Positions 1 through 64,000 of a DNA stretch of 64,000 nt are shown here, piece by piece. The translations under genes were made by a program, and so were the position numbers. The stretch comes from Alphaproteobacteria bacterium (lineage in GTDB: Bacteria > Pseudomonadota > Alphaproteobacteria > UBA6615). How positions within the stretch are numbered: the stretch's first letter is position 1; each line of letters begins with the position of its first letter. Where the stretch lies: contig JAJFIX010000009.1 in assembly GCA_021774575.1 (NCBI GenBank), positions 248,001 through 312,000 on the forward strand, given 5' to 3'. The notes under the pieces were generated by a model. That model had not been told where the DNA came from and did not search any database. It worked only from the letters and a program-made list of their open reading frames with translations.

Positions 1-2
1 TT

Positions 3-1796
3 CGTGACACCCATGGGGGCGGTGCGCTGGCCGGCTTTGGGTCGGCAAAAGGGTCGAACGAGGAAGCCTATTTATTCCAGAAAATGGTTCGCGCCGGGTT
101 TGGCACAAACAATGTCGATCATTGCACCCGTCTGTGCCACGCAAGCTCTGTCGCGGCGTTGATGGAAACCATCGGTTCGGGTTCGGTGACAGCCGATTTT
201 GGCGCCGCCTTGGACGCCGATGTGATCATTGTTATCGGCGCGCGTCCGGCACAAAATCACCCGGTCGCCGCGACCTATATTAAGCAGGCTGTGGCAAAGG
301 GAGCGACGCTCATCGTCATGGACCCGCGACGTCAAGGGCTCAGCCGTCATGCGGCGCATCATCTGCAGTTTAAGCCCGGAACCGATGTCGCTCTGCTCAA
401 TGCGATCATGCATGTCATCCATGATGAAGGCCTGTTTGATCGCCAATATATTCAGGCCCATACGGAAAATTTCGAGGCCCTTGCCGCGAAATTGCCCGAA
501 TTCTCCCCGGAAAAAATGGCCCCCTTATGCGGCATTGACCCAGAGGTCATTCGCGATGTTGCGCGGACCTATGCGCGGGCTGAAAAGGGACTGATTTTCT
601 GGGGCATGGGTATTTCCCAGCATGTTCACGGCACCGACAATGCGCGCTCGTTGATTTCGCTGGCGCTGATGTGCGGACATGTTGGCCGCCCTGGAACCGG
701 CCTGCATCCGCTGCGCGGCCAAAACAATGTCCAGGGCGCCTCCGACGCCGGACTGATCCCGATGTTTTATCCAAACTATAAAGGGGTTGGCGCGGCAAAG
801 GCGGAATTTGAAGCCTATTGGGGGATCGCGGCGCTGGATCCAAATCCGGGCCTGACGGTCGTTGAAATCATGGGAGCGGCCCTGGCCGGTGACATCAAGG
901 GCATGTATATTCTGGGCGAAAACCCGGCAATGTCGGACCCCGATCAGCGTCACGTGCGCGAAGCGCTGGCCAATTTAGACCATCTGGTGGTTCAGGAAAT
1001 ATTTCTGACCGAGACCGCCTTTCACGCTGATGTCATACTGCCGGCATCGGCATTTGCCGAGAAATCCGGGACCTTCACCAACACCAATCGCCAGGTACAG
1101 CTCGCCCGACCGGTCTTGGAATTACCCGGTGAGGCGCGACAGGATTGGCAAATCACCCAAGACCTCGCCCGGCGGATCGGGCTCGACTGGGCATATCGGG
1201 ATGTAGGTGAGATCTATGAAGAAATGCGCGGATGTATGCCGTCCCTGGCCGCCATTTCTTGGGATCGATTGCAGCGCGAGGGTGGCGTGACTTACCCATG
1301 TGCGGGCGAAGACGAGCCGGGGCAGGCGATTATTTTCGGCGATGGATTTCCCACGCCGACGGGGCGCGGAAAATTTGTCCCGGCCGATATTGTGCCACCG
1401 GACGAAGTGCCCGACGAAGCTTATCCTTTTGTCTTGACCACCGGCCGCATGCTCGAACATTGGCATACCGGCGCCATTACCCGCCGGTCCGACATTCTCG
1501 ATAGGCTAGAGCCCGAAGCCGTGGCTTGCTTGCATCCGGCAGAGCTTGATCGCCTTGGTGTCATGCCCGGCGAGCATATCCGCGTTGCCTCGCGCCGGGG
1601 TATGGTTGAATTGGCGGCGCGCGCCGACCGGGACGTTGCCCCCGGCATGGTGTTTATTCCGTTTTGTTTTGCTGAGGCTGCGGCCAATCTTTTGACCAAT
1701 CCGGCGCTGGACCCTTTTGGCAAAATCGCCGAGGTGAAGTTTTGCGCCGCCCATGTTGAAAAAGCCCCGACCGGTGATCGGGTGGCGGCGCAATAA
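3..1796 (+). CDS. Formate dehydrogenase-like molybdopterin oxidoreductase, catalytic subunit (5' partial)
   Basis: Large molybdopterin-bis-MGD oxidoreductase of the FdhF/FdhA type, which oxidises formate to CO2. The frame is open to the left edge, so the N-terminus with its Fe-S domain lies outside the window. The visible part starts in the conserved segment ending NNVDHCTRLCH. The second Cys of that segment (codon TGC) occupies the place of the selenocysteine of E. coli FdhF, so this is a Cys variant even though a full Sec system lies 15 kb away. Further family landmarks are RGQNNVQGASD, the ADVILPASAF segment, and a C-terminal MopB-CT domain with LTTGRMLEHWHTGAITRRS. It converges with hspQ across a 25-bp gap. 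The family is sure; formate as substrate is inferred from similarity. Confidence 0.9.
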   Translation, partial: RDTHGGGALAGFGSAKGSNEEAYLFQKMVRAGFGTNNVDHCTRLCHASSVAALMETIGSGSVTADFGAALDADVIIVIGARPAQNHPVAATYIKQAVAKGATLIVMDPRRQGLSRHAAHHLQFKPGTDVALLNAIMHVIHDEGLFDRQYIQAHTENFEALAAKLPEFSPEKMAPLCGIDPEVIRDVARTYARAEKGLIFWGMGISQHVHGTDNARSLISLALMCGHVGRPGTGLHPLRGQNNVQGASDAGLIPMFYPNYKGVGAAKAEFEAYWGIAALDPNPGLTVVEIMGAALAGDIKGMYILGENPAMSDPDQRHVREALANLDHLVVQEIFLTETAFHADVILPASAFAEKSGTFTNTNRQVQLARPVLELPGEARQDWQITQDLARRIGLDWAYRDVGEIYEEMRGCMPSLAAISWDRLQREGGVTYPCAGEDEPGQAIIFGDGFPTPTGRGKFVPADIVPPDEVPDEAYPFVLTTGRMLEHWHTGAITRRSDILDRLEPEAVACLHPAELDRLGVMPGEHIRVASRRGMVELAARADRDVAPGMVFIPFCFAEAAANLLTNPALDPFGKIAEVKFCAAHVEKAPTGDRVAAQ

Positions 1797-1821
1797 AGGC
1801 TCAGCTTAGTTAGCTCACTGC

Positions 1822-2154
1822 TTAACTCAGTGGTCTTTGAGCACAATATAAGCCATCTTCAAAGCCACTAAATATCTCGCTAAGGAGCGGATTACTGATG
1901 GGTTCGCCACTCGGTTCGCTAGCCAGATTGCGTTCCGCCACATATGTCGTCTCGTCGGATCCATCGACCAGCACGTGATACCAGGGCTGGTCTTTGGGCG
2001 GACGGCTGAGAGCGACATTGTCATACCACTCGTCCTCGCCCTGGAAGGTGGCGTCAACATCGAATATGGCGCCTCGATAATCGAAGCGGCGATGTTGAAC
2101 AATTTGGCCGAGGCCGAATTTGGCTGTCTGTCCGAGCATTATACCTGGTTCCAT
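1822..2154 (-). CDS. hspQ: HspQ / YccV-like hemimethylated-DNA-binding domain protein
   Basis: About 110 residues with the hallmarks of the HspQ family: KFGLGQIVQHRRFDYRGAIFDVD, then DEWYDNVALSRPPKDQPWYHVLVD, and TTYVAERNL. In E. coli this small heat-shock protein binds DNA and acts as an adaptor and specificity factor for the Lon protease. The frame is open upstream to 2295, but family length (about 105 residues) favours an ATG at 2154 or 2139. Neither has a strong ribosome binding site. It is divergent from the dehydratase that starts at 2279, so the 125-bp gap should hold both promoters. The identification is firm; the exact start is not. Confidence 0.88.
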   Translation of the reverse strand: MEPGIMLGQTAKFGLGQIVQHRRFDYRGAIFDVDATFQGEDEWYDNVALSRPPKDQPWYHVLVDGSDETTYVAERNLASEPSGEPISNPLLSEIFSGFEDGLYCAQRPLS

Positions 2155-2278
2155 AAAACAACTTTGGCAGTGATTGTGGCATCGTTGGCGGCCATCATGC
2201 AACAATCGCACAACAATCGCATGGGGTAGGTCCGGTGCAATAGTAAGCCGTCTTGAGCGGCGATTGATGGAGACGGCG

Positions 2279-4021
2279 ATGTCGGACAACGACAAGAAAG
2301 AAACTCATAAGCGGAAACTGCGCAGCAGCGCCTGGTTCGCCCCGATGGACCGCAACGGGTTTGCCAGCCGGAGCTGGATGAAAAACCAGGGATTGCCAGA
2401 TCATATGTTTGATGGGCGCCCAGTCATTGGGATCTGTAATACCGCCTCCGAACTCACGCCCTGCAATGCCCATTTCGACAAGATCGCCGAACATGTGAAA
2501 CGCGGCGTCTTTGAAATGGGTGGGTTTCCGCTGGAATTTCCGGTCACCAGCCTTGGCGAAACCCTGATGCGGCCAACAACAATGCTGTTCCGCAATCTGG
2601 CTTCAATGGATGTCGAAGAATCGATCCGGGCCAATCCGATCGATGGCGTTATCTTGCTCACCGGCTGCGATAAAACCACGCCGGCTCTCGTGATGGGGGC
2701 CGCGAGCTGCGATCTGCCGACCTTGGTTGTTTCCGGGGGACCGATGTTGAACGGGAAATTTCGCGGGGAAGATATCGGGTCTGGGACCAATCTTTGGAAA
2801 TTTTCCGAAGATGTCCGGGCCGACAAAATGACCCTCGACGATTTTATCGCCGCCGAGAGCTGCATGTCGCGGTCCGCCGGTCATTGTATGACCATGGGTA
2901 CGGCCTCGACCATGGCCTGCATGGTTGAGGCGTTGGGCATCGCCCTGCCCGGCAACGCCGCCATCCCGGCGGTCGATAGCCGTCGCTATGTGTTGGCCCA
3001 TATGGCCGGGCGGCGTATTTGCGAGATGGTGGGCGAAGACCTGAAACTATCCCAGATATTGACCCGACCGGCCTTTGAAAATGCAATTCGGGTGAATGGG
3101 GCGATTGGCGGATCGACAAATGCGGTGGTTCACCTGCTGGCGATTGCTGGGCGGATTGGCGTCGATTTGGACCTTGAGGATTGGGATCGGCTTGGGCGCG
3201 ATATTCCATGCCTGGTAAATCTGATGCCCTCGGGAAAATATCTGATGGAAGATTTCTACTATGCCGGCGGCCTGCCGATGGTGATGAAGGAAATGGGGGC
3301 GCATCTGGATAAAACTGCGCTGACCGTCAGTGGCAAGACTGTTGGCGAAAATATCGAAACGGCCGAATGTTTCGACCGCGACGTCATTCACCCGGCCGAC
3401 AGACCGTTTAAAAATCAGGGCGGCATCGTCGTGCTGAAAGGCAATCTCGCCCCTCGAGGGGCGGTGCTCAAACCTTCGGCGGCAACCAAAAAGCTCATGC
3501 AGCATGAAGGCCGCGCGGTGGTGTTTGAGGATATTGACGACTTTAATGCGCGCATTGATGATCCGGAGCTTGATGTCGAGCCGGACGATATTCTGGTTTT
3601 GAAAAATTGTGGCCCGAAGGGCTATCCCGGATTTCCCGAAGCCGGGGGGATGGCAATGCCGCCGAAAATTCTGGCCCAAGGGGTCACCGATATGGTGCGC
3701 ATTTCTGACGCCAGAATGTCGGGTACCGCCTACGGAACGGTCGTCCTGCATACGAGCCCGGAGGCAGCCGATGGAGGCGCGCTGGCACATGTTCGCAACG
3801 GCGATCGAATTATCCTTGACGTTGCTGGCAGGCGCCTTCACTTAGACGTAGATGAGGCGGAATTAGCGGCACGGGCGAAAGACTGGCGTCCTCCGGAGCG
3901 ACCGATCCGGCGCGGCTGGTACCAGCTATATCACGATCATGTCCTGCAAGCCGATCAAGGTGCCGACCTTGATTTCCTGGTTGGAGGTAGCGGTGCGCCG
4001 GTGCCACGGAAAAATCATTAG
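2279..4021 (+). CDS. IlvD/Edd family dehydratase (sugar-acid or dihydroxy-acid dehydratase)
   Basis: A 580-residue dehydratase that uses an Fe-S cluster as a Lewis acid to remove water from a dihydroxy acid. Candidate cluster-binding Cys lie in the GICNTASELTPCN, LLTGCDKTTPA and SAGHCMTMGTAS segments, and AIGGSTNAVVHLLAIA is also typical. The opening (SSAWFAPMDRNGFASRSWMKNQG) is closer to L-arabinonate-type dehydratases than to the branched-chain amino-acid enzyme, so a sugar acid is the likelier substrate. The ATG at 2279 is chosen because GGAG lies 7 bases upstream and the 35 extra codons before it look non-coding. The aminotransferase starts 25 bp downstream and is probably co-transcribed. 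Confidence 0.85.
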   Translation: MSDNDKKETHKRKLRSSAWFAPMDRNGFASRSWMKNQGLPDHMFDGRPVIGICNTASELTPCNAHFDKIAEHVKRGVFEMGGFPLEFPVTSLGETLMRPTTMLFRNLASMDVEESIRANPIDGVILLTGCDKTTPALVMGAASCDLPTLVVSGGPMLNGKFRGEDIGSGTNLWKFSEDVRADKMTLDDFIAAESCMSRSAGHCMTMGTASTMACMVEALGIALPGNAAIPAVDSRRYVLAHMAGRRICEMVGEDLKLSQILTRPAFENAIRVNGAIGGSTNAVVHLLAIAGRIGVDLDLEDWDRLGRDIPCLVNLMPSGKYLMEDFYYAGGLPMVMKEMGAHLDKTALTVSGKTVGENIETAECFDRDVIHPADRPFKNQGGIVVLKGNLAPRGAVLKPSAATKKLMQHEGRAVVFEDIDDFNARIDDPELDVEPDDILVLKNCGPKGYPGFPEAGGMAMPPKILAQGVTDMVRISDARMSGTAYGTVVLHTSPEAADGGALAHVRNGDRIILDVAGRRLHLDVDEAELAARAKDWRPPERPIRRGWYQLYHDHVLQADQGADLDFLVGGSGAPVPRKNH

Positions 4022-4046
4022 CGGTGGATTTTATGGGAATATTGAG

Positions 4047-5231
4047 ATGAATAAGATCGAAAATGCGCCGATACTCCGCACCCGCGAGCAGATAAATAAT
4101 CTGCAGGATTCTCAGATCCGCCAAATCGCCCATGCGGGCATGGGGCGCGATGACGTTATCGCCCTATGGTTTGGTGAATCCGACGAACCGACGCCGACCT
4201 TTATCCGTGACGCGGCGTCGCGGGCCCTCGACGAAGGTCACACCTTTTATCCGCCCAATCGTGGAATTCCGGAACTCTTGCCCGCCCTTTCCGATTACAT
4301 GACGGCGCTGCATCAGCGGCCGATTACCGAGGACCGGATTACCGTATCGGCTTCGGCGATGAACGGTATCATGTTGGTAATGCAACTCCTGGTCGATCCG
4401 GGAGATAATGTCGTTCTGGTGACGCCGCTCTGGCCCAACTGTGCCGAGACCGTTCATATCATGGGTGGCGAGACCCGCCGGGTGCCGCTGGACCTTAAAG
4501 ATGGTCGATGGCAATTGGATATAGATCGGTTGTTCGATCAATGTGACGGACGGACCAAGGCGATTTTCTTAAATTCGCCGGGCAACCCAACCGGCTGGGT
4601 GATGGATGCAGAAAGTCAACGCATCGTGCTCGATGAGGCGCGGGCGCGCAATATCACCATTATCGCCGATGAGGTCTATGAGCGGCTTTGCTATGTCGGC
4701 GATCGTGCGCCATCGTTTCTCGACATTGCAGAACCAGGCGACCCGGTGATCGCGGTCAATAGCTTTTCCAAGAATTGGTCAATGACCGGGTGGCGGCTTG
4801 GTTGGCTAACCCATCCACCTTCCTTGGGTGACCGAATGGGCATGTTGACCGAATATAATATCGCCGGACCAACAAGTTTTGTGCAGCATGCCGGGGCAAC
4901 CGCGCTGCGCGATGGCGACGACTATATCGCGTCTTTGAGAGCCCGATATAGGCAAAACCGCAATATCATTTGTGATCGGCTCGCCGGTTGGGATCGTGTT
5001 CGATTAGCTCGGCCCGATGGCGCATTCTATGCTTTTTTTGCCGTCGAGGGCGCCGATGACAGCATGGCTTTGGCTTTGGAAATTCTTAACAAAACCGGCG
5101 TTGGCGTTGCCCCTGGGGCGGCCTTTGGGCCCGAAGGAGAGGGCTGGCTCAGGCTTTGTTTTGGCGTGCGGCCCGAGACCCTGGAAATTGCCCTTGACCG
5201 GCTGGAAGGACTTCTTGGCAATGGTGCGTGA
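4047..5231 (+). CDS. Class I/II PLP-dependent aminotransferase
   Basis: A 394-residue fold-type I aminotransferase. The PLP-binding lysine is K242 in NSFSKNWSMTGWRLGW; the other landmarks are the substrate segment LNSPGNPTGWV (about 176-186), the cofactor aspartate in IIADEVYERL (about 206-214), and a C-terminal Arg in WLRLCFGVRP. The substrate cannot be told from sequence; aspartate, an aromatic amino acid or a branched-chain acid are all possible. The start at 4047 is taken because the frame upstream runs through the preceding gene's 3' end. It probably forms an operon with the dehydratase upstream. Its last 11 bp overlap the small gene at 5221. Confidence 0.88.
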   Translation: MNKIENAPILRTREQINNLQDSQIRQIAHAGMGRDDVIALWFGESDEPTPTFIRDAASRALDEGHTFYPPNRGIPELLPALSDYMTALHQRPITEDRITVSASAMNGIMLVMQLLVDPGDNVVLVTPLWPNCAETVHIMGGETRRVPLDLKDGRWQLDIDRLFDQCDGRTKAIFLNSPGNPTGWVMDAESQRIVLDEARARNITIIADEVYERLCYVGDRAPSFLDIAEPGDPVIAVNSFSKNWSMTGWRLGWLTHPPSLGDRMGMLTEYNIAGPTSFVQHAGATALRDGDDYIASLRARYRQNRNIICDRLAGWDRVRLARPDGAFYAFFAVEGADDSMALALEILNKTGVGVAPGAAFGPEGEGWLRLCFGVRPETLEIALDRLEGLLGNGA

Positions 5232-5391
5232 TCGCAGCAAAATCGACCGCCAGAAAAAACTATCTTCCGACGCGCCGAAGTCCGCCGCCCAGGAGCGGCG
5301 CGAGCGTAGCGCGGAGGCCTTGCGGGCCAACTTACGGCGGCGCAAAAAACGGGGGAAAACTCCTGATAGTCAGGGTCATTCCTCAAGCTGA
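5221..5391 (+). CDS. Small basic hypothetical protein
   Basis: A 56-residue, strongly basic protein (many Arg and Lys) overlapping the aminotransferase stop by 11 bp, which suggests translational coupling. The C-terminal half ERRERSAEALRANLRRRKKR resembles short uncharacterised alphaproteobacterial proteins that end in a similar Arg-rich helix. No signal peptide or membrane segment is visible. Its position before dcd and murA suggests a conserved small gene rather than a chance frame, but no function can be assigned. Confidence 0.55.
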   Translation: MVRDRSKIDRQKKLSSDAPKSAAQERRERSAEALRANLRRRKKRGKTPDSQGHSSS

Positions 5392-5464
5392 CGAATCGGT
5401 CGCTCCGCTATCATAGTGGCGTGCACCATTTTTTTTAAAATGCAAAAAATAAGAGACAGGTAAT

Positions 5465-6019
5465 ATGACGGTAATGCCGGACCATTGGATCACGCGCATG
5501 GCGCAAGACCATGGAATGATCGATCCTTTCGTCGCGGGGCAAACACGTGACGGCGTCATTTCCTATGGCGTATCGTCCTATGGCTATGACGCGCGCATGT
5601 CACGGGAATTTCAGATTTTCACAAATTTGGATTCGGCGATCGTCGACCCAAAAAATTTCGATCCCAATAGCCTGGTCGAACGTGAAGGCGATGTCTGTAT
5701 TATTCCACCGAACAGCTTCGCCTTGGCCCGGACCATGGAATATTTCCGCATCCCGCGCGATATTTTGGCGATTTGTCTGGGCAAATCGACCTATGCGCGC
5801 TGCGGCATCATCGTCAATGTGACGCCGTTGGAGCCCGAGTGGGAGGGGCATGTGACCTTGGAAATATCCAACACCACGCCGCTTCCCGCACGGGTTTATA
5901 CCGGTGAGGGGGTTTGCCAATTTTTGTTCATCAAGGGCGATGCACCGCCCGACATCTCCTATGCCGACCGAAGCGGCAAATATATGCGCCAAACCGGCAT
6001 TACACCGCCAAGACTCTGA
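5465..6019 (+). CDS. dcd: dCTP deaminase
   Basis: A 184-residue dCTP deaminase, which converts dCTP to dUTP plus ammonia to supply dTMP synthesis. The family core is clear: [13 protein letters not shown] near the start, [20 protein letters not shown], then [20 protein letters not shown] and the catalytic segment [17 protein letters not shown]. Length matches the family. A purine-rich AGACAGG sits 5 bases before the ATG. An A/T-rich stretch just upstream (5428-5455) is a plausible promoter. A short tandem repeat follows the stop codon. Confidence 0.97.
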
Positions 6020-6024
6020 TCGGG

Positions 6025-6070
6025 TTTTGCTGCCATTTTGGATTTTGCTGCCATTTTGGATTTTGCTGCC
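6025..6070. repeat. 18-bp tandem repeat, 2.6 copies
   Basis: Unit TTTTGCTGCCATTTTGGA is present at 6025-6042 and 6043-6060, with a further 10 bases at 6061-6070. The copies are identical. It starts 5 bp after the dcd stop. No hairpin or coding role is apparent; slippage is the simplest explanation. Confidence 0.9.
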
Positions 6071-6243
6071 GCTGGCGGTTGACCTTGCCGGCCCCGCCGG
6101 CCACATGAAGAGGGAAGACTGATTTGGACGTAGAACTACTTGCTAGAGGTGACGGACACGCCCACGGGCCCGTCGTTCTGCCGCCCGCCGAAGAGCGGAC
6201 GGAAAAGGTGCTCCGAGGGCCAGCGAAAACGACAGGACCGGTA

Positions 6244-7503
6244 ATGGATAAAATTCGCATTCGTGGTGGGCGACCGCTCAACGGTACGATCGCAATCGGT
6301 GGCGCGAAAAACGCGGCCTTGCCTTTGATGGCGGCGTCTTTGCTGACCGATCAGAAACTGACTTTGACCAATGTGCCCGAGCTGGCGGATATTGAGACCC
6401 TGTTGCGTCTGCTCGAGCAGCACGGCGTTGAGATGTCGCGGGAAAATCGGCGGTTGGACTTAACGGGCTCGGAAATTATCAGCACCACGGCGCCTTATGA
6501 ACTCGTTCGTAAAATGAGAGCGAGCGTATTGGTGCTTGGGCCCATTTTGGCCCGTGCCCATCAGGCAAAAGTTTCCCTGCCCGGCGGCTGTGCAATCGGC
6601 GCGCGGCCGGTCGATCTGCATTTAAAGGCGCTCACCCAGATGGGCGCCGATATCACCGTCGAGCAAGGCTATATTGAGGCCCAGGCGAAAAACGGCTTGC
6701 GCGGCGCCCATATCGTCTTTCCCCAGGTTTCGGTTGGCGCGACGGAAAATATCCTGCTCGCCGCGACATTGGCCGAGGGTGAGACCATCCTCGAAAATGC
6801 CGCCCGAGAGCCAGAGATCAGCGATCTGGCGCACTGCCTGATTGCTATGGGGGCGCAAATCGAAGGCGTCGGTAGTGATCGTTTGACCATTACCGGGGTT
6901 AAGGCGCTGCATGGAACGACCCATGCAATTATGCCCGACCGGATCGAGGCCGGAACCTATGCGATTGCCACCGCGATTACCGGCGGCACCGTCGAATTGG
7001 AAGGCGCGCGCCTCGATCATATCGACGCGCTGGCCCACAAAATGCGCGAAGCCGGGGTGACGATTGACGAACGCAATGGCGGTGTTTTTGTCAACCGGGC
7101 CAATCGTGATCTTATCGGCGTTGACGCTATGACCGAACCCTTTCCCGGATTTCCCACCGACCTGCAGGCCCAATTTATGGCCCTGATGACCCGGGCCAAA
7201 GGGGCATCGATGCTGACCGAGACGATTTTTGAAAATCGGTTCATGCATGTGCCGGAACTGCAGAGAATGGGGGCAAATATTAACCTACATGGTTCTTCGG
7301 CAATGGTGCGCGGGGTCGGTAAGCTGACCGGCGCACCGGTGATGGCGAGTGACCTGCGCGCCAGTGCATCTCTGGTTATTGCTGCCCTGGCGGCAGAAGG
7401 CGAAACCGAGATCGCCCGGGTCTATCACCTTGATCGGGGCTATGAATGTTTGGAGCAAAAACTCACCGGTGTTGGCGCTGAAGTCGAGCGCGTTGGCGAT
7501 TGA
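6244..7503 (+). CDS. murA: UDP-N-acetylglucosamine 1-carboxyvinyltransferase
   Basis: First committed step of peptidoglycan synthesis: transfer of enolpyruvate from PEP to UDP-GlcNAc in the cytoplasm. It has 419 residues, the usual length. The N-terminus [20 protein letters not shown] is the family's uridine-binding start, and the catalytic Cys is C116 in [15 protein letters not shown], the residue alkylated by fosfomycin in other species. The frame is open back to 6124, but the added 40 residues are not MurA-like, so ATG 6244 is used. DUF2948, hisG and hisD follow closely; this order is common in alphaproteobacteria. Confidence 0.97.
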
Positions 7504-7524
7504 CGGTTGCGTGAATTTTCGAGG

Positions 7525-7944
7525 ATGACTGAAAGCTCATTGAAATTAAGAGCGCGGGATGGCGACGATTTTGCCGTCATTTCGGCGCTTGTTCAGGACG
7601 CACTCGTACCTATCGGTGATATCGAATATGTCCCGGCCGAAAACCAGTTTCTGCTGGCGGTCAATCGATTTCTCTGGGAAAACCCCGGCGAGAGCGGCGG
7701 CGAGCGCATTTTATCGGGCCTAGCTTTTGCCAACGTTACAGCAGTTCAGCGGCAGGGTATCGACATTTTAGACCGCAGCGGCTTTTTGGAACTTTTGGCG
7801 ATGGAACTGCCGGCCGATGACCTTGTGCAATTGACTTTTGCCGACGGAGCCGCGATACGTCTGAAAATAACCGAGTTATCCTGCACCTTGGAGGATTTCG
7901 GCGAGACTTGGCCGACCGCCTGGCGGCCCCAACACGACCAATAA
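7525..7944 (+). CDS. DUF2948 family protein
   Basis: About 139 residues matching DUF2948, a family of unknown function that in alphaproteobacteria typically sits between murA and hisG/hisD. Recognisable parts are [21 protein letters not shown] near the start and [20 protein letters not shown] with the ending [14 protein letters not shown]. The ATG at 7525 has GAGG immediately before it, too close for a normal ribosome binding site, so TTG 7507 is an alternative. It sits 21 bp after murA and 11 bp before hisG, so it is almost certainly in the same transcript. Confidence 0.8.
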
Positions 7945-7955
7945 AGCGAATATCA

Positions 7956-8630
7956 GTGTCCGATAAAGAAAAACTAGTCCTGGCCTTGCCCAAGGGGCGC
8001 ATCTTGAAAGAGGTGATGCCGATTTTGGCTGCCGCCGGTGTGATGCCCGAAGACGATTTCGACGATCCGGACTCGCGCAAACTCCGGTTTGCGACCAAGG
8101 ATGGAGCGCTGGAGATTGTGCGGGTGCGGTCCTTTGATGTTGCGACCTTTGTCGCCTTCGGTGGTGCCGATTTCGGTGTCTGCGGGTCCGACGTGATCAT
8201 GGAATTTGATTATGCGGAACTCTATGCACCGGTTGACCTTGCCGTTGGTCACTGCAAATTGGCGGTCGCTGCGCCCAAAGATTTTGTCGAGGCCGATGAC
8301 CCAACTCGTTGGAGCCATCTGCGCGTCGCGACCAAATATCCAAACATTACGGAAAAATATTATACCGCCCGGGGCATTCAGGCCGAATGTGTGAAACTCA
8401 ACGGTGCGATTGAACTGGCACCGCTGCTGGGACTGTGCCGACGCATTGTCGATCTCGTTTCGACCGGGGCGACATTGGCCGCCAATGGTTTGGTGGTGAT
8501 CGAAGAAATCGCCGATGTGAGCGCGCGCCTTGTGGTCAATCGGGCCAGCTTGAAGACTCGTGCTGGTGAAATGTCGGGCTGGACCGAGCGTATTGGCCAG
8601 GCCGTTCAGGATCGTGGCGATGCCCCTTAG
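7956..8630 (+). CDS. hisG: ATP phosphoribosyltransferase, short form
   Basis: First step of histidine synthesis: ATP plus PRPP gives phosphoribosyl-ATP. It has 224 residues, the short HisG type lacking the C-terminal regulatory domain, which in characterised systems works with a HisZ partner; HisZ is not in this window. The start [13 protein letters not shown] is diagnostic, as are [11 protein letters not shown] and the PRPP loop [18 protein letters not shown] 7956 is chosen because it precedes the conserved start and avoids overlap with the upstream gene. Its last 11 bp overlap hisD. Confidence 0.95.
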
Positions 8631-9945
8631 GCTGGATGCGGGAAGGGCGGGGTTCGAAGCTGAATTTGACGCGCTGGTAACGGCGCGCCGCCAAGCGCCC
8701 CAAGATGTGCGCGCCACCGTTGCCGAAATTCTCGCCCGGGTCGAAAAGGACGGCGATGCGGCGGTCATTGACTATACGAAGAAATTTGACCGGCTGGATC
8801 TAACGCCGGAAACGATCGCCATCGGGCCCGATGAAATCGAAGGTGCCTGGGGTAAATGCGACCGACGCCTGCTTTCGGCATTGGAACATTCGGCCGCCCG
8901 AATTGAGGATTATCACCGGCGCCAAATGCCGCAAGATAGTCTCTATCGCGATGATGACGGCACGGAGCTTGGCTTCCGCTGGCAGCCTTTGGATGCCGTC
9001 GGTCTTTATGTGCCCGGCGGCAAAGCGGCATACCCGTCTTCGGTGCTGATGAATGCCGTTCCGGCGCGGGTCGCCGGTGTGCCCCGTTTGGCCATGGTCG
9101 TGCCAACACCGGGTGGCGAATTGGTGCCGGCGGTGCTGGCCGCAGCCAAGATTGCAGGCGTGTCCGAGATTTATCGTATCGGCGGCGCTCAAGCCGTCGC
9201 GGCATTGGCCTATGGGACCGAAACAATTGGAGCCGTCGATAAAATCGTTGGGCCAGGAAATATTTATGTCGCAACCGCCAAGGCCCAGGTGTTTGGCCAA
9301 GTTGGTATTGATTCGGTGGCCGGACCGTCCGAGGTTCTGATTATTGCCGATAAAGGCAGCGCCCCAAAGTGGATCGCTGCCGATTTGATGGCCCAAGCCG
9401 AACATGACAGCGCCGCCCAGTCGGTGTTGATCACCGATGATCAGGAATTTGCCGACGCGATCGGGCGTGAAGTCGAGGCCTGTTTGGCGTCGTTGCCGCG
9501 GGCCGCGATTGCCGCGGCCAGTTGGCGTGATCATGGCGCCATTATTACCGTCTCTGACTTGCAAGATGCTGTTGGCCTGGTTGACCGTATGGCGCCGGAG
9601 CATTTGCAACTTGCCTGCGAAGACGGTATCGCCGGTCAGCTTGCGGCGGCGGTTAAACATGCCGGTGCTATATTTATTGGTCGCCTGACTCCCGAGGCGA
9701 TAGGCGATTATGTTGCCGGTCCAAGTCATGTTTTGCCGACCAGCCGTACCGCACGATTTTCGTCCGGCTTGAGTGTTTTCGACTTTCTAAAACGCAGTTC
9801 GCTGATCCGCTACGGCGCGGCCGGTTTGGCCAAAAGTGGCGCGGCCGCCGTCACCTTGGCCGAGGCCGAAGGATTGCACGCGCACGCGCTATCGGTCGCA
9901 CTGAGATTAAAGGAGGGATTAAAGGAGGGGTTAAAGGGCGACTAA
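8620..9945 (+). CDS. hisD: Histidinol dehydrogenase
   Basis: Final two oxidations of histidine synthesis, L-histidinol to L-histidine with NAD+ and Zn2+. It has 441 residues. Motifs seen: [34 protein letters not shown], the Zn/active-site region [26 protein letters not shown], and [23 protein letters not shown] 8620 overlaps the hisG stop by 11 bp. The C-terminus ends in a small internal duplication, [12 protein letters not shown], from a repeated TTAAAGGAGGG stretch. The stop overlaps the stop of the convergent gene at 9942. Confidence 0.97.
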
Positions 9946-10301
9946 TCGCCTTTTAATACTTTGCGCAGGACGTGGCGCCGGTTTTTGGTAAAGGGGCGGA
10001 CCTCTTCGGGCCAACGACCAGATTCAATTGCCGCAGCCCATTCCGGCGAAGTCAGAACAGCCGGACTTTCGATTTCATAGATTGCTGTATGTTTGGGGAT
10101 GCCGTCTGTCGAAACCGGCTTGTTTTCGCCGGCAATACCGAGAACGAGTGGCTCGGTGGTAAAACGCTGGACGGAAATTACCCCCGGCACCTCCATCAAA
10201 CTCGGAACATGTTCGGTGTCATAGACCTCGTTAAAAAGAGCTTCTTTTTCGGGTTCAACATCCATGCTGGCAAAAAACAAAAATTTAGTCGTGGCGGTCA
10301 T
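9942..10301 (-). CDS. EthD-like / dimeric alpha-beta barrel protein
   Basis: A 119-residue protein with the look of the dimeric alpha-beta barrel superfamily: a first strand KFLFFASMDVEPEKEALFNEVYDTEH, then VPSLMEVPGVISVQRFT, and later KHTAIYEIESP. Members act as small monooxygenases, decarboxylases or binding proteins; no catalytic residue can be assigned here. A good GGAG lies 6 bases before ATG 10301. It is divergent from the 5-oxoprolinase gene at 10391 across about 90 bp and converges tail to tail with hisD. Confidence 0.65.
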   Translation of the reverse strand: MTATTKFLFFASMDVEPEKEALFNEVYDTEHVPSLMEVPGVISVQRFTTEPLVLGIAGENKPVSTDGIPKHTAIYEIESPAVLTSPEWAAAIESGRWPEEVRPFTKNRRHVLRKVLKGD

Positions 10302-10390
10302 GGTTTCTCCATTCCTAGGTGTCGGTTTGCGCGGCGCAATAGTATGGTCGGGCACGGGTGATTGCTATGGGATAGATGTAAGGCAAGGCG

Positions 10391-13300
10391 ATGTCGCAGG
10401 GATTATGGGAATTCTGGATTGATCGGGGGGGCACCTTTACCGATCTGGTCGCACGCCGACCCGATGGCAGCCTTGCGACCCATAAAATATTGAGTGTCGC
10501 GCCGGAGCAATATCGAGATGCGGCGGTGCAAGGCATTCGTGAATTAATGGACTTGGCTTCCGATACGCCGATACAAGCCGATCAAATTCGCGTGGTTAAA
10601 ATGGGCACGACGGTGGCCACCAATGCGTTGCTCGAACGCTGTGGCGCGCGAACCGTATTGGTCGTGACCAAGGGGTTTCGCGACGCGCTGCGCATCGCCT
10701 ATCAGAACCGGCCGCGCCTGTTCGACCGGCATATCATATTGCCCGAGATGCTCTACGAGCATGTGATCGAGGTGGATGAGCGCGTTGACGCTGAGGGCAA
10801 TATTTTGGCGTCGCTCGATATTGAGCAAGCAAGAGCCGATTTGGCCCTGGCCCATGCTGATGGGGTTGAGGCGGTCGCCATCGTTTTTATGCATGGCTAC
10901 CGCTACCCAGATCATGAACGCCGGGTGGCCGCACTCGCCGACGAGTTAGGTTTCGGCCAAATTTCGACAAGTCATGAAACAAGTGCGCTGATCAAATATG
11001 TCGCTCGGGGCGACACAAGCGTGGTTGACGCCTATCTATCGCCGATCCTGCGGCGCTATGTCGATGAGGTCGCCACCGAACTTAAATCCGTACGGTTGAT
11101 GTTTATGCAATCGAGCGGCGGTCTGACCGATGCTCGGCATTTTCGTGGCAAGGATGCAGTCCTATCGGGACCCGCCGGCGGCATCGTCGGTGCCGCCAAA
11201 ACCAGTAGCATGGCTGGATTTACCAATATCATCAGCTTTGATATGGGCGGTACTTCGACGGATGTTGCGCATTTTAGCGGAGCTTACGAACGCACCCTGG
11301 ATTCGATGGTCGCCGGGATACGTATTCGATCGCCAATGCTCGATATTCATACGGTCGCCGCTGGAGGCGGTTCGGTCTGCAGTTTTGACGGCGCTCGTTA
11401 TCGGGTCGGCCCGCAATCGGCGGGGGCGGATCCAGGACCGGCCTCCTATCGGCGCGGCGGGCCGTTGACGGTCACCGATTGCAATATCATGCTTGGCCGA
11501 TTGCGTGCCGAATATTTTCCAGCGCTGTTTGGGTCTAGCCATGATCAACCACTTGACGAAATTACGGTTCGGGAAAAATTTGCCGCCCTTGCGGGCGAAA
11601 TTGAAATGGCGACAGGCGATGCGCGGGACGGCGTTGCAGTGGCGCAGGGCTTCTTGCAGATCGCTGTTGAAAATATGGCCAATGCGATCAAGAAAATTTC
11701 CGTCGAAAAAGGTCATGACGTGACCGAATATACGCTCTGTTGTTTTGGTGGCGCCGGTGGCCAGCACGCGTGCGCGGTTGCCGATACTCTTGGGATGACG
11801 CGGGTGATCATCCATCCTTTTGCCGGGGTGCTGTCGGCCTATGGTATGGGGCTGGCCGACATAATTTCGTTGCGCGAGATATCAGTCGAGCAACCGTTGA
11901 ACCAATTTGACGAAAATGGCCTCGCCGCGGTTTTTGAACCGCTGCTTACAACCGTAACCGGTGAATTGGCTGGTCAGGGGGTCGCGATGCGTGCAATCGA
12001 AACCACCCGCAGCCTGCATATCAAATATGACGGGTCGGATAGCTCGCTGGTGATTGATTTTGCCTCGCCGGATGTGATGGCGCGAGATTTTGCCGCCCGG
12101 CATCATGATCGCTTTGGCTTCACCATGCCGGAGACCCGTTTGATCGTAGAAACCGCAACGGCGGAGGCGACCGGGCGTGCTGGCACACCGCTGGCCGGGT
12201 CAGCCTCTCATCTCGGAGACGGCACTGCGACGGCGGTCGTCGATGCGGTCTTTGCCGGTTCGGTTTTGGCAACACAAGTTTACGCCCGAGATAACATGGC
12301 TGCCCGACAACAGATTTCGGGACCGGCAATTATCAGCGACACGGTGGCGACAACCCTGGTTGAGCCAGGGTGGCAGGCGGTGGTGGCGCAAAATGGCGAA
12401 CTTATCCTCGAACGGATTGAGACACGGTTGCCGGTATTTGCTGTCGGCACCAAAGTCGATCCGGTGATGCTGGAGGTGTTCAATAATCTCTTCATGTCCA
12501 TCGCCGAGCAGATGGGGCTGACCCTGCAGAACACCGCAATTTCAGTAAATATCAAGGAGCGGCTGGATTTTTCTTGCGCGATCTTTGATGCATCGGGAAA
12601 CCTGGTCGCCAATGCGCCTCATATGCCGGTTCATCTCGGTTCGATGAGCGAAAGTGTGCGTGTGGTGATTGCTGAGAATGGTGACAGCATCAAGCCCGGC
12701 GACGTGATCGCCCTTAATGCGCCCTATAACGGCGGGACCCATTTGCCCGACGTCACGGTAATTACCCCGGTTTTCGATAAATCGGGTGGGCGCATATTGT
12801 TTTATGTCGGAAGCCGGGGGCACCATGCCGATATTGGCGGCCTCACGCCCGGATCGATGCCGGCCGATAGTGTGACGACGCAAGAAGAAGGTGTTCTGAT
12901 CGACAATTTTAAATTGGTTGAGGACGGGCAATTGCGCGAGGCGGAAATGCGCGCTTTGCTGGCCGGCGGCCCCTATCCCGCTCGCGACCCGGACAGAAAT
13001 ATCGGGGATTTGAAGGCCCAGATTGCCGCAAATGAAAAAGGCGCGGCGGAACTTGGCCGTATGGTCGCGCATTTTGGCCTTGATACGGTTCAAGCCTATA
13101 TGGGGCACGTTCAAGATAACGCCGAAGAACAAGTGCGCCGAGTGATCGATGTGTTGTCGGATGGTGAATTTTGCTATGGCATCGATAGCGGTGGTGAGGT
13201 GCGGGTAAAGGTGACGATAGACGCCCAAGCGCGAAGCGCGACTGTCGATTTTGCTGGGACCAGCGGGCAGCTTGCCGGAAATTTTAATGCCCCGTCGGCC

Positions 13301-13984
13301 GTGTGCCGGGCCGCCGTGCTTTATGTTTTTCGCACCCTGGTTGATGACGATATTCCGCTCAACGAAGGGTGTCTCAAACCGCTCAATATTATCATTCCCG
13401 AGGGGTCAATGTTGGCGCCACGTTATCCGGCGGCGGTTGTCGCGGGTAATGTCGAGACCTGCCAAGTGATTACCGATGCGCTCTATGGGGCGCTGAAGGT
13501 AATGGCCGCCGCTCAAGGTACGATGAACAATGTCACTTTCGGTAATGCCAAGTATCAATATTATGAAACTATTTGCGGTGGCAGCGGCGCCGGACCGGAT
13601 TTTGACGGAACATCGGCGGTTCACACTCATATGACAAATTCCCGCCTGACCGATCCCGAGATATTGGAAACCCGTTTTCCTGTTCTGTTGGAGAGTTTCG
13701 GTGTGCGGGCGTGCAGTGGCGGTGCCGGTACCCACCGGGGAGGCGACGGTGTTGTCCGGCGCATTCGGTTCTTTCAGGACATGGAGGTCTCGATCCTGGC
13801 CAATCGTCGCGAGATCGCACCCTATGGAATGGCCGGCGGCGCACCGGGGACCGTTGGCCGCAATTTTGTCGAGCGGGCCGACGGCAGCCAAAAAAAAATG
13901 GGTGCCACGGGGCGCACCAAAGTTGGGCCGGGGGATGTCTTGGTTGTCGAAACACCGGGAGGTGGCGGGTACGGGAAGGCCTAG
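10391..13984 (+). CDS. 5-oxoprolinase (ATP-hydrolysing), fused HyuA-HyuB type
   Basis: A 1197-residue fusion of a hydantoinase A/oxoprolinase half (about 1-690) and a hydantoinase B half (about 690-1197). The opening WEFWIDRGGTFTDLVARRPDG is typical of full-length ATP-dependent 5-oxoprolinase, which opens 5-oxo-L-proline to glutamate; VVKMGTTVATNALLERCG and FDMGGTSTDVAHF are ATPase-fold signatures. The B half starts near VDPVMLEVFNNLFMSIAEQMG and ends with CSGGAGTHRGGDGVVRR and ETPGGGGYGK. AAGG precedes the ATG. N-methylhydantoinases share the fold, but the single-chain architecture favours oxoprolinase. No partner genes are adjacent. Confidence 0.85.
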   Translation: MSQGLWEFWIDRGGTFTDLVARRPDGSLATHKILSVAPEQYRDAAVQGIRELMDLASDTPIQADQIRVVKMGTTVATNALLERCGARTVLVVTKGFRDALRIAYQNRPRLFDRHIILPEMLYEHVIEVDERVDAEGNILASLDIEQARADLALAHADGVEAVAIVFMHGYRYPDHERRVAALADELGFGQISTSHETSALIKYVARGDTSVVDAYLSPILRRYVDEVATELKSVRLMFMQSSGGLTDARHFRGKDAVLSGPAGGIVGAAKTSSMAGFTNIISFDMGGTSTDVAHFSGAYERTLDSMVAGIRIRSPMLDIHTVAAGGGSVCSFDGARYRVGPQSAGADPGPASYRRGGPLTVTDCNIMLGRLRAEYFPALFGSSHDQPLDEITVREKFAALAGEIEMATGDARDGVAVAQGFLQIAVENMANAIKKISVEKGHDVTEYTLCCFGGAGGQHACAVADTLGMTRVIIHPFAGVLSAYGMGLADIISLREISVEQPLNQFDENGLAAVFEPLLTTVTGELAGQGVAMRAIETTRSLHIKYDGSDSSLVIDFASPDVMARDFAARHHDRFGFTMPETRLIVETATAEATGRAGTPLAGSASHLGDGTATAVVDAVFAGSVLATQVYARDNMAARQQISGPAIISDTVATTLVEPGWQAVVAQNGELILERIETRLPVFAVGTKVDPVMLEVFNNLFMSIAEQMGLTLQNTAISVNIKERLDFSCAIFDASGNLVANAPHMPVHLGSMSESVRVVIAENGDSIKPGDVIALNAPYNGGTHLPDVTVITPVFDKSGGRILFYVGSRGHHADIGGLTPGSMPADSVTTQEEGVLIDNFKLVEDGQLREAEMRALLAGGPYPARDPDRNIGDLKAQIAANEKGAAELGRMVAHFGLDTVQAYMGHVQDNAEEQVRRVIDVLSDGEFCYGIDSGGEVRVKVTIDAQARSATVDFAGTSGQLAGNFNAPSAVCRAAVLYVFRTLVDDDIPLNEGCLKPLNIIIPEGSMLAPRYPAAVVAGNVETCQVITDALYGALKVMAAAQGTMNNVTFGNAKYQYYETICGGSGAGPDFDGTSAVHTHMTNSRLTDPEILETRFPVLLESFGVRACSGGAGTHRGGDGVVRRIRFFQDMEVSILANRREIAPYGMAGGAPGTVGRNFVERADGSQKKMGATGRTKVGPGDVLVVETPGGGGYGKA

Positions 13985-14973
13985 CGGTCGATATCAATTG
14001 GCGCGCCGTCCTGCTGGCAGGACGCAATGAGGGCATCCTGGACCGCGATGCCATGCACGACTTGGTCGGTGGGAACGGGAAATACGGTGCGCCCGTTGAT
14101 GGCATCGGCGAACGCCTCGAGCTCGGCGCGTTGCATATCAATAGCTGGATAAGTCCGGATTTGCGGTTTTTCGTCGACGAAGCAGAGCTGCAATTCGTCA
14201 TTTTTTTGCATTTGCGCCCAGCCTTTGGTGCCGAAGATATGCAGGCGAAAGAAAAACGGCGTCGCAGGACTGGTCCCCAGGGTGGCGGTGGCGCCACTCT
14301 CAAATTCCATCAGACAGGCGGTCGAATCGTCGAGGCCAACATTAAGGGCCCGGCGCCGCGTGATGGCCCGTCCACGGGTCAATGGTCCCAGCAGATGAAT
14401 AAATGTATCGATGATATGGATGCCCGAGGCGGTCATTGCGCCGGCGGGGCTTTCTTGGTCGTTGGCTCGCCAAAAATCAGGGGTATAGGCCAACCCATGT
14501 TCGGTGGAAAAATTGCCTTCGGCATGCACTATTGTGCCGAGTTCACCGGTGTCGATCATCGATTTAAGGTCGGCAATGAGCGGCAGAAAACGCCGGTTTT
14601 GCCCGACCGCCAGTATCAATCCCGCCTCACGGCAAAGATTAGCTGCCTCGGCCGCGTCTGCTCGGTTTAGGGCGAGGGGTTTTTCAACAAAAACTTGCTT
14701 ACCAGCGGCAGCGGCCAGGCGAATTTGGTCGACATGTTGGCTGTGGGGGGTGGCCAGTACGACAGCGTCGATACTGGGATTGGCCAGCACCGCGTCAAAA
14801 TTACTCTCCAGCTCAATATTTTGGCCGGCACAGAATTCAGTTGCCTTATTCGGCGTGCGGGTGACGCCGTGGGTGAACCGAATATGGTCGCCCTTAGGAA
14901 CCCCGGCAGTTTGTACCGAACCGACCAGGATCCGCCCCCAGCGCCCCAGCCCGACGATTGCCGCGTCAATCAT
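13981..14973 (-). CDS. Gfo/Idh/MocA family NAD(P)-dependent oxidoreductase
   Basis: A 330-residue oxidoreductase: N-terminal Rossmann fold (AAIVGLGRWGRILVGSVQTAG), the DAVVLATPHSQHVD strand, and the family signature VFVEKPLAL whose Lys is catalytic, followed by a C-terminal alpha/beta domain. Members act on sugars, inositols, bilins and related compounds; the substrate is unknown. GTG 14976 directly before ATG 14973 is an alternative start, with GGAAATAG upstream. It converges with the 5-oxoprolinase gene, overlapping its stop by 4 bp, and is preceded by a terminator hairpin at 15011-15037. Confidence 0.85.
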   Translation of the reverse strand: MIDAAIVGLGRWGRILVGSVQTAGVPKGDHIRFTHGVTRTPNKATEFCAGQNIELESNFDAVLANPSIDAVVLATPHSQHVDQIRLAAAAGKQVFVEKPLALNRADAAEAANLCREAGLILAVGQNRRFLPLIADLKSMIDTGELGTIVHAEGNFSTEHGLAYTPDFWRANDQESPAGAMTASGIHIIDTFIHLLGPLTRGRAITRRRALNVGLDDSTACLMEFESGATATLGTSPATPFFFRLHIFGTKGWAQMQKNDELQLCFVDEKPQIRTYPAIDMQRAELEAFADAINGRTVFPVPTDQVVHGIAVQDALIASCQQDGAPIDIDR

Positions 14974-15002
14974 CACCTATTTCCAACTCTAAAATTAATA
15001 CG

Positions 15003-15037
15003 CCAACAAAAAGGGGCCGGCACAAGGCCAGCCCCTT
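15003..15037 (-). terminator. Rho-independent terminator of the secreted-protein gene
   Basis: Near-perfect stem, AAGGGGCCGGC (15011-15021) against GCCAGCCCCTT (15027-15037), with one mismatch and a 5-base loop. On the minus strand it is followed by TTTTTGTT (15003-15012). It lies 26 bp after the stop of the gene at 15063-15452. Confidence 0.85.
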
Positions 15038-15062
15038 CTAACGATCCTATATTGACCGAAAA

Positions 15063-15452
15063 TTAAGCCTTAATCGTCACATAATGGTTTTGCTGACGGC
15101 GCACCGCGTTGCAAGTAGCCGGGCTCGCGCGCAGCTCAAGGCAAACCGCGTGCAGATTTTGCAGCGCGACAAAACCGTCAACACCAATGCCCGGAAGGGC
15201 CGATGCGCAACTGAGTAAATCCTGCTCAAAGGTGCGGCCAGACAACTTGCGCGCATTGCTAACTAGAAAATCGTTATAAGCGCGCGTTGTCCGGAAAACA
15301 CCACGTGTGCTGCCGCTGCAATGGGTGGCCAAAGCGTTCGATGCAGCGCTCTGCGCGTAGGCTTCACCTGAACTGGTCACGGATCCGGCGGTAAATACCA
15401 TGCCGGCCGCCAGGGCAAGAAATTGCAGCTTGCCCAAAAACGTCTTAATCAT
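15063..15452 (-). CDS. Small exported hypothetical protein
   Basis: A 129-residue protein with a clear signal peptide: basic start MIKTFLGKLQF, hydrophobic core LALAAGMVFTAG, and a probable signal peptidase I site after EAYAQ (about residue 34). The mature part has four Cys (TTHCSGS-like, LLSCASAL, AVCLELRA, ATCNAVRR), which could form two disulfides in the periplasm. A perfect GGAGG lies 8 bases before ATG 15452. It stands alone with its own terminator. I do not recognise the family. Confidence 0.75.
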   Translation of the reverse strand: MIKTFLGKLQFLALAAGMVFTAGSVTSSGEAYAQSAASNALATHCSGSTRGVFRTTRAYNDFLVSNARKLSGRTFEQDLLSCASALPGIGVDGFVALQNLHAVCLELRASPATCNAVRRQQNHYVTIKA

Positions 15453-15792
15453 AGTTCGTCCTCCAACTTTCCTCATAGATAAACGTCCGACACCTTACCC
15501 CAGTGGAAGCTCGGGCAGACCGGTTAGATGCGCTTCCTGTCAGGGCAGATAGCGAGGTGAAATTTCCCGCCCTCCCGCATATGAGAAGCATTGGTCGCTG
15601 CCGTTATCGACAACGAACCTTATAATAAAGGAAATAGGTCGCCGATCCTACCGCTTGTTTTGGTTCACGTTATCGTGAATATGTGAGGCGGATTTCCTGA
15701 AAAACCAATGCTATGAAGCAGTTGTTAAAACTGACCGCCCCTAAATGTGGATAAATTAATGTCGCGGTTCGGCGTGGCAAAAGGAAATTTGA
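15453..15792. other. Intergenic region with a palindrome
   Basis: No gene is seen in these 340 bp, which should hold divergent promoters for the secreted-protein gene and the GST gene. The only clear structure is a perfect inverted repeat TTCACG-TTAT-CGTGAA at 15664-15679, a plausible operator about 110-130 bp before the GST start. Confidence 0.5.
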
Positions 15793-16452
15793 ATGGCATA
15801 CGAACTATATTGGATCAGCGGCAGCCCCTACGCTTGGCGCGTACAGTTGGGGTTTGAGCTCAAGGGCATTGCTTACCAGTCTCACCGGCTCAATGCGGGC
15901 GAAGGTGAGCATAAATCAGCTGATTATCTCGCGATAAACCCCCGTGGCAAGGTTCCGGCGCTCAAAGACGGTGACACGATAATTTGCGAGTCGACGGCGA
16001 TTCTGGCTTATTTGGAAGCTAAGCATCCGGAAAAACCGCTTTTTGGCACTGATCCGGCTGCGATAGGCCAAATTTGGCAAACGCTGAATGAAGTCGATAG
16101 CTTTGTTCAGCAACCGGTCCAGCAGATGATCCGGCCAATATTTTTCGGCCAATTGCCGGATAAAAATGACGATGTCATCGCGCAAGCCAAGTTGGTGCAT
16201 GAAGAGTTGGTGCATATTGAGCGTCGCTTGGGGGCGTCTGAATATCTGGTTGGATCGGCAATTACGGCGGCGGATGTCGCCTTGTTGCCGGCGATCCAAG
16301 GATTGTTGCGCGGCGTCGGCAAAGATGAAGCCGCGCCCCTGGAACTTGGTTTCCTACCGTTTGCCGAGACCTATCCAAATATTACGGCCTGGGGCGACCG
16401 GATGGAATTAATACCAGGCTACGAAAAGGCGTTTCCGCCTCATTGGCTATAG
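15793..16452 (+). CDS. Glutathione S-transferase family protein
   Basis: A 219-residue GST-like protein. The N-terminal thioredoxin fold begins YELYWISGSPYAWRVQLGFELKG and carries the glutathione-binding PRGKVPALKDGDTIICESTAILAYLE. The C-terminal helical domain contains LVGSAITAADVALLPAI. The residue at the usual catalytic Ser/Cys/Tyr position is in SGSPYAW, suggesting a Ser. AAAGGAAA precedes the ATG. Substrate is unknown. It is monocistronic and converges with the SelD fusion. Confidence 0.88.
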   Translation: MAYELYWISGSPYAWRVQLGFELKGIAYQSHRLNAGEGEHKSADYLAINPRGKVPALKDGDTIICESTAILAYLEAKHPEKPLFGTDPAAIGQIWQTLNEVDSFVQQPVQQMIRPIFFGQLPDKNDDVIAQAKLVHEELVHIERRLGASEYLVGSAITAADVALLPAIQGLLRGVGKDEAAPLELGFLPFAETYPNITAWGDRMELIPGYEKAFPPHWL

Positions 16453-16467
16453 CTAGATTGGCTTTGG

Positions 16468-18729
16468 CTAAACCGTAACCGAGGCTTGTCCGGTTTCGCG
16501 CTTGCCGACTGCGCCGATGACGGCGGCCTGGAGATAGCCGGCTTCGACAAGGGCTGCAACGCAGGCTTCGGTTTTTTCTGCCGGGACGCTTGCCAACAAG
16601 CCGCCGGCGGTTTGCGGGTCGAAGATGAGCGGAAAAGAGGGATGGTCCCGACGCTCATCGGCCACGTCAATCGATGCGCCGAGCCGCGCATTTTGGGATT
16701 GCAGAGAGCTGGCAATCCCAGATCCTATGGTTTCGGCGGCGCCATCGAGAATAGGCAGCGCGTCGAGGTCCAGGGCGGCCATGGCGCCCGATGCCTCGGT
16801 CATTTCCAGCAGGTGTCCGACGAGCCCGAAGCCCGAAACATCGGTGCAAGCGGTCGTCCCGTGCTGCTTCAATATTTCGGCCGCCACCGCATTTGATTGA
16901 ACCATTCCGGCCAGAGCGGCATCGATCCATCGGCCTTTAGCTTTATGGCGCATATCGGCGGCCAACAAGCAGCCGGTGCCGATGGGCTTGGTGACGATTA
17001 AATTTTGACCCGGCACCAAGCCAGACTTTCGCAAAATTCTGTCATTATCGGCGGCGCCATTAACGGCAAAACTCAGAGAAAGCTCCAGGCCTTCGCTGGT
17101 ATGACCGCCAATGAGAGCTGTCTCATGGTCGCTGAGGACTTTCCTCGCGCCCGACATCATCTGGCTGAGATCCTGCTCGGTCTTTTCTTCGATGCCATAG
17201 GGCAAAGTGGCGAGGGCGAGGGCGGTCTGGGGCGTTGCGCCCATGGCAAAAAGGTCGTTGAGGGCGTGATTGGCCGCAATCGCGCCAAACAGAAAGGGGT
17301 CGTCGATAAAGGATCTGAAACCGTCAACCGAATGAACCATAACCTTGCCGGCCGGGGGCACAACAATTGCCGCGTCGTCACGCTGGTCGAGGCCGAGGGC
17401 GGCATTGGGCCCGTCCTCTTGGGTAAATTTATCGAGAACGCGGGCCAGAATTTCCGGGCCGACTTTTGCCCCGCAGCCGCCACAACGCATCGCATTTTCG
17501 GTGAGCTCGCGTATGGTTTTTGCGGTTGCCAGGCCGGGCGCAAAATCTAGCGGCTCGTCGTCGTCCATCTCCGGCAGGGTGTTGAACCGCTCCATAAACC
17601 TGACGTCGATCCAGTTTTTCCAGCGCCAGACGGTCCGGCCTTCGACGGATAATCCGCGCCAAGAGGCGACCGCGCACTTATCGCCGGTGGTGATAAGGCT
17701 CAAAAAATGAGATTGGGGCCGGTACGGTTTGGTCTTTTTGCCGGTCAAAGCCAGGCGCAGGTTTTTATCAAGCGGCGGACCCTGGCGAACTGCAAAGACA
17801 CCGGATTTGGGGCGGGGATGATCGGCCACGGCGGCAATATCACCGGCGGCAAAAACCGACGGATCGCTTAATGTTTGTAGGGTGTCGCTGACGGCGATGA
17901 ACCCATTTGCGTCGAGCTCCAGCCCCGTATCGCGTAGCCAATTTGGCGCACTTGCCATGGTTACCCAAAAGAGATGATCCACGGCAATTGGATCGCCGAC
18001 CGCACAGGCAATGTATTTTATGCCGTTCCGCTCATCTATATGCAGAACCGTGCGCCCCGTATGAACAGTGGCGTTCCGTGCCGCGAGAACACGGCGAAAT
18101 TTGCGCCGAACCGAGCTTGCATGGGTTGGCAAAATATCGTCGGTGTCGGTGACGATGTGGAATTCGGGGGCATGTGCAGTCTGGCGCTCTGCCGCCAGCC
18201 GCTGTTGCAGGGCGAGCAACAACTCAACACCGCCGGCTCCGGCCCCGACAATTCCGATGCGCGCCGGCCGATCCAGGGTATTTGCCGCTGTCGACAGCTC
18301 GGAAAAGCGGCGAAGAAATTTATCGATCGGTTTGATCGGAATGGCGTGCTCGGTGGCGCCGGGTATTCCAGTCATCAACGGCGTGGAGCCGGTGTTAATG
18401 CTGAGCACGTCATAGTTAATGGCAGGACGGTTGCGGCACATTATGCGCTTGCCGTCTAAGTCGAAGCCGGTGACCTCATCGACAAAAAATTGCGCGCCAG
18501 CAAAACGCGCCAGAGGCCGCAGGTCAATATGAGTATCGTCATGGGAATAATGCCCGGCAATAAGTCCTGGCAGCATACCGGAATAGGGTGCCGCCGCCTC
18601 CCGAGATATCAGGGTTAGCCGCACCCCGGGCATTGGTTGCATGCCAAAACGGTGCAAGATTTGGACATGGGCATGCCCACCGCCAACCAAAACCAGGTCC
18701 TTTAAGGTAATCGAGGGTCGAGACTTCAA
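16468..18729 (-). CDS. selD: Fused NADH dehydrogenase-like protein / selenide, water dikinase
   Basis: A 753-residue two-part protein. Residues 1-400 are an FAD/NAD(P)-binding oxidoreductase of the Ndh family: VLVGGGHAHVQIL at 13-25, a second nucleotide motif GIVGAGAGGVELLLAL at 159-174, and FAAGDIAAV near 293. Residues 412-753 are SelD, which makes selenophosphate from selenide and ATP: MRCGGCGAKVG (catalytic C419, K422), GGHTSEGLEL, FDPQTAGGLL. The second Cys of the E. coli GCGCK motif is Ala here. The start is a TTG with GGTAGG upstream, as no ATG precedes the first FAD motif. It is last in a minus-strand operon with the AhpD-like selenoprotein, so the flavin half may couple selenium reduction to SelD (inference). 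Confidence 0.93.
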   Translation of the reverse strand: MKSRPSITLKDLVLVGGGHAHVQILHRFGMQPMPGVRLTLISREAAAPYSGMLPGLIAGHYSHDDTHIDLRPLARFAGAQFFVDEVTGFDLDGKRIMCRNRPAINYDVLSINTGSTPLMTGIPGATEHAIPIKPIDKFLRRFSELSTAANTLDRPARIGIVGAGAGGVELLLALQQRLAAERQTAHAPEFHIVTDTDDILPTHASSVRRKFRRVLAARNATVHTGRTVLHIDERNGIKYIACAVGDPIAVDHLFWVTMASAPNWLRDTGLELDANGFIAVSDTLQTLSDPSVFAAGDIAAVADHPRPKSGVFAVRQGPPLDKNLRLALTGKKTKPYRPQSHFLSLITTGDKCAVASWRGLSVEGRTVWRWKNWIDVRFMERFNTLPEMDDDEPLDFAPGLATAKTIRELTENAMRCGGCGAKVGPEILARVLDKFTQEDGPNAALGLDQRDDAAIVVPPAGKVMVHSVDGFRSFIDDPFLFGAIAANHALNDLFAMGATPQTALALATLPYGIEEKTEQDLSQMMSGARKVLSDHETALIGGHTSEGLELSLSFAVNGAADNDRILRKSGLVPGQNLIVTKPIGTGCLLAADMRHKAKGRWIDAALAGMVQSNAVAAEILKQHGTTACTDVSGFGLVGHLLEMTEASGAMAALDLDALPILDGAAETIGSGIASSLQSQNARLGASIDVADERRDHPSFPLIFDPQTAGGLLASVPAEKTEACVAALVEAGYLQAAVIGAVGKRETGQASVTV

Positions 18730-18770
18730 GAAAAACCTACCGGTCGGCCGCTATTAAAGATGCCGCAAGT

Positions 18771-19310
18771 TTAACCGGCGGCGGCGCCGAATTGGAAGGA
18801 CGCCATCATCACCGCCATGCCGTAATAGACGGCGATCATGCCGCCCAGCTCGGTGATCTGCCCATCGTTGAAATAGGTGCGGCCTTTATCGTACCAGCCT
18901 TTATCCAGGGTCTTGGGCGCCCGGTACATCCAGTAGCCATAGCCGATGGCCCACTTTTCCGCGTCGGTGAACCGGTCGTCTTGCGCAAAATTCTCATTAC
19001 ACGCCGCGTCGATCAGTTCTTCGGTTAGCCCGTCTTCCTGCGCGCGTTTGGATCGCAGGCTGGAAAAATATTTATCGCCAGCCTTCCGCGCCAGTTGAAT
19101 TCGAACCATTTCTTTCAGTTTATGATCCACATTGCCTTCGAAAAAAGACAGATGCATGGCATCAAAAAAAGCCTCGGCATATTTTGGCGCATGGGCCAGG
19201 ACCTGAAGAAATTCGGGCCCAGGGACCTGCAATTCCTCCGCCATTTCGAGGTATTTTCCGAGCTTTTCGGAAGTGATTTGATCTTTTGCTAACGGTTCAA
19301 TGATCGGCAC
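18771..19310 (-). CDS. AhpD-like / carboxymuconolactone decarboxylase-fold protein lacking redox residues
   Basis: A 179-residue paralogue of the selenoprotein upstream. The segment RIQLARKAGDKYFSSLRSKRAQEDGLTEE aligns without gaps to the RVQLSRLAYCNY-Sec-GNVRS segment of the neighbour, so the CxxU pair is replaced by Asp and Phe (DKYF). AhpD proteins normally need this pair for peroxidase or disulfide chemistry, so this copy should be redox-inactive and perhaps structural or regulatory. The rest of the AhpD helix bundle is kept (DRFTDAEKWAIGYGYWMYRAP). The start is GTG with a weak ribosome binding site. It lies 52 bp after the selenoprotein and 41 bp before selD. Confidence 0.82.
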   Translation of the reverse strand: MPIIEPLAKDQITSEKLGKYLEMAEELQVPGPEFLQVLAHAPKYAEAFFDAMHLSFFEGNVDHKLKEMVRIQLARKAGDKYFSSLRSKRAQEDGLTEELIDAACNENFAQDDRFTDAEKWAIGYGYWMYRAPKTLDKGWYDKGRTYFNDGQITELGGMIAVYYGMAVMMASFQFGAAAG

Positions 19311-19362
19311 GTGGCAAATAGCCTTTTCTTAGAAATGATGAGGGTTGTCGTGAGGGGGCCGG

Positions 19363-20046
19363 TTATTCGGCCGCCTCACCCTCGGAGCTGACTTTGGTGG
19401 CTGCCTTGGCGGCTTCCTCCGCCGCCCGCTGCATCGGTCCATCCAAATGGGAGACCGGTGTGTCGCCATAGATCCGCCGGGATTCCTCCTGGCTGACCAA
19501 ACGGCCGTCGGGGGTGAACATCGGATAAAAATCCAATGTTCCAAAAAACGTGTGATAGCCAATATTAAAGGCATTGAACGCCGCTAATTCGACAATCTCT
19601 TCTGTCGTATAGTGTTTTTTCAATTCGTCATAAAACGCTTCGTCGAGCTTTTCCGGCGCCAAATGCATCCACTCGCTATAGCGCAAAGCGATCTTTTCAG
19701 CGTCGCTGAAATGCGCGCTGTCTTCATATCGATCGAAACCCTCGTCGATCATTTCCTCAGTCAATCCATTCTGCTTCGCCGAAGTAGAGCGGACATTGCC
19801 TCAGTAATTGCAGTAGGCGAGCCGGGAAAGTTGAACGCGAATGATTTCTTTCAGATTATGGGAAACGACCCCCATATTAAAAACGGTGCCCCAAGCGATA
19901 TAGAGCGCCTTAGCGAGTTCAGGGTTTTGACCCTGGATGGCGTGAAAGGCGGGGTCGGGTGCTCGATGTCTGAGAGCCTTGTTGACGAAGGGACGCAACG
20001 CCGTCTTCTTCAGCTCTTCAACATCCAGCATTTTTACATTCGGCAT
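19363..20046 (-). CDS. AhpD-like selenoprotein with a CxxU redox motif (TGA read as Sec)
   Basis: Read through the in-frame TGA at 19801-19803, this encodes 227 residues of one AhpD-like protein. The codons around it give Y-C79-N-Y-Sec82-G-N-V, a CxxU motif where AhpD has CxxC. Both flanks are co-linear with the paralogue at 18771-19310, which has a sense codon (Phe) at the Sec position, so the TGA is not a true end. Downstream, EEMIDEGFDRYED and HFSDAEKIALRYSEWM are normal AhpD helices. AGGAGACC precedes ATG 20046. A hairpin starting 13 bases after the TGA is a candidate SECIS. The gene heads an operon ending in selD, opposite selA-selB-selC. The role is probably thiol/selenol peroxidase or disulfide reductase in the cytosol (inference). 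Confidence 0.9.
19770..19788 (-). promoter_or_regulatory. Candidate bacterial SECIS hairpin
   Basis: On the minus-strand mRNA, 12 bases after the TGA codon, TCTACTTCGGCGAAGCAGA can fold as CTTC-GGC-GAAG with an outer TCT/AGA stem separated by one A-C mismatch. The apical loop lies about 20-23 bases after the TGA, within the spacing used by bacterial SECIS elements read by SelB, and contains Gs as expected. No folding program was run. Confidence 0.55.
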
Positions 20047-20208
20047 GCCGGTTGGTCTCCTGGTATCCGGTTGGGATTTGTCGGTGTTATATCATCAATT
20101 CGTCGCAGCCCAAAGACTTTGGATGGCTTGACGTTAATCTTGCAACGAGCCTAATTTCCACTGTTGCAATAGCTTGAAAATTAACGCGAAAATCGAGCCC
20201 TTTCAAAT

Positions 20209-21627
20209 ATGACCCAGCCGACCTCATCTCCTCAGGCGAATATTCCGTCACTGGACCTATTGCTGCGTCACCCGGCGGCTGGGGCACTTATGGCCCAGCA
20301 TGGGCGGACCGCGGTGACCCGTGGGCTGCGGCTCGAACTAGAGACGCTGCGCGCGGCATTGGCGAACGAAGTAAATTTGCCGGAGCCTCGGGAGATATTG
20401 TCTTCTGTCGCAAACCGGTTGGAGGCCCAGGCACAGCCCGGATTGAAACCGGTGTTTAACCTGACCGGGACGGTTCTGCACACAAATTTGGGCCGCGCGC
20501 CCCTGCCCGAAGAGGCAATTGCCGCGATGGTCGAAGTTGCCGGCAAGCCGGCCAATCTTGAATTCGATTTGGAAACCGGAAAAAGGGGGGACCGCGATAC
20601 ACATATTGAGGCGCTGATCTGCGACCTTACCGGCGCTGAGGCGGCGACTGTCGTCAATAATAACGCGGCCGCCGTCCTGTTGGCCCTCAATAGTTTGGCC
20701 AACCGGCGTGAAGTTCCGGTGTCGCGGGGGGAACTGGTCGAAATCGGCGGGTCATTTCGAATTCCCGATATTATGAAACGGTCCGGGGCCAAGCTTGTCG
20801 AGGTCGGGACAACCAATAGAACCCATCTGAAAGATTTCGAGGAGGCGATATCGCCCCAAACCGGGCTCTTGATGAAAGTCCATACGAGCAATTATAGTGT
20901 CGAAGGCTTTACCGCTGAGGTCGGAGAAGAAGCCGTGGCGGATCTGGCCCATGCAAATGGACTGGCGCTCATGGTCGATTTGGGCAGCGGTACTCTGGCC
21001 GATTTTTCTGCGCTCGGTCTACCGCCGGAACCGACCCCGGCCAAGAGTTTTGCCGACGGGGTCGACTTGGTAACTTTCAGCGGCGACAAGTTGCTCGGTG
21101 GGCCGCAGGCCGGAATAATTGCCGGACGGGCGGATCTGATTGCAAAGATCAAGCGCAATCCAATGAAGCGGGCTCTACGTATCGACAAGGTGACGATTGC
21201 CGCCCTGGGTGCGGTTCTGCGTCTCTACAGGGACCCCGACAGTTTGGCACGTCGCCTACCGGCGCTGCGTTTGCTGGTGCGTTCGGTTGAGGAAATTGGC
21301 GCGGTCGCCGCGCGGATTGCCCCCGTGGTCACTGCTAGGCTTGGTGATAGCCTGTCGGTGGAAATTGTCGATTGTGCAAGTCAAATAGGCAGTGGCGCCT
21401 TGCCCAAGGAAAGCCTAGTCAGCAAGGCGCTGAGGCTGACACCACCCGGGTCTAAAAGAAAACGCGGTAAGGCACTGGACGAATTGGCCGCAAATTTGCG
21501 TCGCTTGCCGGTGCCGGTGGTCGGGCGCATTCATGATGGCGCGCTGCACCTCGATCTGCGTTGCCTCGAAGACGAGGCCGGGTTTTGCGAGCAACTCGTC
21601 AAATTTGACTTTGGAGCCGGCCAATGA
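20209..21627 (+). CDS. selA: L-seryl-tRNA(Sec) selenium transferase
   Basis: SelA converts Ser-tRNA(Sec) to Sec-tRNA(Sec) using selenophosphate. It has 472 residues. PLP-binding Lys is K294 in FSGDKLLGGPQAG; other signatures are FNLTGTVLHTNLGRAPLP (about 83-100), the VVNNNAAAVLLAL loop (148-160), and LMVDLGSGTLAD. The stop overlaps the selB start in ATGA, so the two are translationally coupled. The start at 20209 is divergent from the selenoprotein gene at 20046, leaving 162 bp for both promoters. No strong ribosome binding site precedes the ATG. Confidence 0.97.
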   Translation: MTQPTSSPQANIPSLDLLLRHPAAGALMAQHGRTAVTRGLRLELETLRAALANEVNLPEPREILSSVANRLEAQAQPGLKPVFNLTGTVLHTNLGRAPLPEEAIAAMVEVAGKPANLEFDLETGKRGDRDTHIEALICDLTGAEAATVVNNNAAAVLLALNSLANRREVPVSRGELVEIGGSFRIPDIMKRSGAKLVEVGTTNRTHLKDFEEAISPQTGLLMKVHTSNYSVEGFTAEVGEEAVADLAHANGLALMVDLGSGTLADFSALGLPPEPTPAKSFADGVDLVTFSGDKLLGGPQAGIIAGRADLIAKIKRNPMKRALRIDKVTIAALGAVLRLYRDPDSLARRLPALRLLVRSVEEIGAVAARIAPVVTARLGDSLSVEIVDCASQIGSGALPKESLVSKALRLTPPGSKRKRGKALDELAANLRRLPVPVVGRIHDGALHLDLRCLEDEAGFCEQLVKFDFGAGQ

Positions 21628-23549
21628 TTGTCGCAACAGCCGGCCATATCGATCATGGCAAGACGACCTTGGTTGCGGCTCTGACCGGTATTGATACCGA
21701 CCGGCTGCCCGAAGAAAAAAGCCGCGGCATGACCATCGATATTGGGTTCGCCTATCGACCGATCACCGATGGCCCGGTCATGGGGTTTGTTGATGTGCCG
21801 GGGCATGAACGGTTTGTCCGCAACATGCTGGCGGGGGTGGCTGGGATTGATTTTGCCCTTCTGGTCATTGCCGCCGACGATGGTCCGATGGCCCAGACCG
21901 ACGAGCATTTGGCCATACTCGATCTTCTCGGGGTCGAGGTGGGGGCGGTCGCTCTGACTAAAATCGACCTTGTCGAGGCTGACCGGGTCGATCAGGTCGA
22001 ACGGGACATTCACGCATTATTATCGCCGACTGCACTCAAAGACGCGCCGATTTTCCGAACCTCGGGCGCGACCGGTGACGGCGTTCAGGCCCTGAGCGAT
22101 CATTTAGAAGCGGCGGCCCGGGGGCACGAAATGCGCGGTCGCGCGGGCCCATTCAGGCTGGCGATCGACCGATGCTTTTCGGTTGCCGGAGCAGGGTTGG
22201 TGGTGACCGGCACGGCTTTTTCGGGGTCGATTGGACTTGATGATCGCTTGGTGATTTCGCCGACAGGGACGCCGGTTCGGGTGCGCAGCATCCATGCCCA
22301 AAATCAAAAATCTGAAAGTGGCCATGCGGGCCAGCGTTTGGGCATCAATCTTGCCGGGTCTGGCCTCGCCCGGGCCGGTGTCCATCGCGGCAATTGGCTG
22401 GTTGGCGAAGGGGCGCACGCGCCCGCCAACCGGCTCGATTGCTGGATCAGAATCCTGCCCGGAGAGGCAAAACCGCTGCGCCACTGGGCGCCGGTGCATG
22501 TTCACCTCGGTGCGATGGAAGTTACCGCGCGGGTTGCTCTGCTGCGGGATAAATCCATACCGCCGGGGGGCGAGGGGCCGGTGCAGTTGGTGCTCGACGA
22601 GGCGGTCGGTGCGCTCGGTCGAGATCGCCTGATACTGCGCGACGCGTCGGCCCAGCGCACCATCGGCGGCGGCCGAGTGATCGATCCCTTTGCGCCGTCG
22701 CGTGGTCGCGCCAAACCGACACGCCTGAGCCTTTTAGCGGCGATGGACCAGCCCGATCCGGCGCAATCGCTTGCGGCGGTACTGGATGTTGCCCCTACAG
22801 GAATTGACGAAAACTGGTTTCGCACATCGCGCAATCTCGATACAGCTTCCATGGCGGATCTCATCAGGGGATTGGGGGCGGCCCGTTTCGGCATGGCCGA
22901 AGGCGGCGTGATATTTTCCGCCCTGTCTTGGGAAAAGTTACTTGCCACTATCGTTGATATTATCGGCGCTCTCCATGAAGACGCGCCTGAACTCGCCGGG
23001 TTAGAAGAGCAATCTCTGCGCAAGCGGGTGGACCCGAACCTTCGCCCGCCCATATTCCGTGCCATCCTTGAACACATGACCGACCAAGGCGTGGTGGCCC
23101 GTGCCGGGGCGCATTTGGCGTTGCCGGGTCATCGGCCACAAATGACGCCGGTCGACGCGGCTGTCTGGAGCCGTGTCCAAAAAATCCTGGACGAAGACCC
23201 GTTTCGCCCACCCGTTGTCCATGCCTTGGCACAAGACATCGGGTTGACGCCCAGGGAAACCGAACAATTTCTCTCACGCGTGACACGCTTGGGCTACCTT
23301 TATCGCACCGCCCGCAACAGATTTTTCCTCACCGCGGCAATCTGCGAACTCGCCCGCATTGCCGAAACCGTCGCGACCCAAGCAGCCGATGGCGGCCTCG
23401 AAATACCCGCCTTCCGCAGTGCCTCCGAAATCGGCCGCAATCTCGCCGTTGAAGTGTTGGAGGCCTTCGATAAGGCCGGCTTAACCGCTCGAGATGGTAA
23501 TAAACGACGCCTACTTGCACCAGCCGCGCGGATTTTTCCCGACGTCTGA
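21624..23549 (+). CDS. selB: Selenocysteine-specific translation elongation factor SelB
   Basis: SelB brings Sec-tRNA(Sec) to the ribosome at UGA codons followed by a SECIS. The 641 residues have GTPase motifs G1 GHIDHGKT (7-14), G3 DVPGHE (57-62) and G4 TKID (113-116), then EF-Tu-like domains II and III, and C-terminal winged-helix repeats that bind SECIS RNA (from about residue 390; the ending [22 protein letters not shown] is typical). It overlaps selA by 4 bp. The tRNA-Sec gene starts 79 bp after its stop. Confidence 0.97.
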
Positions 23550-23628
23550 AAATAGTGTGCGTGATCCGATAGCGATTTTCCTGTTTTTGGGATTGCCCTA
23601 ATAGGCAAGTATCTGAAATATATACGGC

Positions 23629-23722
23629 GGAAGAGTATCGTCCCCGGCGGGGCGCCCGGTCTTCAAAACCGGTGGAGGGGCGCCAAGCGCTCCTTTGGGT
23701 TCGACTCCTGCCTCTTCCGCCA
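23629..23722 (+). tRNA. selC: tRNA-Sec (anticodon TCA)
   Basis: A 94-base tRNA with the traits of tRNA(Sec): acceptor GGAAGAG/CTCTTCC, discriminator G and encoded CCA, an extended D stem (CCCC-GGC-GGGG), anticodon stem CCGGT/ACCGG around loop CTTCAAA giving anticodon TCA, a long variable arm (GGAGGGGCGC-CAA-GCGCTCC), and T-loop TTCGACT. The 3' strand from the T-loop to the discriminator has 12 bases, against 13 in E. coli selC, so the acceptor-T helix is 7/5 or 8/4 rather than 8/5. It sits directly after selB. Its 3' end TGCCTCTTCCGCCA is repeated downstream. Confidence 0.93.
23709..23722 (+). repeat. att-like direct repeat, copy 1 (3' end of tRNA-Sec)
   Basis: TGCCTCTTCCGCCA, the 3' end of selC, recurs exactly at 30191-30204, and its first 12 bases recur at 26587-26598, all in the same orientation. 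A tRNA 3' end repeated at the edges of acquired DNA is the usual mark of site-specific integration. No integrase remains in the interval. Confidence 0.6.
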
Positions 23723-23798
23723 CATTCACATTTTGTCCTGCCCCCTAAAACAGTGCCAGAACCTGATAGAGTTTGGGATATTTTTGGAGGGGAAAAAG

Positions 23799-24065
23799 AT
23801 GGCACGGAAACGATTTTCGGATGAGGACGTATTGAACCTGTTGCGTCAAATTGAGCTGGCGCTTTCGACCGGGAGCGACGTTCAATCTGCCTGCCGTAAA
23901 GTCGGCATTAGCGATGGCACATATTACACTTGGCGCAAGCGCTATGGCGGGATGGCGAAGTCGCAGCTACATGAGTTCAAGTCGAAAGTTGGTGGGTCAA
24001 TCACAAGAAGGTCGAGCGGCTGTGGCGTGAGGAGGGACTGCAACTGCCTGTCCGTCATCATATAA
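23799..24065 (+). pseudogene. IS3-family transposase remnant (OrfA start joined to OrfB piece)
   Basis: The start ARKRFSDEDVLNLLRQIELAL and ACRKVGISDGTYYTWRKRYGGM is the helix-turn-helix OrfA of the IS3 family. It breaks off after GGMAKSQLHEFKSKV, where the leucine-zipper part should be. From about 23990 another frame reads VNHKKVERLWREEGLQLPVRHH, a piece of the OrfB integrase near its helix-turn-helix segment, so an internal deletion removed the rest. A good TTGGAGG precedes the ATG. TGTCCTGCCCCC at about 23735 resembles a left terminal repeat. No active transposase can be made. Confidence 0.75.
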
Positions 24066-24173
24066 ATTGGAACACTCAGCGGCCAGATTTAAAGGAGGAT
24101 CTGGCTCATGAGAGCGCCGGAGCAATAATCCACGCAAGGGGTGCAACAAGATGAAATATTGGCGTTAAATTAA

Positions 24174-25025
24174 CTACATCTTTAGTGAAAAATCTCTGAG
24201 TGGTTTTCGGATCACAGCGCTACTCCAGCGGTCAGATAGTTCAATAGGAAGGAGCCCAATCTCCTCACAAAATTCATCAACTGCTTTGCGGGCACCGGGG
24301 AAACCATAGCTTCCGTAATCATGAATCAACATAACCCCTCCTGGAAGTAGTGGCCCCCAAAGTGTCCTAAGAGCAGATTTGATGGGGTCGTATAAGTCAA
24401 AATCTATATGTACGAACCGCCAACTGATATTTTCCAGCCCTTTAAATGATTCAGGAAACCAGCCTTTAATAATTTTTAGATTATTTGGAAAACTTCCATC
24501 ACCTACATAAAGTCCGACACGATCAACAGTAGTTGGTGCGAATGAACCAGCGGTCCATTGAGTATCATGTTTTGTTTTTTCGATATTAATATCGCGCTCA
24601 TCAAACCCCTCGAATGTATCTAATAAATAAAGAGTCTGAGATGAATCCATAAACCGATTGATAACCCTCGAGCTAAACCCCCTGTGTGATCCCAGCTCAA
24701 TATAATCCCCCTCGGGAAGCTTGTTCGCCGCCATTATCAATTGAAAGAAGTTCAGTACACGGTTGGGGTCAGTATGTAGACCAGATGCCTCATCTTCAAC
24801 GCTGACTGCCGAATAAGCCTTTAGAGCATCTTTAAATATTTTATGCTTCTCTGGAAATGTATAAAGAACATGGGGGGGGTATTGTTCATAAATATCAAAA
24901 CACAATCTAGCATATTCAAGAGAATCTGGAGGAAATACTGTGTGGACAATTTTTTTACAAGATATATTTATCTTTGATGCAAAAGACGAACGTTTAAGTA
25001 ATTTACGTATTATGGAAAGCATCAT
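24174..25025 (-). CDS. TylF/MycF-type SAM-dependent O-methyltransferase
   Basis: A 283-residue class I methyltransferase of the macrocin O-methyltransferase (TylF) family. Seen: SAM loop DYIELGSHRGFSSRVI (about 126-141), LYLLDTFEGFDERD, and metal/substrate segment WRFVHIDFDLYDPIKSALRTLW followed by LLPGGVMLIHDYGSYGFPGARKAVDEF. Such enzymes methylate sugar hydroxyls in antibiotics and surface glycans. Base composition is much more AT-rich than the flanks and codon use differs, so it was probably acquired. It stands alone between IS remnants. The natural substrate is unknown; surface polysaccharide modification is a guess. Confidence 0.82.
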   Translation of the reverse strand: MMLSIIRKLLKRSSFASKINISCKKIVHTVFPPDSLEYARLCFDIYEQYPPHVLYTFPEKHKIFKDALKAYSAVSVEDEASGLHTDPNRVLNFFQLIMAANKLPEGDYIELGSHRGFSSRVINRFMDSSQTLYLLDTFEGFDERDINIEKTKHDTQWTAGSFAPTTVDRVGLYVGDGSFPNNLKIIKGWFPESFKGLENISWRFVHIDFDLYDPIKSALRTLWGPLLPGGVMLIHDYGSYGFPGARKAVDEFCEEIGLLPIELSDRWSSAVIRKPLRDFSLKM

Positions 25026-25190
25026 TAATCCTTTATATCTATTTTGGGGCTGTCCTAGATAATCATCTCAAATAGCTGCCAGCCCATTATCTTAACTGCA
25101 ATAATTGAGTTGAAGGGTCGCTTTTGTTAAAACGCCACTCACATTACTTCGAACATAGCGAGTTAACCGTTATTTTTGGTGACGGCGGCA

Positions 25191-25712
25191 TCAGGCGGCA
25201 TTTTGATTGTGCTGATTTATCTGTTCGATGCCATAGTTGAATTTGGCTCCGGTGATAAGTTTTGGCAACTGATTTTTGCCTCGTAGCCGCAGCCAGTTTT
25301 TCTCTGCCTCTTTGATGACTTTGAAGACCATTGCCTCCATGGTTTTCATGGATAAGCAGCCTTTGGAGCGTTTGGTCCGGTGACGCACCGTCGCGAAGGT
25401 GCTTTCAATGGGGTTTGTGGTCCGTATGTGGGTCCAATGTTCGGCAGGAGAATCATAGAAGGCAAGCAATTTGCTTGACGTCTTTATTTCTTCCGTGGTG
25501 GGGCCGGCGGTGGTTTTGGCTTCGATATTGGTTGGAGAGGCTTGGAAGTAACCCCCTTTTTCATCGTTTTGCCCCGAATTGTGGTTGATCGTGTTGGTGC
25601 TTTGGCTGGCATATCGAATCTCCGTATGATTAGGCTGAGTGACCTGTCTCTGAAACGAACTCAACAAATGAGACCTCGCCAACAGGGACAAGGATATTCT
25701 CGACATTTTCAA
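25191..25712 (-). pseudogene. IS256-family transposase, C-terminal remnant
   Basis: The segment LLAFYDSPAEHWTHIRTTNPIESTFATVRHRT and RSKGCLSMKTMEAMVFKVIKEAEKNWLRLRG is the well-conserved C-terminus of IS256 (mutator) transposases and carries the final catalytic Glu region. Only about the last 100-110 residues are recognisable; the DDE N-terminal parts are missing. The first 60-80 residues of the open frame match nothing I know and overlap the end of the DUF6338 gene, so that part is a junction artefact. Confidence 0.75.
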
Positions 25713-26235
25713 GAAGAACAGGATCGTTTTCCGTCAGCCACTCTCCCTCAGAAATGGAAAAATGCCCGGTGGTAGGATCGTTTGGCCATTCGTCAGGCCA
25801 ACCATATAGTCGCCTTTCACCAGAGATGTGCAGAACAACATACCCCTGATGTTCCGCAAAAGCGCCAATCCATTCCGATGAATAAGAAGTGTTTTGAGTG
25901 AACTTACTGGCACGAAGAATATAGTGAAGCCAATCGTTGTTAGCGAACCTGGCGGCGAACATTCCAAATACAACCGCGATGACCAGCGCTGTCACATCAT
26001 TGAATCCGGCACTCCAAATTATTTCAAGCCCGCGCTCCCGAGAGGCGGCAGGAACAGCCCACGCTACAACAAGGGTTAGCCCTTGGACAATTGCCGTGAA
26101 AATCAGAGCTTGGACAATTCGTTCAAATTCGGAAGGGCGTGGATATGCTGTAAGACCATAGAAAACCCATGCCGACACCAGCCCGGGTAGCAAAAACCGT
26201 AAGACGGTAAGAAGTTCGCTAGACGCCCATTCCAT
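25630..26235 (-). CDS. DUF6338 family membrane protein
   Basis: A 201-residue protein starting with hydrophobic segments (LTVLRFLLPGLVSAWVFYGL; ALIFTAIVQGLTLVVAWAV; DVTALVIAVVFGMFAARF, about residues 8-27, 43-61 and 79-97), followed by a soluble C-terminal domain with WIGAFAEHQGYVVLHISGERRLYGWP. This pattern fits DUF6338, an uncharacterised family often found on mobile DNA. The last codons may be altered by the adjacent IS256 remnant, which overlaps by 83 bp. The ATG at 26235 has no clear ribosome binding site. Function is unknown. Confidence 0.65.
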   Translation of the reverse strand: MEWASSELLTVLRFLLPGLVSAWVFYGLTAYPRPSEFERIVQALIFTAIVQGLTLVVAWAVPAASRERGLEIIWSAGFNDVTALVIAVVFGMFAARFANNDWLHYILRASKFTQNTSYSSEWIGAFAEHQGYVVLHISGERRLYGWPDEWPNDPTTGHFSISEGEWLTENDPVLLENVENILVPVGEVSFVEFVSETGHSA

Positions 26236-26726
26236 TTTTGCTACTCACATCAAAATTCCGTGCCATTATTGACCAGGAACCGCAAGAAAAATAGGGCCGA
26301 GAATGATCAAATTGGTTGGATGAATATAGTAATGCTATAGCTAATTAAATGGCTGGCAAAGAAACGATCCGTCAACGTGGATGACGTGACCGACGTCCAC
26401 TACGGATTCGCCACGAGCTATTAGGAAGAGCGGGGCTAAGGATGGTAAGGCCAAATTGCGGATCCAAGGAGAGTGCCTAATGGTCGGGTTCCGCGAGATG
26501 GCAACCGAGGTGCAAAATATGGGTAGAAATATGGGTAAATCTTATAGGGCGTTTATTAGTCGCTAATTTCAGCCATATTAGACGGATGCCTCTTCCGCTA
26601 GTTTCCCTGTTTTAATGCGCCGAGTTGCTTGCTGGCGGTGGCGCCAAATACGCGTTCTCGCAAGGCGCTCGCTCTTTCCAGGAGAGGGAAAATCGCAAAG
26701 TCGTGATGCGACCGAGTGCGGAAGAA
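26236..26726. other. Intergenic region with att-like repeat copy 2
   Basis: No recognisable gene in 490 bp. It holds the 12-bp TGCCTCTTCCGC at 26587-26598, identical to the tRNA-Sec 3' end. A 28-codon frame at 26480-26566 (MVGFREMATEVQNMGRNMGK...) has AAGGAG 8 bases before its ATG and overlaps an upstream stop (TAATG), but matches nothing known; it could be the relic of a larger gene such as an integrase. Confidence 0.4.
26587..26598 (+). repeat. att-like direct repeat, copy 2
   Basis: TGCCTCTTCCGC, identical to the first 12 bases of the 14-bp repeat at 23709 and 30191. It separates the IS/methyltransferase segment from the TRAP transporter segment. Confidence 0.5.
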
Positions 26727-28043
26727 CTAGAGCAGCACGAGGCTGAGCTGCGGTATAATGACAACGGCGATCAGCACCGCAAGCATGATCAAGACAAATG
26801 GGAAGGCACCGGAAAACACGTCAAACAATGAAATCGACGGGTCGTCGATCGTGCCCTTGATGACAAAACACGATATGCCGAGGGGCGGTGTCAACAAACC
26901 GATTTCGGCGCCGATCACGGTCACGATGCCGAACCATACGAGGTCGGCACCATAGGGTGCGATGGCCGGCAGGAATAACGGCACGACGATTAAGATGATC
27001 GAAGCAGTGTCTAAAATAGTTCCGAGTACCACCAAAAGGGCGATATAGAGGGTCATCGTTGTGGCAAGCCCAAGTTCGTGTCCTTGCAGCCAAGCGCCAA
27101 ACTGTGTTGGCAGCCCGGCGATGCCCAGCATGCGGCTATACATAGATGCGCAGATGATCAGGAATAATATGGCGGCGGTGATGTGACCGGTCTCGACCAG
27201 CACTTCCCACAGTGATCTGAGGGTAAAGCGCCGCATCAGCAATCCAATGATCAAGGCGATCAGCGCGCCTGCTGCGCCAGCCTCAATGGCCGTTACGACC
27301 CCGCCATAGATGCCACCTAAAACGACGATGATCAAGATCACCACCGGCAACATTTTTGCCACCATTTGCCAGAGACTTAGCCGCACCACCTGCTCGTATT
27401 CACCCAGGACCGCAGGTCCCCCAACGAATTTGGGTGCAAGATAAGACAGGGCGAAAATAGCGATACCGAAGGCTGCCGCGAGCAGTAACCCCGGAATGAT
27501 ACCGGCGATAAACATGTCGCCGATAGACTGTTCGGCGACGAATGCATAGATGATCAGCATGACGCTTGGGGGGATTAACATGCCGAGCACGGAGCTACCT
27601 GCAACGACGCCGACGGCGAAACGTTTGCCGTAGTTGAAGCGGATCATCTCCGGCACCGATACCTTCGAAAACACCGAAGCCGAGGCAATTGATGAACCGG
27701 TTACGGCGGCAAAGATTGCATTGGCCGCCACGGTGGCAATGCCGAGCCCACCTCTCACCCGGCGAAAGATATCGTTTGCGACATCGTAGACATCTGCGCC
27801 AATGCGACCACGACTGACCAATAGACCCATCGCGGTGAACAGTGGAACGGTGGCGAATTCATATACTTTGATGCTATCGCCAACTGCCGCAGTTAGCAGG
27901 TTGACGGCAATCTGGAAGTCTCCCCGGATGAGCCAAACACCGAAAAAGGAGACCAGCCCTAGAGCCACCGGCACATAAAGTCCGGCATAGATCAAAATGA
28001 CGATGACCACGAGCGACACCAAACAGATTTGCATGCCGGTCAT
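26727..28043 (-). CDS. TRAP transporter large permease subunit (DctM type)
   Basis: A 438-residue very hydrophobic protein with about 12 membrane segments, the transport subunit of a tripartite ATP-independent periplasmic transporter driven by a Na+ or H+ gradient. Family landmarks include FTAMGLLVSRGRIGADVYD near 90, TGSSIASASVFSKVSVPEM, VVAGSSVLGMLIPPSVMLIIYAF and IGLLTPPLGISCFVIKG near the end. ATG 28043 follows the stop of the small permease by 3 bp. It is last in the dctP-dctQ-dctM operon. Confidence 0.93.
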   Translation of the reverse strand: MTGMQICLVSLVVIVILIYAGLYVPVALGLVSFFGVWLIRGDFQIAVNLLTAAVGDSIKVYEFATVPLFTAMGLLVSRGRIGADVYDVANDIFRRVRGGLGIATVAANAIFAAVTGSSIASASVFSKVSVPEMIRFNYGKRFAVGVVAGSSVLGMLIPPSVMLIIYAFVAEQSIGDMFIAGIIPGLLLAAAFGIAIFALSYLAPKFVGGPAVLGEYEQVVRLSLWQMVAKMLPVVILIIVVLGGIYGGVVTAIEAGAAGALIALIIGLLMRRFTLRSLWEVLVETGHITAAILFLIICASMYSRMLGIAGLPTQFGAWLQGHELGLATTMTLYIALLVVLGTILDTASIILIVVPLFLPAIAPYGADLVWFGIVTVIGAEIGLLTPPLGISCFVIKGTIDDPSISLFDVFSGAFPFVLIMLAVLIAVVIIPQLSLVLL

Positions 28044-28046
28044 GGT

Positions 28047-28592
28047 CTAGCCCTCACCCTGCCGACGGAAGGTGACATTACTCAAAAACAGGCTGAGTAA
28101 TTTGATCAGCACGACTGTGGAACAGAAGATGACGAGAAATTTTATAGGCCAAGTTGGCACGGTGAAGATCCCCTGAGTACCGTCATAGGCGCCGGTTCTG
28201 TAGGCTTGGGTAAACCTCGGCCAGCCGCCATAAATAATTATTCCCAACAGGCAAGCGGTTAGGAAATCGAAGATACCGCGCAAAATGCGGTTGGCTTTGG
28301 GTGATCGTTTAGCAAGAATATTTAGAAACCCGTCTGATCGCGTCAATCGCCCAACGCGCAAAGTGTCGCCGAGTTGGAGGAAGACGATGGCGACAAGGCC
28401 CGCCTCGACGAGTTCGTGAACGCCGTCGAAAGGTGAGCCAAAAAACGTTCGCCCCAGGGCGTCCCTATTGACCAGTATCACCATGCCAAGAACACATAAC
28501 GACCCAATTGTATTGAGTGCGATGATGAAACGGTCGAGGAGGGAGTGCGCCTGGAGCAAATCCTTTTGGGAGGATTTGTCTGGTTCACTCAT
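28047..28592 (-). CDS. TRAP transporter small permease subunit (DctQ type)
   Basis: A 181-residue inner-membrane protein with four hydrophobic segments, typical of DctQ. Recognisable parts are RDALGRTFFGSPFDGVHELVEAGLVAIVFLQLGDTLRVG. It forms the membrane complex with the large permease downstream. An AGGAGGGAG lies 8 bases before ATG 28592. It sits between the binding-protein gene and the large permease, a standard order. Confidence 0.9.
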   Translation of the reverse strand: MSEPDKSSQKDLLQAHSLLDRFIIALNTIGSLCVLGMVILVNRDALGRTFFGSPFDGVHELVEAGLVAIVFLQLGDTLRVGRLTRSDGFLNILAKRSPKANRILRGIFDFLTACLLGIIIYGGWPRFTQAYRTGAYDGTQGIFTVPTWPIKFLVIFCSTVVLIKLLSLFLSNVTFRRQGEG

Positions 28593-28661
28593 GACGCTAC
28601 TCCCTCCTCTTCCGTCTTTTCACCGTGGAAAGACCTTATTTACCGGCAGCGATATAAGACC

Positions 28662-29756
28662 CTACTCACGATCCCAATCTCTTGCCGGGACTTCGCCCGC
28701 TGCGCGCAGAGCATCCATATAGGCCGCCAAGACAGCCGTACCTGGAAGTCCCTGACCGTCGAGGTTTTCGGCCCATTCTTGCGCAATATTGGGCATCGTA
28801 TCGGCCCAAGCTTGCCTCGCGGCTGAGTTCATTTCGGTATAGCTGCCGCCGCCCGCTAGGAACGTGGCGATGCTCGATTCGCGAAGTTCGGCGGCAAGAC
28901 CCGCAATATGATCGCGGTAATCGGTGGCGACTTCTTGCAGCACAGCTTTGACTTCGTCGGGTAGGCTCGCCCATGTGTCGGCGTTGACCGACACGACCTT
29001 CGAATTGACCGTGCCGATATCAGCATCCATCATATGTGGCGCGACTTCGAACAATTTTGTCGTTACGGCGGCTTCCGGCCACAGCATGGCGGCATCGGTT
29101 ACGCCGGTCTGGATGTTATTATAAAACGTGACGAAACTGCCGCCGACGCCAACCGCTCCGATGCCGTCGAGATAGCGAAGATTGGTCCCGGCGCCATTTA
29201 CTTTGACACCCGAAAGATCGGCGATTTCTTCAATTGGCTCCTTGGAAAACATATAGTAGCTATCGAGAACCACGCCGTTGGTCAGATAGACCTGATTATA
29301 TTCCTCAAAGGCCGCGCGCATTTCCGGAAATTGGTTGGTCAGATCGTCGATGGTGCGGGTTACCAATTCGGGGTCGGTCGTGATGAAGGGGGTTACATAA
29401 GCAACCGCCTGCAAGGGGACCTTATCGTGATGAAATGCCGTGGTTACGATGCCTATATCGCCGAGCCCCAGCTGTAAGCCTTCCAGCACACCGCGAGGTT
29501 TGACGATCTGGCCGGAAAACGCCTGGTTCCAGCTGATTTCGTAGTTACCCGTCGTCGCCAGCCGCCGATCGACCTCGGGAATGAAATAATCGATAAATTC
29601 TTTGACCCACAAGGCGGTCGTCGGATAGCCGTCAATTGCTGTTAATTCAATGGTTTCAGCCGCTTGTGCAGAACTTGTCAGGGCGACGCCACTTATTGCG
29701 GCCGCCAGTGTAAGGCAACGTAAATGTGAAAATGAGCTGCTAAATGTGAGTTTCAT
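28662..29756 (-). CDS. TRAP transporter solute-binding protein (DctP type)
   Basis: A 364-residue periplasmic binding protein. Residues 1-32 are a signal peptide ending GVALTSSAQAA. The mature part shows the DctP fold: LGLGDIGIVTTAFHHDK, then FSKEPIEEIADLSGVKVNGAG near 170-190, whose following Arg (NLRYLD) usually clamps the ligand carboxylate, and LPDEVKAVLQEVATDYRDH. The ligand is therefore probably an organic acid. GGGAGG lies 6 bases before the ATG. Because aromatic catabolic genes follow within 4 kb, uptake of an aromatic acid is possible but unproven. Confidence 0.92.
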   Translation of the reverse strand: MKLTFSSSFSHLRCLTLAAAISGVALTSSAQAAETIELTAIDGYPTTALWVKEFIDYFIPEVDRRLATTGNYEISWNQAFSGQIVKPRGVLEGLQLGLGDIGIVTTAFHHDKVPLQAVAYVTPFITTDPELVTRTIDDLTNQFPEMRAAFEEYNQVYLTNGVVLDSYYMFSKEPIEEIADLSGVKVNGAGTNLRYLDGIGAVGVGGSFVTFYNNIQTGVTDAAMLWPEAAVTTKLFEVAPHMMDADIGTVNSKVVSVNADTWASLPDEVKAVLQEVATDYRDHIAGLAAELRESSIATFLAGGGSYTEMNSAARQAWADTMPNIAQEWAENLDGQGLPGTAVLAAYMDALRAAGEVPARDWDRE

Positions 29757-30110
29757 CAGAACCTCCCGTTCAACTTTTTGTGAATTAATGTGATAGACAC
29801 GTGATTAGTGAATACAAAATCTATAATTGTCAACTTTCAATAAATATTTATAAATTATCATACAAATTGTCGGAAAATGCTTTCCTAATGAAATATGATA
29901 GATAGTTCGATGGGCATATAATATATTATTACTACTATTAATGATGGTCATTAAAAGAGTAATATTTTTAGTAGTGGAACTAATACTTAATAATGAGAAG
30001 CAATATTTAATTATTTTGTAGTTTGAGCATGGGTGAAAACTCGATTTTAGATTTCCCTTTGCTTTATCGGGGCGCAAACACTTGGGATTGAATCTGATGC
30101 GGCGACCTCG
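29757..30110. other. AT-rich non-coding stretch
   Basis: No gene is supported here. Bases 29800-30010 are unusually AT-rich with runs such as ATAATATATTATTACTACTA, unlike the surrounding DNA. It may hold the TRAP operon promoter and island-border sequence next to the decayed tRNA-Sec. Confidence 0.5.
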
Positions 30111-30204
30111 TAAAGAGCATCGATCCCCGACGGGTTGCCCGGTCTCAAAGCCCCGGGAGAGACGCCGGGCGTCATCTGAATTCATTTGCTTGCCTCTTCC
30201 GCCA
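30111..30204 (+). pseudogene. Decayed second copy of tRNA-Sec
   Basis: These 94 bases align along their whole length to the tRNA-Sec at 23629-23722. Shared blocks are AAGAG-ATCG-TCCCCG, GCCCGGTC-TCAAA, a variable-arm hairpin (GACGC-CGG-GCGTC) and a perfect 3' end TGCCTCTTCCGCCA. The first two acceptor bases no longer pair, one T is lost from the anticodon loop, the anticodon stem has mismatches, and the T-loop TTCGACT has become TTCATTT. It cannot fold as a normal tRNA. Either selC was duplicated and decayed, or an incoming element carried its own copy. Confidence 0.75.
30191..30204 (+). repeat. att-like direct repeat, copy 3
   Basis: TGCCTCTTCCGCCA, identical to the 3' end of selC at 23709-23722, here at the end of the decayed tRNA copy. 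The exact 3' end inside an otherwise diverged copy suggests selection or recombination at this site. Confidence 0.6.
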
Positions 30205-30290
30205 TCGGCTTCTTTTTGATGCGTTTGGGCGCTCGTTGGCGGTTGAGATGTTGGTGACGTGGAGATAACGGACACGTGTCTAACCGTGTG

Positions 30291-30490
30291 TTGATGTCGA
30301 CCTATCCGATTACCAAATGACGTCTAGTCGACGACCATCTTCCCAGACGGATGGTCGACGGCCTGTCGCCGGTCAACCTCTCCCGCTTGGATCACCCCAT
30401 AGGAGACGGCCGATGGCTAGGTGTGCTCTGCATGCCATGCTACCTCGCGAGGCGGTCGCTCTTCCCCAGGGGCGACCGCTTTCGTTTGTT
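30291..30490 (+). ncRNA. Possible structured small RNA with terminator
   Basis: Between the tRNA pseudogene and the convergent aroE-like gene lies about 190 bp with several nested inverted repeats: CGACCATC/GATGGTCG (about 30333-30358), paired GGCC...GGCC elements, and a final stem GCGGTCGC (30452-30459) / GCGACCGC (30472-30479) followed on the plus strand by TTTCGTTTGTT. No coding frame is convincing. This looks like an independent RNA ending in a terminator, but I do not recognise the family and no fold was computed. Confidence 0.35.
30452..30490 (+). terminator. Terminator-like hairpin
   Basis: Perfect 8-bp stem GCGGTCGC/GCGACCGC (30452-30459, 30472-30479) followed by a T-rich tract TTTCGTTTGTT on the plus strand. 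It lies just beyond the stop codon of the convergent aroE-like gene and may serve both directions. Confidence 0.6.
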
Positions 30491-30494
30491 CTGT

Positions 30495-31382
30495 CTAGGG
30501 CTGGCCGAATATCTTCTCGAGCGCTTGTCGCATGATTGCTGTTTCGGGCGTGGTGCCCGTCCAATAGTGAATTCCTAAGGCCCCCTGTGCGACAAGCATT
30601 TCCAGCCCGTCAATGACCTCGCAGCCTCGTTTTTTTGCGGCTTGCAAAAAACGGGTATTCGGCGGATTGGGAATGACATCGGCGACCAGCATATTTGGCG
30701 TGAGGCTGTCGAGGTCAATGGAAGGGATCGCGTCAAGGTCGGGGTAGAGCCCGATTGACGTTGCATTGATAACCAGATCCACATGTTGCGGAATTTCGAA
30801 ATTTTCCGATAGAGGCACAAATAGCGCCGCGACGTTGGGGGCTAATTCGCGGACCGTGCTGTTGATGAGGTCGGTCACGGTTTGCCCGCGCTCCGTCGAC
30901 CGATTAACGATGATAATCTGTTTCGCGCCGGCCAGTGCGAGTTCGACGGCAATGGCTCGGGCTGCGCCCCCGGCACCGAATATAGCGGCCCGGCAATTGT
31001 CGATTTCTCGCCGCCGTTTGACCGTCTCGACAAATCCTTTGCCGTCGGTATTTTCGCCGATCAGTAAACCGTCGCGGGTGACGACGCAGTTGACTGCACC
31101 CATCAGCGCGGCCGACTGCCCAAGTCCGTCAAGGTGATCTATGACCGCAACTTTATGCGGGATGGTACAGTTAAAACCGCGAAAATTCATTGCCCGCGCA
31201 CCGGCAACGGCGGCGGCCAAATCGTCACGACCGACCAAAAGGGTGAGGTAGCGCCAGTTCAAGCCATGATGGCGGAAAGCGGCCTCTATCATCGGCTGGG
31301 TTGGGTTCTCATCGATAGGATCGCCCATTGCACCGACGAGTTCTTGGCGAAACGATAATGGCTTGGACATGTGATCACTCAT
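30495..31382 (-). CDS. Shikimate/quinate dehydrogenase-like (AroE family)
   Basis: About 295 residues of AroE fold. The catalytic Lys is in NFRGFNCTIPHK and the Asp in IGENTDGKGF; the NADP-binding loop is AAIFGAGGAARAIAVELALAG with VNRSTERG. The N-terminal loop that normally carries the shikimate-binding Ser pair (GxPIxHSxSP) reads GDPIDENPTQP, so both Ser are lost. That, and the lack of other aromatic-biosynthesis genes nearby, suggests a paralogue acting on quinate, aminoshikimate or another hydroaromatic. ATG 31382 and ATG 31370 are both possible; neither has a good ribosome binding site. Confidence 0.8.
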   Translation of the reverse strand: MSDHMSKPLSFRQELVGAMGDPIDENPTQPMIEAAFRHHGLNWRYLTLLVGRDDLAAAVAGARAMNFRGFNCTIPHKVAVIDHLDGLGQSAALMGAVNCVVTRDGLLIGENTDGKGFVETVKRRREIDNCRAAIFGAGGAARAIAVELALAGAKQIIIVNRSTERGQTVTDLINSTVRELAPNVAALFVPLSENFEIPQHVDLVINATSIGLYPDLDAIPSIDLDSLTPNMLVADVIPNPPNTRFLQAAKKRGCEVIDGLEMLVAQGALGIHYWTGTTPETAIMRQALEKIFGQP

Positions 31383-31406
31383 GTTTTTGTAACCCATCAA
31401 CACGAA

Positions 31407-31437
31407 CCGCCGCCCTCGTTAAAGGGCGGCGGCATTT
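31407..31437 (+). terminator. Strong GC hairpin upstream of the aroE-like gene
   Basis: Perfect 10-bp stem CCGCCGCCCT (31407-31416) / AGGGCGGCGG (31423-31432) with a 6-base loop, followed on the plus strand by CATTTGATTTTTC. In the direction of the aroE-like gene there is no T-run after it, so there it may act as a leader hairpin rather than a terminator. Confidence 0.55.
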
Positions 31438-31471
31438 GATTTTTCTATGGTGTGGTGCGTCGATGCGCGTA

Positions 31472-31570
31472 TCAGCGACCGGATGCGCTCACCCTCGAAA
31501 CGAAAAGAGAGCGTCGCGCCCGACCAGTACGCCATAACGTGGCAAACGCCTGCACCATGGGGTTAGACAT
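31472..31570 (-). CDS. Possible 32-residue small protein or leader peptide
   Basis: A short frame reading MSNPMVQAFATLWRTGRARR and ending VSRVSASGR. It has one of the strongest ribosome binding sites in the window, GAGAGGAGGTGATC directly upstream of the ATG. It lies between the ABC exporter and the aroE-like gene on the same strand, with the 10-bp hairpin at 31407-31432 following it, a layout reminiscent of leader peptides, but without an obvious run of one amino acid. I do not recognise it. Confidence 0.45.
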   Translation of the reverse strand: MSNPMVQAFATLWRTGRARRSLFVSRVSASGR

Positions 31571-31636
31571 TCGATCACCTCCTCTCGTTGTTGAACTGGA
31601 TGCTCAGCGTCGCTTTTACTATGTGACCATGTCAAG

Positions 31637-31666
31637 GGCCTGGGGCGGCCTGGGGCGGCCTGGGGC
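31637..31666. repeat. 10-bp tandem repeat, three copies
   Basis: GGCCTGGGGC is repeated three times exactly at 31637, 31647 and 31657, just after the stop of the ABC permease gene. No function is apparent. Confidence 0.85.
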
Positions 31667-31675
31667 GACCAGCTT

Positions 31676-32458
31676 TTAGTCGAACATGCGTTTGTGCATG
31701 TTGCGGAAAGCAAGCCAGAAGGCAGCGGCGGAAAGAATAAGCATGTAGCCCAAATGCAGCGCGAAGGCGGCCAGCGGCAATGGTTGGCCGATAGAGAGCG
31801 ATCGCACAATTTCGACCAAATGGGTCATCGGCAAGAGCCATGAAATGGCCCGGACATAGGTCGGTAGCTGATCCAGTGGGAAAAAAACACCGGAAAATAC
31901 AAACATCGGGGTGATCCAGAAGGTGAAAAAGTAACTGAAAAAATCATATCCTTTGGCAAACGATGTGGCGACCAGCCCATAACAAGCAAAGCCAATTGAG
32001 GCGACAAAGATTATCGGTAGGGCAAATAAGGCGCCGACAAGCGAGGGGATGCCGCCCCAAAGGGCGCCAACAATCAACACGGCGATGGCCGAAATCATGG
32101 CTTTTATGGCGGCCCACAATACTTCGCCAAATAAGAGCTCTGAAAGCGTCACCGGGGTCGACAAGGTTGCGTCCCAGTTTTTTTGCATATGGTATCGGCT
32201 AAAAGATCCGATCGTCGTTTCAAAACTGGCTGAAAAGACGGCCGAATAAGCGATCATACCCGGCACGACAAAGGCCATATAGCTGACCCCGTCCAGCCGG
32301 TCTATCAGTCGGCCAAACCCAAAACCAAAGGCAAATAACATCAATAGCGGGTTGGCAATATTGGTCACCATCGCCGACCAGATGAGTTTCCGCCAGACGA
32401 TATATTGGCGCCAGGTGACCGCAAGCGTGTAAGGGGTCACGAGTGGAAAAACGCGCAT
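31676..32458 (-). CDS. ABC-2 type transporter permease (NodJ-like)
   Basis: A 260-residue membrane protein with six hydrophobic segments of the ABC-2 family: it begins with an amphipathic stretch (WRQYIVWRKLIWSAMVTNIANPLLMLFAF), then MAFVVPGMIAYSAVFSASFE and the signature FSGVFFPLDQLPTYVRAISWLLPMTHLVEIVRS near the C-terminus. NodJ relatives export lipids or glycolipids and daunorubicin-like drugs. ATG 32458 with GGGAG upstream is used; it overlaps the stop of the ATPase gene (TAATG), so the pair is coupled. Confidence 0.9.
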   Translation of the reverse strand: MRVFPLVTPYTLAVTWRQYIVWRKLIWSAMVTNIANPLLMLFAFGFGFGRLIDRLDGVSYMAFVVPGMIAYSAVFSASFETTIGSFSRYHMQKNWDATLSTPVTLSELLFGEVLWAAIKAMISAIAVLIVGALWGGIPSLVGALFALPIIFVASIGFACYGLVATSFAKGYDFFSYFFTFWITPMFVFSGVFFPLDQLPTYVRAISWLLPMTHLVEIVRSLSIGQPLPLAAFALHLGYMLILSAAAFWLAFRNMHKRMFD

Positions 32459-33360
32459 TATTTCTCCCTCAGTTTTCGCCCGGTGAGGCGCAGGAAAACG
32501 TCTTCCAGATTGGATTGGCGATGCCGGTAAACACAATCAACGGGTAATACCGACAGAATATCTGCAGGATTTACGACATAATAAAGCATCGCATCGCCGA
32601 TATCCTCGCGATCCCATTTTTCGTCATCTAGGGGCGGTGGCACAGGTTTAGAAATTTCAAAAACATGTCCTTTGACGTGCCGGGATATGAGGTCTTGGGG
32701 GCTGCCACTATCGAGAATTTCGCCGTTATCGATGACGATGATGCGGTCGCAGAGCCGCTCGGCCTCATCCATATAGTGGGTTGTCAGCAGCAAGGTCTTG
32801 CCCTGCTTTTTGAGGTCCAATAATTGCCGCCAGATAAGAATGCGCGCTTGGGGGTCGAGGCCGGTCGTCGGCTCATCGAGAATGATGAGCTCTGGATCGG
32901 CAATGAGTGCTCGGGCAATGATCAACCGTCGCTTCATGCCGCCCGAAAGCGCCATGACCTTTGCCTCTGTTCGGTTTTCCAGCTGCATGAAAGTCAGCAA
33001 TTTGGGCACACGGTCGGCAACAATGGCCGGACGTAAGCCGAAATAACGTCCATAGACTTCGAGGTTTTCAACCACCGTGATATCGGGGTCGAGATTATCA
33101 TCCTGCGGCACCAGGCCAATTCGCGCCTTTATTGAGCGTTCCATATCCTGGACCGGTGTGGCAAAAACCTTGAGGCTGCCCTCGGTAATCTCCGAGAGTC
33201 CCATGATCATTCTCATGGTGGTGGTTTTCCCGGCGCCGTTTGGCCCGAGCAAGCCGGTGCATTGACCCTGCGCGATCTCGAAACTGATGCCGTTTACCGC
33301 AACAAAATTGTCGAAACGCTTGGTGAGTTTGGTCGCACTGATAACGGCATTATTGGTCAT
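32458..33360 (-). CDS. ABC transporter ATP-binding protein (NodI-like)
   Basis: A 300-residue ATPase for the ABC-2 exporter downstream. Walker A GLLGPNGAGKTTTMRMIMG (about 36-54), signature MALSGGMKRRLIIARALI (about 135-152), Walker B LIILDEPTTGLDP and the H-loop LLTTHYMDEAERLC are all present. The C-terminal extension with PVDCVYRHRQSNLEDVFLRLTGR is typical of drug/lipid exporter ATPases. ATG 33360 is chosen because the 65 codons upstream do not resemble the family. Cargo is unknown. Confidence 0.92.
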   Translation of the reverse strand: MTNNAVISATKLTKRFDNFVAVNGISFEIAQGQCTGLLGPNGAGKTTTMRMIMGLSEITEGSLKVFATPVQDMERSIKARIGLVPQDDNLDPDITVVENLEVYGRYFGLRPAIVADRVPKLLTFMQLENRTEAKVMALSGGMKRRLIIARALIADPELIILDEPTTGLDPQARILIWRQLLDLKKQGKTLLLTTHYMDEAERLCDRIIVIDNGEILDSGSPQDLISRHVKGHVFEISKPVPPPLDDEKWDREDIGDAMLYYVVNPADILSVLPVDCVYRHRQSNLEDVFLRLTGRKLREK

Positions 33361-33528
33361 GAATGGGTCCGGTTGGCGGCGGAAATTAGTTCTAGTTGCA
33401 CTATAGGGGCTGAGACCCGTTGGCGATAGCAAGTCGAAAGCCTGTGCCCTATCAGAGTGCTTTATCAATGGAAGCCGGGGCGATACTGTCTTGTTAGAAA
33501 AATATGGAATTGGGGCAATATAAAATAT

Positions 33529-34302
33529 ATGGAAAATATCAAGATAGAAGAGCATGTCGATGACCGAGTGATGGTCATCACCATAGACCGACCAAAGGTC
33601 CGCAACGCGCTAAACAATGAGAGTTTAAACGAAATTGCTGAAACCTTGGAGGCGGTGGCCGCCGATGATCGGTTTCGCGCAGTTGTCGTCACCGGTGGGC
33701 CGGACGTGTTTGCCGCTGGGGCGGATCTAAATGAAATGGCGTCGCTCGATACGGTGGGTATCCTAAATGATCAGCGGCAATATATTTGGCGGCGCATCGC
33801 CGCGTTTCCCAAGCCACTGATTGCAGCGGTCAATGGGTATGCGCTGGGCGGCGGCTGCGAGCTTGCGATGCATGCAGATATTATCATTGCCGGTGATTCG
33901 GCCCAGTTTGGCCAGCCGGAGATCAATCTGGGTATCATGCCAGGTGCCGGGGGGACCCAACGTCTGACCCGGGCGGTTGGAAAATCGCTGGCGATGAAAT
34001 TGATATTGAGCGGTTTGTTTATCAAGGCCGAGGAAGCGGTTGCATCGGGGCTTGCCGCTGAGCAATGCCCGGCCGATGAAACGATTGAGCGGGCGATCAA
34101 ATTGGCTCGGCGTATAGCCACCAAGGCGCCGATTGCGCTGGCCTTGGCTAAACAGGCGGTGTTGAAGGCCCATGAGCTTTCACTCACCGATGGTCTGGAT
34201 GCCGAACGCAAGGCCTTTACGATTTTGGCCGCAACCCAAGACCGGCAAGAAGGGATTGCCGCGTTTCTTGAAAAGCGTGATCCCGAATTTAAAGGCAGGT
34301 GA
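33529..34302 (+). CDS. Enoyl-CoA hydratase (PaaF-like)
   Basis: A 257-residue crotonase. The oxyanion-hole segments are FAAGADLNEMA and YALGGGCELAMHADIIIAG; the active-site Glu are in QPEINLGIMPGAGGTQRL. It is closest in feel to PaaF, which hydrates 2,3-dehydroadipyl-CoA to 3-hydroxyadipyl-CoA, the step after ring opening in the benzoate and phenylacetate routes. ATG 33529 is used because the 24 codons before it are not family-like. It is followed after 3 bp by the PaaG-like gene and then a PaaH-like gene, forming a beta-oxidation operon. Confidence 0.88.
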   Translation: MENIKIEEHVDDRVMVITIDRPKVRNALNNESLNEIAETLEAVAADDRFRAVVVTGGPDVFAAGADLNEMASLDTVGILNDQRQYIWRRIAAFPKPLIAAVNGYALGGGCELAMHADIIIAGDSAQFGQPEINLGIMPGAGGTQRLTRAVGKSLAMKLILSGLFIKAEEAVASGLAAEQCPADETIERAIKLARRIATKAPIALALAKQAVLKAHELSLTDGLDAERKAFTILAATQDRQEGIAAFLEKRDPEFKGR

Positions 34303-34305
34303 GGG

Positions 34306-35100
34306 ATGGCGGGTTATGAGTTCATCACCTATGGCGTTACCGGTAGCACCGCTACTCTCGTGCTCAACAGGCCGGACAGGCTAAATGCCTTTACCGTGCC
34401 TATGCTTGGCGAAGTGCGCGCCGCGCTGGACAAGGCGGCTGCAGACGAAAATGTTCGCGCCCTCGTCATTACCGGGGCGGGGCGTGGATTTTGTGCCGGG
34501 CAGGATTTATCGGAAAGAAAGCGCGATCCTGGGACGCCGCCGGCCGATCTAGGCCAATCTCTTGAGGCGCGCTATAACCCGATTGTGCGGGCCATTCGCC
34601 GCATGGGTAAACCGGTGATTTGCGCGGTCAATGGGGTCGCTGCCGGGGCAGGTGTGGGAATTTCGCTGGCCTGCGATATCGTCCTTGCCGCACGCTCGGC
34701 AAAATTTGTGCTCTCCTTCTCTCGTCTCGGACTGGTACCCGATAGCGGCGCGAGTTGGAGCTTGGTTCGACTGGTTGGTCGGGCAAGGGCGCAAGGTTTG
34801 GCCCTGCTCGGCGAAACACTGGACGCTGAGACCGCCGAAAACTGGGGCCTGATCTGGAAATGCGTCGATGACGCCACGCTGATGGATCAGGCTATGGCGC
34901 TGGCAGACGGATTTTGCACCAAACCACCGATTGGCATTGCCTTGCTGAAACAGGCGCTCAATGAAAGTGACGTCAACGGGCTCGACGCCCAGTTGGATCT
35001 TGAGCGTGATTTGCAGCGCCAAGCGGGAAACACCAAAGACTATCAGGAGGCGGTCAACGCCTTTATGGAAAAACGCGACCCAAATTATACCGGACATTAA
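34306..35100 (+). CDS. Enoyl-CoA isomerase/hydratase (PaaG-like)
   Basis: A 264-residue crotonase with CAGQDLSERKRDPGTP, VNGVAAGAGVGISLACDIVLAA and FSRLGLVPDSGASWSLVRLVGRARA. The Asp in VPDSG takes the place of the usual second Glu, as in PaaG isomerases, which shift double bonds in ring-opened CoA esters. In a box pathway it could turn 3,4-dehydroadipyl-CoA into 2,3-dehydroadipyl-CoA for the hydratase upstream (inference). It is tightly packed, 3 bp after the PaaF-like gene and 12 bp before the PaaH-like gene. Confidence 0.88.
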   Translation: MAGYEFITYGVTGSTATLVLNRPDRLNAFTVPMLGEVRAALDKAAADENVRALVITGAGRGFCAGQDLSERKRDPGTPPADLGQSLEARYNPIVRAIRRMGKPVICAVNGVAAGAGVGISLACDIVLAARSAKFVLSFSRLGLVPDSGASWSLVRLVGRARAQGLALLGETLDAETAENWGLIWKCVDDATLMDQAMALADGFCTKPPIGIALLKQALNESDVNGLDAQLDLERDLQRQAGNTKDYQEAVNAFMEKRDPNYTGH

Positions 35101-35112
35101 GACAGGGATGAA

Positions 35113-36636
35113 ATGAGTTCAATTGAAAGAGGTCAAGTGGTTGCGGTGATCGGGGCCGGCACAATGGGCGCCGGCATTGCTCAGGTCGCCGCGCAGGCAG
35201 GTCACGAGGTGCTGGTTTTCGATGCGGTTGAAGGTGCTGCCCGAGCCGGTGTTGATCGGGTGGCAAAAGGCTTGGATCGGCTGGTTGACCGACAGAAAAT
35301 TGATGCCCTACGGCGCGACGAAATTATGTCGCATATGCGACCGGTTAATGGGTTGAGCGCCCTGGCCCCGGCCGCTCTTGTCATTGAGGCAGTGGTCGAA
35401 ATCCTCGCGGTCAAACAGCAGATATTCAAAGATCTCGAAGAGGTGTGTGGAACCGAGACGATCCTGGCAACCAATACGTCCTCGCTGTCTGTGACCGCTA
35501 TTGGCGCGGCTTTGGAACGGCCAGGCCGGTTTGTCGGGATGCATTTTTTTAACCCGCCGGCAATTATGAAACTGGTTGAGATCGTCAGCGGCGCGGCGAC
35601 GGAAAAGGCCATTGCCGAGACGGTTTTTGCTACCGCCGCTGCCTGGGGCAAAAAACCGGTCTATGCTAAATCGACACCGGGGTTCATCGTCAATCGGGTG
35701 GCGCGGCCCTTTTATGCCGAAGCCTTGCGTGTTTATGAGGAGCAAGGCGCTGACATTGCGACCATCGATACCATCATGCGCGAAGCGGGCGGGTTCCGTA
35801 TGGGGCCGTTCCAGCTGATGGACCTCATTGGCAACGACGTCAATTATTCGGTCACCAAATCGGTTTATGAGGCTTTTTACGGTGACCCGCGCTTTCTGCC
35901 CTCACATGTGCAAGAAGATATGGTTGCCGCCGGTTATCTGGGGCGCAAATCAGGACGTGGTTTTTACGATTATGGTGGTGCGGCCGCTGAGCCGATGGCA
36001 GCGACTGCTGCACCGGCGCCAAGCCCGCAGAAAATTACTGTAAACGAGCCGCTTGGGGTGCTCGCACCTCTCAAGGCGATGGCGGAAACGGCGGGTATTG
36101 CCGTAGAGGTCGGGAGCGCTGACGGTGAGCCAGGGACGATTATCGTCGATGGGGTACATCTCAGTTTAAGCGACGGTTTCACGGCGACCGAAATTGGTGA
36201 TCGGCTCGACGTGCCAAATTGGGTCGTTGTCGACCTCGCGCTTGATTACGCCAATACAAACCGCATTGGCTTGGCGTGCGCCGACCAAGCTGATGAAAAT
36301 GCTTTGCGCGCGGCGAGCGGATTTTTCCAGGCGCTGGGGAAAGATGTTTCGGTCATCGACGACATTCCTGGGCTGATTGTCATGCGGACCGTGGCGATGC
36401 TGGCAAATGAGGGGGCCGATGCGGTGATGCGCGGTGTCTGTGATGCCCCGGCGGTTGATACGGCCATGTGCAGCGGTGTGAATTATCCGCTCGGACCGCT
36501 TGCCTGGGCCGAGCGGGTCGGCCTGGCGCATATTGAAAATGTCATGTCGGCGTTGGCTATATCCTATGGCGATGCGCGCTATCGCTGCTCGCCACTCATT
36601 AGTCGGAAAGTCGTTGCGGGTGGCTCGTTTTTTTAG
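35113..36636 (+). CDS. 3-hydroxyacyl-CoA dehydrogenase (PaaH-like)
   Basis: A 507-residue NAD-dependent dehydrogenase. Rossmann motif VVAVIGAGTMGAGIAQVAAQAG (about 9-30), HFFNPPAIMKLVEIV, then SKPVY-type segment YAKSTPGFIVNRVARPFYAEAL and the C-terminal 3HCDH domain FQLMDLIGNDVNYSVTKSVYEAF; a second C-terminal domain follows after a linker of Pro/Ala (about 300-320) and ends LGPLAWAERVG. It should oxidise 3-hydroxyadipyl-CoA to 3-oxoadipyl-CoA. It is last in the operon and ends at a shared terminator. Confidence 0.9.
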   Translation: MSSIERGQVVAVIGAGTMGAGIAQVAAQAGHEVLVFDAVEGAARAGVDRVAKGLDRLVDRQKIDALRRDEIMSHMRPVNGLSALAPAALVIEAVVEILAVKQQIFKDLEEVCGTETILATNTSSLSVTAIGAALERPGRFVGMHFFNPPAIMKLVEIVSGAATEKAIAETVFATAAAWGKKPVYAKSTPGFIVNRVARPFYAEALRVYEEQGADIATIDTIMREAGGFRMGPFQLMDLIGNDVNYSVTKSVYEAFYGDPRFLPSHVQEDMVAAGYLGRKSGRGFYDYGGAAAEPMAATAAPAPSPQKITVNEPLGVLAPLKAMAETAGIAVEVGSADGEPGTIIVDGVHLSLSDGFTATEIGDRLDVPNWVVVDLALDYANTNRIGLACADQADENALRAASGFFQALGKDVSVIDDIPGLIVMRTVAMLANEGADAVMRGVCDAPAVDTAMCSGVNYPLGPLAWAERVGLAHIENVMSALAISYGDARYRCSPLISRKVVAGGSFF

Positions 36637-36640
36637 GGCA

Positions 36641-36675
36641 TAAAAAAGGGGCGGCAAATTATGCCGCCCCCCATT
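36641..36675. terminator. Bidirectional terminator between paaH-like gene and autotransporter
   Basis: Perfect 9-bp stem GGGGCGGCA (36648-36656) / TGCCGCCCC (36662-36670) with loop AATTA. On the minus strand it is followed by TTTTTTA (36641-36647), so it is a classic terminator for the autotransporter gene; on the plus strand a weaker CATTTCG follows. Confidence 0.88.
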
Positions 36676-36692
36676 TCGTCTGACCGCCGAAT

Positions 36693-39600
36693 TTACCAGT
36701 CTAATCGAAGCACTCCCGACGTACCGTGGGTTTTGTCGGTGCCCGAGAATGAGCCATCGTAGCGAACTCCGACGGCGAGTTTTTCTGAAATCCGAACGGT
36801 TAGTCCGGCACCGATAACCGCTGAATCTCGGTCGCGGCCAGCCGAAGTGATCGCTGTCGATGTTCCCGGTGCGGAAGCAACGAAACGCTGATTAACCGTT
36901 TCGTCTTGGTCGCCATATTCGTGTGACCAATAAGCCTCGACCTCGGGGACGATCGCGCCGTTACCATCGTTCATCACGAAGGGACGGGCGAGATTGAAAC
37001 CGAGGAACGAGGTGACGGTGTCCGAATCCATTTCGGCAACAACCAGTGCAAGTGGCCCGGCAGTCCCTGATTCGGTATATCCGTCGGTATTGACATGGGT
37101 CCATGACGCACCGGCGATCGGCTCGACAATCAGTCCACCCGGCGCGTTAAGCCGGTAACCGGTTTGCACCGTTGAGCCTAGCGTGTAGCCGTCGAAATCA
37201 GCGTTTGCCACGGTTACGCCCGGGCCACCCAGCATCAAATCGCGCCGTGACTCGTAGTTGGTGTAGCCGTAACTGAAGGCTGCGTCGACATAGAACGCAT
37301 CGAGTATGTAGCGCCCGTATAAACCGCCTTCGAAGGTGAGCGCCTCCAGGTCATTGTTGATTGCCGGATTGTCGCTATCGGCCTCTGTTTCACCGAAACT
37401 GAAGGCCACGCCGACCAATGCGTGGTCGCCGAGTTTGCTGTCGGCGCCAACGGCAACACCGTAGTTGGTGTAATCGAAGCCGGCATTGGCACCATCACCG
37501 TCCCGTTCACCGAAATTGCCGAAACCACGGATCCAAGCGCCCATCGTTGTTTCTTGAGCATTTGAGCTGGGGCCGACCGCTTCGTTGGCCGGGTTGGCCG
37601 CGGCGTAAAGGATATCGTCAAAATCGAACGATTGGCCGCTATTGGCCATGGCGAGAAGGCGCGGCAACTGTGCGCCCTGGGCCGAACCACTGATCGAGAA
37701 CCCTAGAGCCGCAAGCCTTGTGCGTAGCAACTGCATAAACTGACCGTTGCCGGCAAGTCTTGCATTGGCTAGGGCCGCGAGGTCCTCGCCGGACAAGGCA
37801 TCAAGTACGGCCAGTGCCTCGGCTTCCGGCAGTCCCAGGAACTCCTCCAGAAGTTTTTTCAAGGCGTCGTCCATGGGGCCGTTGACCAGGTCATCTAGAG
37901 ATCCGCCGACGGATCCTTGATTGCCGCTCTCCGACATCATTTCCGCTTCAAGAGTGTTTCGGGTCAGCAGCAGGACGACATCTTCGCGCCCCTCTTCCTC
38001 GCCATCGATAATGTTATAATGGGCGTCCAGGTAGCTAAGGTTAACCGTGACGTCACCGAATTCGCCGTCGACCGGGTCGCCGATCATTTCGGGCTCACCT
38101 TTGTCCCCGGCCTTAATGATGGTGTAGATGGTTTCCAGCATATAAGTGCCTTCCGGATTTGCCTCAACCATCAAGGTGGCGCCACCAAGGTTGACATAGC
38201 CATCGACGTCCAGCAGGTCGCTTTCACCTGCGGCATTAACTTCCGGCTTGAATATGCTGCCTTCGTGGAAGCCGACATCGCCGATAACTTCTAGGGTGCC
38301 GATTGAATTACCTGGTGCGAGGGTGGCGCCCTCTTCGATCGTCACGTTATAGTCCCAAGGTGTCTCAGAGTTGCCGAAAATGGTTCCGGTACCACCAAGT
38401 GTTGCACCGGTTTTCACCAACACATCCGATATCAAGGTTCCGTTGACGTTGAGCGTACCGCCGCTGACCCGTGTCCCGGCGGAAAAGAAGTTGCCGTCCA
38501 ACGGGTCTGGTGGGGAGCCCGCCATACTGTCTTCAATCGTCCAGGTGCCATCGTCTTCCTTTATTAATTTTTCGAAGGCGCGCACCCGGTCGAGATAGAA
38601 TGTGCCTGTATCATCGCCGAGCAGGTAAACAGTGTCGGTAAAACTGTCTTTCACCTTGCCGCCAATAATCTGACCCGTGCCGGTTATCATCATGCCTGTC
38701 GTTAGATTGAGCGTATCTTCTCCTGCACCAAGCCGGACATTGATATCGTCATGTCCTCCTGGACCGCCAAGATAAAGTTCACCAGCGCTGCCAATCGAGA
38801 ATGTATCGTCACCAGCAAACAAGTTCGCATCCATGCCCTCGACGGCGAGCATACCAAAGACATTGATTGTGTCTTTCTGCGGCGAAAAACTACTTGCTTG
38901 GGACCTAGAGCTTTCGATGCCATTACCGGCGTAAAGCGAGCTGCCCTCATTTATGGTTAGCGTCGGATCGTCGGCGTGGATGCCGTAATCATCTTCAAAC
39001 AAAAAGATCTTACTGTAAGTCGAGAGATGGCCCGCGGCGCCGTCTTCTTCGCCGATATTGAGGGTTCCCGAGGCGATTCCAATATAATCGATCTCCAAGG
39101 GGCCGACACTTTCATCTTCCGGGTCGAAGGCGTCACCACCGGTGACCGTCCAGGTACCGTAGCCGGTTTTGAGAAGTTCCTCGAAATTTACGAGGCGGCT
39201 GAGGTCGACAATACCGGAGGAGGAATAGGGTTCCCCCATCCCTGGCGCGTCGTCGAGCACAATGACATCATGCTCGCTCGACATATATTCGAGCGACATC
39301 ACCATACCGGCGCCAGTGCCGCCGTTGATCGTGCCATCGCCACCGAGTACCATACCGGCGTAGAGCGTAACCGTATCGCTGTCTTCGCCAAGATTTAGTA
39401 TGGATCCGTTGATCAGGTTTAGCGTGCCGGCAATTCCTACGTCGTCGTAACCGCCCAAGAGAAACGAGTTGATCGTTTCTTCGACGGTACCAATATTCAA
39501 CGTGCCCAGGACCGAGATGCTTTCGTCGTTGCCGGATCCGAGAATGCCTGCTTGCGCGGTAAATGTGCTGCCGAGACCAATCCCCAGTGCAGGCGCTGGT

Positions 39601-40112
39601 GATGGTGATGGAGATGGAGACGGATCTCCTCCCATTTCGACGAGAGATGTCGCTGTCACATCGGCTGTCGTCCCGCCTTCGCCGGATTCCGTTCCGATAG
39701 TCAGAAAACCGGAATCAATTAATATTTGCTCGAAGGTTCGCATTCCGCCACCAACCAGTTCCCATTCGCCGTGGCCGGTCTTGTGCAATTTCGTGATAAA
39801 TGTCGACCCTTGACTGCGGAGGAGCAGCGTATCGAGACTTGGAAGATCCGGGTCGTCGAGAAGAAGTCCGGTCATTTCTTCGCCGCTCTTATCAGGCTCA
39901 ACCCAAATATCGGTCTCGGCCGGAACGAGGGTAGGTGTCGCATAGGGAATAGCCGATGCCGTCTGTGGCAAGAGGCAGAATAGGGCGCCGCTCAGTGCCG
40001 TTGCGGCAAGGAGGGTTGTCCGATGGCCATGCCGTTGGCCGCGAGGTTTGTCGCAAATTCGAGTGATCGCAGGCTGAGAGCACCGCGCGGGCTGGAGGGC
40101 GGAAACGGACAT
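36693..40112 (-). CDS. Autotransporter (type Va secretion) with beta-helix passenger
   Basis: About 1139 residues. A long, Arg-rich leader and hydrophobic core (TTLLAATALSGALFCLLPQTASA) form a signal peptide. The passenger has repeated units containing LKTGYGTWTVTGG or similar and LNIG strands, a PSPSPSPAPA linker, and the autotransporter-associated segment TLAPGNSIGTLEVIGD. The last roughly 280 residues are the 12-strand outer-membrane barrel, starting near GAWIRGFGNFGERDGDGANAG and ending LRLDW with the expected terminal aromatic. ATG 40112 has GGA 6 bases upstream; ATG 40118 also exists. The passenger is probably an acidic surface adhesin. It interrupts the aromatic catabolic region. Confidence 0.92.
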   Translation of the reverse strand: MSVSALQPARCSQPAITRICDKPRGQRHGHRTTLLAATALSGALFCLLPQTASAIPYATPTLVPAETDIWVEPDKSGEEMTGLLLDDPDLPSLDTLLLRSQGSTFITKLHKTGHGEWELVGGGMRTFEQILIDSGFLTIGTESGEGGTTADVTATSLVEMGGDPSPSPSPSPAPALGIGLGSTFTAQAGILGSGNDESISVLGTLNIGTVEETINSFLLGGYDDVGIAGTLNLINGSILNLGEDSDTVTLYAGMVLGGDGTINGGTGAGMVMSLEYMSSEHDVIVLDDAPGMGEPYSSSGIVDLSRLVNFEELLKTGYGTWTVTGGDAFDPEDESVGPLEIDYIGIASGTLNIGEEDGAAGHLSTYSKIFLFEDDYGIHADDPTLTINEGSSLYAGNGIESSRSQASSFSPQKDTINVFGMLAVEGMDANLFAGDDTFSIGSAGELYLGGPGGHDDINVRLGAGEDTLNLTTGMMITGTGQIIGGKVKDSFTDTVYLLGDDTGTFYLDRVRAFEKLIKEDDGTWTIEDSMAGSPPDPLDGNFFSAGTRVSGGTLNVNGTLISDVLVKTGATLGGTGTIFGNSETPWDYNVTIEEGATLAPGNSIGTLEVIGDVGFHEGSIFKPEVNAAGESDLLDVDGYVNLGGATLMVEANPEGTYMLETIYTIIKAGDKGEPEMIGDPVDGEFGDVTVNLSYLDAHYNIIDGEEEGREDVVLLLTRNTLEAEMMSESGNQGSVGGSLDDLVNGPMDDALKKLLEEFLGLPEAEALAVLDALSGEDLAALANARLAGNGQFMQLLRTRLAALGFSISGSAQGAQLPRLLAMANSGQSFDFDDILYAAANPANEAVGPSSNAQETTMGAWIRGFGNFGERDGDGANAGFDYTNYGVAVGADSKLGDHALVGVAFSFGETEADSDNPAINNDLEALTFEGGLYGRYILDAFYVDAAFSYGYTNYESRRDLMLGGPGVTVANADFDGYTLGSTVQTGYRLNAPGGLIVEPIAGASWTHVNTDGYTESGTAGPLALVVAEMDSDTVTSFLGFNLARPFVMNDGNGAIVPEVEAYWSHEYGDQDETVNQRFVASAPGTSTAITSAGRDRDSAVIGAGLTVRISEKLAVGVRYDGSFSGTDKTHGTSGVLRLDW

Positions 40113-40118
40113 GGGCAT

Positions 40119-40491
40119 TCCTTTTCTAGAGGCCAGAATTAATTTGATAGCGGGTACATCACTCGGATCGCCTCGCCCGTATCGGGCTAGCAATGGTTTT
40201 TCCAATGATTGCCAGTGTCTTTCGGGTACGTACGACCGGGAGACGTGTCAAAATGAGTACGTACAAGGAAACAGTATTGCGCCAATTATCGGCCAAAACA
40301 GCCGATTGGCGGCAACATAAGGACTAAAAATTTATGATAATTACGCGAGGCTACTATAATTTTTAAGTAACCGATCCGCGCCGTGTCAAAAAGAATATTG
40401 CCCGCCAGGGGTGTTCGTTTGGTGCTCGTATTATTATTTGAATGGGATGTCGATGCAGTTTTACGGAGCGTCGATTGGCCGTCAATTGCCT
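40119..40491. other. Intergenic region with paired GTACGTAC sites
   Basis: No gene seen. Two copies of the 8-bp palindrome GTACGTAC lie at 40226-40233 and 40257-40264, 31 bp apart, close to three helical turns, about 115-150 bp upstream of the autotransporter start. They are a plausible dimeric-repressor binding pair. Confidence 0.5.
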
Positions 40492-41538
40492 CTATCGGCG
40501 CGTGTAGCTTTGTTCGCCATTTGGCGCCTCTTCCACTCTAATTCGGTCTTTGAGAACGAGGTGGGTCAGGTGTGCCATCGCTTCACCCATGGCAAAGCCA
40601 ATTTGGTGGAGGTCGAGGGTCCGTTTGTAAAGTACGGGTAAAAAATCGGTCGCCGTCATCGGTTGGTTGCAGGCGTTGATGATATCGTTGAGACGATCCT
40701 CGTGGTGGGCCGCGAGCTGGGCCAACCGTGCGTGCAAACCGGTAAATGGTAACCCGTGTGAGGGTAGCACCAGCGTATTGGCGGGCAGAGGCGTGAACAG
40801 CGCCAGACTATCGAGATAGTCGCCGAGGGGATCGCCTTGCAGGTCATTGGCCCATAGAGTGATGTTTGGGGTGATCTTGGGCAATATTTGATCGCCGGAA
40901 ATCAAGACGCCAAGCTCCGGGCAATAGAGGCAGGCATGTTCCAGCGAATGGCCTGTGCCGATGATAACCTGCCACGTCTGCGAGCCGATCTTAAATTCGT
41001 CACCGTGATGAATGCGCTGATAGGCCGTTGGCGCTTGCTCGACCCGGTCGCGATAGGTATTGCCGACGGCACGCAGGTTCGTCGTCCACGTCGCGTCGAG
41101 ACCGGCCAACTCGTAGGCATCGACCTGCCCATTGTGCAGGACCGCGTCTTGGTCCATCACCAACATTTGGTGCATCAGCCATTCGGTTCGGGTGATCCAT
41201 AGCCGAGCGTCGCGCTCGGCGGCAATCCAGCCGGCATTGCCGATATGGTCGGGGTGAAAATGGGTGACGATTATCCGATGCAGCAGCTTGCCGCCCATTG
41301 TGCCGGTGAAGTGCTGCCGCCACAGGTCCTTTGTTTCACCAGTGGCTAGACCGGTATCGATCATTGTCCAGCCGTCGCCGTCCTCGATCAGCCAAAGATT
41401 GATGTGGTCAAGAGCAAAGGGCAGCGTCATTCGTAACCAGTAGATGCCTGGCGCAACTTTTGTTGCGGCACCGGGGCCGGGCATCGCCAATTCCGGATAG
41501 AAAATTTCCGTTGGGCGGATATCGTCTTGCGGGCTCAT
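40492..41538 (-). CDS. MBL-fold metallo-hydrolase
   Basis: A 348-residue metallo-beta-lactamase-fold hydrolase. The metal ligands are THFHPDHIGNAG (HxHxDH), GTGHSLEHACLY, and SGDQILPKITPN. The C-terminal helical extension (LAQLAAHHEDRLNDIINAC) is like that of beta-lactamase-like thioesterase/lactonase relatives. It is last in the minus-strand box-linked series, 6 bp after the DUF4863 gene. In other box clusters a lactonase or thioesterase clears dead-end products, so it may do that job here (inference). Confidence 0.85.
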   Translation of the reverse strand: MSPQDDIRPTEIFYPELAMPGPGAATKVAPGIYWLRMTLPFALDHINLWLIEDGDGWTMIDTGLATGETKDLWRQHFTGTMGGKLLHRIIVTHFHPDHIGNAGWIAAERDARLWITRTEWLMHQMLVMDQDAVLHNGQVDAYELAGLDATWTTNLRAVGNTYRDRVEQAPTAYQRIHHGDEFKIGSQTWQVIIGTGHSLEHACLYCPELGVLISGDQILPKITPNITLWANDLQGDPLGDYLDSLALFTPLPANTLVLPSHGLPFTGLHARLAQLAAHHEDRLNDIINACNQPMTATDFLPVLYKRTLDLHQIGFAMGEAMAHLTHLVLKDRIRVEEAPNGEQSYTRR

Positions 41539-41543
41539 GCCAA

Positions 41544-42032
41544 TCAATCCGGTGGCGTTGCCTTAAAGTCGATGGCGCCGCCGGGCAGAAGATAGAGCAC
41601 CACCGCGCTACCGCCGCTCACCGTTGGATAGTGGGCGCTAGCGGCATCATAAACCAGCCACCCGGCACCCATGCCATCGAACTGTGCGTCGTTATCAATT
41701 GGCATGATCATATCGATCTCGCCGCCGGGATGCCCGTGATAGGGGCCTTTCATATCGGTCATTTGAACGACATCGACACTAAAGCCATTGGTGGCCGGGC
41801 TCGCTTCTAGGACCCGGCCGTACTTGACGCCGCCATGTTCGTTCTCGCACATCCAACCGTCTTCGATTGCGCTTTGGCACAGTTCCATAATGGCCTTAAA
41901 GGCATCGCTATCGGTGCCAAAGCGCGTATTGAGGAAATCGCCGAGGGTCGCGTCAACGGACTTATCGGCAATTGCCGAGGTGATTTTGGCGATCTGGGCA
42001 TGGAAATCTTCTTTGGTCATTTGTTTGCTCAC
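41544..42032 (-). CDS. DUF4863 family protein (4-hydroxylaminobenzoate lyase-like)
   Basis: About 162 residues with a cupin-like core, GPYHGHPGGEIDMIMPIDNDAQF then GAGWLVYDAASAHYPTVSGGSAVVLYLLPGGAIDF. This matches DUF4863, which includes the 4-hydroxylaminobenzoate lyase PnbB, and homologues occur in benzoyl-CoA epoxidation clusters. His and Glu in the core could bind a metal. GTG 42032 directly follows the stop of the aldehyde dehydrogenase gene; ATG 42020 is the alternative. Its role in this pathway is unknown. Confidence 0.75.
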   Translation of the reverse strand: MSKQMTKEDFHAQIAKITSAIADKSVDATLGDFLNTRFGTDSDAFKAIMELCQSAIEDGWMCENEHGGVKYGRVLEASPATNGFSVDVVQMTDMKGPYHGHPGGEIDMIMPIDNDAQFDGMGAGWLVYDAASAHYPTVSGGSAVVLYLLPGGAIDFKATPPD

Positions 42033-43595
42033 TTAAACGGTCAATTCGGAAGCGTCCGCGGTCATGGCTTCGAGCCGGTCGAGGCGACCCTGGATCGCGG
42101 TGCGCTGATGATAAAAACGTAGCCCTCGCAGGCCGCCAAGTTCTTCGCCACCACCAGCGCGGCCGGGGCCACCATGGATACACATCGGCATGACAATGCC
42201 GTGTCCGGTCGAAGATTTGCCGACGCTTTCATCTATCACCAGCACCCGGCCGTGCCGTGGTGCCAGGCCCAACGTCGCCTCGGCGGCGAACGCATCGTCA
42301 CCGGTAAAGATCGAGGCCGTTAGCGATCCGCCGCCCATTTCAGCAAGGGCCACGGCCTCGGCTTTTCCGTCATAGGGGATGAGGGTCGATACAGGTCCAA
42401 ACACCTCGACTTGATGTACTGCAGTGGCGTTCTTTGCATCGGTGCAGCGCAATAGAGTTGGGGCGACGAAACAACCGGTCTCGGCGTCGGCTCCCACGGG
42501 GGCGAGATCGGCGCCGGTGACCATTGTGGTCTCGGATGCCAGTGTGGCAATACCGTCTTGGACCGATTGCTGTTGGGCTTTGTTGACAATCGGTCCCATG
42601 GTCACGCCCTCTTCGCGTGGGTTGCCGACAACGGTTTTGGCCAACCGTGCCTCCAGGGCCTGGGCGACGGCATCAAGACTGGCGGCGGGGACCAGGGCGC
42701 GCCGGATGGCGGTGCATTTCTGGCCCGCCTTGACGGTCATTTCCCGGGCGACTTCGCGGATGAATAGGTCGAATTCGGCTGTGCCCGGCGTGGCGTCGGG
42801 ACCGAGCAAGCAGGTGTTTAAACTATCGGCCTCCACGTTAAATCGCGGTCCGTTGGTCACCACGGCGCTATTGGCGCGTAAGCCCTGTGCCGTATCGGCC
42901 GAGCCGGTAAAGGCGACTGTGTCGAACCCGGTTACGTGATCAAGCAAATCTCGCGCCGAGCCGCAAATAAGCGACAGCGCACCCGCCGGGAGAACATCAG
43001 CGGTAACAACGTCGCGCACCATTTCGTAGGAGAGCTGGGCCGTAGCGGTGGCCGGCTTGGCCAGCACGGGGACACCCGACAGCAAGCTGACCGCAGCCTT
43101 TTCCCACAATCCCCAGGAGGGAAAATTAAACGCATTGATATGGATGGCGACACCGGGGCGTGGGGTTAAAATATGGGTCGCGCGAAAATTTTCGTCCTTG
43201 GCGAGGTGCTCCATGGTGCCGTCTTTGAGTAGTCGAGCGTCGCCCAATCCTTTGCCGATAGCGGCGAAATATTTGAGCGTCCCAATACCGCCGTCGATAT
43301 CAATCATCGCGTCGATTGCCGTGTTGCCGGAATTGGCCTGGGCAATGGTAAAATATTTGTCGCGATTTTCGGTCAATGTGTCGGCGATTTTTCGAATTGC
43401 AGCGGCCCGTTCGGCAAAGCTCATGGCGCATAGCGCCGGCCCACCAGTGGCACGAGCGTGATTTAGGGTTGCGGCAATGTCGATCCCGTCGCTCGACGCG
43501 CGGGCCAATTCTTCGCCGGTTGTCGGATCGACGAGCGGCGTACCCGCTCCAGCGCCTTCGACCCATTCGCTCATCACGTAATTTGCCAACTTCAT
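42033..43595 (-). CDS. boxD: 3,4-dehydroadipyl-CoA semialdehyde dehydrogenase (BoxD-like)
   Basis: A 520-residue aldehyde dehydrogenase resembling BoxD and the dehydrogenase half of PaaZ, without a MaoC hydratase domain. Seen: PGVAIHINAFNFPSWGLWEKAAVSLLSG, VAFTGSADTAQGLR, the Glu in FNVEADSLN, the catalytic Cys in KAGQKCTAIRRA, and the ending STGHGIVMPMCIHGGPGRAGGGEELGG typical of this group. It would oxidise the semialdehyde released by BoxC to 3,4-dehydroadipyl-CoA. AAGG precedes ATG 43595. It leads the small operon with DUF4863 and the MBL hydrolase, divergent from the thioesterase. Confidence 0.88.
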   Translation of the reverse strand: MKLANYVMSEWVEGAGAGTPLVDPTTGEELARASSDGIDIAATLNHARATGGPALCAMSFAERAAAIRKIADTLTENRDKYFTIAQANSGNTAIDAMIDIDGGIGTLKYFAAIGKGLGDARLLKDGTMEHLAKDENFRATHILTPRPGVAIHINAFNFPSWGLWEKAAVSLLSGVPVLAKPATATAQLSYEMVRDVVTADVLPAGALSLICGSARDLLDHVTGFDTVAFTGSADTAQGLRANSAVVTNGPRFNVEADSLNTCLLGPDATPGTAEFDLFIREVAREMTVKAGQKCTAIRRALVPAASLDAVAQALEARLAKTVVGNPREEGVTMGPIVNKAQQQSVQDGIATLASETTMVTGADLAPVGADAETGCFVAPTLLRCTDAKNATAVHQVEVFGPVSTLIPYDGKAEAVALAEMGGGSLTASIFTGDDAFAAEATLGLAPRHGRVLVIDESVGKSSTGHGIVMPMCIHGGPGRAGGGEELGGLRGLRFYHQRTAIQGRLDRLEAMTADASELTV

Positions 43596-43716
43596 CACTA
43601 TCGCCTTGGTTTGAGTTTGTCCGGTTGGGAATAATTATATCATTTGGTATGAGTGCTGCCGATACGGTGTTTTAGTGTATATCGTGGCGCGGGAATAGGG
43701 GGCGAAGGATCTTATT

Positions 43717-44154
43717 GTGGCGGACCAAAAAAAATTCACAAAGAAATACAATGTGACCCGGCGGGTTAGTTGGGGTGAGTGCGATCCGGCGGGAATTATC
43801 TATACGCCCCGCGCTCTCGATTTTGGCGCTGAGACTTTGGAGGCTTGGATCCGCGATGTTCTTGGCATTACCTGGTTTGAAATGAACACCAAGATGGGCC
43901 TCGGCATGCCGACGGTTCGGGTGGAAATCGATTATGTCGGGGTGCTGGCGGTTGATGCTGAAGTCACCTGCACACTGACCGTTGAGCGGCTGGGAAATTC
44001 ATCCCTGACCAGCCGGGTGACTGCCCATGATGGGGCAGGCCAAGATTTCTTCCATGTGACGTTGGTTTCGTGCCTGGTTGAAAAACCGGCCTTCAAAGCG
44101 TTGCCTTGGCCCGATGATCTCAGGGCAAAAATCGAGCCTTTTTTGGTTGTTTAG
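43717..44154 (+). CDS. Hotdog-fold acyl-CoA thioesterase (4-hydroxybenzoyl-CoA thioesterase-like)
   Basis: A 145-residue hotdog thioesterase. The N-terminal motif RRVSWGECDPAGIIYTPRALDF contains the catalytic Asp of the 4HBT family, followed by VRVEIDYVGVLAVDAEVTCTLTVERLG. Thioesterases are common in box clusters and may release free CoA from stalled benzoyl-CoA or 4-hydroxybenzoyl-CoA. The start is GTG with GAAGGA 7 bases upstream. It is the only plus-strand gene between 37 and 51 kb. Confidence 0.85.
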   Translation: MADQKKFTKKYNVTRRVSWGECDPAGIIYTPRALDFGAETLEAWIRDVLGITWFEMNTKMGLGMPTVRVEIDYVGVLAVDAEVTCTLTVERLGNSSLTSRVTAHDGAGQDFFHVTLVSCLVEKPAFKALPWPDDLRAKIEPFLVV

Positions 44155-44155
44155 C

Positions 44156-44671
44156 CTAATTTTCCTGGCGGCGCTCGAAAGCCTCCAGCCAGGCGTTGGC
44201 AAGTGTTGTTGCGGCGTTTTTATCGCTTTCGGTCATACGCTCGGGCAGGTCCAGCATGGATGAATCGATAACGGCTTTCGGTGCTCCGAGATGGGCAGCA
44301 AGGATCAGCCATTGAAAGGCGGCAATGTCGTTGGGTTCGGTATCCCACCAGCCATATTTAAACATCTGGCCGAGAGCATTGAGAGCGAGCGGATGACCCT
44401 GACCGGCGGCGCGTTCGATGAGGCGTCTTGCTTCAACATAGTCTTTTGTCACACCCTTGCCGTCGGCATAAAGTCGGCCGAGCCGATATTGCGCCTCGGC
44501 CGTGCCTTGGTCGGCAAAGGGTTGAAGGAATTCAACCGCAGCAACATAGTCGCCAGCCTCATAGGCGGCGACACCGGCATCCAGGTCGATGGGATCAAGG
44601 GCAACACTTCTATTTTCTTCTCCGCAGGCCGCGAGAAGAAATAACGCGATTACGCTCAAAATTCTGATCAT
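44156..44671 (-). CDS. Sel1-repeat lipoprotein
   Basis: A 171-residue exported lipoprotein: signal peptide with lipobox LLAAC (Cys at about residue 16), then TPR-like Sel1 repeats (AEAQYRLGRLYADGKGVTKDYVEARRLIERAAGQGHPLALNALGQMFKYG). Such proteins scaffold periplasmic interactions. The name Sel1 is unrelated to selenium. It converges with the thioesterase gene (1-bp gap) and follows the CoA-transferase B gene by about 15 bp on the same strand. Confidence 0.85.
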   Translation of the reverse strand: MIRILSVIALFLLAACGEENRSVALDPIDLDAGVAAYEAGDYVAAVEFLQPFADQGTAEAQYRLGRLYADGKGVTKDYVEARRLIERAAGQGHPLALNALGQMFKYGWWDTEPNDIAAFQWLILAAHLGAPKAVIDSSMLDLPERMTESDKNAATTLANAWLEAFERRQEN

Positions 44672-44686
44672 CTCTAAAAACCACTC

Positions 44687-45442
44687 CTAGCGCCAAAACC
44701 CATCTTTATCGATGGTATGCAGGGCCGCCAGTTCGTCGGTTGTTGGCGGGGGCGTTTCAACCATATCGGGAGACAGTTGTAATTCCCAGCCTGTCTTTTC
44801 CTTGATCTCGTTGACGTCGTGACCGGGATGGATCGAGGCGAGGTGAAGCTCGTGGTCGTCGCCATGGGGGCGCAGCAGGGCCAAATCGGTGATCACCACC
44901 GATGGCCCGCCCGAAAGGCCGGCTTCTGCCCGAGCGTCGCCACCGTCGAGATATCCCGGTGAGGTCACATAGTCGACTTTTTCGACCAGCCGCCTTGTAT
45001 CGTGATTGACGATCACCATCAGTCGTTTGGACATTGCCGCGATATCCGGCGCCCCGCCGGACCCCGGCAGTTTGACCTTGGGTTTCTTAAAGTCGCCGAT
45101 ATAGGAGGTGTTTACATTACCGTAGCGATCGATTTCGGCGCCGCCGATAAATCCGGCGTCAACCCGGCCGCGCTGCAATTGCGCCATCACCGGGTTAAGA
45201 CCAGTCGTCCAGGCCGCCCCTTGCTGGTTTGGTGGATCGCCCATTGTATAGAGCATGTCGGTGGCTGGCTCGTAACGGACGATACCGTCTTCGAATAGGC
45301 CGACGGCGTTGGGGGCATGGGTCAGCCGGGCAACACCAAAGGCGGTGATTGGTAAACGCATGCCGACAAAGACCAATTCGCCATCGGCAATTTCCCGCGC
45401 GGCGGCGATGATCATGAGTTCTTGAACTGAATAATCTGCCAT
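44687..45442 (-). CDS. CoA-transferase family subunit B (IpdB-like)
   Basis: A 251-residue beta subunit of a class I CoA-transferase-fold enzyme. It begins MADYSVQELMIIAAAREIADGE and continues VFVGMRLPITAFGVARLTHAPNAVGLFEDGIVR, where the Glu of FEDG is at the position of the covalent Glu in family I transferases, then GFIGGAEIDRYGNVNTSYIG. This pattern is close to the IpdB group, which hydrolyses a cyclic diketone CoA ester in steroid breakdown rather than transferring CoA. ATG 45442 lies 4 bp after the subunit A stop. Confidence 0.85.
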   Translation of the reverse strand: MADYSVQELMIIAAAREIADGELVFVGMRLPITAFGVARLTHAPNAVGLFEDGIVRYEPATDMLYTMGDPPNQQGAAWTTGLNPVMAQLQRGRVDAGFIGGAEIDRYGNVNTSYIGDFKKPKVKLPGSGGAPDIAAMSKRLMVIVNHDTRRLVEKVDYVTSPGYLDGGDARAEAGLSGGPSVVITDLALLRPHGDDHELHLASIHPGHDVNEIKEKTGWELQLSPDMVETPPPTTDELAALHTIDKDGFWR

Positions 45443-45446
45443 GAAT

Positions 45447-46370
45447 TTATACCGACGCGTAGTTGGCGGGGGCGGAAAATGCCTCGCCCTTGATCCGCAG
45501 GGCAGCGATTGATGCGCCCAGTTTTTCGCAATAGGCCCCATGGTCTTCGATGTCGAGCACCCATTCGCGCAACCAGCTTTCAAACCCTTCCTGGGTTCGA
45601 GACCGGGCGTGATAGTCATTAAAAAATTGATTGTCCCGTCGCCAATACCCGGTCATTGGTGACGGGTGCACGGCCGCCGAAACCTGGGTCACAGCGGTTA
45701 CCAGATAGCCGGGCACCAGGACGCGGCTGGGATCAGAAGAAATAACCGTGGGGGCGACAATTTCCTCGGCGATTAAAATGACTATTTCGGCAGCCGCAGC
45801 AGCCTCGGCAATCAGTCCCGAACTGCCCCAATGATGGTTGTTGCCGTACCGGTCGGCCCGTTGAACCGAAATGATCGCGACATCGGGCTGCAACGGGGGA
45901 ACCAGAACAATAGGCTCGTTTTCGTCGCCAAACGGATTTTTCGCCAGCTTGAGGGCAGAATTAGATTTCAAAATATCCGACCCCAAAATGGAACGCACCG
46001 GTAAATATGGCATCCCATAAGCGCCGGCGAGCAGGGCCATGCCGAGGGAAAAGTTCGAATAATCATTGACCCTAATCGTCGGCGCATCGCCCTCTTCGAA
46101 GGCCCGGCGATAATTATGACCGAGGCCGCCCGAGACATTTCCGACCCAGGCGCCGGTGACCTCTGACACGCAGCCCGCGCCGATGAGCATATCCGTCGAC
46201 GCATCGGAAATAGGCGCGATCATATTTAGGCCGCGTCGCCCTTGGCGAATAAGCTCGTGGGTGGCGGCAAAAGGGATTTCAGGTTCCAAGCAGGCGCCGA
46301 GAACGACGCTGTCGCCGTCGCGAACATGCGACGCGATAGCGGTTTTTAAATCGACGAGTTTCTCTTGCAT
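45447..46370 (-). CDS. CoA-transferase family subunit A (IpdA-like)
   Basis: A 307-residue alpha subunit: KTAIASHVRDGDSVVLGACLEPEIPFAATHELIRQG, RAFEEGDAPTIRVNDYSNFSLGMALLAGAYGMPYLPVRS, and DVAIISVQRADRYGNNHHWG are typical of the large CoA-transferase alpha fold in its IpdA/GctA branch. GAGG lies 7 bases before the ATG. It sits between benzoate-CoA ligase and subunit B, so the pair probably belongs to the aromatic pathway; the box route itself has no step needing a transferase, which leaves its substrate open. Confidence 0.85.
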   Translation of the reverse strand: MQEKLVDLKTAIASHVRDGDSVVLGACLEPEIPFAATHELIRQGRRGLNMIAPISDASTDMLIGAGCVSEVTGAWVGNVSGGLGHNYRRAFEEGDAPTIRVNDYSNFSLGMALLAGAYGMPYLPVRSILGSDILKSNSALKLAKNPFGDENEPIVLVPPLQPDVAIISVQRADRYGNNHHWGSSGLIAEAAAAAEIVILIAEEIVAPTVISSDPSRVLVPGYLVTAVTQVSAAVHPSPMTGYWRRDNQFFNDYHARSRTQEGFESWLREWVLDIEDHGAYCEKLGASIAALRIKGEAFSAPANYASV

Positions 46371-46393
46371 TTTGCCTCGGAAAATATGGGAGT

Positions 46394-47959
46394 TTAGCGC
46401 AGCTTGAAACGTTGGATCTTGCCGGTTGCGGTTTTCGGCAAATCATCGACGAACTTGATCCAGCGCGGATATTTATATTTGGCCAAGCCGGATTTGCAAT
46501 GCTGCAACAGCTCGTCGGCGGTGGCCTCGGATTTATCCTGCTCGTCGTTCAGTACGACAAAAGCCGCCGGTTTGATCAACTCGTCATCATCGGTGCGTCC
46601 AACAACCGCCGCCTCCAGCACTTTTGGATGCTCAAATAGCTTGGCCTCGATTTCAAACGGCGAGCACCAAATACCGCCGACTTTCAGCATGTCGTCATTG
46701 CGGCCGCAATAATGGAAAAAGCCGTTTGCGTCTTGCAGATAGGTGTCGCCGGTATCGATCCAGCCATCGACCATCGTCTTGGCGGTTTTTTCCGGATTCT
46801 GCCAATAATGTTTTGCCGCCGATGCGCCCTTGATCATCAGTTGTCCGGTCAAACCTGTGTCCATTTCCTTGCCGTCCTCACCGACGATACGAGCTTCATA
46901 GCCCGGGACAATCAAACCGCTGGCACCCGGTTCAATGCGGCCGGGTTGGTTGGAGATAAAAATATGCAAGACTTCCGTCGAGCCGATGCCATCGAGAATG
47001 TCCAGCTCGGTCGTCGATTTCCAGCGTTTAAGTATATCGGGCGGGAGAGCCTCACCGGCCGACACGCATAGCCGCAATGAAGTCATGTCCCGTTTGGTCT
47101 TGCCAAGGGATTTGAGTTGCGCGGCATAGAGGGTGGGAACGCCGAAATAAATCGTTGGCGAAAATTTCTCTATCGTCTCAAAAGTACTATCGGGGGTCGG
47201 TGGTCCCGGCATAAGGATCGCCGACGCGCCGGCCCAGAGCGGAAACGTCATCGCATTTCCCAGCCCATAGGCAAAAAACAGCTTTGCCGCGGAGAAACAA
47301 ATATCTTCCCGTCCTAGTCCAAGCACGCCATCGCTGTAATGAACGCATGTGACCGCAATGTCGCGATGCGCGTGGACCGTGCCTTTCGGAGTGCCCGTGG
47401 TGCCCGACGAATAGAGCCAGAAACAATCGTCCTCGGGCGTGGTGTCGACGGGGGCGAGGTCGGGCGCGGCGGCGGCCATGAGGTCGGCAAAGCCCTCAGT
47501 TGAAAGACCATGGGCGGGACCCGGCTTGATCGCCTGCAAGGCGGCGCAAACTTCGTTGGCGAATTCAGGAGAGTAGATGATCCCCGTGCAGCCGGAATCG
47601 GTAATCATGAACTGATAGTCTTTTGCCCGCAGCAGCGTGTTCAATGGCACGGGTATGATCCCGACCTTAATCGCCCCCCAAAAAAGATAATAAAATTCTG
47701 GAGAGTCTTTCACCACCATCAGCAATCGGTCCCCCGGTTTAATGCCGAGAGCGATCAAGGCGTTGCCGGCTCGGTTAACCTGCGACGCGAGCGCGTCATA
47801 GGTAACCGTCGCGCCATCGGTGGTGCGGATTGCAATGTCGGCGCCGCGCCCATCGGTAATATGCCGGTCAATAAAGGGCACGGCTGTATTGAAGACGGGC
47901 GAGAAGTCGATAGTGGCGGGGCGCGTTTGCGCGTCTACAGCGATTGTATGGTCTGTCAT
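46394..47959 (-). CDS. Benzoate-CoA ligase
   Basis: A 521-residue AMP-forming aryl-CoA ligase. Motifs: P-loop FWLYSSGTTGTPKGTVHAH (about 183-201), YFGVPTLYAAQL, ILDGIGSTEVLHIFISN, GWIDTGDTYLQDANGFFHYCGRNDDMLKVGGIWCSP and the final Lys in KTATGKIQRFKLR. The ILDGIGSTEVLHIFISNQPG stretch and the FFAYGLGNAMTFPLWAGAS stretch are characteristic of benzoate/4-hydroxybenzoate-CoA ligases. It would activate benzoate (and perhaps 4-hydroxybenzoate for HcrCAB). GGAGGAGACG precedes the ATG. It lies 75 bp after boxB on the same strand. Confidence 0.93.
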   Translation of the reverse strand: MTDHTIAVDAQTRPATIDFSPVFNTAVPFIDRHITDGRGADIAIRTTDGATVTYDALASQVNRAGNALIALGIKPGDRLLMVVKDSPEFYYLFWGAIKVGIIPVPLNTLLRAKDYQFMITDSGCTGIIYSPEFANEVCAALQAIKPGPAHGLSTEGFADLMAAAAPDLAPVDTTPEDDCFWLYSSGTTGTPKGTVHAHRDIAVTCVHYSDGVLGLGREDICFSAAKLFFAYGLGNAMTFPLWAGASAILMPGPPTPDSTFETIEKFSPTIYFGVPTLYAAQLKSLGKTKRDMTSLRLCVSAGEALPPDILKRWKSTTELDILDGIGSTEVLHIFISNQPGRIEPGASGLIVPGYEARIVGEDGKEMDTGLTGQLMIKGASAAKHYWQNPEKTAKTMVDGWIDTGDTYLQDANGFFHYCGRNDDMLKVGGIWCSPFEIEAKLFEHPKVLEAAVVGRTDDDELIKPAAFVVLNDEQDKSEATADELLQHCKSGLAKYKYPRWIKFVDDLPKTATGKIQRFKLR

Positions 47960-48033
47960 CTCAAACGTCTCCTCCGGGCCGATCCAAACATCTGCGACAG
48001 AGGATGCGGTCGAACCCCGCCCACTATGACAGT

Positions 48034-49458
48034 TTAGTGGTAGCGCACATACTCAAAATCAAACGACTGACCATTTATGCCTCGGGCCGGCGGGGCGATC
48101 CAACCGGCGATCTTGCCCTGCTCGGTCACCGGTTTCATCAGCGACTGAACAAAGACCCGGTCCTCGTCGGTCGGCAGCCATTCACTCTGATGTTTGTCCC
48201 ACTCCGCCTGACTGATCAGCTTGCCGTCGGGATTGGCTCTAATTTCGGTAAAAGCGCCGATGCCGCGATGAAACGCGCGGTTGGGCAGCTTCATTTCAAA
48301 ATCGATGCCGGCCTTGGCGATGGTCTTGTTCCACCGGCCGACACCCTTCTGGCAGTCGGCAATATAGTCATCGCGCAGCCGTTCGTTAATTGCGGTAATG
48401 GCCGAAGCGTCAGCCATCACGACCTCGCCGTTTTTGATCTCAGAGACTTTGTAGGACGCGTCTTTTAGCACATGATCATCATCGATCTTGGTTTCTTCGA
48501 AGCGCCCTTTCAGCCCCATCGTATAATAATTGGCGGCGTTGGTAGAAAGCTCCTGACCAAACAAATCGACCGAAACGGAGAAATGGAAGTTGATATATTT
48601 TTGGATCGTTTGCAGGTCGATGCCGCCATGGGCCCGGATTGTCCCCGGATCATCGGTTTTTAGCTCATTCATCAATTCGCAGGCGCGCTGAATAACCCGC
48701 TGCACGCCGGTCTCGCCGACAAACATATGGTGGGCTTCCTCGGTCAACATGAAGCGGCAGGTACGTGACAGCGGATCAAAGCCGGATTCAGCGAGGGAGG
48801 CCAGCTGGTACTTGCCATCGCGATCAGTGAAAAAGGTAAACATGAAGAAGGAAAGCCAGTCCGGCGTTTTTTCGTTAAAGGCCTGGAGAATTCTTGGTTT
48901 ATCGGGATCTCCGGAATGGCGGGCCAGCATTTCCTCGGCTTCGTCGCGGCCATCGCGGCCGAAATGGGCGTGCAGCAAATAGACCATGGCCCAAAGGTGG
49001 CGCCCTTCTTCGACATTGACCTGGAATAAATTGCGCAGGTCATAAAGCGATGGGCAGGTGCGGCCAAGTAAGGCCTGCTGCTCGACCGAAGCCGGCTCTG
49101 TATCGCCCTGGGTGACGATCAAGCGGCGCAATTCGGAGCGGTATTCACCGGGAATTTCCTGCCAGGCGGCTTCGCCTTTGTGGATGCCATAGGCGATTTT
49201 TCGATTTTCTTGGGCCGGTGCCATGAAAATACCCCAACGATAATCAGGCAATTTTACATGGCCAAACTGGGCCCAGCCATCGGCATCGACGCTGATCGCC
49301 GTGCGCAGATAGACCTCCATATCCCGGCCTTTGTCCGGCCCTTGCTCGTCCCACCAATTGAGATAGGCCGGTTGCCAGTTTTCCAAGGCGCGTTGCAGAC
49401 GGCGGTCTTCACCCAAATTGACGTTATTGGGGATTTTTTCCTGATAATCGATGCTCAT
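48034..49458 (-). CDS. boxB: Benzoyl-CoA 2,3-epoxidase, oxygenase component
   Basis: A 474-residue di-iron epoxidase that adds one O2 atom to benzoyl-CoA to give 2,3-epoxybenzoyl-CoA. The expected ligands are present: E121, E151 and H154 in NVEEGRHLW, D212, and E241 and H244 in LTEEAHHMF, each one residue shifted from the Azoarcus enzyme. The C-terminus ARGINGQSFDFEYVRYH is also typical. GGGAG lies before ATG 49458. It follows boxC by 26 bp on the same strand. Its reductase partner BoxA is not found in the window. Confidence 0.96.
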   Translation of the reverse strand: MSIDYQEKIPNNVNLGEDRRLQRALENWQPAYLNWWDEQGPDKGRDMEVYLRTAISVDADGWAQFGHVKLPDYRWGIFMAPAQENRKIAYGIHKGEAAWQEIPGEYRSELRRLIVTQGDTEPASVEQQALLGRTCPSLYDLRNLFQVNVEEGRHLWAMVYLLHAHFGRDGRDEAEEMLARHSGDPDKPRILQAFNEKTPDWLSFFMFTFFTDRDGKYQLASLAESGFDPLSRTCRFMLTEEAHHMFVGETGVQRVIQRACELMNELKTDDPGTIRAHGGIDLQTIQKYINFHFSVSVDLFGQELSTNAANYYTMGLKGRFEETKIDDDHVLKDASYKVSEIKNGEVVMADASAITAINERLRDDYIADCQKGVGRWNKTIAKAGIDFEMKLPNRAFHRGIGAFTEIRANPDGKLISQAEWDKHQSEWLPTDEDRVFVQSLMKPVTEQGKIAGWIAPPARGINGQSFDFEYVRYH

Positions 49459-49484
49459 GGCGGGCTCCCATATTCCTGAAATGT

Positions 49485-51149
49485 CTAGACGCGGTTCATG
49501 TCAAATTCGGCCTTGTGGCCGGTGCCGAACTGACTTAACGCGCCTTCTTTGCCGACGGCATTGGGGCGCTGGAAAATCCAATTCTGCCAGGCCGAAAGTC
49601 GGCCAAATATTTTGGTTTCCAAGGTTTCCGGCCCGGCAAATCGCAGGCTTGCCTCCATGCCGGTGAGGCTGTCGGGCGAGAGGCTGGCGCGCGCTTCCAA
49701 GGTGATGCGCACCTCGTCCTCCCAATCGATATCGTCGGGGATAAATGTGACCAAGCCAAGCCGGTCGGCGGCTTCGGCATCCAGGTCCTCGCCGATTTTC
49801 GACCGAAGCCCGACGATCCGCTCAGGGTTGCCGAGGAAACGTGTCTCCAGTCGGGTCAAATCATTGCCCATCGGATAGGGGCCAAAATTGGCCTCGCTCA
49901 GTCGCAATGTGGCTGCCGGCCGGTTATCACCTTCAAAGGTGCCAAGCAGCATGAAGCTGCGATCGGCGGCAAATACCAGTTCAAGCAAGGTGCCGGCAAA
50001 ACAACTGCCCGGTTCGATAATGGTCACCAGGCTGCGCGAGGTTACATCAATGCGTTTCAAGCTGCGCTTGAGATAGAGCGTTGTCTCGCGCACCAGCCAG
50101 TCTTGGGCGTTTGCCGCGAGGGCGGCGTCGGCGGCCAGGACATGGGCGGCGTCGCCGGCCGTGGCAAACACCCATGTGCCGAGATCGGGCTCGTTGGTGC
50201 GCAAATGCAAAATTGCGTCATCGAGTTCGCGGGCCAGGGCGAGGGGCCAAAAGTCCGAGCCCTGGGCGTGAATGTCTTCGATGGCCTGGGGTGGCGCTTG
50301 GTCGGGTGCCGAAACGGTAATGCGGGCGACCCGGACTTTGCGGTCCAGGGTGATTTTTACATGGTCGTAGTCGATGCCGTTTTCGCTGAATTCTCGGTTG
50401 AGCGGCTTGAGTTCGACGCCGGAAGATCCTGCCGGGCGATCGGACTTTGCGGCAAATTCCTTGGCACGCTCTTTACCTATTTCAGCCAATTTAGAACTTG
50501 GAACGATCTCGTCGACCAAGTTCCAGTCGACGGCTCGCTTGCCCTTGATACCCTCGGTCAGGGTACAGAAATAATCGGCATGATCACGGCGCACATGGCG
50601 TTTATCGACCACTCTGGTCAGCCCTCCGGTGCCAGGAAGAACAGCGAGCAATGGCACTTCGGGCAGCGAAACGGCGCTTGCCCCATCGTCAACCAGCATG
50701 ATGTGGTCGGCGGCCAGCGCAAGCTCATAACCGCCACCGGCGGCGGTGCCGTTGATCAAGCAGATATAGGTTTGGCCGGACTGGGCGCTGGCATCTTCAA
50801 TGCCGTTGCGCGTTTCATTGGTGAATTTACAAAAATTCACCTTATGGGCATGGGTCGAGGATCCGAGCATGCGGATATTGGCCCCGGCGCAAAACACTTT
50901 TTCCTTGGCCGACGTCAAGATCACGGCGCGAACTTCCGGGTGTTCCAGGCGCAGGCGCTGGATCGCATCGTAAAGTTCGATATCGACCCCAAGGTCATAG
51001 GAATTGAGTTTTAGTTCATAACCCGGCTTCAGCGTCGCGTCCTCGGTCACATCCATGGCCAGTGTCGCGACGTCGTCGTCGATCTCCAGCTTCCAATGTT
51101 TATATTGGTCGGGATGGGTTTGAAAATTGATCACGTCTTGATCAGCCAT
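49485..51149 (-). CDS. boxC: 2,3-epoxybenzoyl-CoA dihydrolase
   Basis: A 554-residue member of the crotonase superfamily that opens the epoxidised ring, releasing formate and 3,4-dehydroadipyl-CoA semialdehyde. The N-terminal half holds the crotonase core: VFCAGANIRMLGSSTHAHKVNFCKFTNE and INGTAAGGGYELALAADHIMLVDDGASAVSLPEVPLL with the active-site Glu; the C-terminal half is the extension specific to BoxC (ending GAL-FGTGHKAEFDMNRV). It heads the boxC-boxB-ligase-CoA transferase operon and is divergent from the GNAT/Rrf2 pair. The formate it makes could feed a formate dehydrogenase (inference). Confidence 0.95.
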   Translation of the reverse strand: MADQDVINFQTHPDQYKHWKLEIDDDVATLAMDVTEDATLKPGYELKLNSYDLGVDIELYDAIQRLRLEHPEVRAVILTSAKEKVFCAGANIRMLGSSTHAHKVNFCKFTNETRNGIEDASAQSGQTYICLINGTAAGGGYELALAADHIMLVDDGASAVSLPEVPLLAVLPGTGGLTRVVDKRHVRRDHADYFCTLTEGIKGKRAVDWNLVDEIVPSSKLAEIGKERAKEFAAKSDRPAGSSGVELKPLNREFSENGIDYDHVKITLDRKVRVARITVSAPDQAPPQAIEDIHAQGSDFWPLALARELDDAILHLRTNEPDLGTWVFATAGDAAHVLAADAALAANAQDWLVRETTLYLKRSLKRIDVTSRSLVTIIEPGSCFAGTLLELVFAADRSFMLLGTFEGDNRPAATLRLSEANFGPYPMGNDLTRLETRFLGNPERIVGLRSKIGEDLDAEAADRLGLVTFIPDDIDWEDEVRITLEARASLSPDSLTGMEASLRFAGPETLETKIFGRLSAWQNWIFQRPNAVGKEGALSQFGTGHKAEFDMNRV

Positions 51150-51236
51150 GAGACTGTCCTGTGCTCCCCGTCGGTTTGTGCCACCCGAAACTTGCTGGGA
51201 TGACCCTTGCGGCCTGCGAAAACCGTATAGTGTAAA

Positions 51237-51246
51237 TAGGTACCTA
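51237..51246. promoter_or_regulatory. Palindrome TAGGTACCTA in the boxC/GNAT promoter region
   Basis: Perfect 10-bp palindrome centred between the divergent boxC (start 51149) and GNAT-rrf2 genes (start 51334), embedded in an imperfect inverted repeat TAGTGTAAA...TTTACAAACTA (51228-51264). Its position fits an operator for the linked Rrf2 regulator; this was not tested. Confidence 0.4.
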
Positions 51247-51333
51247 AATGCTTGTTTACAAACTATGTGGGCATCGACATGCTGTCAAGATGGATTAAAT
51301 GGACGATCTCGCGGCCTAACAGAGGGCATAGTG

Positions 51334-51831
51334 ATGCCAAATAGTGAAACGCGAGAGCGAACTGCGTCGGTGTCGCCGCCCGTATCGCCACCTGGCGAAT
51401 TGGCCATTCGACCGGCGGTCCAGGCGGATATGAGGGCCGTGCGCGCACTCGATGGTAGGATCACCGGGCTAGATAAGCCCGACTATTGGCGTGAGATGTA
51501 CCGGCGTTACGGCGGCCAGGACGGTCGCTATTTTTTGGTTGCCGAGGGGGAGGGTAAAAGCATTGCTGGTTTTGTCATTGGCGAGATACGCGCCTGGGAA
51601 TTTGGCTCGCCGCCGAGCGGTTGGGTTTTTGCTATCGGCGTTGATCCCGACGGACGGCTGAACAAGGTTGGCACAAAATTATTTGCTGATATTTGCCGGC
51701 TGTTAAAGGCGGCTGGCGTTGAGACGGTGCGAACCATGCTGGGCCGTGACGACGAGCTCAATATGACGTTCTTCCGGTCGCAGGGCATGATGGGTGGTCC
51801 GTTTATTCAGCTTGAAAAGGATCTTTCTTGA
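51334..51831 (+). CDS. GNAT family N-acetyltransferase
   Basis: A 165-residue acetyltransferase: after a Pro-rich start, LAIRPAVQADMRAVRALDGRI, the core YFLVAEGEGKSIAGFVIGEIRAWEF, then GWVFAIGVDPDGRLNKVGTKLFADICRLLKAAGVETVR, where the loop before KVGTKL binds acetyl-CoA, and ELNMTFFRSQGM near the end. Its stop overlaps the Rrf2 start (TGATG), so the two are coupled. ATG 51334 has AGAGGG upstream. The target is unknown; acylation of a pathway enzyme is one idea. Confidence 0.87.
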   Translation: MPNSETRERTASVSPPVSPPGELAIRPAVQADMRAVRALDGRITGLDKPDYWREMYRRYGGQDGRYFLVAEGEGKSIAGFVIGEIRAWEFGSPPSGWVFAIGVDPDGRLNKVGTKLFADICRLLKAAGVETVRTMLGRDDELNMTFFRSQGMMGGPFIQLEKDLS

Positions 51832-52265
51832 TGGTGCGGCTGCAAAAAGCGACGCAATGCGCGCTTTATGCGGTGCTCGAATTGGCGCGGGATCCGGGGC
51901 GTCAAATTTCAGCCGCCGATATTGCCGAGAAATTCGATCTCTCCGCCAATCATCTTGCCAAGGTATTGCAAGGCCTGACCCGGGCGCGATTGGTCGAATC
52001 CGTTCGCGGGGTTGGTGGCGGCTATCGGTTTATTGGCAACCCAAAGCGGGTAACTTTATTTGAGGTGATTTACCTGTTTGAAGATATCGGCTCTGCGGAC
52101 GACCGAAGTGATGGTGGTGATACCCAAATCGCCTGGGCGTTGTCGCGGGTGACTGCCGAGATTGAAGATATTGCCGTTTCGACCCTAAAATCCATCACTC
52201 TCGCGACCTTGCTCAACGTCATGGTGAAGCGGGATAATGGTATCAGCCAAGCGGCGGCCGACTAA
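51831..52265 (+). CDS. Rrf2 family transcriptional regulator, cysteine-poor
   Basis: A 144-residue winged-helix regulator of the Rrf2 family: RLQKATQCALYAVLELARDPGRQISAADIAEKFDLSANHLAKVLQGLTRARLVESVRGVGGGYRF is the DNA-binding domain. The three Cys that hold an Fe-S cluster in IscR and NsrR are absent (only one Cys, near residue 10), so it should sense something else, perhaps an aryl-CoA. It is translationally coupled to the GNAT gene and converges with the thiolase, overlapping its stop by 4 bp. Confidence 0.88.
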   Translation: MVRLQKATQCALYAVLELARDPGRQISAADIAEKFDLSANHLAKVLQGLTRARLVESVRGVGGGYRFIGNPKRVTLFEVIYLFEDIGSADDRSDGGDTQIAWALSRVTAEIEDIAVSTLKSITLATLLNVMVKRDNGISQAAAD

Positions 52266-53467
52266 ACTTTTTCCAGCAGAATTGCGATGCCCTGGCCAAC
52301 ACCGATACACATGGTGGCGAGACTGTATTGCGCGCCGCTGCGGTGCATTTGGGCGACGGCGGCGGCCGTTATCCGGGCGCCACTCATGCCGAGGGGGTGA
52401 CCCAAGGCAATGGCACCGCCATTGGGATTGACGTGTTCGGCGTCGTCGGGCAAGCCGAGATCACGCAGCACCGCCAGCGCTTGAGAGGCAAACGCCTCGT
52501 TGAGTTCAATAACGCCGATATCGCTCAGATCGACCCCGGTTCGTTGCAATAGTTTTCGGGTGGCGGGGGCTGGGCCCATGCCCATGATACGAGGCTCGAC
52601 ACCAGCGGTTGCCACGCCGAGCACGCGGGCCCGTGGGGTCAAGCCATTTGCCGCCGCCGCGTCCTGGGAAGCGATTATCATGGCGCAGGCCCCGTCATTA
52701 ACGCCCGAGGCATTTCCGGCGGTTACTGTGCCGCCCTCGCGGAACGGTGTTGGCAGACTGGCGAGCTTTTCCAAGCGCGTGTCGGGGCGGGGGTGTTCGT
52801 CGGCGCTTACTGTAACCGGGTCTCGCCTGCGTTGGGGGACCTGCACCGGCACGATTTCCTCGGCCAGTCGTCCGGCGGCGATGGCCGCCCCGGCGCGCTG
52901 CTGGCTGCGCCAGGCGAATGCATCCTGGTCGGCGCGCGATATCTGGAAATCCCGGGCGACATTTTCGCCGGTCTCGGGCATGGCGTCGGTGCCGTAAAGC
53001 GCATGCATTTTTTTGTTGATAAACCGCCAGCCGATCGTGGTGTCATAGATCTCGGCTTGGCGCGAATAGGCGGCGTCGGCTTTTGGCATGACCATCGGTG
53101 CTCGCGACATATTCTCTACACCACCGGCAAGATAAAAAGATCCGTCCCCGGCTTTGATCGCCCGAGCGGCTACGCCGATTGCGTCCATTCCAGATCCGCA
53201 AAGCCGGTTCACTGTCGAGCCGGGTGTTTCGACCGGCAGCCCGGCTAAGAGGGCGGACATGCGGGCGACATTCCGGTTATCCTCCCCGGCTTGATTGGCG
53301 CAGCCGAAGATGACGTCGTCGACTTGACCCCAGTCGGCTTTTTCATTGCGCGCCATCAGCGCGGCCAGCGGCACGGCGCCCAAATCGTCGGCGCGAACCG
53401 ATGCCAGCCCACCGCCATAGCGCCCAATCGGTGTGCGCACAGCGTCGCAGATAAAGGCTTCGGTCAT
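52262..53467 (-). CDS. 3-oxoadipyl-CoA thiolase (PcaF/PaaJ-like)
   Basis: A 401-residue thiolase: start TEAFICDAVRTPIGRYGGGLASVRADDL, nucleophile Cys in GSTVNRLCGSGMDAIGVAARAI, and the C-terminal GGAIALGHPLGMSGARI with CIGVGQG. The length and the start GRYGGGL are like the beta-ketoadipyl-CoA thiolases, which split 3-oxoadipyl-CoA into acetyl-CoA and succinyl-CoA. This supplies the last step for the ring-opened CoA esters made by box and paaFGH-like enzymes. It converges with rrf2, and the glutamine amidotransferase gene lies 21 bp upstream of it on the same strand. Confidence 0.92.
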   Translation of the reverse strand: MTEAFICDAVRTPIGRYGGGLASVRADDLGAVPLAALMARNEKADWGQVDDVIFGCANQAGEDNRNVARMSALLAGLPVETPGSTVNRLCGSGMDAIGVAARAIKAGDGSFYLAGGVENMSRAPMVMPKADAAYSRQAEIYDTTIGWRFINKKMHALYGTDAMPETGENVARDFQISRADQDAFAWRSQQRAGAAIAAGRLAEEIVPVQVPQRRRDPVTVSADEHPRPDTRLEKLASLPTPFREGGTVTAGNASGVNDGACAMIIASQDAAAANGLTPRARVLGVATAGVEPRIMGMGPAPATRKLLQRTGVDLSDIGVIELNEAFASQALAVLRDLGLPDDAEHVNPNGGAIALGHPLGMSGARITAAAVAQMHRSGAQYSLATMCIGVGQGIAILLEKV

Positions 53468-53488
53468 GTTGCTGCTCCTGAAGCTTAT

Positions 53489-54295
53489 TTAAACCGTTGC
53501 TAATTCGCCAGCCGACAAAACGAGTAACTCCCCATGGCCGAGGGGCCGCCAGGCCTCATCGGTCAATGGCACGCTGGCGATCAGAACCGCCTCCTGGACG
53601 CCGGTAGATGGGGCGACTATGTGCAAGCCATCGGCGGCAAAGCTCGGTGACAGCATGGCGCAGGCGCGTTGTAATATGTGTAAACCCGGCGGCCTAATTT
53701 CACCATCGCTTTGGGTGCGCCGGTCGGCATGGGCAAATATTACTTCGCTGTCGCCATAAAGGAAATTGGCCGGGCCAAGGGCTTGGATATCCTTAGCGAA
53801 CTGGGCCACGACTTCAAGTCGTTGATCGAGGGGTGGTGGTGTTTGATCTTTCCAGATTGCGGCCATGCGGTGCAATAGGGCGCAGAACGCATATTCGGAA
53901 TCCGTGTCACCGATTGGCAGGTGGTTGTCCAGTGTTAGGCTGGAGGCCTGGTTGATGTCTTTTAAGTTGCCGTTATGGGCAAAAACATGTGCCTTGCCAC
54001 CCAGTTCCCGAACAAACGGATGGGTGTTTTTTAAAGCCACGTCTCCTTGGGTTGCTCGTCTGATATGCGAGATAACGGCCGAACTTTCGAACTTGTGGGT
54101 TTCGACAAAATCCATGAAGGCGCTGTCGCTAGCCGCAGCTGCTTCCTTTAGCAAATAGGCGTCGCCGTCATCGAAATAGGCGATCCCCCAGCCGTGTCGG
54201 TGATGCGCAGTCTCTCCCCCATGACGGGCGAATTCTTCTAGCGACAAACGCACCGTTGTCGGCAGGCGCGCCGACATGGCAAATAATTCACACAT
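53489..54295 (-). CDS. Class II glutamine amidotransferase-fold protein
   Basis: A 268-residue Ntn-hydrolase: with ATG 54295 the second residue is the nucleophilic Cys (MCELFAMSAR), which is exposed by Met removal. RRATQGDVALKNTHPFVREL and VFAHNGNLKDINQ are the glutamine-binding segments of the YafJ/EgtC branch. Such proteins release ammonia or cleave gamma-glutamyl groups; a stand-alone role is unknown. AAGGAA and GGGG precede the start. Confidence 0.85.
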   Translation of the reverse strand: MCELFAMSARLPTTVRLSLEEFARHGGETAHHRHGWGIAYFDDGDAYLLKEAAAASDSAFMDFVETHKFESSAVISHIRRATQGDVALKNTHPFVRELGGKAHVFAHNGNLKDINQASSLTLDNHLPIGDTDSEYAFCALLHRMAAIWKDQTPPPLDQRLEVVAQFAKDIQALGPANFLYGDSEVIFAHADRRTQSDGEIRPPGLHILQRACAMLSPSFAADGLHIVAPSTGVQEAVLIASVPLTDEAWRPLGHGELLVLSAGELATV

Positions 54296-54308
54296 GGACC
54301 CCAATTCC

Positions 54309-54818
54309 TTACATGTCGTCGGCTGCGGCTTCCGCCTCGGCCTTTATTGCTTGGTTCAAGGCGTCGAATGACGGCACGAAATCGTTCATATCGAATGCCA
54401 GTAGCAAAATTCCAGTGAAATATTCTGCTTGGGAAAAACGTGTTCCCCCGTCTTCGGTTTCTTCAAGGAGAAAATAATGCTCGCCGTCGAACAGGCCGGG
54501 GACGAGCAGGTGGCCCAACCATCTGAGTTCCTCGTTTTCCCGGGCGATCAAAACCGTCGGCTTGAAACTTGTCGGACTGTCGAGATGCTGCGCCTGCATC
54601 ACATTATCAAGCTGGGTACCGACCACCGCCTGACCGGCGGACTGTACGATAAAGGGATTCCAGTTGGCGTAATTCTCGAAATCGGTCAGGACGGCCCAGA
54701 CGGTGGCCGGTGGTGCGGCGATATCGACCACTGTTCGGATCTGCGCGTGTCGAGTAAAACCGAAGCCGTAGGCGGCGATAATGACGACCAAGAAGGCGAG
54801 GGCAATCTTTTTGATCAT
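54309..54818 (-). CDS. SRPBCC (START-like) domain protein with membrane anchor
   Basis: A 169-residue protein: an N-terminal hydrophobic anchor (KIALAFLVVIIAAYGFGF, residues 4-21), then a START/Bet v1-like domain, VDIAAPPATVWAVLTDFENYANWNPFI and LRWLGHLLVPGLFDGEHYFLLEE. Such domains bind hydrophobic ligands. GGGAGAG lies 6 bases before ATG 54818. It is 13 bp upstream of the amidotransferase on the same strand. Confidence 0.82.
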   Translation of the reverse strand: MIKKIALAFLVVIIAAYGFGFTRHAQIRTVVDIAAPPATVWAVLTDFENYANWNPFIVQSAGQAVVGTQLDNVMQAQHLDSPTSFKPTVLIARENEELRWLGHLLVPGLFDGEHYFLLEETEDGGTRFSQAEYFTGILLLAFDMNDFVPSFDALNQAIKAEAEAAADDM

Positions 54819-55042
54819 GGATCTCTCCCGAAGGGTTGAATACCGGTTCAAAAGCCTAGGTCACCGCCGGAGTCACCGGAACGAATATCCTTGAGAAATG
54901 GGGCCTGGTCAAATACATTAGATGAGAAATGGTTTGGGTGACCAATCGTTTATGCTCGAACCTTTTGCTGGGGAAACGATCCGGTTTTTCCAACTGGAAA
55001 TTGAACGCGATTTTGATCGAAAACAGGTATCGAGATACGGGT

Positions 55043-55528
55043 ATGGAAAAATCCATTCTGCGGCTGACTTTGAACGGTCGTGAGCGCGCCGATGCGGTCG
55101 ATGGCAACGTTTTGCTGATCGACTATATTCGTGAGATTGCCGGATTGACCGGGACAAAAATGGGCTGCGACGGGGGTGAGTGTGGCGCGTGCACGGTGCT
55201 GGTCGACGGCGAACCCAGGCTTGCCTGCATTAGTTTGGCGGCCTCGGCGGAAGGGCACGATGTTGAAACCATTGAAAGCCTGGCCGAGGGTACGCGGCTT
55301 TCCGCGCTGCAAAAGAGTTTTCACCAGAAACTTGGATCCCAGTGCGGGTTTTGCACTCCCGGCATGATCATGGCGTCGGAGGGTCTGTTGCGTAAAAACC
55401 CGGATCCCAGCGTCGAGGAAATTCGCACCGGGCTCAGTGGCAATATCTGCCGGTGTACCGGCTACGTAAAAATCATCGAATCAGTGCAGGACGCCGCCGA
55501 GCGTAAGGCGGAAGGAGACGCAGCGTGA
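55043..55528 (+). CDS. hcrC: 4-hydroxybenzoyl-CoA reductase gamma subunit ([2Fe-2S])
   Basis: A 161-residue electron-transfer subunit of the xanthine oxidase family. The plant-type cluster Cys are C42, C47, C50 and C62 ([16 protein letters not shown]), and the second cluster Cys are C101, C104, C136 and C138 ([15 protein letters not shown]). It passes electrons between the molybdenum subunit and the FAD subunit that follow. ATG 55043 begins at the family start; the frame upstream is not family-like. It overlaps the next gene in GTGA. Confidence 0.95.
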
Positions 55529-57873
55529 GCGCCGACCGACCGGCAATCGCGCGGCCAGCCGGCAAAAATGCGCTCATCGGTGAACGCACACCGTTGATTG
55601 ATGGGGCCGAAAAAGTCAGTGGCGTGGCTAAATATCCGGCGGATTTGGACGCGACCGGGGCCTTGGTTGGGCGCATTTATCGTAGCCCCTATGGTCATGC
55701 CGAGATTATCAACCTTGATGTCGAAGCGGCGCGCAAGATCCCGGGCGTGGTGGCAATCGTTACCGGTGATGATTGTGATGTCACCTATGGCATTTTGCCG
55801 GTGGCGCAGAACGAATACCCGTTGGCCCGGGGCAAGGTGCGGTATCGCGGCGAGCCAGTGGCGGCGGTGGCGGCGATCGATGAGGCGACGGCCGAGGCGG
55901 CCCTGCGGGCCATCGTCATGGAGGTCAATGAACTCCCCATCTATGACCGGTCCGAGGATAGCCGCGCTCCCGGCGCGGCCCTGTTGCATGACGATAAGCC
56001 GGACAATTTAGAGCGTTCGGTGCATACCGAGTTTGGCGATGTCGCGACGGAATTTGCCAATGCCGATATCGTCCGCGAGGCGGTCCATGATTGCGCCGAA
56101 GTCACCCAAATGCATATGGACCCCCATGCGGGCATTGCCGAATATGATGTCGAGCGCCACCGCTTGCTGTTGCAGAGTGCAACCCAGGTCCCTTATTACG
56201 TTCATCTGATGGTTGCCCAATGCATGAAGATGGATAAAAGCAGCATCCGGGTGATCAAGCCGTTTATCGGCGGCGGTTTTGGGGCGCGTACCGAAACTCT
56301 CAATTACGAACTGGTCCTTTGCCTGCTGGCCCGCGCGGCCAAGGGCAAGGTGCGGATAAAATTATCCCGCGAAGAGACATTTTTTACCCATCGCGGCCGT
56401 CCGCGCACCAAGATCAATATGAAGATCGGCATGAAAAAAGACGGGCGTTTCACCGCCTGTGAATGCACGGTCGAGCAGTCGGGCGGCGGCTATGGCGGCT
56501 ATGGCATTGTCACCATTCTCTATGCCGGGGCGCTTTTGAACGCGATTTACGATATTCCGGCGGTCAAATATGACGGCTATCGCGTCTACACCAATACCCC
56601 GCCCTGCGGCGCAATGCGCGGTCATGGCACTGTCGATGTTCGTCATGCGTTTGAGACCCTGCTCGATAAAATGGCAGAGGAGCTCGGGATCGACGCGCTG
56701 GAACTTCGACGGCGAAACTTTCTGCAGACCCCAACGACGACGATCAATGGCATTAAGGTTACCTCCTACGGCTTTCCAGATTGTATCGATTGGGCCGAAG
56801 AGGCCAGCGGCTGGAAAAAGCGTCACGGCCAACTGCCCTACGGTAAAGGGCTGGGCATTGCCTGCTCGCACTATGTCAGCGGCGCCGCCAAGCCGGTGCA
56901 TTGGACCGGCGAGCCCCATGCGACGGTTAATTTAAAACTCGATTACGATGCCGGGGTGACGGTGCTGACCGGCGCGGCCGATATTGGCCAGGGGTCGAGT
57001 ACGATCTTGGCTCAGGTGGTCGGTGAGGTGCTTGGTCTCGGTCTCAACCGGATTACGGTGATCGCCAATGATAGTCGGATCACGCCAAAAGATAACGGGT
57101 CCTATTCTTCGCGGGTCACGTTTATGGTCGGCAATGCCGCGCTCGAAGCGGCCCAGAATTTGCAAAAACTGCTGATCGAAGCGGCGGCCCGCAAGATGGA
57201 GGCAAAACCCGAAGACATTGAATGTCTGGGCGAGATATATCGGGTGGCGGCCAAGCAGGGCGTCGAGATGTCTTACGAAGATGTCGTGCGCGAGGCGCTG
57301 GTTGATACGGGCACGATTACGGTCAAGGGCAATTTCACCGTGCCCCGGGAATATCAGGGTGGCAAGTTCCATGGCGCCGCAGTTGGGCCGAGCATGGCCT
57401 ATTCCTACGCCGCCCTCGCCGTTGAGGTCGATGTCGACGAGATCACCGGGCGGGTCAATATCGAAAATATCTGGGTCGCCCATGATTGCGGCTATGCCCT
57501 CAACCCGCTGGCCGTCGAAGGCCAAATTCAAGGCGCGGTGTGGATGGGCCTCGGCCAGGCGGTGAGCGAGGAAAATCGGTATTTTAAAGGCTTGCTCGTC
57601 GGCCCCAACGTCCTCGATTACCGGGTGCCGACGATCAAGGACTCGCCCCATATCGAGGTCAAAATTGTCGAGAGCAATGACCCCAACGGACCCTTTGGCG
57701 CCAAGGAAGCGAGCGAAGGGGCGCTGGCCGCCGTGCTGCCCGCCGTCGCCAATGCCGTCTATGACGCGATCGGCATACGCGTCGACGATATGCCGCTGAC
57801 CCCGGAACGGATTGTCGACGCAATGGTCAAACACGAGCGCGACACCAAGGCGCAACGCCAAGCCGCCCAATAA
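55525..57873 (+). CDS. hcrA: 4-hydroxybenzoyl-CoA reductase alpha subunit (molybdenum cofactor)
   Basis: A 782-residue catalytic subunit of the xanthine oxidase family. Seen: [47 protein letters not shown] (about 245-255), [32 protein letters not shown], and [12 protein letters not shown] near the C-terminus with the catalytic Glu. Together with the special FAD subunit, this marks HCR, which reductively removes the phenolic OH of 4-hydroxybenzoyl-CoA to give benzoyl-CoA. The start is GTG overlapping the gamma-subunit stop by 4 bp. Confidence 0.92.
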
Positions 57874-57905
57874 AAATAGACAGTAAGAAAACGAGAACAG
57901 TCGAT

Positions 57906-58889
57906 ATGGAATATATGCCGCCCTTTGAAGTCTTGAAACCGTCGACAATCGACGAGGCGGTGGCATTGCACGGGCAAACGCCGGAGGCGCGGTTCCTCGC
58001 CGGGGGCACCGATATCATTCCCAATATCCGTCGGGGCATTGTCGCCCCCGGCGCGCTGATCGAACTTTCCGGCATTGCCGAAATGCAAGAAATTACGCAG
58101 ACCGAAGATGGCGGTTTGAACATCGGTGCCGGCGTCACCCTAGCCCAGCTCGAAACCGACCCGCGCATTGCCGCCGCCTATCCCGCCATCGCCAAGGCAG
58201 CGTCCGAGGTCGCCGCAAATTCACACCGCAATGTGGGCACCCTGGGCGGCAATCTCTGCCTCGATACAAGATGCGTCTATTACAACCAGAGCGAATGGTG
58301 GCGGTCGAGCAATGATTACTGCCTGAAACATCGCGGCGAAATCTGTCACGTCGCGCCAAAAAGCAAGCGCTGCTTTGCCGCATTCAGCGGCGATGTCGCC
58401 CCGACCCTGATGATCATGGACGCCACCGTCGATCTCGCCGGCCCAAACGGCCGCCGCACCATCGCCTTACCCGACCTCTATCAAGCCGACGGCGCCGCGC
58501 ACCTTCTGATCGGCAAAGACGAAATCCTCACCGCCGTCACCCTGCCTCCCAATGATGGTTGGGCCACCGGCTACGCCAAGGTACGGGTCCGCGTCTCCAT
58601 CGACTTCCCCCTGGCCGGCATCGCCATCGCCCTCAAGCGCGACGGCGAAAAACTCAAAGCCATCAAAATCGCCGTCACCGGCCTCGACTCCCAGCCCATC
58701 ACCCTGGCCGGCGCCGACGCTCTAGCCAACCACCCCTTCGACGACGCCCTGCTCCAATCCCTGGAAGGCCTGCTGCCCAAACAAATCCAACCCATGACCA
58801 GCACGCTAACGCCCCCGGGATACCGGCGGAGGGTGTCGGGCAATTTGATCAAGGCGTTGGCAAAGGAACTGTTCGCGACAGCGGGATAG
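57906..58889 (+). CDS. hcrB: 4-hydroxybenzoyl-CoA reductase beta subunit (FAD, [4Fe-4S])
   Basis: A 327-residue FAD-binding subunit. FAD segments are FLAGGTDIIPNIRRG (30-44) and NSHRNVGTLGGNLCLD (105-120). It has the extra loop unique to HCR with C123, C139, C147 and C156, which in the Thauera enzyme (C122, C138, C146, C155) hold a [4Fe-4S] cluster; ordinary xanthine dehydrogenases lack it. This is the best evidence for HCR identity. The cluster inverts electron flow to favour ring reduction. It lies 32 bp after hcrA. Confidence 0.95.
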   Translation: MEYMPPFEVLKPSTIDEAVALHGQTPEARFLAGGTDIIPNIRRGIVAPGALIELSGIAEMQEITQTEDGGLNIGAGVTLAQLETDPRIAAAYPAIAKAASEVAANSHRNVGTLGGNLCLDTRCVYYNQSEWWRSSNDYCLKHRGEICHVAPKSKRCFAAFSGDVAPTLMIMDATVDLAGPNGRRTIALPDLYQADGAAHLLIGKDEILTAVTLPPNDGWATGYAKVRVRVSIDFPLAGIAIALKRDGEKLKAIKIAVTGLDSQPITLAGADALANHPFDDALLQSLEGLLPKQIQPMTSTLTPPGYRRRVSGNLIKALAKELFATAG

Positions 58890-59169
58890 TACCGGAGGGG
58901 GGGCGGAAATTCGGGTGCGTATTAGGGTTTGAGATATCTAACATGTCCCCATATTTTCCCAGTGCGGCGAGCGGAATATTACCTATTGTTAATGTTCAAA
59001 TTCCCAGGCGATTTACTAGGTAAATATATAGTAGGATGTTTAATTCGCCCGATTGTGATTTACTAAAGACATAGTGCGTGATTTGTTTTTCCCGGATCCC
59101 GTTCGCGAATGGTTGACTGGGGAAATGCCTATCATGTGTGTTGGTATCTTAAAAGCGGAGTTCGTAATT

Positions 59170-59649
59170 ATGTCTTTTTCATCTTGCGCAACGACCGGCA
59201 AGAACCGCGCCGGTTTTGTTTCCTCTCTCCTATGCGGCGCACTTACACTGACGCTATCGGGCGGGGTCGTCATTTTCTCCGGCGGCGATGCTGTTGCCCA
59301 GGGCATGAATACGGATCTCGATAGACAGGAAGTACTTCCGACCCAAACTTTCACGGGTGCGAGTCCGATCGTCGATCGGGAAGATGGGACGAAAAATGGC
59401 GGCCTTGGCGACGGTAGGGGCGAAAGAAACTATGTGGGGTGCAGCGATTCTCGTGACGGGCAGAGGACGAATTGCCGGGTAAGGGAACCCGGTGGCCCCG
59501 GCGCGAACCAAGACGACAATGGACTTACATGGGTTCATCCGGGGCCTGCACTGCGCGGCGGGGAGGAGTTTGACCGCTGGGGTCCTCACCGGCCCACGCA
59601 TGTTTGTGTCCACCTTTTAAGTGGGTATGTTAAATGTGGACCTTCATAG
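59170..59649 (+). CDS. Exported hypothetical protein
   Basis: A 159-residue protein with a signal peptide: basic TGKNRAG then FVSSLLCGALTLTLSGGVVIFSGG and a likely cleavage after AVAQ (about residue 45). The mature part is Gly/Asp-rich with four Cys (YVGCSDS, RTNCRVR, HVCVH, VKCGPS), which could make two disulfides. GGAG is 11 bases before ATG 59170; ATG 59074 in the same frame is less likely. No family is recognised. No gene is seen in the 280 bp upstream. Confidence 0.6.
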   Translation: MSFSSCATTGKNRAGFVSSLLCGALTLTLSGGVVIFSGGDAVAQGMNTDLDRQEVLPTQTFTGASPIVDREDGTKNGGLGDGRGERNYVGCSDSRDGQRTNCRVREPGGPGANQDDNGLTWVHPGPALRGGEEFDRWGPHRPTHVCVHLLSGYVKCGPS

Positions 59650-59662
59650 TGCGGAAGATACG

Positions 59663-59712
59663 GAAGATACGGGGACACGTTACTTATGAAGATACGGGGA
59701 CACGTTACTTAT
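59663..59712. repeat. 25-bp tandem repeat with GGGGACACGTTACTTAT core
   Basis: Two exact copies, 59663-59687 and 59688-59712, of a 25-bp unit containing GAAGATACGG then GGACACGTTACTTAT. The GGGGACAC core reappears at 60594. Such motifs often flank REP-associated (Y1-type) transposases; none is present here, so these look like leftover or mobilised repeats. Confidence 0.8.
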
Positions 59713-59777
59713 CTCCGTGTTTCATGGCTAGATTCATTTGGCAGTAGCAAAGCCGGTTAGGGAAGTTGGGCGGCGTG

Positions 59778-60200
59778 TTACACACTCGGGGGGCGGCGTA
59801 TTGGTCTTGGCTCCAAGCCTGCCAGTGCTTTTGCAATGACACGCATCGCGCCTCTAACATCCTTGCCTTGTATGTTTTCGAGCAGTTGGGCGGTTTGCGC
59901 GGATTTTAGTGAAACATCGGTCGCCGCTTGCACGCGACCACTATTGCCCAGACCGTCGAAAAACGCGTTCGGTGTGACGCCCAGAATCTGCGCCAGTTGG
60001 TAGAGCTTGCTGGCTGAAATTCGGTTGGCGCCAGTCTCGTATTTTTGTACTTGCTGGAAGGACAAACCAAGGTGGACGGCGAGCGTCGCATGGGTGAGGC
60101 CACGGGTGGTGCGCAAGGCGCGCAGGCGGGTACCGACATGGGTGTCAATTTGCTTCGGGGTCAAACATGTCATGAGGTTAGCCCGGTTGCTGGAAGACAT
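59778..60200 (-). CDS. XRE family helix-turn-helix regulator
   Basis: A 140-residue regulator with a Cro/C1-type domain: LTPKQIDTHVGTRLRALRTTRGLTHATLAVHLGLSFQQVQKYETGANRISASKLYQLAQILGV (about 13-76). The C-terminal part is short and of unknown role. The pattern with FQQVQKYETGANRIS is common in alphaproteobacterial chromosomal and phage-like regulators. It is divergent from the short HTH gene at 60355 across an AT-rich 150 bp. Start 60200 or ATG 60173; neither has a good ribosome binding site. Confidence 0.82.
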   Translation of the reverse strand: MSSSNRANLMTCLTPKQIDTHVGTRLRALRTTRGLTHATLAVHLGLSFQQVQKYETGANRISASKLYQLAQILGVTPNAFFDGLGNSGRVQAATDVSLKSAQTAQLLENIQGKDVRGAMRVIAKALAGLEPRPIRRPPSV

Positions 60201-60354
60201 TTTTTGAAAAAAAAGGTGCTAAGTGTTTGGTGTCGTGAACGTAGCCAAGATATGTTTGAAATCAACATTATAAAGTCGAAAATATCCAAAACAAGTAAAT
60301 AAAAACAAAATAAAGTCGATAATACGTATTTATAGTCCAAATGGCATCGATAAA

Positions 60355-60582
60355 ATGCCCTGCATGACACCCAAACAATGTTCAGGCGCGCGCGGCGTGC
60401 TGCAATGGAGTTATAAGCGGCTGGCCAAGGAGGCCGGGCTATTGGACTATCGCGTCACGGCAAGATTCGAAAAAGGCCATAATATCAAAAGCTCAACCTT
60501 CGCAGTTATCCGCAAGACATTATTGGAAAACGGTATCGCGTTTGCCGAAGATGGGTTGTCGATTTCCTGGGTGGAGGCGTAA
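60355..60582 (+). CDS. Short HTH-like protein
   Basis: A 75-residue protein with the shape of a minimal XRE domain: MTPKQCSGARGVLQWSYKRLAKEAGLLDYRVTARFEKGHNIKSSTFAVIRKTLLENGIAF. It matches small phage-like proteins in which a helix-turn-helix is followed by AIRxxLExxGIxF. ATG 60364 is an alternative start. Its divergent pairing with the XRE gene at 60200 suggests shared control; a toxin-antitoxin or prophage-relic role is possible but unsupported. Confidence 0.6.
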   Translation: MPCMTPKQCSGARGVLQWSYKRLAKEAGLLDYRVTARFEKGHNIKSSTFAVIRKTLLENGIAFAEDGLSISWVEA

Positions 60583-60743
60583 TCGGACGAAACGGGGACA
60601 CACTATGCGTCTGGGACTGCTTAGCTCCGTTCCCGTGGCTCCCGCAGCGGGCCAGTCAAGCGCTTCTGAGCCTGCGCACGGTCGACCCGACGACCCTACC
60701 AGGCATTTTATTTGGTAGGATCGCCGGGTGACTTGCGCTCCTT

Positions 60744-61370
60744 TTAGCGGGCGGCGCGTTTATCCGTCGGTGGGAAGTAGAGCCAGTCGCCACTGCCGGC
60801 GGCCGCGGTGTGGCAAGCGACGCAGAACTGAACGCTCTCCTCTCCGGGACCGCCGGTTTGGCCTACGACGGTGCCGTCCGGTGTGATCATGGCGAATTTC
60901 CAATCACCGGTCGCCGAACTGAATCCGGCTGGCATTTTTTCCATGAATGCCATCGGTGCCGGGACGACGCCGTCTTCGGTTTGCCCCATGCCGTCTTTGA
61001 CCACGATTGAGCCGACCGGAAACTCCTCGCCGCCAAATGCGGAATACGCCGTTTCGGCTGCCTCGTTTGCGTAAACGTGGACAGTAAGGTCGGAATGGGT
61101 GATCGAGAAATAGGGCGTGGTCGTAAATCTTGCCCAATCTGTATAATCCGCACCCACCAGCCCGGAGTTGGCATATCCGTTCGCTAGCCCTGGAAGTAGA
61201 CCTTGATAGGCTGCCTCCGCTTCAGCTGGGTTTAGCCGGTCAACAAATTGCATGCCCGGCAGAGCATGGGTGTCGCCTTCTTGAGCCCACACGCCAATGC
61301 TTGACGTGGCAACGGTGAAAACCGACGCCAAGACCATTGGAATAAACACACCTATCTTCTTTCGTCTCAT
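60744..61370 (-). CDS. Cytochrome P460 family protein
   Basis: A 208-residue exported c-type haem protein. Residues 1-30 are a signal peptide ending VWAQ. The domain PYFSITHSDLTVHVYANEAAETAYSAFGGEEFPVGSIVVKDGM is typical of cytochrome P460, and CVACH (about 183-187) is the haem c site, followed by DWLYFPPTDK. P460 relatives oxidise hydroxylamine or nitric oxide when a Lys cross-link is present; that cannot be judged here. GGAG lies 9 bases before ATG 61370. Confidence 0.85.
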   Translation of the reverse strand: MRRKKIGVFIPMVLASVFTVATSSIGVWAQEGDTHALPGMQFVDRLNPAEAEAAYQGLLPGLANGYANSGLVGADYTDWARFTTTPYFSITHSDLTVHVYANEAAETAYSAFGGEEFPVGSIVVKDGMGQTEDGVVPAPMAFMEKMPAGFSSATGDWKFAMITPDGTVVGQTGGPGEESVQFCVACHTAAAGSGDWLYFPPTDKRAAR

Positions 61371-61698
61371 AAAATAATCTCCAATTGAACGTTAATGAGG
61401 TGACGACTGTCACAATCCACGACGACGCCCTGAATTAGAGGTGTCGTAGAGCGCGAGGACCCTATCTGAGTGCAATAAATGCAAAATTGAGCAAGATCAA
61501 TGATTCTAATTCATTAAACTTGAATTGTTATTGTGAGTATATTAAGCTATTGATTTTATTCAATATATAATTTTATTATTGCATTTCAATCATGGGTAAC
61601 AATCACGTGATGAAATAGGACCTGGTGGAAAATACCATTTTTTCGTAAATCGGTGAATTAAAATTAGTAACCTTAACTTATGCGCAGACCATTTGAAT
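61371..61698. other. AT-rich intergenic region
   Basis: About 330 bp between divergent cytochrome and XRE-cupin genes. Bases 61480-61580 are unusually AT-rich (ATTAAGCTATTGATTTTATT and similar), consistent with promoters. No gene, RNA or clear repeat is seen. Confidence 0.5.
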
Positions 61699-62337
61699 AT
61701 GCTAGATGAGCAAATCACTTTCTTCACGAGGAGGCTTGGTTTGGCCGTGTCGACTAGTAAACAGCAGGAACAGAGCCCCAATCGAACGGAGATCGGGTCG
61801 AAGTTGCGGCGCGCCCGGCGGGCGAGACGAATGCGTATTAGGGAAGTTGCTCAATTGGCTGGGTGCACCGAGAGCATGCTTTCCAAAATAGAAACCAACA
61901 AGGCGACGCCTTCGCTCGAATTGCTGCATAAAATTGTCGAAGTTGTTGGAACCAATATCAGCAACTTGTTTGCGAATGGACCGGCGGATGAACAAATAGT
62001 TCAGCGCGCGGGTTCGCGTTCAGTTGTCGAGGTCAGGCCTGGCTCGGAAGGCGGGGTTAGCCTTGAACTCCTCGTGCCGCAGGTGGATGCACATCTATTG
62101 CAGGGGAATATACATATCGTGCCTCCTGGCGCGGGAAGTCAGGGTGCCATCCGACATGATGGTGAGGAAATCGGGTATGTCTTAACCGGTGAGCTAGAAC
62201 TTACCGTCGCCGGCAAAACTTATTTTCTGAACGAAGGTGATTCCTTTTATTTTCGGTCTAGCCTAGATCATGGCTACATCAATAAGGGCGAAAAAGAAGC
62301 GCGGATCGCCTGGATCAATTCACCGCCAACGTTTTGA
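61699..62337 (+). CDS. XRE-cupin transcriptional regulator
   Basis: About 212 residues: a Cro/C1-type domain IGSKLRRARRARRMRIREVAQLAGCTESMLSKIETNKATPSLELLHKIVEVVGTNISNLF (about 32-90) and a C-terminal cupin, IHIVPPGAGSQGAIRHDGEEIGYVLTGELELTVAGKTYFLNEGDSFYFRSSLDHGYINKG. PuuR-type regulators with this layout often control amino-acid or polyamine use. TTG 61693 precedes ATG 61699; no good ribosome binding site. Its target is unknown. Confidence 0.88.
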   Translation: MLDEQITFFTRRLGLAVSTSKQQEQSPNRTEIGSKLRRARRARRMRIREVAQLAGCTESMLSKIETNKATPSLELLHKIVEVVGTNISNLFANGPADEQIVQRAGSRSVVEVRPGSEGGVSLELLVPQVDAHLLQGNIHIVPPGAGSQGAIRHDGEEIGYVLTGELELTVAGKTYFLNEGDSFYFRSSLDHGYINKGEKEARIAWINSPPTF

Positions 62338-62533
62338 GAAAACGGCTAGTAGGTGCATGGTAATGGGCTCACATTCCAAATGCACTTAGCGCACCTTGTC
62401 GGACCTTGTGAGGTGTCTGATCGGCAAATTCATGTCGCGTTCGCGCCATTTTAATCGCGCACCCTGAGGTGAAACGGACAGTGCCCAATTTGAGCACTTG
62501 GGCTTTGCCAACCTGATGAGACCTGAATCAACA

Positions 62534-62565
62534 CTCATCCCAAGGGGTTGAACCCTTGGGATGAG
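62534..62565. terminator. Strong inverted repeat (terminator-like)
   Basis: Perfect 13-bp stem CTCATCCCAAGGG (62534-62546) / CCCTTGGGATGAG (62553-62565) with a 6-base loop. It lies about 200 bp after the XRE-cupin gene and 26 bp after the stop of the minus-strand remnant at 62591. T-rich tails are weak on both sides. Confidence 0.65.
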
Positions 62566-62590
62566 CTAAGCTTTGTTGACCAACTATTGG

Positions 62591-62920
62591 CTAGTCGAGG
62601 TTCTGGTAGAACCGTTCGTCATACAAGCTGCCGGTTAGCGGGTTGAACAGGAATTGCGGGTCGGCAGGAACGCCGCTACCTGGTGCGATGCCGTGCAAAC
62701 CGTCGCGGAAATTCTTGGCGTCGGCGGTCAGCGAGTGAATGATCTGACGTTGGGGGTTTTCCCAAACCTCGACGATCGACATATGGTTTGGGCGATTGGC
62801 CTGGGTCAGGACTTCGAAATGCACGTTACCTGCATGTTGGGCGCTGGCGGCTGCCAGCGTTTCGATGAGTTCATTGCCGCAGGGGTCGGCCGGGCTAACC
62901 TGGCGACTGCGGGTTTATCG
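62591..62920 (-). pseudogene. Truncated antibiotic biosynthesis monooxygenase-like protein
   Basis: The frame reads NELIETLAAASAQHAGNVHFEVLTQANRPNHMSIVEVWENP and ends SGVPADPQFLFNPLTGSLYDERFYQNLD, the C-terminal two thirds of an ABM-domain (putative quinol monooxygenase-like) protein. A TAA interrupts the frame upstream before the first beta strand, and no good start exists; a GTG at 62824 would give only 77 residues. It is probably a broken gene. Confidence 0.6.
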
Positions 62921-63040
62921 ATTTTCGCAACGTTGCAGGCCAAAACGGATATTTAGTTGACCGGTCGATTTGGTCTATAGTTCCGACTATGAAACCCAAA
63001 GGTAAAACCAAACAGGCTCCATACAAACGCCGCCTTGACG

Positions 63041-63187
63041 ATGGCGATATCTGAGGGAGCGGCCTCGATTGTTGATGCTGAAAAAGAAGACGTAGCACTC
63101 TATGAAAAGTATAAATCCTTATACAGCTATGGTGTGTATGTAGCTCAGAAAATTGGCTACCTATCGATGTGGGCCACGTTTTTCTGA
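63041..63187 (+). CDS. Possible small protein
   Basis: A 48-residue frame, MAISEGAASIVDAEKEDVALYEKYKSLYSYG and continuing VYVAQKIGYLSMWATFF. The composition is protein-like with an amphipathic charged start, but there is no clear ribosome binding site or known family. It may be a remnant. The rest of 62957-63260 holds nothing recognisable. Confidence 0.25.
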   Translation: MAISEGAASIVDAEKEDVALYEKYKSLYSYGVYVAQKIGYLSMWATFF

Positions 63188-63260
63188 TCGCAATGTTTGG
63201 CAATGCACCGATGAGCAACCGTCTCGCCGCCATGAATTTAAATTGTTCGGAGGCAGCCAC

Positions 63261-64000
63261 ATGCTGGAGAACCAATTGTTGTGCGTGGACCGATTGGACC
63301 CATGTTCGAACATTTGGCTCACTGGCAGCAGCTATTTGCCTTCTGTGCGTCAGCGTCTCATTTACGTAAAACGAACCAGAACCAAAATTATGAAAAACCA
63401 TTTAAAACAGCTGACGATAAAGCGCAGCCTTTTCCTCATCGGGCTCTTTATTGGGCTTCAAACTATCCTTGGCCTCGGTTTTTATTTCCTGAGCGGGATG
63501 TCTGGAAGTGCCAATAATGCCGGTACAACCAACATTGACATCGAGGTTGCCACTCTTGGCGCGAACTTGTCCGCGGGCCTGCTAATATTGTTGTTGTTGA
63601 GCCGGGATTTGCGTCGTTTCGGCAAAAATTTTAGCGCTCAAATCGGCTTGGGCGCCTATAGCGAAACCCTGCGGAAATCTCTTGTTGTTATTGTCGCAGC
63701 ATTTTTGGCTACACGGCTCCTGGTCCTGATATATAGGGTGTTTATCCTTCCCTATTTTGGTATGAGCGATGTCGTAGGGGGCGGCACCAAATTATTTGTC
63801 TATGTGCAGAGCACTGACTCGCTCCTAATTATGACAGCGTTTCTCATCTTGGCATTGGTAATTGGGCCAATTGTTGAAGAAATTCTTTTCCGTGGTTACC
63901 TGCAGTCTGCCTTGATGCAACGACTGCCAACATGGTTTGCAATTGCACTGACATCTATCGGATTTATGCTCATCCATGGCCCCCCCATTTTGTGGCCAAC
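63261..64000 (+). CDS. CPBP family intramembrane metalloprotease (3' partial)
   Basis: A membrane protein open to the right edge. From ATG 63390 it reads several hydrophobic segments (SLFLIGLFIGLQTILGLGF; GANLSAGLLILLLL; SLVVIVAAFLATRLLVLIY) and then the CPBP/CAAX protease motif GPIVEEILFRGYLQSAL, with a later His in FMLIHG as the second metal site. ATG 63261 is in frame, has GGAGG 7 bases upstream, and adds 43 residues that are not family-like; ATG 63390 is the alternative. CPBP proteases process prenylated or bacteriocin-like peptides. Confidence 0.8.
   Translation, partial: MLENQLLCVDRLDPCSNIWLTGSSYLPSVRQRLIYVKRTRTKIMKNHLKQLTIKRSLFLIGLFIGLQTILGLGFYFLSGMSGSANNAGTTNIDIEVATLGANLSAGLLILLLLSRDLRRFGKNFSAQIGLGAYSETLRKSLVVIVAAFLATRLLVLIYRVFILPYFGMSDVVGGGTKLFVYVQSTDSLLIMTAFLILALVIGPIVEEILFRGYLQSALMQRLPTWFAIALTSIGFMLIHGPPILWP

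Follow-up and report, generated by a model that had tools for sequence, protein, structure and literature searches.

Two adjacent genes on the minus strand of the 64,000-nucleotide stretch of DNA analysed here (the window) most likely encode a heteromeric selenoperoxidase or thiol oxidoreductase, made of one selenocysteine (Sec) subunit and one cysteine-free subunit; we put the probability of this reading at about 0.75, with the chemistry and the role of the partner inferred from AhpD and Sestrin enzymes. AhpD-like selenoproteins are known, and an obligate pair of such a protein with a homologous pseudoenzyme appears to be undescribed. The selenoenzyme clade appears to be Sec-only and permanently paired, and standard annotation would give two truncated genes beside an apparently non-functional copy.

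A predicted selenocysteine at codon 82

The gene for the Sec-containing AhpD/CMD-like subunit occupies 19363..20046 on the minus strand, from an ATG at 20046 to a TAA at 19365-19363, and is preceded by a Shine-Dalgarno-like AGGAGA (20056..20061, minus strand), recognised from the sequence 9 nt upstream of the ATG. With its single in-frame TGA (19803-19801) read as Sec, the product is 227 amino acids long and contains the redox motif C79-N-Y-U82 (CNYU, 19801..19812, minus strand); its predicted mass of about 25.8 kDa agrees with the roughly 25 kDa expected in a first-pass annotation, which also had the coordinates and the C79-x-x-Sec82 motif right. Mechanical ORF calling lists two ORFs at the same place. 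Read through, the protein scores 27.1 bits against Pfam CMD (PF02627; gathering cut-off 23), and neither half alone has a Pfam match at E 0.001. The AhpD motif E-x11-C-x2-C-x3-H is incomplete: E67, C79 and U82 are present, and the His position is taken by Arg86 in 64 of 64 sequences. The window protein passes none of the curated NCBIfam models. The nearest, and the nearest curated selenoprotein model, is NF053654 (YciW-related (seleno)protein), which matches 25 of the 25 clade members tested; its cut-off is 310 bits, and the window protein, with 65.7 bits, falls outside that family as defined. TIGR01926 (peroxidase-related enzyme) gives 34.6 bits against 81.8.

We scanned GTDB contigs with the family alignment and found 71 loci, 70 of them readable at codon 82. 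The loci come from Alpha- and Betaproteobacteria, Tectomicrobia, Nitrospinaceae, SAR324 and one Chloroflexi MAG. Codon 82 is TGA in all 70, with open frames on both sides, which is far more than chance would give, and neither Cys nor another stop is found there, which is the outcome of the homologue search that the first-pass annotation had proposed; the scan used two conserved family peptides, and a Cys form that had lost both would escape it. Every homologue found in genomes of the same family carries the TGA. A Cys form of the Sec clade was seen neither in a class sample of 289 genomes nor in a broad phylum sample of 398, and the latter held no further clade member at E 1e-18. Invariant residues flank the TGA on both sides, and upstream of codon 82 as well as downstream of codon 92 most close pairs have a dN/dS of about 0.01-0.15, indicating purifying selection. 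The comparison thus revealed none of the three observations that would have spoken against a selenoprotein: stops other than TGA are absent from this position, no frameshift came to light, and all complete homologues continue beyond residue 82. Together with the sel genes alongside, these comparative data strongly support the proposed recoding of codon 82 as Sec.

A pseudogene, a sequencing error, or a UGA acting as an ordinary stop and giving a functional 81-residue product would account for a frame that carries a stop and is called as two ORFs. We consider this extremely improbable, given the universal TGA between two open frames, the purifying selection that continues after it, the frozen hairpin codons described below, and the restriction of the gene to SelB-positive genomes; pseudogene and sequencing error are rejected because of the conservation of the TGA and the dN/dS values. 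Genome-wide reassignment of TGA was likewise rejected: selB of this genome ends in TGA, and in 32 loci a single homologous gene contains TGA in both roles, for Sec and for termination, the two being told apart by context.

A second AhpD-like CxxU candidate with an in-frame TGA, LNGCRYUIAHN, was found in the same genome (G000:C37:19443-19784, minus strand; L004), and other genomes of the family have TGA-containing matches that are just as weak. The genome also encodes a related Cys form, about 33% identical, with a normal CxxC in the sequence MCEYCGNQRS (G000:C16, L052 1234-1914). Three contigs with matches (L087, L098, L099) are titled Bordetella parapertussis or Klebsiella pneumoniae; they are MAGs, their matches resemble those of Betaproteobacteria MAGs, and the species names look unreliable.

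A SECIS-like hairpin

A SECIS-like hairpin lies 3' of the UGA, at 19764..19794 on the minus strand, with a nucleotide-frozen core, CUUCGGCGAAG, at 19784-19774. Codons 88-91, which form the top of the hairpin, read GCT TCG GCG AAG, and not one synonymous change occurs in them among 69 distinct sequences; only the window departs from this, with ACT at codon 88. Elsewhere in the gene the mean relative synonymous entropy is about 0.76 (0.77 before this region and 0.75 after it). The loop, in alignment columns 24-26, begins 21 nt past the UGA. The hairpin is part of the minimum free energy structure in 53 of 55 sequences, with a mean pair probability of 0.95. RNAalifold with default settings returned a different short hairpin, and with RIBOSUM scoring the SECIS-like one. 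Only the pair 18-32 has changes on both sides (CG in 27 sequences, UA in 15, UG in 13; the two-sided changes are in 15 sequences). Because the window's own copy contains an A.C mismatch and has a z of -0.56, no better than shuffled sequences, the evidence for the hairpin is the frozen code and not its stability. The predicted structure fits a bacterial SECIS and qualifies as bSECIS-like; the check for a SECIS suggested at first pass is thus borne out as to the constrained synonymous sites and the predicted fold, and the covariation is weak.

Selenocysteine machinery and gene neighbourhood

As the first-pass annotation had stated, selA, selB and selC stand opposite the Sec gene, diverging from it on the plus strand: selA at 20209..21627 (577 bits, cut-off 268), selB at 21624..23549 (425 bits, cut-off 242) and tRNA-Sec at 23629..23718 (64.5 bits). 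Past the tRNA gene, ORFs at 23733-24065 and 25191-25712 resemble, by eye, fragments of IS-type transposases. On the minus strand, the Sec gene is followed after 52 bp by the partner gene, and this after 41 bp by a gene with a TTG start for a fusion of an NADH dehydrogenase-like protein with SelD (16468..18729; TIGR03169 and TIGR00476, 483 and 273 bits, each exceeding its cut-off). A scan for sigma-70 promoters between 16300 and 24000 gave fewer sites than shuffled sequences did.

The operon with the Ndh-SelD gene that had been proposed is correct for this window and is absent from every other locus seen. Such fusions are in themselves nothing unusual (PMC2398784), and among the loci examined linkage of one to the Sec gene occurs in this genome only. 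Several Betaproteobacteria and Alphaproteobacteria also have the Sec gene linked to selA-selB. No conserved metabolic neighbour was found in the neighbourhoods of homologous loci outside close relatives.

Among 79 relatives, 25 genomes have SelB over cut-off, and 18 of these carry the Sec gene; none of the 54 others does (counts uncorrected for kinship). Conversely, all 18 family genomes with the Sec gene have SelB. Fifteen of 21 more distant carriers have SelB as well, and five of the other six have tRNA-Sec over the gathering score; the missing SelB genes are likely gaps in incomplete MAGs.

The cysteine-free partner

The partner gene (18771..19310, minus strand) has a GTG start and encodes a cysteine-free AhpD/CMD-like protein of 179 amino acids, with Asp at position 79 and Phe at position 82, which scores 24.6 bits against Pfam CMD (PF02627; cut-off 23). 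At first pass it had been called a dead paralogue. This is refuted: the gene is full length here and intact in 14 other genomes of the family, its conserved residues are retained, and its dN/dS of about 0.05-0.25 in most close pairs points to purifying selection. Position 79 is Asp in 63 of 64 sequences and position 82 is Phe in 57 and Ser in seven; the partner retains the His63, Lys66, Glu67, Arg70, Tyr81, Arg86 and Ser87 of the Sec subunit. The copy in the window, with its branch length of 0.7, its GTG start and no overlap with the Sec gene, is more diverged than others, yet it keeps these residues.

The partner directly follows the Sec gene in 63 of 66 assessable loci, in several phyla. In 20 loci the two reading frames share 1 nt (TAATG), and in 12 they share 4 nt (ATGA), which suggests translational coupling in many genomes. 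Of the three exceptions, one is a gene fusion (L078, see below) and two, L118 and L122 from the same genus, lack the partner. One genome (G001) has a tandem array of Sec gene, cysteine-free partner and Sec gene (L038 8384-10294), in which the C-terminal halves of the two Sec copies are nearly identical, suggesting gene conversion or recent duplication. Another genome of its genus, G009 (L037 and L118), has the Sec gene only, and a genome search did not find the partner; recombination between tandem copies, or assembly collapse, may perhaps explain this.

In the phylogenetic tree, each subunit forms one group, with SH-aLRT support of 95 and 96 (by a quick method, with long branches flagged). 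The simplest reading, because of this grouping, is that one old duplication gave rise to both subunits. Pairwise distances of the two subunits are correlated at r 0.85, against a maximum of 0.14 in 1000 permutations, as shared ancestry would also produce.

Probable association of the two subunits

A SAR324 MAG contains a natural in-frame fusion of both genes (L078:6001-7278), one frame of 426 amino acids with a single TGA. AlphaFold2 models of this fusion (pLDDT 90.5, pTM 0.89, with a disordered linker) and of the unfused pair from locus L056 (pLDDT 90.0, pTM 0.89) pack the two subunits confidently as a heterodimer; for the L056 pair, and for the paired rows of the alignments, the two sequences were joined by translating across the stop codon that separates the genes. 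Since CMD dimers and Sestrin are already familiar to AlphaFold2, these predicted arrangements support a heterodimer and do not prove it. We infer an obligate heterodimer from the coupling, the natural fusion, the co-inheritance of the genes and the models.

Alternatively, the Sec subunit may work alone as a homodimer, like an ordinary AhpD/CMD protein, next to a functionally separate and merely co-transcribed neighbour. CMD proteins can be homo-oligomers (the 2PRR dimer), G009 has a Sec gene with no partner (L118), and the pair in the window is separated by a gap instead of an overlap. Set against the near-constant adjacency across phyla, the translational coupling, the fusion, the correlated trees and the confident heterodimer models, this alternative seems rather unlikely.

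Probable mechanism

In the proposed mechanism, the UGA at codon 82 would be read as Sec by SelB and tRNA-Sec under the direction of the hairpin just 3' of it, and the resulting AhpD/CMD-like subunit would carry the site Cys79-x-Tyr-Sec82. The gene that follows, coupled to that of the Sec subunit in many genomes, would supply a homologous subunit that has Asp/Phe in the place of the redox pair and keeps Glu67, Tyr81 and Arg86, and the two subunits would form an obligate heterodimer laid out like the AhpD/CMD dimer and the two domains of Sestrin2. The second Cys of AhpD, in the position of Sec82, we take to be the attacking residue, and that in the position of Cys79 the resolving one. Most likely, Sec82 would attack an alkyl hydroperoxide, or else another oxidised or electrophilic substrate; Cys79 would then resolve Sec82 as a selenenylsulfide, to be re-reduced by a cellular thiol system. 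The cysteine-free subunit may stabilise the active one, shape the access of substrate, or bind a ligand.

AhpD-type enzymes reduce hydroperoxides with a Cys pair and a proton relay (PMC4674687). Peroxide reduction is by this analogy the likeliest, but unproven, chemistry, uncertain because the His of the AhpD relay is replaced by Arg86. The pair could instead be a reductive dehalogenase or another thiol-dependent reductase, with Sec as a nucleophile acting on a carbon-halogen or similar bond, since the debrominase Bmp8 (6OHI/6OHJ) figures among the top matches of both subunits, in sequence as well as in fold. That resemblance, at only about 20% identity, is common to the CMD family, with PA0269 and Atu0492 giving similar scores, and conserved metabolic neighbours were not found, so that we view a dehalogenase as improbable and favour the peroxidase.

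Comparison with known systems

CxxU selenoproteins of the AhpD-like/CMD type have been known since 2005 from the Sargasso Sea and GOS surveys (PMC1088965, PMC2398784; reviewed in PMC13188914), in agreement with the first-pass remark that such proteins occur in metagenomes. These proteins resemble the Sec subunit in the AhpD/CMD fold, in having Sec for the second Cys of CxxC, and in coming from marine bacteria; they differ in being reported as single genes with many Cys homologues, whereas the collections searched here yielded no Cys form of the present clade. The accessible portions of the three papers make no mention of a cysteine-free partner; only open-access literature was covered, and this absence does not prove novelty. 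Weak matches were seen to TIGR04029 and TIGR04030 (Avi_7170 and Avi_7169), whose names point to a further pair of neighbouring CMD genes.

The best structural match to both pair models is human Sestrin2, with Z 24.1 (297-299 residues, rmsd 3.4-3.6) and Z 23.2 (284 residues, rmsd 3.5). The superposition spans both domains at once, covering 282-299 residues at rmsd 3.3-3.6 over all comparisons (5DJ4, 5T0N, 5CUF), and most single CMD proteins rank lower, at Z 15-17. At the sequence level, neither Pfam nor a profile search of PDB at E 10 gave a match to Sestrin. The N-domain of Sestrin2 is AhpD-like and catalytic (C125, Y127 and H132, with Leu128 standing where the second Cys would be), its C-domain lacks cysteines, and the protein overlays the 2PRR dimer (PMC4674687). 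The modelled pair would thus have the same arrangement, catalytic domain first and cysteine-free domain second; by motif, C125 corresponds to Cys79, Y127 to Tyr81, Leu128 to Sec82 and His132 to Arg86. Sestrin2 differs in being one chain, where the pair is encoded by separate genes in every genome except one, and in binding GATOR2, a eukaryotic function. A 2024 review (PMC11429811) cautions that AlphaFold predictions for Sestrins lean towards the conformation already known. As described there, fused bacterial proteins from Corynebacterium ureicelerivorans and Comamonas aquatica similarly combine two AhpD-like domains, one of them without cysteines; in those fusions the cysteine-free domain is N-terminal and the other uses Cys, whereas in the present pair the catalytic subunit comes first, uses Sec, and is encoded separately.

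More tentatively, the pair may be a bacterial two-subunit counterpart of Sestrin, fused at least once (in SAR324), in which a Sec hydroperoxide reductase is joined by a cysteine-free subunit that would control activity or interactions, its old pocket (Glu67, Asp79, Tyr81, Arg86) sensing a ligand or substrate; we hold this as a possibility on the doubtful side. The natural fusion and the Sestrin-like layout offer a bacterial system in which to test the conversion of an AhpD dimer into catalytic and non-catalytic halves, the step proposed for the origin of Sestrin.
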